Shown here piece after piece: positions 1 to 23,371 of a stretch of 23,371 nt of DNA. This DNA is from a virus. The stretch spans positions 1 to 23,371 of the IMG/VR virus record IMGVR_UViG_3300007735_000505; one strand, 5' to 3'. Position numbers and translations under genes: made by a program. Under the pieces are notes generated by a model that worked only from the letters and a program-made list of their open reading frames with translations, ran no database searches and was not told the origin of the DNA. Positions within the stretch are counted from its first letter, which is position 1, and the number at the start of each line of letters is the position of its first letter.

Positions 1-45
1 GTTCGAAATTACCTACGCCGCTACTTGAGAAAAGGACCCGTGCAA

Positions 46-200
46 TTGAGAATCAACTGAGCGCCTGAGAATGAGAATCATTCCCACCATCCGGGGCAAG
101 AATGAGAATCATTCTCAACTGTGCTGCAGCGGAATGAGAATCAGAATCATTCTCACCAGCGGGGGACGGGCTGCGGCCTGCAACTGCGACGCATTCTCAA
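46..200. promoter_or_regulatory. Cluster of Fur-box-like palindromes
   Basis: Three 7-1-7 palindromes of the form TGAGAATnATTCTCA lie at 72-86 (one mismatch), 103-117 (perfect) and 141-155 (one mismatch). Extra half-sites are at 46-52, 66-72, 135-141 and 193-199. The first and third sites are preceded by another GAGAAT hexamer, which gives the tandem-hexamer layout described for Fur boxes (GATAAT repeats). The cluster lies directly upstream of two candidate rightward -10 elements, at 203-208 and 244-249. Resemblance to Fur sites is seen in the sequence. Binding by a host Fur protein is an inference; a phage-encoded regulator or replication protein could use the same repeats. Confidence 0.6.
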
Positions 201-240
201 GTTACAATATGTGACAATAACCCCCAGTGGTAGGAGTTTA

Positions 241-249
241 TGCTATAGT
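241..249 (+). promoter_or_regulatory. Candidate extended -10 promoter
   Basis: TGCTATAGT at 241-249 is an extended -10 (TGn followed by TATAGT, five of six matches to TATAAT). No good -35 lies 16-18 bases upstream, which the extended -10 could compensate for. Transcription would start near 256, inside the palindrome at 255-273, and read the 47-aa gene at 294. An alternative -10, TACAAT, lies at 203-208 just after the last Fur-like half-site. Confidence 0.45.
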
Positions 250-254
250 AACCG

Positions 255-273
255 TGTGAGCAATGTGCTCACA
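255..273. promoter_or_regulatory. Operator-like perfect inverted repeat
   Basis: TGTGAGCAATGTGCTCACA is an 8-bp perfect inverted repeat with a 3-base centre. It begins about six bases after the candidate -10 at 244-249, so it would cover the transcription start, the usual place for a repressor site. It resembles a CRP half-site pair (TGTGA/TCACA) but with a 9-base rather than 6-base spacer, so CRP binding is unlikely. Confidence 0.5.
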
Positions 274-293
274 TTCCCAATCGCAGTTCATTA

Positions 294-437
294 ATGAAAT
301 TGTACACGATTCTCAAGGCTCAGCATGAAGAACTGGGTCGCAAGTTAGAAGAAGCAACTAGGCTCAACAATGCCCACATCGAAAGATGTAATCAGTTGCT
401 CGCAAAGTTAAAAAAATTAAACACCGTTGAAGTGTAA
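294..437 (+). CDS. Small coiled-coil protein, 47 aa
   Basis: Not recognised. ATG at 294 opens 47 codons ending in TAA at 435-437. The product is charged and helical, with leucines and alanines spaced as in a short coiled coil (roughly residues 5-43) and a lysine-rich C-terminal part. There is no clear Shine-Dalgarno before the ATG. The unit has its own candidate promoter and operator upstream and a rho-independent terminator seven bases after the stop, so it forms a one-gene rightward transcript facing the leftward block to its right. That packaging is the best evidence it is a gene. A small regulator or host-interaction peptide is possible but cannot be shown. Confidence 0.5.
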   Translation: MKLYTILKAQHEELGRKLEEATRLNNAHIERCNQLLAKLKKLNTVEV

Positions 438-443
438 ACATTT

Positions 444-468
444 GGGGGGCAATTGCTCCCCTTTTTTT
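444..468 (+). terminator. Rho-independent terminator after the 47-aa gene
   Basis: A GGGG...CCCC hairpin with the inner palindrome GCAATTGC is followed by seven T residues at 462-468. It lies just after the stop at 437 on the same strand. Confidence 0.75.
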
Positions 469-475
469 ATGGCAC

Positions 476-499
476 AAAAAAGCCCGGCATTAACCGGGC
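476..499 (-). terminator. Rho-independent terminator of the leftward block
   Basis: On the minus strand, GCCCGG and CCGGGC form a six-pair stem (482-487 with 494-499) with a six-base loop, followed by six T residues (476-481 read in reverse). It lies 20 bases beyond the stop of the 61-aa gene and faces the plus-strand terminator at 444-468. Confidence 0.8.
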
Positions 500-519
500 G
501 GAAGCGTATGGGGCGGCGG

Positions 520-705
520 TCAGTCTGCGGTCAATACATCGCAGAGTGAGGAGAGCATGTCGCGATAGTCGTTCAACAGTTCGGCCGTTGTTTCTGACAT
601 AACACCGGCATTCAGATCACCGTCAACTTCGCCGATCTGGTGAGCGATCATCCGGAGCAGGCAGGCGATTTGCAGCGGTTCAAGCGTGACGGTTTTGCTA
701 CTCAT
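520..705 (-). CDS. Small acidic protein, 61 aa
   Basis: Not recognised. The frame is open further upstream, but the ATG at 705 overlaps the stop of the preceding 233-aa gene as ATGA and is the likely start. The 61-residue product begins MSSKTVTLEPLQIACLLRM and continues as an acidic, mostly helical protein with no cysteine cluster or membrane segment. It is the last gene before the minus-strand terminator at 476-499, so it is probably translated by coupling to the upstream gene. Confidence 0.65.
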   Translation of the reverse strand: MSSKTVTLEPLQIACLLRMIAHQIGEVDGDLNAGVMSETTAELLNDYRDMLSSLCDVLTAD

Positions 706-1403
706 TGCGCAGCCCCCGCAATGGCCGATTCGGCGCGGCGCTTGGCTGTGCCATGGGCGAGAAATGCGATGATGACCCGGCGGCCACGCTTGTGGCAGAG
801 TTGGCAATCGGCGCACGTTTTGGTGTCAGACCGTTGGGCGGGGCAAACTAGAACGCGATTCTTGGCGGCCGTTTGCCACGTGACGCGGCTCTCATCCGAT
901 GGCACAGTCAGCACGGCGGGCAGGCCGGACGCAATGGCAGAATCAGCGGCCGCTTCCGTTTCGGTGGAGACGTTAACGGTGAAGCCGTTACGGTTTGCTT
1001 GACGCAATAGCGAGAGATTCTCGCCGATTGCCAGACCGTGGTGCGTGTACGTGTAACCACGGCGGCCACGGTTTGCCGTGATGATCGCCCGCATGAATCG
1101 CCGGGAGATTTGGCCTGCAGTGTGCGGGAGATCGCCGGCCTGATTGTGCCGCCAGAGTTGACCGACTGGAAGCGCCGCAATATTGGCAAGGAAGCGGGCA
1201 AGCGGCTCACCACGATCGCCACGGGTGACCGCGTCCCAATGGTGCTTCATTGGGTAGTTGGCCGCGTAGCATCCCCCGCCGCGATTGAACGGGCAAGACG
1301 CGGGGCAGGTTACGGCGCTGGACGTGCTGACCGGGATCGGCCCGGTTTTGCTGTTTGTACTGACGCGTGATAGGTGAAAGCGCAGCGATGCGAGAGTTGG
1401 CAT
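702..1403 (-). CDS. Cysteine-rich phage protein (DUF7227-like), 233 aa
   Basis: The sequence resembles a family of unknown function, common in phages, that I recall as DUF7227; this was not searched. It carries two cysteine groups: C33, C37 and C45 near the N-terminus (CPASCPF followed by GGGCY), and C187, C197, C200 and C203 near the C-terminus (CxxCxxC). Between them lie GQLWRHNQAGDLP (about 81-93), NRGRRGYTYTHH (about 111-122) and a GFTVNVSTE strand. The cysteines suggest an Fe-S cluster or zinc sites, but no function is known to me. The ATG at 1403 lies 29 bases after the upstream gene, and the stop overlaps the next start as ATGA. GC content is visibly higher than in the 4-9 kb block. 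Confidence 0.8.
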   Translation of the reverse strand: MPTLASLRFHLSRVSTNSKTGPIPVSTSSAVTCPASCPFNRGGGCYAANYPMKHHWDAVTRGDRGEPLARFLANIAALPVGQLWRHNQAGDLPHTAGQISRRFMRAIITANRGRRGYTYTHHGLAIGENLSLLRQANRNGFTVNVSTETEAAADSAIASGLPAVLTVPSDESRVTWQTAAKNRVLVCPAQRSDTKTCADCQLCHKRGRRVIIAFLAHGTAKRRAESAIAGAAQ

Positions 1404-1432
1404 GGCGTTGTTGCGATTGGAGAGGCTAAGGC

Positions 1433-1690
1433 TTAGGCGCTGAACCGACCGGGTGACATACGGGCGGCTTGTTGGCCTTGCTTTAAAAGCGAGCGGTAAG
1501 TTGACTGGCTAACGGTGACGGCATGGCATACGGCGGCAACGTTGCGCAATTCAGGCGGCACGGCATGGTGCCCGGCGTAGCCTTCATCCCAAGCGCCGAC
1601 AAGCTGGCCAAATTCATCAAAAGCGGCAAAGACGCGGCATGGGTTGCCGTTGCGGTCGTTTGTCGCCTTGAACAAAACAACAGTGTGCAT
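1433..1690 (-). CDS. Hypothetical protein, 85 aa
   Basis: Not recognised. The frame continues upstream to 1723, but the extension would run through the terminator at 1710-1733, so the ATG at 1690 (MHTVVLFKATND) is preferred. The N-terminal half reads as alternating strands and turns (VVLFKATNDRNG, CRVFAAFDEFGQLVGAWDEGY), followed by a helical, glutamine- and arginine-rich C-terminus. It lies 29 bases upstream of the cysteine-rich gene and is probably cotranscribed with it. Its own promoter must lie downstream of the 1710-1733 terminator or depend on read-through. Confidence 0.6.
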   Translation of the reverse strand: MHTVVLFKATNDRNGNPCRVFAAFDEFGQLVGAWDEGYAGHHAVPPELRNVAAVCHAVTVSQSTYRSLLKQGQQAARMSPGRFSA

Positions 1691-1709
1691 GGTGTGGTTG
1701 CGATTGAAC

Positions 1710-1733
1710 AAAAAAGCCCGCATAAAAGCGGGC
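1710..1733 (-). terminator. Rho-independent terminator
   Basis: On the minus strand GCCCGC and GCGGGC (1716-1721 with 1728-1733) form a perfect six-pair stem with a six-base loop, followed by six T residues (1710-1715 in reverse). It would end leftward transcription arriving from the 240-aa gene before the 85-aa gene. Confidence 0.8.
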
Positions 1734-1739
1734 AGGCGA

Positions 1740-1865
1740 TCAATAAAGACGGCGGCCGCAATTGCCTAACAGAGGCAGCACGGGCAGGATCAGCAAAACT
1801 GACAAAACGGGGGCAGTGCTGAGGCAGGCTGCAACTAGCAGAGCGGCGGCGGCGGTTTCACGCAT
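1740..1865 (-). CDS. Possible small membrane peptide, 41 aa
   Basis: A low-confidence gene. ATG at 1865 opens 41 codons ending seven bases before the terminator stem at 1716-1733. The peptide begins MRETAAAALLVAACLSTAPV and continues with a leucine-, valine- and proline-rich hydrophobic stretch. It could be a membrane segment or an uncleaved signal-like peptide, with one cysteine at residue 14. No convincing Shine-Dalgarno is visible. Support comes from hydrophobicity and from its position directly before a terminator; the rest of 1691-1967 has no other candidate. Confidence 0.3.
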   Translation of the reverse strand: MRETAAAALLVAACLSTAPVLSVLLILPVLPLLGNCGRRLY

Positions 1866-1919
1866 GATTCAGGTTTGCGATTGGACGGGGCAGGATGCTG
1901 CCCATGCGATAAAGATACA

Positions 1920-1937
1920 ACACCTATCACTAGGTGT
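1920..1937. promoter_or_regulatory. Operator-like inverted repeat (CACCTATC type)
   Basis: ACACCTATCACTAGGTGT is a perfect 7-bp inverted repeat with a 4-base centre in the gap upstream of the 41-aa ORF. A related sequence, CCACCTATCGGTAGG, lies at 2824-2838 upstream of the next leftward gene. The core CACCTATCAC recurs on the minus strand at about 1366-1375, inside the start of the 233-aa gene. A shared regulator is possible but unproven. Confidence 0.35.
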
Positions 1938-1967
1938 GCCATGGGCTAGGCCGGTTTGCAGACTGGC

Positions 1968-2690
1968 TCAGATCATGCCCAAAATGCGGAGCCACGAATC
2001 CGGGTGATCCGGCTCGCAGTCATCATCGCAAGGCGTGCAGGCGACCGAACCTAAGGCCCAATCTTCCAATTCACCCATTAACGGTATCTGGTACCAGCCA
2101 ACAAGATCATCGAACGTCTCGCGATAATTGGCGCCTTGGGGCATCCAATAGAGCCACAAGCTGCCAGACGGCTTGCGTTGAATGGCGCCGTTGTATGGCA
2201 CGCGGCCTGGAGCGGGGATGAAGTCTGGCTCGGCATCAAACTGTTGTGATGCCTCATCATCGCTCAGCGGATCGTATCCCATGGCTCGAGCCACGGCGGT
2301 TTGCACTTGGGCCGGCGTGGTTGCGGCCTGCAGTTCATCCATGGCTGAACGTTTGACGGGTCCGGCTGGCTGGCTGGTTCCGTTTTGAGCAATGGCCAGA
2401 TCGTTCAACCACTGGCTTGAGTGCGGCCAACCATTCAGCGAACCGCTAGCGGGAATAACGGCAAAGGATGCATCCCATAAACGGGCAAGTGCAACGGCAG
2501 CGGTTTTGCTGCCACTAAATCGGCGGCAAGCGGCCATGCCAGAGGCAGTATGGGTGATGGCCCAATCTTTTGGCAGGTTGCTGGTTTTGCCGTCAACTAT
2601 CGGGCGATGCACGGCAAGCGATGAGCCGAGCCAAACAGTGGGCACGGTGTGGTTGCTGGTTGCGCAGCGGATTGTGATCTGGGCAGGCAT
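1968..2690 (-). CDS. Hypothetical protein, 240 aa
   Basis: Not recognised. The N-terminal part (about 1-115) has strand-like segments and an AITHTASGMAAC stretch. The middle holds a short helical region with AQVQTAVARAMGYDPLSDDEA. The C-terminal quarter is rich in tryptophan, aspartate and cysteine, with CTPCDDDCEPDH near the end. No known catalytic motif stands out. The gene stands alone between a noncoding region and the terminator at 1710-1733. The start at 2690 lacks a clear Shine-Dalgarno, so a later start is possible. Coding quality is good over the full length, and the GC-rich base use matches the two genes to its left. Confidence 0.6.
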   Translation of the reverse strand: MPAQITIRCATSNHTVPTVWLGSSLAVHRPIVDGKTSNLPKDWAITHTASGMAACRRFSGSKTAAVALARLWDASFAVIPASGSLNGWPHSSQWLNDLAIAQNGTSQPAGPVKRSAMDELQAATTPAQVQTAVARAMGYDPLSDDEASQQFDAEPDFIPAPGRVPYNGAIQRKPSGSLWLYWMPQGANYRETFDDLVGWYQIPLMGELEDWALGSVACTPCDDDCEPDHPDSWLRILGMI

Positions 2691-2815
2691 GGCAGTGTTG
2701 CGGCGGTGATAGTGGGGGATGGAACAGCACGAATAGCGGCAATGCTCTCGCCGGGCAAGACGGGGCCGTTCATGGTTTTGAGATCGCCCGTTGCGATTGG
2801 TGGTGGGCGATGCAT
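2597..2815 (-). CDS. Possible small proline-rich ORF, 72 aa
   Basis: A doubtful gene overlapping the first 94 bases of the 240-aa gene in another frame. The ATG at 2815 has an AGGTGG Shine-Dalgarno-like element eight bases upstream, better than that of the 240-aa gene. The product begins MHRPPPIATGDLKTMNGPVL and is rich in proline, alanine and serine without a recognisable fold. It may be a genuine leader gene translated into the larger one, or only a chance frame. Confidence 0.25.
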   Translation of the reverse strand: MHRPPPIATGDLKTMNGPVLPGESIAAIRAVPSPTITAATLPCLPRSQSAAQPATTPCPLFGSAHRLPCIAR

Positions 2816-3106
2816 GAATGCTACCACCTATCGGTAGGCGGCAAGCGATGCGAGCCAGAATTTAGGCCGCTTTTGCAATCGGCACAGTGTGCGGCATGGT
2901 GCGCCGGTTCGATCCGTTGTGCATTGTCTGGCACGCGGCGGGCTGGGCAGGCTATGGGCTGAACCTAGGCAACGGTCGCGCCATTGCGCCCCATATATAA
3001 GGAGAACCGCCCCGATCAGCCGGGCGATTGTGCGGCAGGCATGCTGCGCCCGTTGCCGTTGACAATGAGTCGCAATTGCAGGATTGCCGGGAGCCGTGCG
3101 GTCCGC

Positions 3107-3120
3107 TGAGAATGATTCCC
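3107..3120. promoter_or_regulatory. Fur-box-like site, imperfect
   Basis: TGAGAATGATTCCC matches 13 of the first 14 positions of the palindrome TGAGAATnATTCTCA. It lies 58 bases left of the perfect copy at 3165. Confidence 0.45.
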
Positions 3121-3164
3121 GTTTTCACGTTTGACCGGGCGGCGCCACCCCGGCACCCCACAAT

Positions 3165-3179
3165 TGAGAATGATTCTCA
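3165..3179. promoter_or_regulatory. Fur-box-like site, perfect palindrome
   Basis: TGAGAATGATTCTCA is a perfect 7-1-7 palindrome with the same arms as the perfect site at 103-117. It lies at the edge of the repeat-rich segment 3190-3347. Confidence 0.55.
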
Positions 3180-3192
3180 TTTTTGCCTGTAC

Positions 3193-3227
3193 TAGTACAC
3201 CAGTACTACTTTTGAACAGGTGTACTA
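3193..3227. repeat. 9-bp inverted repeat
   Basis: TAGTACACC at 3193-3201 and GGTGTACTA at 3219-3227 are exact reverse complements separated by 17 bases that contain a further AGTACT. The left arm also overlaps the 10-bp palindrome GTACTAGTAC at 3189-3198. It could be a binding site for a dimeric or tetrameric protein. Confidence 0.5.
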
Positions 3228-3230
3228 CCG

Positions 3231-3347
3231 CAAATCGTGTACCTCCTATAAACGGTTACCCCGCAAGTCCCCAAATTTTTTAGGCCGAATACGGCAAATC
3301 GGGCACGCTTAATAAACGGTCATGCCGCAAGTCCCAAAAATTTTTAA
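3231..3347. repeat. Two imperfect tandem repeats, 64-bp period
   Basis: Copy 1 (from 3231) and copy 2 (from 3295) both run CAAATCG, then AAACGGT, then CCGCAAGTCC, then an A/T tract of AAATTTTT type, with the same internal spacing. Copy 2 ends at the stop codon of the 251-aa gene. Candidate roles are replication iterons, recombinase arm sites or regulatory sites. Confidence 0.65.
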
Positions 3348-4099
3348 CGCGCCGTTGCAATTGCCTGTGACAATGCTTGGCCGAATTCTTTACTCCAATT
3401 GTTTCGCGCATAGTCATAGCCAATTTTGGTAAGCGGAAACGAAGCCTTGCCTTGAGGCGGGCGATTGACGAACCAAAAAATCGCACGATCCTTTTCGTAA
3501 CCTGGGTCAACATTGGAGCGATAAATGCCCGGATATAGGTAGCCAGTTTTTGTGCGACGTGTTTTTGTAACTGCAAAATATTCAGTAGTGTTTTTCTTTT
3601 TGTTGGCGTGACGAGCAAACGAGAACGCAGATGAATCTCTAAATGCTCGCAAACTGTAAAGGATTTCGGTGTATTGACCAGGCATCATGTTTTTGTATTG
3701 ATTGAGCCTGATGTAGTCAGATTGCGTGGGAATTGCGTACATATTTGGGCTCATAATTTGTTTATAGACAAGTGATTTCTGAAATCTCGTGTAATAGGCG
3801 GGACCGCCTTTGATTTGAGGTAAAAGGTATTTACTGGCTGGGTTTCCTTTGGGCGCAAACTCTTTCAATCCCACTTCAATTGAAAGATCTTCTTTGCGGC
3901 TTGCTTTGATGTACAAACTGTTGAGCGTAAAAGGTACAGGCCGATCAAATGTTTGGCTCATCGTTGTGCGTAATTCATCGCGGATGTTGACCGCCATGCG
4001 ATTGAGCGCCAATGAAGCCGCAAATGGAACCTGATATTGATTAATGCGCTCAAGCTTGCGCATGACGCCATTTAGATCGAATTCAACAGCGTCAGCCAT
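3344..4099 (-). CDS. Virion/minor tail-type structural protein, 251 aa
   Basis: The N-terminal half resembles phage proteins annotated as minor tail or tail-completion proteins: LALNRMAVNIRDELRTTM, then FDRPVPFTLNSLYIKASRK, then GNPASKYLLPQIKGG. These blocks recur in that family as I know it; no search was possible. The C-terminal half is basic and aromatic without a known motif. The ATG at 4099 is chosen because AGGAGG (4104-4109) lies four bases upstream; the frame also extends back to 4135. The gene is far from the tail genes at 13-23 kb, is preceded by a terminator and is followed by tandem repeats, so it may be transcribed separately. Confidence 0.6.
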   Translation of the reverse strand: MADAVEFDLNGVMRKLERINQYQVPFAASLALNRMAVNIRDELRTTMSQTFDRPVPFTLNSLYIKASRKEDLSIEVGLKEFAPKGNPASKYLLPQIKGGPAYYTRFQKSLVYKQIMSPNMYAIPTQSDYIRLNQYKNMMPGQYTEILYSLRAFRDSSAFSFARHANKKKNTTEYFAVTKTRRTKTGYLYPGIYRSNVDPGYEKDRAIFWFVNRPPQGKASFPLTKIGYDYARNNWSKEFGQALSQAIATAR

Positions 4100-4124
4100 G
4101 ATGCCTCCTGCATGACACCAGCAT

Positions 4125-4168
4125 AAAAAAATCACCCCGGTGAAGCCACTGCCTCAGCGCGGGGCGAT
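4125..4168 (-). terminator. Rho-independent terminator of the early leftward operon
   Basis: On the minus strand, ATCGCCCCG pairs with CGGGGTGAT (one mismatch), and the stem is followed directly by seven T residues (4125-4131 in reverse). It lies about 26 bases beyond the stop of the rusA-like gene and before the Shine-Dalgarno of the 251-aa gene, so it separates the two units. Confidence 0.65.
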
Positions 4169-4193
4169 CCAATCGCAAACTCAGTGTAGCACC

Positions 4194-4640
4194 TCATGGT
4201 CTGAACGGGAGATCCGTGGTGTCCATGACGGTAATCAAGACGCCTGGCGGCTCCTGCTTAACGCAATACCGCTTGTGGGCATTGATGCTGTAAACCAGCG
4301 AGTCATCGGCGATCATGCCGGCGTAGACGAGACTGTCGAGCACGCCACGGGTCAACTTGTCAAGATCTGGGCGGGTGATCTTGTGCGTTGGTGCGCGACC
4401 CAGCAGGTTGCCGTTTTTGCCGAAATGATTTTTCGGACGCGGAAAGCAAAACACCAAAGAAACACCAACAGGCGTGTCAATAACTGACGTGATGTTTTGC
4501 TGTTTGGCATCAGCAATGATCTGATCTCGCCATGGCTTAAGCGCCTTGCAGGATTCAATCATGCGACCACCACCAACATGTCGTTTGCTGCCTTGTGGAG
4601 CAGGAATGCCAATGGTTTTCCACGAATACGACTGATTCAT
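4194..4640 (-). CDS. rusA: RusA-type Holliday junction resolvase
   Basis: RusA enzymes are small metal-dependent nucleases that cut four-way DNA junctions, and phages use them to resolve recombination branches before packaging. The 148-aa product has the family signature: IPAPQGSKRHVG near the N-terminus, FPRPKNHFG about 66-74, RPDLDKLTRGVLDSL about 90-104 and ADDSLV about 111-116. The acidic residues D92, D94 and D113 line up with the catalytic aspartates D70, D72 and D91 of E. coli RusA; R98 stands where that enzyme has K76. The start overlaps the previous stop as ATGA. It is the last gene of the early operon, downstream of two nuclease genes. Confidence 0.9.
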   Translation of the reverse strand: MNQSYSWKTIGIPAPQGSKRHVGGGRMIESCKALKPWRDQIIADAKQQNITSVIDTPVGVSLVFCFPRPKNHFGKNGNLLGRAPTHKITRPDLDKLTRGVLDSLVYAGMIADDSLVYSINAHKRYCVKQEPPGVLITVMDTTDLPFRP

Positions 4641-4987
4641 TGAAAATCTGGCAGTGTTTCCAGTGCGCGGCGGATAGTGTCCAGCGCAACGTCATCCAGG
4701 TGATCTCCGTGTGGGTCATTACAGCCATTGACCAAGGCAAGCGCCTGCTCCTTCAAACTCAGTGGCTTGGGGCGGCGGGCGTAGTGAAGTTCTTGCGTAG
4801 CAAGGTCATAGCCATGCTCAAGCAGCCACTCACAGCACGCCTCCAGCTCCTGATCAGCACCCCAGCGGGCGGCTTGGATAGCAACAAACTCAGTCATATT
4901 TGCGTGCTTGACCTTGGCGTTATACCAAGCATCAATCCACTCCTTCATTAGCTCAGGCGGTGGGGTGATCGGGTGTTGGTCAGTCAT
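4637..4987 (-). CDS. Conserved cyanophage/cyanobacterial protein, 116 aa
   Basis: The function is unknown. The sequence pattern (MTDQHPITPPPELMKEW, then ARWGADQELEACCEWLLEHG, then RRPKPLSLKEQALALVN, ending in TIRRALETLP) is one I associate with small proteins in cyanobacteria and their phages, and it is one of the main reasons for the host call. The ATG at 4987 overlaps the stop of the zinc-ribbon gene as ATGA; an upstream ATG at 5020 is less likely. The protein is acidic and helical with no catalytic motif visible. Confidence 0.75.
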   Translation of the reverse strand: MTDQHPITPPPELMKEWIDAWYNAKVKHANMTEFVAIQAARWGADQELEACCEWLLEHGYDLATQELHYARRPKPLSLKEQALALVNGCNDPHGDHLDDVALDTIRRALETLPDFQ

Positions 4988-5172
4988 TTGTTTGTCAACG
5001 TCAGTTTTTTTGCCTGCCATGCGTATTCGTCTCGCTGCATGATGTACTCGTGCGTGAAGACATTAGTGCCACAGGTACGGCATTTCAGGTGACGCAGCGT
5101 GTGATCTTCGCATGGGTAGGTTTTGACCACGCGCATTGACGTGGAGCCACATTCAGAGCAAGTGTGTTTCAT
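4984..5172 (-). CDS. Zinc-ribbon protein, 62 aa
   Basis: Cysteines C5 and C8 (CSEC), C21, and C31 and C34 (CRTC) in a short protein with conserved glycines after the second cysteine pair fit a zinc ribbon. Phage proteins of this shape, such as the Ogr/Delta type, often act as small transcription or DNA-binding factors, but the fold does not prove a role. The start overlaps the stop of the upstream multi-domain DNA-binding gene as ATGA, and the end overlaps the next start in the same way, so the three are translationally linked. Confidence 0.75.
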   Translation of the reverse strand: MKHTCSECGSTSMRVVKTYPCEDHTLRHLKCRTCGTNVFTHEYIMQRDEYAWQAKKLTLTNK

Positions 5173-5912
5173 GGGTTGATACGAACGAAGTGATAACCAC
5201 CAGCGCGGTGACCTTTGCGGATGGCGCGGGAAACAGCAGTTGTGGTGACAAAAATGGCGCGGGCGGCGGCAGTTTGTGATGGGTAAATTTGCCCGGTTTC
5301 AACGCAGCGCACGCGCTTGGGTTGGCATGTGGGCACGTAACGCTTGGGGTATTGAGTCAAGATCTCGTCAACAAGTTCTTCGTCTTCGAGAACAAAAAAC
5401 AGGTTGATGCGTTTGAAACCACCAAAGTACGCCATGTGACTGCGTGCAAATTTGCGCACGTTTTCAGGTGTGAAGTATTGCGGTGAACCTTTAACGGCAC
5501 GATTTTTTGTGCCGCGTAAACCACGCGCAATCCAGTACTTGATGATGTTTTTATGGACGCCCAAAGCTTTGGCAAGATCGTGAGTACTTAGGTATTTGTA
5601 CGAAGGCTCGAACAAGTAACCCAAGTGATTGAGTTTGTTTTTAATGGAATGCGTTGAGCGTTCTTCAAAGCCTTGGTCAATGTTTTGATTGTTAAAAGTA
5701 CGAACCAAGATTTCGAGTGGCATTGATTCAGCTAACTCCTTGAGCAGTTGAATTTCGCGCTCATCCCAAGCGCGACGTTGCTGTGCGTAGTACTTTGTGC
5801 GGCATTTGATTGAACAAGTAATGCGAGTGGATGTTCGGCCTTTGCTGATGGTTTCAAGCTTGAAACGAAGGCCGCAAACTTTGCAGAAACGAAAACGACG
5901 TAGGCGAGGCAA
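5169..5912 (-). CDS. Multi-domain DNA-binding protein with NUMOD-like module, 247 aa
   Basis: Four DNA-binding-like segments appear in order. First is a Cys4 zinc site (C10, C13, C33, C37). Second is a SANT/Myb-like helical segment at about 47-100 starting AWDEREIQLLKEL. Third is a MerR-like helix-turn-helix at about 107-155 with LSTHDLAKALGVHKNIIKYW. Fourth is a C-terminal NUMOD1-like module at about 200-243 (RCVETGQIYPSQTAAARAI and then GHRAGGYHF), the kind found in homing endonucleases. No GIY-YIG or HNH catalytic motif is present. It is probably a regulator or the remains of a homing-type protein. The proposed start at 5912 is TTG, four bases after the previous stop; a later start is possible. 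Confidence 0.7.
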   Translation of the reverse strand: MPRLRRFRFCKVCGLRFKLETISKGRTSTRITCSIKCRTKYYAQQRRAWDEREIQLLKELAESMPLEILVRTFNNQNIDQGFEERSTHSIKNKLNHLGYLFEPSYKYLSTHDLAKALGVHKNIIKYWIARGLRGTKNRAVKGSPQYFTPENVRKFARSHMAYFGGFKRINLFFVLEDEELVDEILTQYPKRYVPTCQPKRVRCVETGQIYPSQTAAARAIFVTTTAVSRAIRKGHRAGGYHFVRINP

Positions 5913-5915
5913 GGT

Positions 5916-6269
5916 TCAAACGGACAGGAACTCAGACGGAGTGCGGGCAATCAGGCGCATGCAGTTGACCACAGTTGCGCCGTCAGGAACAAATGGATCG
6001 TTCGGGTTGCTCATGGCGGCTTCCAAGATGTCGCACAGTTTGTCGATTGCTGCACGGGCTTGACGTTGCGCTAATTCCTTGGAGTTGTAAGCAAACTGAC
6101 TACTGATGGAAGCAGCAACGATGTCGATAACATTCAAGTTATCAAACGAGTCAGAAATAGATGAAATGTCAGTGTTCATTGGATTTGAATTTGTAATTTT
6201 GCAATCTTTAAGATGTTGGGCAATGGCAACTTGAATTTGGCGTAATTGCTCTGTAGTGAAGCCAGCCAT
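5916..6269 (-). CDS. Hypothetical helical protein, 117 aa
   Basis: Not recognised. The ATG at 6269 overlaps the stop of the 25-aa microprotein as TAATG and is preferred to the longer open frame upstream. The product starts MAGFTTEQLRQIQVAIAQHL, has a polar serine- and asparagine-rich middle, and ends with helices (QRQARAAIDKLCDILEAAM) and a short conserved-looking tail. There are no membrane segments. Position within the early operon suggests a role in replication or host takeover, but nothing in the sequence identifies one. Confidence 0.65.
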   Translation of the reverse strand: MAGFTTEQLRQIQVAIAQHLKDCKITNSNPMNTDISSISDSFDNLNVIDIVAASISSQFAYNSKELAQRQARAAIDKLCDILEAAMSNPNDPFVPDGATVVNCMRLIARTPSEFLSV

Positions 6270-6346
6270 TAACTTGCACCCAAATACAAGGCACCGATTA
6301 ATACAGCGATCAAGATGCAGATGGCAAGTGTTGCTGTTGTTGTCAT
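6269..6346 (-). CDS. Single-pass membrane microprotein, 25 aa
   Basis: ATG at 6346 overlaps the stop of the upstream gene as ATGA, and the TAA at 6269-6271 overlaps the next ATG as TAATG. The peptide is MTTTATLAICILIAVLIGAL followed by YLGAS, almost entirely one hydrophobic helix. Being locked at both ends into overlapping stop-start junctions, in an operon built that way, is the reason to believe it is translated. It has no family I can name; a small membrane modulator is an inference. Confidence 0.6.
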   Translation of the reverse strand: MTTTATLAICILIAVLIGALYLGAS

Positions 6347-6684
6347 GCCCGCACCGTCCAGAAAGGTGTGCCGACTTTTTGCACTGCAGTGCCAAGAGCC
6401 TTGGCGGTGTCTTCGAGTTCTTTTGCGTTTTCGCGTGCAGCAATTACATCAGCGCAATCGCTGAAGTCATAGGTGACGCGTCCAGGTGAATACACGAAGT
6501 TAATTTCTTCGTATTTGTAGGTGTTGTCAGCATCAGTCTTGAGGTGATCAAGATCGCCAGCGAGAACGTGCTGTGTCAATTGCATTTGCAGATCCTTGAT
6601 TTCAGATTCAAGGACACGCTGTTGATACTTGAGCGCGGCTAACGTGTTTAACCGCTGTTCGGCAACGCGTTGATAATTGTCCAT
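6343..6684 (-). CDS. Coiled-coil protein, 113 aa
   Basis: The ATG at 6684 (MDNYQRVAEQRLNTLAALKY) begins a protein whose first half is a long coiled coil (about 1-50). A strand-rich block with NFVYSPGRVTYDFSDC follows, then a second helix ending GTAVQKVGTPFWTVRA. The layout resembles small prophage proteins of unknown function. The frame is open to 6732, but that extension looks less like protein. No Shine-Dalgarno is clear. The stop overlaps the start of the 25-aa membrane peptide. Confidence 0.65.
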   Translation of the reverse strand: MDNYQRVAEQRLNTLAALKYQQRVLESEIKDLQMQLTQHVLAGDLDHLKTDADNTYKYEEINFVYSPGRVTYDFSDCADVIAARENAKELEDTAKALGTAVQKVGTPFWTVRA

Positions 6685-6735
6685 CTGTAGTCGATTGATG
6701 AAGTTGCAGGAAAGCAGAGAAGACAAGAGCAAAGG

Positions 6736-6942
6736 TCAGAAAAACAAACGGGCGCATCGTTCTTGCAATTCAGAGGTGTCCTCAGTGGGTTCAGGATCAG
6801 TGGTGTCATGCCACTGAATCTTGTTCCACATGTGGCTGTACTCCTTGAAGGCGCGTGCCTTGGCGTCGAAGAAGCTGTAAGCGTCAACGAAATCAAAGAC
6901 GTTGGCTTCTCGAATTTCGAAGTAATAACGTTTGGTGTTCAT
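6736..6942 (-). CDS. Small hypothetical protein, 68 aa
   Basis: Not recognised. A strand-rich, aromatic N-terminus (MNTKRYYFEIREANVFDFVD) is followed by a helix and an acidic tail (DTTDPEPTEDTSELQER). It is the first gene after the candidate promoter at 6981-7009 and so may open a sub-operon reaching rusA. No Shine-Dalgarno is obvious in the 63-base gap upstream. Confidence 0.6.
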   Translation of the reverse strand: MNTKRYYFEIREANVFDFVDAYSFFDAKARAFKEYSHMWNKIQWHDTTDPEPTEDTSELQERCARLFF

Positions 6943-6980
6943 GATTGATGGCGGGGACGATTGGGAACCCCGTGACCATG

Positions 6981-7009
6981 ATCATGACACTCCTAGCGGC
7001 AGGTGTCAA
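6981..7009 (-). promoter_or_regulatory. Candidate sigma70-type leftward promoter
   Basis: On the minus strand a perfect TTGACA (7004-7009) is followed after exactly 17 bases by CATGAT (6981-6986), which has an upstream TG in the extended -10 position. It overlaps the stop codon of the exonuclease gene and would drive the genes from 6942 down to 4194. A TGACAC/GTGTCA inverted repeat between the two elements could be an operator. Confidence 0.5.
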
Positions 7010-7737
7010 GCGTTTTGCAAGGAAAACGCCGTAAGTCGTTGAGTCCAATGAGTCTCATGCCGCTCCAACTCTTTGCCCGCTGCCCCAACCGGGAAAGCCG
7101 GTTGATCAGGAAAGACGTACAGCGCCATGAAGCGGTTCACTTGGATGCCGTAGTTCTCGAATAGACATTGGCGATACGCCTGCATCTGGCACATAGCCTC
7201 ATCACTGATCTGCTTGGTCGGCTTGACCTTATTGGGCGCTTTGGTCTTGAGGTCAAACAAGACGAACTCGCCATTCAGCTTGAGCAGTGCATCCAAAGTC
7301 CCAGCGAACGGCACAATGCCTTCATCACTGCAAACCTGATGCTCAGTGCAAACGACGTGATCTAAAGACTTCCAGATTGGCGCGGCAATGATGCGTTCAC
7401 ACCAAGGCGCAATTGCCTCAGGAATCTCAGGTGATTCTCGAAGTAAGAATTTCTCAAACCAGTCGTGAATCTGTGAGCCACGTCGAGCAGCTTGATCACG
7501 TGTCTCATCAGGATCACCACCTTCGGCGATAATCTTTGCCTTCCAGCGACGCAGCGCCATCTTGGTCGCTTCTGATTGCGTAGCCGACAGGATTGACGTA
7601 ATGCTGCTGTAGCGCAGTTCAGGCCGCTGCTCATTCCAGTAGTAGCGCGGCTGGCCTACCGGATTGCGCTGAATCAGTGGTAGGCGTTGCAACGGCACGC
7701 AATCGCTACTGCTTGTGATAAGAGTAACGACTGTCAC
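7006..7737 (-). CDS. PD-(D/E)XK exonuclease, RecB/Cas4/MGME1-like
   Basis: The product is predicted to digest DNA ends to expose single strands for recombination. The 243-aa protein shows the RecB-family motif order: RGSQIHDWF with H91, TEHQV with E132, GTLDALL with D149, FDLKTK with D162 and K164 (the D/ExK pair), and QMQAYRQ with Q184 and Y188. The early SSITSIL and helix around 44-70 match exonucleases of the MGME1-like group known from cyanophages. The start is GTG at 7737, overlapping the upstream stop as GTGA. A partner annealing protein is encoded in the divergent operon at 9817-10566. Confidence 0.85.
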   Translation of the reverse strand: MTVVTLITSSSDCVPLQRLPLIQRNPVGQPRYYWNEQRPELRYSSITSILSATQSEATKMALRRWKAKIIAEGGDPDETRDQAARRGSQIHDWFEKFLLRESPEIPEAIAPWCERIIAAPIWKSLDHVVCTEHQVCSDEGIVPFAGTLDALLKLNGEFVLFDLKTKAPNKVKPTKQISDEAMCQMQAYRQCLFENYGIQVNRFMALYVFPDQPAFPVGAAGKELERHETHWTQRLTAFSLQNA

Positions 7738-7967
7738 AGAACAAAGTCATCCTGCTGATTGTCTTTAACATCACGCAGCAGGTTGCGGTACTGAGGTAAA
7801 TCGCCCGTCAGTTTTGCGGCCATTGGATGACGTGACCACTCCTTGAGCGTCTGCGCAGTGCCTGGAGGCGCCTGATCAAGGCTGTCCACGGTCCAATAAC
7901 CTTTTTCGACGCCATCACGAAGTGCTTTAATCGCATCGTATTTGCTGAAACCTTGAAGACGTTTCAT
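7734..7967 (-). CDS. Hypothetical protein, 77 aa
   Basis: Not recognised. The ATG at 7967 overlaps the upstream stop as ATGA, and an AGGA sequence lies nine bases before it; a second ATG at 7976 is possible. The product begins MKRLQGFSKYDAIKALRDGV and contains EKGYWTVDSLDQAPPGTAQ, a compact small-domain look without cysteines. It sits between two PD-(D/E)XK nuclease genes with overlaps on both sides, so it may act with one of them. That last point is an inference from position only. Confidence 0.7.
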   Translation of the reverse strand: MKRLQGFSKYDAIKALRDGVEKGYWTVDSLDQAPPGTAQTLKEWSRHPMAAKLTGDLPQYRNLLRDVKDNQQDDFVL

Positions 7968-8569
7968 AAAAACCATTCCTGCTGCGATTGAACAAGAAGA
8001 TCATCAACAGATTTTGTGAGTTGATCTTTTTTGATGATTAGAAATGGTGTCCCAGAACCTGAAACACCACGACCATCGTGGATGCGACTGGTGGCATTTG
8101 GTATTTCGTCAAGCTTTAAATACGCCCACTCAAGATTTGGTTGATTGAGGTGAAAAACAAAATGCAAAGGCAGGCCAAGCCGATCATTAACAAGAGCGGC
8201 TAAATAACAACTGACCTCGACAAATGCTGCATCTTTGTCGGGCTTTGTTGATTTAACCTCTGCAAAAAATTGCGGCTTTTTATTGTACACGCAAAGCGCA
8301 TCTGCATCCCAACGGCAAAGCGCCGGAAAGTTATTGCCAATGCCACGTTTGTAAACATGCCGCCAATTTTCAGGCAGTAAGTCAATCTTTTGCTTGGCAT
8401 AATCGCTGTTGCTTGAGATTTCAATGCGCCGCAAATCGTTTTGCAGTGCATTATCTAAACTGCGCTGACCATACATATGCGCATTCCAAAGAGCCTTGGA
8501 ATTGATGTAATCCAAAAACGCATATTCAGTTTTGTGGCCTTTAACAAGGCGTTGCGATGAGGCGTACAT
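7964..8569 (-). CDS. Putative PD-(D/E)XK nuclease, 201 aa
   Basis: The centre of the protein reads CRWDADALCVYNKKPQFFAE and continues VKSTK. This gives an acidic pair (D88, D90), a strand, and E104-V-K106, the core of the PD-(D/E)XK fold. An upstream E15 in a helix (GHKTEYAFLDYI) is a candidate further ligand. The C-terminal part is strand-rich. The layout is closer to VRR-NUC, resolvase or restriction-like nucleases than to RecB exonucleases, and lacks the QxxxY motif. The precise family is not assigned. Its start overlaps the previous stop as TGATG. Confidence 0.6.
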   Translation of the reverse strand: MYASSQRLVKGHKTEYAFLDYINSKALWNAHMYGQRSLDNALQNDLRRIEISSNSDYAKQKIDLLPENWRHVYKRGIGNNFPALCRWDADALCVYNKKPQFFAEVKSTKPDKDAAFVEVSCYLAALVNDRLGLPLHFVFHLNQPNLEWAYLKLDEIPNATSRIHDGRGVSGSGTPFLIIKKDQLTKSVDDLLVQSQQEWFL

Positions 8570-8889
8570 CAGAACTCAGTCTCCTTGTAAGACCCAAATG
8601 AGTTGAGCGATCCCCATACCTTGGCCTTGATGGCAGCGGTCTGCTCAACCTTGGCTTGGGGGTGTTGGACAAACTTGCTGGACATGGGGCTGGTGGGATC
8701 CTCGGCGCCGGTCATGGGCACAAACGTCCAGTAACAGCCATCTGAGTCGTAGCGGCCAATGGGATGGCCATGGACAGCGTTAGGCGGCGGCGTGGTGCTT
8801 TTAGACGGGGCGTAGCTGGCCTTGCTGGACTTCGGGTCAGCCGTTGCCCAGACGTACATCTCAGCAAATTCAGGTGCGTACAGCTTCAT
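8569..8889 (-). CDS. Hypothetical protein, 106 aa
   Basis: Not recognised. A polar protein rich in serine, proline and lysine: MKLYAPEFAEMYVWATADPK, a low-complexity SKSTTPPPNAVHGHP linker, a GRYDSDGCYWTFVPM strand block and a lysine-rich tail. It has TGATG overlaps on both sides with a replication-type protein upstream and a nuclease downstream. It may be an accessory replication protein, with no motif to confirm it. Confidence 0.65.
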   Translation of the reverse strand: MKLYAPEFAEMYVWATADPKSSKASYAPSKSTTPPPNAVHGHPIGRYDSDGCYWTFVPMTGAEDPTSPMSSKFVQHPQAKVEQTAAIKAKVWGSLNSFGSYKETEF

Positions 8890-9455
8890 CAGTCGTACAC
8901 CATGTAACCGTTGATCATCCGGGGCCCAGCAGGCACGTGGTTTTCCAGGTGAACCGCGTACCGCTCATCGCGAAGCCACCGGAAAGCGTCTGGAAGCGGT
9001 GCACACCACTCATCCTGCATCTTTGCCTGCTTGACCTGCTCCACGGCTCTTCTAGCGGCTTCCAGCAGCCTCTCCGGCGCTTCCGTCTTCACGGCCTCCT
9101 TCCACTGCTCAAACGCCTTGTTCTTGCTTTGGGCGTTGGCCTTGATCGGAGCGCGTTGGTACTCGTTCCAAAAAGCTGTAAACGCCTCGTCGTAATCGGG
9201 TCTTACGCGCTTTTTCTTAGCGGTTTGCAGCTTATATTGATTACTTGTATTTAATTCTTCTTCTAGATTAATAGAGATAGAAGAAGAAGTAGAGGCTACG
9301 CTCGCTTTCGCTCGCTCCGCCAGCGTAACAGGCGTGTCAACCGCTTGCTCGAGCAACAAGGTGCAAAACGTAGGCAGCGACAGCGATTCGGGTTTTTTCG
9401 TGAGCAATTTTTCCGCTACGGCGTCCGGTAAACGAAGAAAAAGTGGCTTTGCCAT
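8889..9455 (-). CDS. Replication-type protein with RHH-like N-terminus, 188 aa
   Basis: Residues 1-45 (MAKPLFLRLPDAVAEKLLTK onward) look like a ribbon-helix-helix segment. A serine- and acid-rich linker follows. Residues about 95-170 match the C-terminal domain often found in phage and plasmid replication proteins: FTAFWNEYQRAP, a basic stretch, AFEQWKEAV, repeated helices and DAFRWLRDERY. Such proteins recruit helicase or bind the origin in other phages, but the role here is inferred. It is the first gene of the leftward early operon, starting next to the divergent control region. Confidence 0.6.
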   Translation of the reverse strand: MAKPLFLRLPDAVAEKLLTKKPESLSLPTFCTLLLEQAVDTPVTLAERAKASVASTSSSISINLEEELNTSNQYKLQTAKKKRVRPDYDEAFTAFWNEYQRAPIKANAQSKNKAFEQWKEAVKTEAPERLLEAARRAVEQVKQAKMQDEWCAPLPDAFRWLRDERYAVHLENHVPAGPRMINGYMVYD

Positions 9456-9467
9456 TGCTTGCGTTTT

Positions 9468-9548
9468 TTAGCAGATTGCAAGGTTTGCTGGCGGAACGTA
9501 GCACGGGTCTTACGGCTAAGCAAGCTTGCAATTGTTAGCAGTTTGCAA
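9468..9548. repeat. Pair of 14-bp direct repeats, TTAGCAGnTTGCAA
   Basis: Copies at 9468-9481 and 9535-9548 differ at one position and start 67 bases apart. A further TTGCAA lies at 9527-9532 beside the palindrome GCAAGCTTGC. They are good candidates for operator half-sites that control both divergent operons. Confidence 0.6.
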
Positions 9549-9567
9549 TCGAACACAGTCTTAACAG

Positions 9568-9601
9568 ACTTTTTTGAGACGCAACCCAAGGCCAAAAAAG
9601 T
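9568..9601. repeat. 9-bp inverted repeat before the RHH gene
   Basis: ACTTTTTTG (9568-9576) and CAAAAAAGT (9593-9601) are exact reverse complements with a 16-base spacer, 33 bases before the ATG of the RHH gene. It could be an operator, or a weak hairpin limiting read-through. Confidence 0.5.
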
Positions 9602-9634
9602 GGGTATGTTGGTCTGGTACTACAGCCATCAACC

Positions 9635-9817
9635 ATGGCCATCAAGCCCATCACTCTCAGCACTCGCGGCACCAACACCAAGTCCGTCATGATCCAACTG
9701 GATGAGACGCTGCACCAACGACTCAAAGTCGTGGCAGAACAGCACAATCACACTGTTGCCAGCGCCATCCGGGAAATCCTGGAAAAAGGTGTTGAGCAGG
9801 TCGAGGCGAACGCCTGA
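9635..9817 (+). CDS. Ribbon-helix-helix DNA-binding protein, 60 aa
   Basis: The 60-aa product fits the CopG/Arc-like RHH fold: a strand (KSVMIQLDETLHQRLKVVAE) followed by two helices joined by a turn (HNHTVASAIREILEKGVEQV). RHH proteins of this size usually bind operators as dimers and often control their own operon. The gene is the first of the rightward operon and lies beside the repeats of the divergent region, which suggests autoregulation. Its stop overlaps the next start as TGATG. Confidence 0.8.
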   Translation: MAIKPITLSTRGTNTKSVMIQLDETLHQRLKVVAEQHNHTVASAIREILEKGVEQVEANA

Positions 9818-10566
9818 TGTCAGATCTCGCTCCCGTCTACCCCAACCTGGCGGGAGCCATCACTGTTTCTGACGTAAAGCAGAAAGGTACTGGCTCCTAC
9901 GCCGCTGATTACGTGCCGTGGGCAAAGGTGATGCAGATCATCAATGACAAGGCAAATGGATGGTTGCCTGAATTGGTCGCATCCGAAGACCTCGGTTACG
10001 TCCATGCCGCACCTGACGGCACTGGTTACCTCTGTATTCAGTTCGTCAACGGGAACTGCAGCACACCGATTTGGCCTTATGCCATCACGGACAGCCGCAA
10101 CAATCCCATCGCCATCGAAAAGATCAGCGCCCGCAACTTTGCCGATTCACATCGGCGCGGTGTTTGCTCTGCTGCTGCTGCATTCTTTGCCTTGGCCTTT
10201 GAACTTTGGGCGCGAGAAGAAGTTTCAGCTTCTTCCAATACTGAAACAGTTGAGACTCAACCTGAGATTCAACTGCAGCAGGATGCGCCCAAGCCGGCTC
10301 GTAAGCCCAAGGCAAAAGAAGAGCCAGCACCAACGAAGCTGCCACCTTCCGCTGACAGCGAAGCCAACATCAAAAAAAATCTGATTGACGATTGTGTTGA
10401 TCTGATTCAGCAGAAGTTGGATCGCATGCAGCAGATCTCCTGGATTGCCGATAAGGCCACCAAGTGGGATCTCGATGACAGCGGCAGTAAGCTTGCCCAG
10501 ATGACCGTTGATCAGCTTCAAAGCTGCATTGACGAACTGAGCAGCAAACCCAACCTGAAGCAGTGA
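9817..10566 (+). CDS. Probable ssDNA-annealing protein (DUF1071/Sak3-like), 249 aa
   Basis: The N-terminal domain (about 20-140) carries YVPWAKVMQIINDKANGW, a strand block and ISARNFADSHRRGVCSAAAA followed by FFALAFELWAREE. That order resembles phage recombination mediators of the DUF1071/Sak3 type. A glutamine-, proline- and lysine-rich linker (about 145-185) leads to a helical C-terminal domain of about 60 residues. Such proteins coat or anneal single-stranded DNA. The neighbouring operon encodes the matching exonuclease and resolvase, which supports the call, but the assignment rests on pattern recognition and needs a profile search. Confidence 0.5.
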   Translation: MSDLAPVYPNLAGAITVSDVKQKGTGSYAADYVPWAKVMQIINDKANGWLPELVASEDLGYVHAAPDGTGYLCIQFVNGNCSTPIWPYAITDSRNNPIAIEKISARNFADSHRRGVCSAAAAFFALAFELWAREEVSASSNTETVETQPEIQLQQDAPKPARKPKAKEEPAPTKLPPSADSEANIKKNLIDDCVDLIQQKLDRMQQISWIADKATKWDLDDSGSKLAQMTVDQLQSCIDELSSKPNLKQ

Positions 10567-10745
10567 TGGCCACTCCCGCAGGTAACAAAATGCGGGTGCA
10601 AGTGCTCCTTGACCCGGAAGCATTGGCGTTAATGGAACGCGAGGTTCAACTCCGTTACAACACCAGCAACCGGGTCACTGTTTCTTCTCTCGCAAACGAG
10701 ATTATCAAATCTCACTACGCAATCCTTGAGTCTCAAGATGAGTGA
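10566..10745 (+). CDS. Ribbon-helix-helix-like protein, 59 aa
   Basis: MATPAGNKMRVQVLLDPEAL opens with a strand followed by two helices (LMEREVQLRY and VSSLANEIIKSHYAIL), an RHH-like pattern similar in size to the protein at 9635-9817 but not closely alike in sequence. The ATG at 10566 overlaps the upstream stop as TGATG; an in-frame GTG at 10563 is the alternative. It could be a second regulator of the operon or a partner of the annealing protein. Confidence 0.6.
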   Translation: MATPAGNKMRVQVLLDPEALALMEREVQLRYNTSNRVTVSSLANEIIKSHYAILESQDE

Positions 10746-11028
10746 CTTCGAATCGGCATTTGACGCCAAACTCACGTTGTTTGACGTGAAGCAAAAAAAG
10801 AGCGACAAGGCTCCGGACAAAACTGGCACTGTTGAGATTGAACTCAGCGAAGCCATGAAATTGGCCGAGTATTTGACCGCTCATCCCGGTGAAGATGGCT
10901 ACGGCGGTAAAACCGTCATCAAGATTCCCGTCTCTGCTTGGAACCAGTGTTCTACCACCGGCACTGAATACATCAGTGGCAAGTTGTGGGCCAAAAAACC
11001 TGAGCGCAATGTTGCTCCGCCGTTCTAA
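10738..11028 (+). CDS. Hypothetical protein, 96 aa
   Basis: Not recognised. The ATG at 10738 lies just inside the previous gene (stop 10743-10745); an upstream GTG/ATG at 10726 is less likely. The product has a lysine-rich N-terminus (DVKQKKSDKAPDKTGTVEI), a helix (LSEAMKLAEYLTAHPG) and a strand-rich end with KTVIKIPVSAWNQCSTTGTE and WAKKPER. The mix of strands and basic residues would suit a nucleic-acid-binding accessory factor next to the annealing protein, though no fold is assigned. Confidence 0.65.
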   Translation: MSDFESAFDAKLTLFDVKQKKSDKAPDKTGTVEIELSEAMKLAEYLTAHPGEDGYGGKTVIKIPVSAWNQCSTTGTEYISGKLWAKKPERNVAPPF

Positions 11029-11180
11029 TGGCCACTGAAGAACTGCATGCTTTTTGGGATTTGCAGAAATTAAACCGCTTGTCCGAATGGGAATATTTTT
11101 CTCCTTCTCGCGCCAAGCGTGGTGAATACACCAAGCGTCTTGCAGAAGCCAAAAAGCCCATCAAAAAAGATGCCACTTGA
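11028..11180 (+). CDS. Small basic protein, 50 aa
   Basis: The ATG at 11028 overlaps the previous stop as TAATG and the TGA is at 11178-11180. The product begins MATEELHAFWDLQKLNRLSE and turns lysine- and arginine-rich (SRAKRGEYTKRLAEAKKPIK). It is helical, charged and without a known family. The overlap at both ends within a compact operon supports it as a real gene. Confidence 0.55.
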   Translation: MATEELHAFWDLQKLNRLSEWEYFSPSRAKRGEYTKRLAEAKKPIKKDAT

Positions 11181-11427
11181 TTTCACCGCTCTGTTTCCGG
11201 AAGAGCCGCAACCCAATCACGGTCCGGGCATGTCTTATTGCGTTGCACCCAATGCACGAATGTTCGATTACGAACTACTTATGCCCGGTGAGCGTCGGAT
11301 GCGGGGTTGTCTCCGCGCTGTTGATTCAGAAGATGCAAAACGCATTCTTCTCAATCGTCATCCAGGAGCAACACAAATTGACATCGGAGCGGGGCGGCGA
11401 ATTTTTCCTTCATCAAAGAAGGCTTGA
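11170..11427 (+). CDS. Hypothetical protein, 85 aa
   Basis: Not recognised. The ATG at 11170 lies inside the end of the 50-aa gene; an in-frame upstream start at 11119 would overlap it much more. The product begins MPLDFTALFPEEPQPNHGPG and continues MSYCVAPNARMFDYELLM, then a helix (DSEDAKRILLNRHPGATQ) and a basic end. It looks like a small alpha-beta domain, possibly nucleic-acid binding. No motif allows a function. Confidence 0.6.
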   Translation: MPLDFTALFPEEPQPNHGPGMSYCVAPNARMFDYELLMPGERRMRGCLRAVDSEDAKRILLNRHPGATQIDIGAGRRIFPSSKKA

Positions 11428-11430
11428 TCC

Positions 11431-11592
11431 ATGCTGAACAAGCGCAGGTACACGCCCGATAAACTCAAGCCTCTGATTCCACCGCCACCACCAGTACATC
11501 CAAATCCCGAGATTGATCGACAGATGATGGTGGATTACGCAATGCAGCGTTATCGCGCTCAGCTTTTTATTGACATGGAGTTTGATTCTTGA
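11431..11592 (+). CDS. Small proline-rich protein, 53 aa
   Basis: ATG at 11431 starts four bases after the previous stop. The product has a basic start (MLNKRRYTPDKLKPL), a run of proline (IPPPPPVHPNP) and a helical second half (DRQMMVDYAMQRYRAQLFID). The stop at 11590-11592 overlaps the TTG start of the next gene. There is no known family; the proline run might be a docking site. Confidence rests on its fit in the operon. Confidence 0.5.
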   Translation: MLNKRRYTPDKLKPLIPPPPPVHPNPEIDRQMMVDYAMQRYRAQLFIDMEFDS

Positions 11593-11801
11593 AACGCATC
11601 ACAACCAAGGAAGCCACGCTGTTATGCGGCGTCATGCTTCAAACTGAACCGGATCTGCCGGGCGCTCAGCACGTTGATGTCATGGACAACCGTCAGTACA
11701 TCCTTGACGCGCTCTACGTCATTGATGGCCGGGATAAACCCACGCATGCCATGCACAGCCTTTACACGGGCTTGTGGAACAAATACTTCAAGGTTGTATG
11801 A
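11589..11801 (+). CDS. Hypothetical protein, 70 aa
   Basis: Begins with TTG at 11589, eight bases after a GGAG element. The product reads MKRITTKEATLLCGVMLQTE, then a helix and DNRQYILDALYVIDGRDKPT and a C-terminal aromatic helix. The family is unknown. Its stop overlaps the next ATG as ATGA, and its start overlaps the end of the 53-aa gene. Confidence 0.55.
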   Translation: MKRITTKEATLLCGVMLQTEPDLPGAQHVDVMDNRQYILDALYVIDGRDKPTHAMHSLYTGLWNKYFKVV

Positions 11802-12241
11802 AGGCGTGGGAGAATCTACCCCGCTACCGTTCTGGTAGATGGGTTCCGGTCATGGCCGCTCCGAACGCTGATTTTGAGTTCACGGAAGGCCACGTCCGCA
11901 TTCTGCTGTGGATGTGTGAATCACATCAACAATGGATTGATGAGGCGTCTGCACGGATCATGCAAAACGGTGAAATGCCATCGGAAAACCTGATGCGCTG
12001 CCGCGAAGGAATCGCTGATTTGAAGTGCTGGGGTCTGCGTTTGCTTGAGGTTATTGAAGCAACGCCTGATGACGAAGATGATGAATACGATGACGATTTT
12101 GACGACAATGTCGATTCACAGGAACTGGCGGATTTCGTCAGTCATCTCGAAGCGGGATGGAGCGTACATCGATGTGCTGGAAGACGGTCCACACATCCTG
12201 TACAGAAGCTGCGCCGGTGGTTACTGTCGCTATTCGGATGA
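11798..12241 (+). CDS. Acidic hypothetical protein, 147 aa
   Basis: Not recognised. The ATG at 11798 overlaps the previous stop as ATGA; a GTG at 11774 and an internal ATG at 11852 are alternatives. The middle is helical (FTEGHVRILLWMCESHQQWI, then GIADLKCWGLRLLEVIEA). A strongly acidic run (PDDEDDEYDDDFDDN) lies near residue 95, of the kind seen in DNA mimics and in tails that bind basic proteins. The last 35 or so residues overlap the next gene in another frame and look less protein-like, so the true functional end may be near 12130. Confidence 0.55.
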   Translation: MKAWENLPRYRSGRWVPVMAAPNADFEFTEGHVRILLWMCESHQQWIDEASARIMQNGEMPSENLMRCREGIADLKCWGLRLLEVIEATPDDEDDEYDDDFDDNVDSQELADFVSHLEAGWSVHRCAGRRSTHPVQKLRRWLLSLFG

Positions 12242-12299
12242 TCTCTGGCAGGCAGAGATTTACGTAGAGCACCTGCTCGCCAAGCCTCCGGCTGACTGA
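12108..12299 (+). CDS. Small beta-rich protein, 63 aa
   Basis: ATG at 12108 opens 63 codons out of frame with, and largely inside, the end of the 147-aa gene. The product (MSIHRNWRISSVISKRDGAY, then IDVLEDGPHILYRSCAGGYC and a final helix with DDLWQAEIYVEHLLAK) reads like a compact strand-strand-helix domain, more convincing than the overlapping frame. No Shine-Dalgarno is obvious, so translation may depend on coupling or on a frameshift from the upstream gene. It converges on the minus-strand gene at 12142-12549. Confidence 0.5.
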   Translation: MSIHRNWRISSVISKRDGAYIDVLEDGPHILYRSCAGGYCRYSDDLWQAEIYVEHLLAKPPAD

Positions 12300-12549
12300 T
12301 TGCCTGCTGCAGCATTTCATCCGCCAATTCCGGGCGGCCAAGATTCCGTGCGGCTTCACCAGCCAGCCACTTGGTCATGGTGCGCTGCTGATGCAACGCG
12401 GTGTTCAGCAACAATGCAGCGTTGTATATACCTTTGATGTCTCCGTTGTGCAGCCACTCTTCCAGCATCTTGGCGGTGGCTACTTCCGAGAAATAGCTTT
12501 CCTGCGTGCGCTCAATGGGACGCCATTCCATGGGCTTGTTTGGCTGCAT
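12142..12549 (-). CDS. Hypothetical helical protein, 135 aa
   Basis: Not recognised. The ATG at 12549 has GAGG about six bases upstream and lies inside the end of the 60-aa gene. Residues 1-90 look genuine: MQPNKPMEWRPIERTQESYF, then KMLEEWLHNGDIKGIYNAAL and further helices to EMLQQAISQ. The last 50 or so residues run antisense to the 63-aa gene and look like read-through of non-protein sequence (many arginine, proline and cysteine residues). Either the gene truly ends this way or a mutation has removed an earlier stop. Confidence 0.5.
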   Translation of the reverse strand: MQPNKPMEWRPIERTQESYFSEVATAKMLEEWLHNGDIKGIYNAALLLNTALHQQRTMTKWLAGEAARNLGRPELADEMLQQAISQPEAWRAGALRKSLPARDHPNSDSNHRRSFCTGCVDRLPAHRCTLHPASR

Positions 12550-12694
12550 TGATCGCCTCACTTTCGGTATCAAAGCAGGTTGACAGGTAATACGCAGTGT
12601 TTTGCTTTAGAAACCACGCACACCAATATCCGCTGACGCCAAAGCGCACCCAGACGGCGCCAAAGCCGTCCCGCGTAAATGGAGCAGGCAACAT
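12512..12694 (-). CDS. Small aromatic protein, 60 aa
   Basis: The ATG at 12694 has AAGGA six bases upstream. The 60-aa product is rich in tryptophan, tyrosine and phenylalanine (FGAVWVRFGVSGYWCAWFLK) with a helical end (DTESEAINAAKQAHGMASH), suggesting a small beta-sheet plus helix. It has no known family. It starts 62 bases from the divergent HNH gene and overlaps the next minus-strand gene at its end. Confidence 0.6.
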   Translation of the reverse strand: MLPAPFTRDGFGAVWVRFGVSGYWCAWFLKQNTAYYLSTCFDTESEAINAAKQAHGMASH

Positions 12695-12756
12695 TGCATT
12701 TCCTTCTTCTTTTTACCGTCAATCCTTCCTACGATTTGCGCAACGCGGGAGGCGCC

Positions 12757-13074
12757 ATGCACTCTTGGATCGACGAGACCAGTCTGATTCCAAAGAGAGA
12801 AACAAAGGCGCGATTCAGGTTAAAAATTTTTGATGCTTTTCGCGGTAAATGTGCCTATTGCGGTGAGCACGCACAGTCGTTAGACCACGTGATTCCTAAG
12901 CATCGCGGTGGCCAGACCGTAATAGAAAACCTAGTGCCAGCATGCCTGCGCTGCAATGGATCCAAAGGATCAACAGAATGGACGCTTTGGTATAGAGAGC
13001 AAGAGTTTTATACACGAGAGCGGGAAATTACAATTTGGGAATGGCTGTATCAGTTCAAAAATGAACTTTACTAG
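12757..13074 (+). CDS. HNH endonuclease, 105 aa
   Basis: HNH nucleases cut DNA using one metal ion. The protein shows CAYC (C32, C35), LDHVIPKHRGG (D43, H44 and H49), ENLVPAC (N58 and C63) and CLRCNGSKG (C63, C66), which together give the zinc-stabilised HNH fold with its catalytic histidine. GGGAGG at 12747-12752 lies four bases before the ATG at 12757, which decides the start; the open frame reaches back to 12679. Free-standing HNH genes in phages are often homing or selfish elements, though some act in packaging. Being a single rightward gene among leftward ones favours a mobile insertion. Confidence 0.85.
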   Translation: MHSWIDETSLIPKRETKARFRLKIFDAFRGKCAYCGEHAQSLDHVIPKHRGGQTVIENLVPACLRCNGSKGSTEWTLWYREQEFYTREREITIWEWLYQFKNELY

Positions 13075-13576
13075 CCGACACAGTTTTATCGTTATTGTAA
13101 TGACCAACTTCAGCGTAACTTACGTTGGGTTCTGAACTCATCCAATAGAAAATAATTTGCCCAATTTTTAATCCTGGATACAACGGCAGCGAATGCATCT
13201 TGCGTGCATTTTGCAGTTCAAGTGTTAATTTACTGCCGTGCCAGCCGGGATCGATCCATCCAGCGAGCATATGGGAATAGCCTGCTCGTGCTCTGCTGCT
13301 TTTGAGCGCGAACTGCCCGCTGATTTTATTTGGGATGTTGAACGTCTCTCTAGTCTCGGCCAGCACAAACTCACCGGGACGCAGCCAATAAGGCGCATCA
13401 GCCGTGCAGCCACAGATGTCAATTTTGCGTAGATCCACGTTGACGGGATCTTCAATCATCAGGTGATCGCCAAGCACCACATCAAGTGATGCCGGATTGA
13501 GCAGTTCTTCGTCAAATGGTTCAACCATGCCACCGGCACACAGCGCACGGATTTGCCAATCGCAAAGAACAGACAC
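13055..13576 (-). CDS. dcd: dCTP deaminase
   Basis: Predicted to convert dCTP to dUTP (or dUMP in the bifunctional type), feeding thymidylate synthesis in the infected cell. The 173-aa product has the trimeric dUTPase/Dcd fold signatures: NPASLDVVLGD (about 27-37), ALKSSRARAG (90-99, with S93, S94 and R95), AGWIDPGWHGSKLTLELQN (105-123, with D109 and the expected catalytic E120) and a final SASKVHF. E120 is in the place of the catalytic glutamate that distinguishes deaminases from dUTPases. The GTG start directly abuts the stop of the endolysin gene, an unusual place for a nucleotide-metabolism gene. Confidence 0.85.
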   Translation of the reverse strand: MSVLCDWQIRALCAGGMVEPFDEELLNPASLDVVLGDHLMIEDPVNVDLRKIDICGCTADAPYWLRPGEFVLAETRETFNIPNKISGQFALKSSRARAGYSHMLAGWIDPGWHGSKLTLELQNARKMHSLPLYPGLKIGQIIFYWMSSEPNVSYAEVGHYNNDKTVSASKVHF

Positions 13577-14593
13577 TCAGTAATCCCAGCGAACACGTGG
13601 ACGACCTAGCCGCATTCCCAAATGCACAAAGCCTTTGGTGGCACCGTAACCCAGTGAGTACGGCCAAGTGCGGTCACAGTACTCCTGCACTTCGTAGATG
13701 TCCACGTTTTTGACGTAGAAGTCCACAGCGCCCACGCCAGTCATGTTGTACAAGTGCTCGCTGTTGTTGGCACCGCCAACGCTTGCATTGATAGCAGGCG
13801 GACGGTAACCACTGGTGATCACAATTGGATTGCCATTGAAATGACTACGAACCGTTTCTAGGTATTTGCACAGTTCCAACGCAGTGTCGCATTGAGCTTG
13901 TATTTGAAAACGACGCTTTTCGTCTCCCAAGGTCAACTCGCCATAAGTGATATTTGGCGTCACCTTGAACGTAAATGGCTTATCAGGTGTGAACCTATCG
14001 TTTGCGGGTTTGCCTTGTACGTGCTGGTTCATCAATTTGATTAACTTATCGGCATAAGTTGGATCAGTGGCATAGCCATCATTGACCAGCCAACGCGCAG
14101 CTTCTTCACGGTCACCTGCGTTATTGCAACCTTTATGAACGTGGTAATCCTTGTACCAACGCTCGACCAAGTAATACACGCAAGTTTCAAGATCTGGGAA
14201 ATCAAGAAATGTATCTTGAATTGTGATCCATCTGCCATTGATATATTCCTTAGTGTTGCGGGCGGTGCCACTACCTTTCAAGCCAAAGTAATTATTTTCA
14301 CCGCTGACATGCTTGCCATAGCCTGATTCCAGCGCCCACTGAGCAGCAACAACCTCTGGAAACTTTGCACCGGCCTTTTTCGCAGCCGCATAAACACCGT
14401 CCCAGTTATTGTCAAATTTGTCTTGCTTGCCGGCTTGGCTCCATGTCTTGAACCAGACCTGATCTCTATTCAAGATTCCAGGCTTTGCTTTTAATATCGC
14501 AGATTCCAATTCAAAGATTGCCGCCGTTTGATGCGGCAGTTCCTTGTAATACTTGAAAAGATCAACTAGCCGCAGGCGGTTCTGGGTCGTCAT
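13577..14593 (-). CDS. Bifunctional endolysin: glucosaminidase plus M15 peptidase, 338 aa
   Basis: Predicted to degrade the host cell wall at two kinds of bond. Residues about 65-195 form a glucosaminidase/FlgJ-type domain: FPEVVAAQWALESGYGKH with catalytic E89, then NNYFGLKG. Residues about 215-335 form an M15-type D,D-carboxypeptidase domain: PIVITSGYRPPAINASVGGA, SEH (H280), GAVD (D291) and FVHLGMR (H324) as zinc ligands. H280 and D291 are 11 residues apart, while the usual SxHxxGxAxD motif has seven, so there is a small insertion. No signal peptide or membrane segment is present, so it should need a holin; two candidates are encoded just upstream. Confidence 0.85.
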   Translation of the reverse strand: MTTQNRLRLVDLFKYYKELPHQTAAIFELESAILKAKPGILNRDQVWFKTWSQAGKQDKFDNNWDGVYAAAKKAGAKFPEVVAAQWALESGYGKHVSGENNYFGLKGSGTARNTKEYINGRWITIQDTFLDFPDLETCVYYLVERWYKDYHVHKGCNNAGDREEAARWLVNDGYATDPTYADKLIKLMNQHVQGKPANDRFTPDKPFTFKVTPNITYGELTLGDEKRRFQIQAQCDTALELCKYLETVRSHFNGNPIVITSGYRPPAINASVGGANNSEHLYNMTGVGAVDFYVKNVDIYEVQEYCDRTWPYSLGYGATKGFVHLGMRLGRPRVRWDY

Positions 14594-14906
14594 CGTTCCA
14601 AGGAGATGAAATGGACATCGGACCGCCCAGTAAGCGGCTGTCTCCAGTCTGCTCAGGCGTGGGGTCTTCGTGTTTAATTACAGGCTGACGTTTTTGCCGT
14701 TCAGTTTCAAGGTCAATGATTTTATTGACCCGGTCAACTTCGCGATCAAGTAGTGGCGTCAGAGTTGCATTGAATTTGCGTTCTTGCGCTTTGCGCTTCA
14801 AACGCTCACGCCAATCTCTGCTTTCATAACGCCACAACCACTGAACGTCAGCGTTTAACGCTTTGGGAAGATAATCTTCAGCGCCTTGACAATCAACTGC
14901 ACCCAA
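14562..14906 (-). CDS. Charged helical protein in the lysis region, 114 aa
   Basis: Not recognised. The longest frame starts at TTG 14906 and overlaps the end of the 45-aa gene; because its first part is antiparallel-free but overlapping, the true start may be later, near the WLWRYESRDW segment. The core is a basic helical stretch (RDWRERLKRKAQERKFNATL), then a second helix and a proline- and acid-rich tail. There is no membrane segment or lipobox, so it is not a classic spanin. The end overlaps the endolysin start by 32 bases. Confidence 0.5.
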   Translation of the reverse strand: MGAVDCQGAEDYLPKALNADVQWLWRYESRDWRERLKRKAQERKFNATLTPLLDREVDRVNKIIDLETERQKRQPVIKHEDPTPEQTGDSRLLGGPMSISSPWNDDDPEPPAAS

Positions 14907-14992
14907 GAGTTTTCCTTAATGGGTAGCAGAGCAATGACTTCAGAGCCGGCAGCCACAACAATGGCAACAACGGCGGCAGTGGTGGGGTCCAT
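14855..14992 (-). CDS. Small membrane protein, 45 aa (holin candidate)
   Basis: ATG at 14992, TAA at 14855-14857. The product MDPTTAAVVAIVVAAGSEVI continues with ALLPIKENSWVQLIVKALK and a basic end. It has one hydrophobic helix at about 6-24, a turn, and an amphipathic segment. Its place one gene before the endolysin and next to another small membrane protein fits a holin, antiholin or related factor. No family match is certain and the Shine-Dalgarno is weak. Confidence 0.6.
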   Translation of the reverse strand: MDPTTAAVVAIVVAAGSEVIALLPIKENSWVQLIVKALKIIFPKR

Positions 14993-15016
14993 GACGAAAT
15001 AGCGTCTACTACCAGC

Positions 15017-15247
15017 TTACTTTCTGATTTCCAGCTTGATCAACCGTTGCTCGTGATCAAGGATACGGTCATCCATCTTTCCAATCTTTTCTTCAAATTT
15101 GACTTGATTTTGAAGTACATCATCAAGCTTGGTGGGCACCGTATAGACCAAGTAAAAGATGCCGGATGCCAATGCCACGGTGGCTGCAACGCCAATGCCT
15201 GCAATGGCTTCTTGCTTTACGCCACGCCAAAAACCATTCTCAGACAT
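15017..15247 (-). CDS. Membrane plus coiled-coil protein, 76 aa (holin/spanin candidate)
   Basis: The N-terminus is cytoplasmic-looking (MSENGFWRGVKQEA), followed by a membrane helix at about 15-36 (IAGIGVAATVALASGIFYLV) and a coiled coil at about 38-74 (VKFEEKIGKMDDRILDHEQR). This single-pass layout with a long charged helix is shared by some i-spanins and by XhlA-type lysis proteins. Context supports a lysis role: the endolysin follows two genes later. Which role it plays cannot be decided from sequence. Confidence 0.65.
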   Translation of the reverse strand: MSENGFWRGVKQEAIAGIGVAATVALASGIFYLVYTVPTKLDDVLQNQVKFEEKIGKMDDRILDHEQRLIKLEIRK

Positions 15248-15273
15248 CGCACGTCTGCAACGACGTTTTTATC

Positions 15274-15408
15274 TTACCGACCTTGACCACGTGTCTTTTT
15301 ACGACCGTGATTTGGCTTGCTATTTGTGCCTTGACCTTGCAGCGTGAGTTTTGGTTTTGGCTCTTTGCGTTTTTTTGCGGCGGTGCCGACCTTACTCTTG
15401 ACCGCCAT
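15274..15408 (-). CDS. Small basic cyanophage-type protein, 44 aa
   Basis: ATG at 15408 overlaps the previous stop as TGATG. The product MAVKSKVGTAAKKRKEPKPK continues to NHGRKKTRGQGR. A short, very basic protein starting MAV-KVGTA and ending GRKK-RGQG(R/K) is a pattern I recall from cyanophage genomes, where its function is unknown. It probably binds nucleic acid or is packaged in virions; that is inference. It supports a picocyanobacterial host. Confidence 0.6.
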   Translation of the reverse strand: MAVKSKVGTAAKKRKEPKPKLTLQGQGTNSKPNHGRKKTRGQGR

Positions 15409-15968
15409 CAATCCAGTCCTGCATCGGAGGTTCCTGCGAAGCTGCCATCACCAGCAGGCTGTACCCCATCGTCAGCAGCAGACTCAGCAACAACAGGCTC
15501 AGGACTGTAAGGATCACGCGGCCAAGCGGGATAATCTGCGCCAGTAATGTAGGCAGCTAGAGCCGGGGTGTCAGCCGTGTCGCGGATTGCGGTCACCTTC
15601 ACGCCAGTGGCTAGACGAATGTCCTCACGCCAGGTCTTGAGCACTGGGTCGGCAGCTTTGCCGTTGTCAGCCTCGCGGATGATGATCCAGTCGGTTGGGG
15701 CAAGGAAAGTGTTGGCGGTCTGCCGGGTCTGGGCGACCCACTGATCGACAAGTTGGGTGTGATCTTTGGGGATCAGGTGACCGTCGGCGTCATAGCCCCA
15801 GTAGAAACGCTGATCGTATGGCTCGGGGTCAGGCTCCCAGACGATGCCCAGCCGGTCGCGGTCTAGCTGCGTGCTCAGTCTCAACCAGTTAGCCGGATAA
15901 TTGATGTCCTGGTACTCCCACGGTGAATCCATCGGGAGTGTGCGGCCATCGGGGAGTGCGTAAGGCAT
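15408..15968 (-). CDS. Tail fibre assembly/chaperone-like protein, 186 aa
   Basis: The N-terminal half (MPYALPDGRTLPMDSPWEYQ, then LDRDRLGIVWEPDPEPYDQR) looks like the small beta domain found at the start of tail fibre assembly proteins. The second half carries ADNGKAADPVLKTWREDIRL, which resembles the C-terminal helix of phage tail-assembly chaperones (TDW followed by a short loop and a YRQALRD-like helix). It lies directly downstream of the large tail fibre gene, where such chaperones usually are. The tail end is acidic and low in complexity. The family call needs a profile search. Confidence 0.55.
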   Translation of the reverse strand: MPYALPDGRTLPMDSPWEYQDINYPANWLRLSTQLDRDRLGIVWEPDPEPYDQRFYWGYDADGHLIPKDHTQLVDQWVAQTRQTANTFLAPTDWIIIREADNGKAADPVLKTWREDIRLATGVKVTAIRDTADTPALAAYITGADYPAWPRDPYSPEPVVAESAADDGVQPAGDGSFAGTSDAGLD

Positions 15969-16021
15969 GAGACTGTCGCGTTGGTTTGAGTTTAAGACGG
16001 GTGGCTAGGCGTGTTCACTAC

Positions 16022-18391
16022 TCACCTAGCGCGGGCGTATTGGAAAGGTGATTCGGCAAAGGCGCAGTAAAGGACCGTTGCGCCATTGGTGTTCCAAGTT
16101 ATGTTGCTTGTTCGCAACTTGAAACCATTGGAAAGAATGTCGAGTGGCGTATAAGACTTGTAATCTGTTTCAGCGTTTGAATAGTTTGCGAATAGCGTGA
16201 GACCCGCGACGTTGTAAGTATCACGCGCCGTGTCATACATGGTCCAAGCTTCTCCGGCCACATTTTGCTTCATCAGAATCCATCTTGGTCTAAAACCGGT
16301 ATAGACAAAGGGGCCATCGCTTGATCCATTTGCAACGAATGAACCCATCGCAGAGTACCCGGTTACGGGGGTGAAACAGTAACATATAAAATCAAGAGTT
16401 GAAGCCGCAAATCCACTGCCGACCGTAAATGTTGTACTAGAAACACCATTAAACAGGTTTGCGCTAGTCGCTTTTGCATTTGTGCTATTTAGCAACAAGT
16501 AGTCATTTGTGCCAAGGCTAGAGTGCCACACAACCCAGTTAGTTCCATTGGTGCCTCGATTTTTAACAATAATCAGTCCAGGACTTACATTCAATCCATG
16601 TCCGATTGAACCCCCGCTACTGCTTATCGGAGCATTAACAATCGAGAACCCCGCACTGGCGTTAGCGCGAACTTGGCTACTTATGGAGCCATTGTTATTC
16701 GTTACGGTGGATGTGCCGGCGTCCCAGCACCAGGCGACTGCGCTGCCATTATTTGTATAGTTGCCGTTATCGTTGCTACCCAGTTGGAATCCGTCACTGT
16801 TAAAAGCTTTTATGGTGTTTGCGTCAGTATTTTCAGCAGATGTCTCGTTGGCAAATAAGTTTTTGCTTATGCCTCTTACGCTGTCGTAGACGTTATGTGA
16901 ATACGCTTGGCTACGTGATTTGGTCCAGATAAAGTCCGGACTGAACGAGAATCCGCTGATTGTTTGGTTGCCTGCATTGCCGGTGTAAAGCTTCACTCCC
17001 ATCACCTGATCAGGCTTGGCGATTACTGGGGCGGTGAGATTAGTATCGCACAGTGCCTTGAAGCCGCTGGGGGCGGTGTAACTGAACTGGCGAGCACCAA
17101 AGTTTATACTCAGGCTTACGCTTACGGAACTGCTTCCATCGGAAACGGCCGGAAAATACGGGCCACTTGTTAAGCCAGAAAAAGCTTGGCCTTGAGATGT
17201 CCCGTTTTTGTAAAATGTTAGCGTTCCATTATCGGCGTCAAACGCTACACCTATAACATCACTATTGGTAAAAGATGCACCATAGTTACTATTGCTAGCA
17301 TTTGTGTATTTTTGCCCATCTGCGTAGTAAGCCCAACCATTGGCATCTGAACCAACAAAGTTACTAAAGGTAGCGTTTTGGTTAACTATGCCATACATTC
17401 CATTGTTGCCATTGGATGTGCCAACAATTTCCCAATACCACTTGCCAGATGTAATACCAATGGTGCCGCGAGCGTGGGTTTGCGCGTTCCCCGTGGCTGC
17501 GTCAAGGTTTCCATTGCTTAAGGTTGCTGTGCCCGCTGCAAGCGGATTGAGCGTGCAGTAATTCCCCCGCACCTCACCGCCCGCGCCGGTGTCCGTCCCA
17601 TAGCTCGTGGGCGAATCAACCAGCGAATCGTTCCCGCTGCCCGATGCAACGGAGAAGTTGTTGGGGCTCCAATTATTCGATCCGGCGGCGTCTTTGCCGA
17701 GCGTCGTGCTGGTGGTGCCGGAGTTATCGCTGAACGACAGGCGGAACCCATTGGTGCCGTAGCTGATGCCGGTTGGCGTCTTGGGCACCCACTGGCCTGT
17801 GACAGCATCAGTCTGCGCGAATGTGGATGGGTCGGTTGCGGTGCCGTCAAGCAGGTAAAAATCGGCTATGTATCCATTGAAATAACTGGTACCACCACTT
17901 TCTCGACCAATGCCGTGAGCAGTTGTATTGTTAATGTCAAACTGTAAATTTTGTGACGGATAGTTTGAGGCGCTAAATGCTGTTATTTGCGTTCCATTTA
18001 CATACAACTTGATTCTGTCTGAGGCCGTGGACTGTGTGGTATCAACGGCGCAAATAATGTGATAAAATGCGGAACAATCACGATAAACAGAAGATGTGAC
18101 TAAGTTGGGACCAGTTCCTAAATAAGCTGCTAACGCATCACCGCTAGTAAAAGCCAACTCGAAAGCGGCAGAGTTGTTGCTATTTGATGAAAGTAAGACT
18201 TGATTAGATGAGAGCGCCGATCTTTTCACCCAGCAGGAAACCGTAAAAGTACGTCTATTGCCCGCACTGCCGGGCGTTCTGGACAGGTACGCCGAGTCGG
18301 CGCTGTTGAACCTGAGGCTCCTGCTGATCTGATAGGTCGTTGCAGCATCAGCGCCGCTAGCCAGCAGCAGGCCGTTGTTGATGATGCTCAT
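16022..18391 (-). CDS. Large tail fibre with LamG and SPRY lectin domains, 789 aa
   Basis: Probable receptor-binding distal tail protein. Residues about 22-195 look like a LamG/concanavalin A-type domain (SLRFNSADSAYLSRTPGS through GYIADFYLLDGTA). Residues about 285-445 look like a SPRY domain (GKWYWEIVGTS, GVAFDADNGTLTFYKNG). From 460 to the end there are three related units of about 95-100 residues (about 464-558, 578-676 and 681-782). Each has a GF/GLxxxP then I-x-x-K strand, an aromatic (Y/W)D or WHS segment, an asparagine-rich turn and a final GF/GSGF strand; the first resembles what I know as DUF7483. The start overlaps the upstream stop as ATGA. Codon use is less GC-rich than in the J gene. 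Confidence 0.75.
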   Translation of the reverse strand: MSIINNGLLLASGADAATTYQISRSLRFNSADSAYLSRTPGSAGNRRTFTVSCWVKRSALSSNQVLLSSNSNNSAAFELAFTSGDALAAYLGTGPNLVTSSVYRDCSAFYHIICAVDTTQSTASDRIKLYVNGTQITAFSASNYPSQNLQFDINNTTAHGIGRESGGTSYFNGYIADFYLLDGTATDPSTFAQTDAVTGQWVPKTPTGISYGTNGFRLSFSDNSGTTSTTLGKDAAGSNNWSPNNFSVASGSGNDSLVDSPTSYGTDTGAGGEVRGNYCTLNPLAAGTATLSNGNLDAATGNAQTHARGTIGITSGKWYWEIVGTSNGNNGMYGIVNQNATFSNFVGSDANGWAYYADGQKYTNASNSNYGASFTNSDVIGVAFDADNGTLTFYKNGTSQGQAFSGLTSGPYFPAVSDGSSSVSVSLSINFGARQFSYTAPSGFKALCDTNLTAPVIAKPDQVMGVKLYTGNAGNQTISGFSFSPDFIWTKSRSQAYSHNVYDSVRGISKNLFANETSAENTDANTIKAFNSDGFQLGSNDNGNYTNNGSAVAWCWDAGTSTVTNNNGSISSQVRANASAGFSIVNAPISSSGGSIGHGLNVSPGLIIVKNRGTNGTNWVVWHSSLGTNDYLLLNSTNAKATSANLFNGVSSTTFTVGSGFAASTLDFICYCFTPVTGYSAMGSFVANGSSDGPFVYTGFRPRWILMKQNVAGEAWTMYDTARDTYNVAGLTLFANYSNAETDYKSYTPLDILSNGFKLRTSNITWNTNGATVLYCAFAESPFQYARAR

Positions 18392-19173
18392 TTCAGGTCA
18401 GCGATCAGACGGGCAGAAATGCGAGTAGCTGACTCGACATAAAACGCGACTACATCCACAGCATTGGCCGTCGTTGTTAGCGTCGGCGCGGTTCCTCCAG
18501 GAAATTTGAACGCACTATTAAAAGCCGCCGTCCGCCCCCCGGTCCCGTCCTGCGTTATGACGATCACGCCACTCTGCCCAGCGGTTTGGTTTGTCGGCGC
18601 TGCAAATGTCCGGTTTCCACCGAGCGTGACCGAGTAAAAATTCCCCAGTGACAGGTCGATGGTGATACTCGCGCCATCCGTCAGCGCCACCACCGAGCCA
18701 CGCTGGGCAGCAGAGAATGACTGCACCACGTCACGGCCAGCCACGGTCATCGTGGCATCAGGCAGCGTGATGGTCCGGTCAGCCGTGGGGTTCACCACAG
18801 CCAGTGTGGTCTCGTTGGCGTCGGCGCTACTGCCTTCAAACATCAGGCTGCCGGTGGTGCCGATCTCAAGGTTGCCGGTAACCGTGCCACCAGCCAGTGC
18901 CAGGTAGGTGCTAGCCGCTGTGGTGCTGCTCAGCAGGCCAAGGTTCGCCGCTGTTACATCTCCGATCGTGATCCAGGCGGAGTTCGCCGCGTTCCGCAGC
19001 TTGAGCAGTGCCGGGCTGACGCCATTGTCGATCCACCACTGGTAGGCGTAGGTCGTGGTGGGTGCTGTCGAGCCGCTGTTCTGGCTGACGATCGCCGCCA
19101 GGATCGTGTTCAGCTCCGAGCGGAAGTTTGCCCCGCTCTGGTTGGCCAAAACATAGTCAGTTGCCTGAGCCAT
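18388..19173 (-). CDS. Tail structural/fibre protein, 261 aa
   Basis: The N-terminal 75 residues (MAQATDYVLANQSGANFRSE, then TAPTTTYAYQWWIDNGVSPA and LLKLRNAANSAWITIGDV) are a segment recurring at the start of tail proteins in phages of this type. The rest is a glycine-, threonine- and valine-rich beta protein (STYLALAGGTVTGNLEIGTT, ADRTITLPDATMTVAGRDVV) typical of trimeric fibres. It probably connects the tail tip to the distal lectin fibre. Its ATG overlaps the J stop as TAATG and its stop overlaps the next start. Confidence 0.65.
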   Translation of the reverse strand: MAQATDYVLANQSGANFRSELNTILAAIVSQNSGSTAPTTTYAYQWWIDNGVSPALLKLRNAANSAWITIGDVTAANLGLLSSTTAASTYLALAGGTVTGNLEIGTTGSLMFEGSSADANETTLAVVNPTADRTITLPDATMTVAGRDVVQSFSAAQRGSVVALTDGASITIDLSLGNFYSVTLGGNRTFAAPTNQTAGQSGVIVITQDGTGGRTAAFNSAFKFPGGTAPTLTTTANAVDVVAFYVESATRISARLIADLK

Positions 19174-22100
19174 TAGGTGATCTGCCTGCCGTGACCAACG
19201 GCTTGATAGTCAAAAGACCTGCTAATCATGCTACCGCCGCTGTTGCGGAAAGTCACGGTGAAGCCAGTCCGGCTGACGCTGCTGAGCGTGAAGTAATCGC
19301 CCGTTGCCATGTCCTGAGCAGTAATACCCACGCTGGGGGTGGCGTAAAACGCGCTGGGGAAGGTGACGCTGTAAGCCGTAGCGCCACTGCTCAAGCCGCG
19401 TTGCTGTTCAGTCCGTCGCTGCAGCTTGGTGGTAACACCCAACTCGCTGATCACGAGGTTCTGCACGGGGTTGTGGCTGGTGGCTTCAACCTTGAACTGG
19501 AAGCCGCGACCACGGGTGGTGCCATTGACGTAAGGCTGCCAACTGCCCCAGGTCGGTGTACCGCTGGGATTGTCGTTGGTTGTTCGCACGTACAGCGCAG
19601 CATTGACGGCGCTCAAGTCGTCACCATCGATGTCGTCCCACTCGTCGATGTACTCAACGCGGTCATCCCACAAATTGCCAGGCTGGAAGGCACGGGTTTT
19701 GAGGATTGCCAGCAGGTCAATGTCATACACCTGGCTGAGATCCAGCGTGCTGAGGAATTCATAAGTGCCGGTGGGACTGGTATCGCCGTAAAAGTCGATA
19801 TTGCTGATTGAATCCCAATCGGTAATGTCGTCGATCAAGCCGGTGGCAGTTAGCACCAGGCCGCCTTCGTCGACGCTGTAAAACATGTCGGTTTTGGTGC
19901 CTTGGAATGGCGGGGTGTCGTCTTCCTCGCGGTATTCCTGCACCAAATAACTATCTTGCGGTTCAGGTAGATCCACAACCACGCTTGCCACACCAGCGGA
20001 TTCGTTGCCGGTGCTGTCGACCGCACGGATGATGTAAGTACCTTCCAGCAGTGGCACGATCTTGCGGGTGCTGCTGCCGCTAACTGCTGGGGTAATGTCA
20101 TTGGCGCGACCCCAGGTGGCATTGGCGCCGATCTCGGGTGTATGGCGGATGCGAATTTGACCGCCAATACGAACATCAAGGTCAACAGCCTGGGGCCAAT
20201 ACAGTTCTGCGGTGTGCTGGTCAATCGGTGCAATAAACAGATCCGGGATGGTTGTCGGTGGTGCCGTCTTGCCCAGTGCATCAAAAATGGCGGTGGCTGT
20301 GCCAGAACGCTTGACATTGTTATTTAAAACTGAGTTTTCAGCCTGCAGTTCAAAGCTGTACCGCCCCACGTCGCTGTTAAGGATTTCGTAGTCCGGCGAC
20401 TTTGTGAAAATCGTTGTCCAGTTGCCGTTTTCAAAGCGGTAGCGGAATACGAATTGAGTGATGTTTTGCTGTGGCGCCCAGCTAACAAGCACCTTGGACA
20501 GCACTTGGCCGTTGGATTCGTACAGCAGTTCTGATGCAATCAGCCCAGTTGGTGCAGCAGGCGGTTCGTTTAGGTCGGTGATGTCCCGTGGAGCCAGCGG
20601 TGTGTCGCGCTCGATGTAGTCATATTTGGTGTAGTCGTATTTGACGCCGGTGATGACGTACTGATCGCCTTCCTGCTCCTGTACCGAAACGACGCGGAAC
20701 AGTTGGGATGACAGTGTGGTGATGCCAATAACCCAAGGCGCACCAACAGTCGGGATGGCATTCAGTGCTGTTGGCAGCGTGACGAGGTTGCCGTTGATGG
20801 TGGCATTTTCAATGCCTTGGTAGCTGCCGTCGGGCAGCATTACGTTGAAGCGGAAGCTGCTGGGTATGGCGTCGGTGAACATCACGTCAGCCGAACGATC
20901 CAGCGTGATGCTCTTGGCGCTGGCGGCACTGCGAACACGTCCACCACGAACGCGACCCGCACGCACGGGATCCATGACTTGAATTACGGTTCCGGGGCGG
21001 ACGTACTGCCCAGCCGCAATGCCTGTAGTGAAGGTGACGACCTCAGTGGTATTGGCCTCTTCGTACAGCATCCAACGCCCCACACGCCGAGCTTGACCGC
21101 GACTGGTGCAGGCAAACGCCTCAATTTCAGTCTTGACCATTCCGTATTTATTGATCAACGCTGCGTCTTCCACCACCTCGTAGGCGTGGTCGCGGGCATC
21201 CATGTCGAAATACTTGACGCCAACAACGGTGTGGCGTGTTTTCAGGCTGCTGCCGCTGTAGCTGAAGCCTTCTTCGGTGACATTGGACTGGTTGAAGATG
21301 TAACCAGGATCTGTCGGGCGATCTTGGGCAAATTCAATCGTGCCAGTGCTCCAGTACGGCATCGCACGAAATACCGAGCACAGATCGTTAATGAGTTTGT
21401 ACGCTTCTTCCTGCGTCTGGATGTTGACGTTGCAGGCAAAGCGCGGCTCTTGACCACCGCTGCCATCAGGCACCAAGGTATTTGCATAGGCGGAAGCGGC
21501 ATAGAAGCTGGCAATGTCTAGTTGCGCCTCGGTAACCTGCGTGCCAAATCCATAGCGGTTGCTGGTGAGCAGGTCGTACAGGATCCAGACCGGGCAGGTC
21601 GTCCATTTCTTTGTGGCGCTAAACGTGCCATCCCAGACGCCGCCGTAGACCAAGAATCCTTTGGCGGAATCAACCGTTGCGTTGCTTGGTACTTTGACCT
21701 TGAGACCACGAACGCGGTAGGTGCGGGATGGGATATTGCTGAACTGCTCTGAGTCAAATTTCAACCCCACCAATGCGCTGTGGGGATAGACCGTCTTCGA
21801 CTTGATGATTTTCGTGTAAGAAGCCCAGAACAGGTTGGCGGTTACCGTATTTGATCCAACCAAACCGTTGTCCCACTCGCCTTCTTTGGTGACGCGGATA
21901 TTGATGGGACGTGCAGCGTTAAGGATGTCGATCAAATAATCGCGCTGGTACAGGCTGGAGGTATGGCCTGCAACTTCGTCACGGTCAACAATCTTCTCAT
22001 AGGCATTGCTTGTGCCAACTTGAACTTCAATGGTGATAAATAGTCGCGCACCTTTTTCGCCTTCCCGTGGGTTTAGTGATGACAAACCTGGGATCGACAT

Positions 22101-22568
22101 TGTGACGCGCACTTGGTCGATATTGGTGTCGGTGATGGTACGCACCACCGGGATTGGAGACTGAGCCGGGTAGACCCAGCCAACGCACTGAGCATTGACG
22201 TTGACTTCGGTTTCGGTGTCGTTGCCAAGTTCTGTTAAATAGGTCTGCGTATTTTTGCCGTTGCTATCTACCGTGCCATAACGAGGCGAGACACTAACGC
22301 CTTTGAAGTTTTTGTCTGATTCTTGATAGTCAGTTGCCGGGTTAGCGGCTGGATTAACAAGCGGTGTGTTATCTAGGAAAATGTCTTTGAGTAAAGCGCG
22401 GTTGTATTCAGTCGTGCCACGGGTATAAGCGCGAGCGGATGGGAAGCCTTCAATCTCGCCTTCACAGATCAGGTCAACAATCCGTGAAATTTGTTTGGAT
22501 TGCAGGTTGTTATTTGGCGTTTGCCCAACGGTGATGTCGCCAGTATTTAGTGCAGCACGAACGCCCAT
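19173..22568 (-). CDS. J: Tail tip host-specificity protein J-like, 1131 aa
   Basis: The central fibre/tail-tip protein of lambda-like siphoviruses: the N-terminal part builds the tail tip and the C-terminal part faces the host. The start (LQSKQISRIVDLICEGEIEG) and the DIFLDNTPL, YDLLTSNRYGFG and LINDLCSVFRAMPYW blocks are typical of the J family. Two fibronectin type III domains lie at about 670-755 (APTGLIASELLYESNGQVLS onward) and 770-868 (ELYWPQAVDLDV to YIIRAVDSTGNES). The last 65 residues (SGATAYSVTFPSAFYATPSV onward) form a small beta domain like those at the tips of phage fibres. The length is like that of lambda J (1132 aa). It lies three bases after the I-like gene. Confidence 0.9.
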   Translation of the reverse strand: MGVRAALNTGDITVGQTPNNNLQSKQISRIVDLICEGEIEGFPSARAYTRGTTEYNRALLKDIFLDNTPLVNPAANPATDYQESDKNFKGVSVSPRYGTVDSNGKNTQTYLTELGNDTETEVNVNAQCVGWVYPAQSPIPVVRTITDTNIDQVRVTMSIPGLSSLNPREGEKGARLFITIEVQVGTSNAYEKIVDRDEVAGHTSSLYQRDYLIDILNAARPINIRVTKEGEWDNGLVGSNTVTANLFWASYTKIIKSKTVYPHSALVGLKFDSEQFSNIPSRTYRVRGLKVKVPSNATVDSAKGFLVYGGVWDGTFSATKKWTTCPVWILYDLLTSNRYGFGTQVTEAQLDIASFYAASAYANTLVPDGSGGQEPRFACNVNIQTQEEAYKLINDLCSVFRAMPYWSTGTIEFAQDRPTDPGYIFNQSNVTEEGFSYSGSSLKTRHTVVGVKYFDMDARDHAYEVVEDAALINKYGMVKTEIEAFACTSRGQARRVGRWMLYEEANTTEVVTFTTGIAAGQYVRPGTVIQVMDPVRAGRVRGGRVRSAASAKSITLDRSADVMFTDAIPSSFRFNVMLPDGSYQGIENATINGNLVTLPTALNAIPTVGAPWVIGITTLSSQLFRVVSVQEQEGDQYVITGVKYDYTKYDYIERDTPLAPRDITDLNEPPAAPTGLIASELLYESNGQVLSKVLVSWAPQQNITQFVFRYRFENGNWTTIFTKSPDYEILNSDVGRYSFELQAENSVLNNNVKRSGTATAIFDALGKTAPPTTIPDLFIAPIDQHTAELYWPQAVDLDVRIGGQIRIRHTPEIGANATWGRANDITPAVSGSSTRKIVPLLEGTYIIRAVDSTGNESAGVASVVVDLPEPQDSYLVQEYREEDDTPPFQGTKTDMFYSVDEGGLVLTATGLIDDITDWDSISNIDFYGDTSPTGTYEFLSTLDLSQVYDIDLLAILKTRAFQPGNLWDDRVEYIDEWDDIDGDDLSAVNAALYVRTTNDNPSGTPTWGSWQPYVNGTTRGRGFQFKVEATSHNPVQNLVISELGVTTKLQRRTEQQRGLSSGATAYSVTFPSAFYATPSVGITAQDMATGDYFTLSSVSRTGFTVTFRNSGGSMISRSFDYQAVGHGRQIT

Positions 22569-22571
22569 GAT

Positions 22572-23201
22572 TTACACCGTTGTTACATCAATGCCAGCAG
22601 ACACAATGATGCTGCCGACTAAAACTTCGCCATAAATAATTGGAACCGGCACACCTTGACGCGCCACGTTCTGAATACCACTGAAACTGTACGACTTGCG
22701 GGGGTCGAAGTCAGAATCGGTGCCGGTAGATAATTGAGTGGTTGGAGATAGCATTTGCGACACGCCGCTCAATGCAAGTGCAACACCAATACCACCAATG
22801 GCCACTGATGCACCTGCTCCAAGAGTGAACGTGCCAGCCAACGCATTTGCACCTAAACCTAAAAATCCGCCACCTATAGGTGCGAGCAAAATAGCTGCAG
22901 CAATCAGTCCAATACCCGCCAATACTTGACCAGCACCATTGCCGGCACCACTTATTACAGGTGCAATTCTGATCGTCTCGCTATTGGAAGTCGGGTAGTG
23001 GATGTATTCCGGGTGGTCGCCAATCGGTAGTTGTAAGCGTCCCACACTGATCTTGTAGTCGTGCTCAGCCATGTGCGCCTGCAGACGCGGGAAGTTAGCC
23101 AGCAACAGGCGGATCGCCTCGGCTGGTGTCTTGACCGCAAACTTGAAACTGCGCTGTCCCAGGAATTTCGCCAGTGGACCGTAGACCTTGACTATCCGCA
23201 T
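22572..23201 (-). CDS. I: Tail assembly protein I-like, 209 aa
   Basis: The N-terminal half is a ubiquitin-like domain as in lambda gpI (MRIVKVYGPLAKFLGQRSFK, then EAIRLLLANFPRLQAHM). A glycine- and alanine-rich hydrophobic segment (about 95-150, including GIGLIAAAILLAPIGGGFLG) follows, and the end reads VPIIYGEVLVGSIIVSAGID, a block shared with gpI proteins. The ATG at 23201 overlaps the upstream stop as TGATG; GTG at 23210 is a longer option. In lambda, gpI acts with gpK in completing the tail tip, and the K-I-J order is conserved here. Confidence 0.85.
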   Translation of the reverse strand: MRIVKVYGPLAKFLGQRSFKFAVKTPAEAIRLLLANFPRLQAHMAEHDYKISVGRLQLPIGDHPEYIHYPTSNSETIRIAPVISGAGNGAGQVLAGIGLIAAAILLAPIGGGFLGLGANALAGTFTLGAGASVAIGGIGVALALSGVSQMLSPTTQLSTGTDSDFDPRKSYSFSGIQNVARQGVPVPIIYGEVLVGSIIVSAGIDVTTV

Positions 23202-23371
23202 CACTGGCACCTGCTGCGGTGGCGTAGGACGCGCTGCGTCTTTGCTTGATAGTAGCGGCCATAAACGTCGCGGGAACTCAACCGACCAATCGCGTGATGT
23301 AGCAGCATCTGGTCCCCGACGTAGACGCCGACGTGGTTTGGTTGTGCTGACTCGACCGCCATCAGCAACGC
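23201..23371 (-). CDS. K: Tail assembly protein K-like, NlpC/P60 peptidase, C-terminal part
   Basis: Only the last 56 codons are in the window; the gene continues past the right edge. The visible part reads NHVGVYVGDQMLLHHAIGRL and then SSRDVYGRYY. It contains the NlpC/P60 catalytic histidine (HVGVYVG) and the further conserved histidine of LLHH, followed by the lambda K-like GRLSxRDxYGxYY. The catalytic cysteine would be upstream, outside the window. The stop overlaps the I-like start. Confidence 0.8.
   Translation of the reverse strand, partial: ALLMAVESAQPNHVGVYVGDQMLLHHAIGRLSSRDVYGRYYQAKTQRVLRHRSRCQ

Follow-up and report, generated by a model that had tools for sequence, protein, structure and literature searches.

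Two intergenic clusters of Fur-box-like palindromes, cluster A (47-199) and cluster B (3107-3179), were found in the window, i.e. the whole 23,371-base IMG/VR fragment that was analysed. Judged from the sequence, the two clusters are probably arrays of binding sites for the host Fur protein, which would control phage genes together with LexA in a cos siphophage of picocyanobacteria. The individual sites are very probably Fur-family operators read by a protein of the host. Part of cluster A had been described in the original prediction as three 7-1-7 palindromes centred at 79, 110 and 148 with additional half-sites. The palindromes were located at 72-86, 103-117 and 141-155, and half-sites at 47-53, 66-72, 135-141, 193-199 and 309-315. 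The sequence TGAGAATNATTCTCA is perfect at 103-117 and carries one mismatch each at 72-86 and 141-155. The second intergenic cluster, with sites at 3107-3121 and 3165-3179, had been overlooked.

The phage and its genome end

The window carries the gene set of a lambda-like siphophage, including genes for TipJ, tail assembly, endolysin, dCTP deaminase, exonuclease, RusA and a minor tail protein, and Rfam and tRNA scans of the window returned no matches. Two complete relatives, G003 (38,804) and G052 (38,903), show GGTAATTTCGAAC at both their start and their end, and in contig L016 adapter-like sequence follows directly after GGTAATTTCGAAC. Bases 1-13 of the window are the reverse complement of the same sequence, thus identifying base 1 as the cos end. 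A short element kept just before this end in the relatives, GGGTCCTTT, is presumably the counterpart of lambda cosQ. The genomes have the fixed cohesive ends of lambda-like cos phages, and the terS gene starts about 170 bp past GGTAATTTCGAAC. On the circular genome, cluster A is placed between the end of the gene block holding the DUF7227 (GP88-like) gene and the terminase small subunit, and cluster B between the minor tail gene and the same DUF7227 block. The coordinates of the features are collected in Table 1.

The isolates that matched one early gene were all cyanophages (14/14), and those that matched another gene were all Synechococcus phages (5/5). Synechococcus phages also provided the best matches to the endolysin, Prochlorococcus siphophages were nearest for TipJ, and TerL matched S-CBS3 over its full length. 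These gene matches place the lambda-like cos siphophage among the phages of Synechococcus-type picocyanobacteria.

The DUF7227 protein shows six cysteines (C33, C37, C45, C197, C200 and C203) that are invariant in the alignment of the window with its relatives. Its structural model is TIM-barrel-like, with Z about 5 with mixed barrels, and the cysteine loop is predicted at low confidence. An assignment as iron-sulphur or radical-SAM enzyme was considered and kept out of the evidence.

Table 1. Positions of the features in the window, with the phi92 sites in the last line.
Feature	Position	Strand	Remark
cos overhang	1..13	-	reads GGTAATTTCGAAC on the minus strand; right physical end of the genome
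cosQ-like element	31..39	-	GGGTCCTTT; conserved in relatives immediately ahead of cos
Fur-like half-site, cluster A	47..53	+	TGAGAAT
Extended Fur-box-like site, cluster A	66..86	+	TGAGAATGAGAATCATTCCCA
Extended Fur-box-like site, cluster A	97..117	+	CAAGAATGAGAATCATTCTCA; perfect core 103-117
Extended Fur-box-like site, cluster A	135..155	+	TGAGAATCAGAATCATTCTCA; core 141-155
Degenerate site, cluster A	185..199	+	includes half-site ATTCTCA 193-199
Possible -10 of small rightward gene	244..249	+	TGc TATAGT; by eye
Perfect inverted repeat near presumed transcript start	255..273	+	TGTGAGCAATGTGCTCACA
Small ORF	294..437	+	47 aa, without known family
Terminator-like hairpin	444..463	+	3' of small ORF
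DUF7227 (GP88-like) gene	702..1403	-	Pfam PF23872, E 9e-81; block downstream of cluster B
Conserved -10-like element	2994..2999	-	TATATA; downstream of cluster B
Fur-box-like site, cluster B	3107..3121	-	2 mismatches; TATATA 122 bp downstream
Fur-box-like site, cluster B	3165..3179	-	perfect; TATATA 180 bp downstream
Cyanobacterial LexA box beside cluster B	3194..3207	.	AGTACACCAGTACT; fits RGTACNNNDGTWCB
phi92 15-mers (FR775895)	79, 274, 136993-137100, 147409, 147467, 148348, 148543		

Two conserved intergenic clusters

Allowing up to three mismatches, nine palindrome matches were counted in the window against 0.98 +/- 0.86 in shuffled sequences, and none of 100 shuffles reached nine. A control pattern obtained by reading the motif backwards gave no matches in the window. 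All seven TGAGAAT heptamers of the window fall inside the two intergenic clusters, and no sites with up to two mismatches were detected outside the clusters in the near-complete G003, G009 and G010 or in the complete G052. A genome-wide or purely coding distribution of the motif and its absence from related phages had been named in advance as outcomes adverse to the prediction; the sites proved to be intergenic, confined to two gene-start regions and kept by relatives.

Cluster B is retained in all of the 12 related contigs, and cluster A sites in eight of the 12 that reach cos, the remaining four (L006, L007, L009 and L014) having cos and no cluster A sites. Contigs L006-L015, whose DUF7227 proteins are 69-86% identical, all carry cluster B, as does G052. 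Counting against the reading as host Fur arrays, sites are absent from the isolated cyanophages S-CBS3, MED4-117, S-H1 and P-HS2 and from the close relatives L016-L018.

The spacing of the sites varies among the relatives (26, 37, 40, 46-47, 59 and 66-67 bp) and the DNA between them cannot be aligned, the sites themselves being near identical. The 31 non-redundant sites contain 1.5-2 bits at most core positions and about zero beyond the extended site. Near-invariant sites separated by diverging spacers point to selection on the sites and turnover of the rest.

Similarity of the sites to Fur boxes

The sites have the palindrome and the third hexamer of a Fur box. The 7-1-7 palindrome TGANAATNATTNTCA is perfect at 103-117 and 3165-3179 and recurs in the 31 non-redundant sites of the relatives. 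In most sites the core is preceded by a third overlapping hexamer, GA(A/T/G)AAT, giving the F-F-x-R arrangement of about 19-21 bp, and the aligned sites take the three-hexamer form GA(A/T/G)AAT-GAGAAT-C-ATTCTC. The likeness of the GAGAAT hexamers to the Fur box, proposed from the window only, held in every sequence test that was available, the third hexamer included. The extra hexamer is on the opposite side in the window's cluster A, which gives the two arrays divergent orientations.

The phage sites are identical or near-identical to the published Fur boxes of Xanthomonas campestris (AATGAgAATcATTctCATT, PMC1790865) and E. faecalis (TGAGAATGATTCTCA, PMC6056675). Compared with the published E. 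coli box (GATAATGATAATCATTATC), the sites bearing GATAAT agree with the 19-mer consensus at 17 of 19 positions. The literature on the picocyanobacterial Fur box yielded a single cyanobacterial consensus, that of Halothece (ATTGAAAATTATTTT[T/C]AAT), and otherwise only general statements; an A in this consensus takes the place of the G of the phage core, a difference that counts against the Fur reading. A profile search of genome contigs with the DUF7227 alignment returned no cyanobacterium, PsaA/PsaB being present in none of its 14 genomes. The cyanobacterial Zur box (NTNANAATGATNATCATTNTNAN, PMC9337993) was also compared and rejected, as the phage arm read from the centre is ATTCTCA and the Zur arm ATCATT.

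A blind search was carried out with one phage site, a 30-bp piece of L015, as query against 72,556 plasmids, and 830 records, mostly from Escherichia, were matched. The E. coli plasmid match that was examined reads TTGATAATGAGAATCATTATT and is located 46 bp before iucA, the aerobactin gene whose control by Fur is textbook knowledge. A Paenibacillus match precedes the gene for an iron-hydroxamate binding protein of a transporter, and matches in Burkholderia and Photobacterium came without annotation to judge by. Such short matches have weak E-values (about 5), and they carry weight because of the genes downstream of them.

Promoter geometry and LexA boxes at cluster B

In five relatives (L007, L008, L009, L013 and L014) the last Fur box begins exactly 29 bp before the conserved TATATA. 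A box in this position would cover the presumed -35 element, as expected of a repressor site. The cluster B boxes of the window are farther upstream, at -180 and -122 from the presumed -10 and not over it, which counts against the model.

Cluster B also holds LexA boxes. The pattern RGTACNNNDGTWCB is enriched in cluster B of most relatives, with 0.0-0.3 occurrences expected per genome, and the relatives show AGTACAAATGTACT, GGTACAAATGTACT and AGTACGTTTGTACT. These boxes are identical or nearly so to those of the lexA and recA genes of Synechococcus and Prochlorococcus (GGTACAAATGTATT and CGTACGTTTGTACT, PMC3091678). G052 has Fur boxes in both places and one LexA box. Separately, most relatives carry AAGTTCTTGCRRGGKRTCGGTTTA as three to four direct repeats downstream of the minor tail gene (L007:3604-3701, L012:3522-3613).

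Cluster A and the small gene

The palindromes of cluster A had been proposed to precede a one-gene transcript. A small rightward ORF followed by a terminator-like hairpin is indeed present; its connection to the sites was not borne out. Cluster A occurs without such a gene in L008, L010, L012 and L015, and the gene occurs without cluster A in L007, L009 and L014, so that a link between the two was rejected. The -10 candidate of this gene was not recovered by a consensus scan. Hairpins with AATG-type loops follow both -10-like elements, at 255-273 (TGTGAGCAATGTGCTCACA) and 2975-2992 (GGTCGCaatgGCGACC in relatives) of the window, and are possibly 5' end structures.

Source of the DNA-binding protein

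A phage-encoded mimic of Fur had been suggested as one possible binder, and this suggestion has to be dropped: the search for Fur-family proteins, which detected them in all 14 control genomes, gave none in the 15 relatives and 45 other array-bearing phage records (60 phage records overall). Moreover, no gene is common to the motif-bearing relatives and missing from the motif-free ones (G011 and G013). A membrane-HTH gene adjoining cluster B was examined as cognate regulator and rejected, since it is missing from the window and present in the motif-free G011 and G013. The lack of both a phage Fur protein and a phage gene that tracks the motif indicates the host as the probable source of the binder. 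The protein is likely host Fur, as the form of the sites suggests, and it could be another Fur-family member such as PerR.

Neither an S24-type repressor nor an HTH_3 match over the cut-off was detected in G052 or in the other family records searched. G052 encodes a tyrosine integrase (C1:23299-24159) between its tail and endolysin genes. Taken together, the integrase and the lack of these two repressor types would be in keeping with a temperate phage relying on repressors of its host.

Proposed control of the phage genes

Host Fur loaded with iron, joined by host LexA at cluster B, would occupy the boxes and restrain the block of genes that includes DUF7227. Fur bound near cos would hold back, across cos, the start of terminase and late expression. 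The restraint would be lifted when iron is lost or when DNA damage acts through LexA, and the phage would thus use the stress sensors of its host instead of a repressor of its own. The least secure part of this model is how cluster A would act on late genes.

Iron is limiting for cyanobacteria across much of the ocean, and their turnover is shaped by phages. If the phage reads iron status through host Fur, infection would be coupled to iron supply. The model also suggests that temperate phages without their own repressor can lean on host LexA and Fur.

Arrays in other phages and alternative explanations

A search of 2.9 million viral contigs retrieved pairs of GAGAATNATTCTC separated by 8-38 bp from 48 stretches (G+C 0.29 to 0.67). 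Pairs with permuted arms gave 0 and 11 stretches, the 11 belonging to a single lineage with fixed spacing, and GATAATNATTATC pairs occurred in 13 stretches of the viral contigs. DUF7227 genes were located near 14 of the 48 array stretches and near none of 24 other loci, in a count that includes related phages. One terminase type is accompanied by GAGAAT arrays in two contigs and by GATAAT arrays in several others. Among isolates, boxes occur in gene-free gaps of Microcystis phage Mic1, coliphage phi92, a T5-like phage and Klebsiella jumbo phages. Since unrelated phages have such arrays too, exploiting a conserved host regulator may be a general strategy. It is conceivable, and on balance doubtful, that unrelated cyanobacterial, aquatic and enterobacterial phages have independently gained Fur boxes in tandem arrays, frequently close to genome ends or to terminase or DUF7227 genes, as an iron-status switch or a Fur sink, with host Fur and LexA replacing the phage repressor in the present family, even in the temperate G052.

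Several further arrays were recorded on the way. Fur-box-like sites in both spellings occur in T5-like Salmonella phages (L209:1968-2513 and L213:1126-1913), in the large gene-free gap of a T5-like phage, and in a record related to a T5-like phage the matching stretch is annotated as resembling the T5 DNA injection stop signal. The Klebsiella jumbo phages RaK2 (L207) and Muenster (L214) have a similar array, which in Muenster lies about 800 bp from the record end, inside a predicted terminal repeat. Eight copies of the motif, at spacings of 37-44 bp, are present in a viral contig of 96.8 kb (L160:6650-6934). Distant members of DUF7227 were also seen near Fur-like arrays in unrelated phages.

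Arrays in gene-free gaps keep alive a different reading, in which the boxes act as a decoy: with multiplication of the phage genome, hundreds of boxes would titrate host Fur away from the iron-uptake promoters of the host, and the infected cell would keep importing iron. In phi92 (FR775895), seven perfect 15-mers TGA[GT]AATNATT[AC]TCA are confined to the terminal repeats and one array, and this mixed GATAAT/GAGAAT array occupies the gap between the convergent genes gp223 and gp224 with no obvious gene start; the array of the T5-like phage is placed likewise. Titration is also consistent with the several strong boxes per genome and with a cluster A that is not tied to the small gene. However, each genome carries only 5-7 boxes, Fur is usually present in many copies, and the exact 29-bp distance to the conserved -10 in five relatives would be needless for a decoy. 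We regard titration of host Fur, the main rival reading, as unlikely and control of phage genes as the more likely of the two.

The sites might instead be operators of a phage-encoded repressor and resemble Fur boxes by coincidence, as such repressors usually have tandem operators arrayed at two control regions and the motif is present in phages of many kinds. Against this stand the third hexamer, whose A, T and G variants are the three known Fur-box spellings, the two spellings found with one terminase type, the blind matches to Fur-controlled promoters and the lack of a phage gene that distinguishes motif-bearing from motif-free relatives, all of which make a coincidence quite improbable. 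Cluster A could also serve packaging, bound by terminase or a host protein beside cos as part of the DNA-end machinery rather than of transcription control. It is situated 50-200 bp from cos, adjoining the cosQ-like element, and arrays elsewhere are near ends too (the terminal repeats of phi92 and Muenster, the injection-stop region of the T5-like phage). The same sites are nevertheless repeated 3 kb away in cluster B, where they are better conserved, and four contigs (L006, L007, L009 and L014) have cos without them, leaving a packaging role very improbable. An origin by chance or as low-complexity repeat is refuted for practical purposes by the shuffles (0/100 attaining the observed count), the arm-permuted controls (0 and 11, one lineage, vs 48 stretches in the 2.9 million contigs) and the conservation of the sites in relatives.

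Comparison with known systems

The proposed control of phage genes through host Fur and LexA can be set beside several known systems. Host LexA is used for phage control by coliphage 186, CTXphi and GIL01. In these phages a host stress repressor serves as phage regulator, and the cyanophage likewise has LexA boxes; unlike them, it adds Fur-type boxes in the same region. The closest case on the side of iron is the stx1 promoter of Stx1-encoding phages, which contains a functional Fur box and is released at low iron via host Fur (PMC5552940). Both the Stx1 phages and the cyanophage place phage genes under Fur boxes, predicted ones in the latter. In the Stx1 phages the box serves one prophage cargo gene, whereas the cyanophage has whole arrays, placed at two control regions for blocks of its own genes; they are conserved across the phage family and are joined by LexA boxes.

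Bacterial operators provide the nearest matches in sequence. The phage site CACTGATAATGAGAATCATT aligns with CATTGATAATGAGAATCATT of the aerobactin (iucA) operator of E. coli plasmids, which belongs to a host iron-uptake operon, whereas the cyanophage sites belong to a phage. The Fur box of Xanthomonas campestris differs little in its letters from the phage core with its flanks; it comes from another host group, where it is associated with bacterial TonB-receptor genes.
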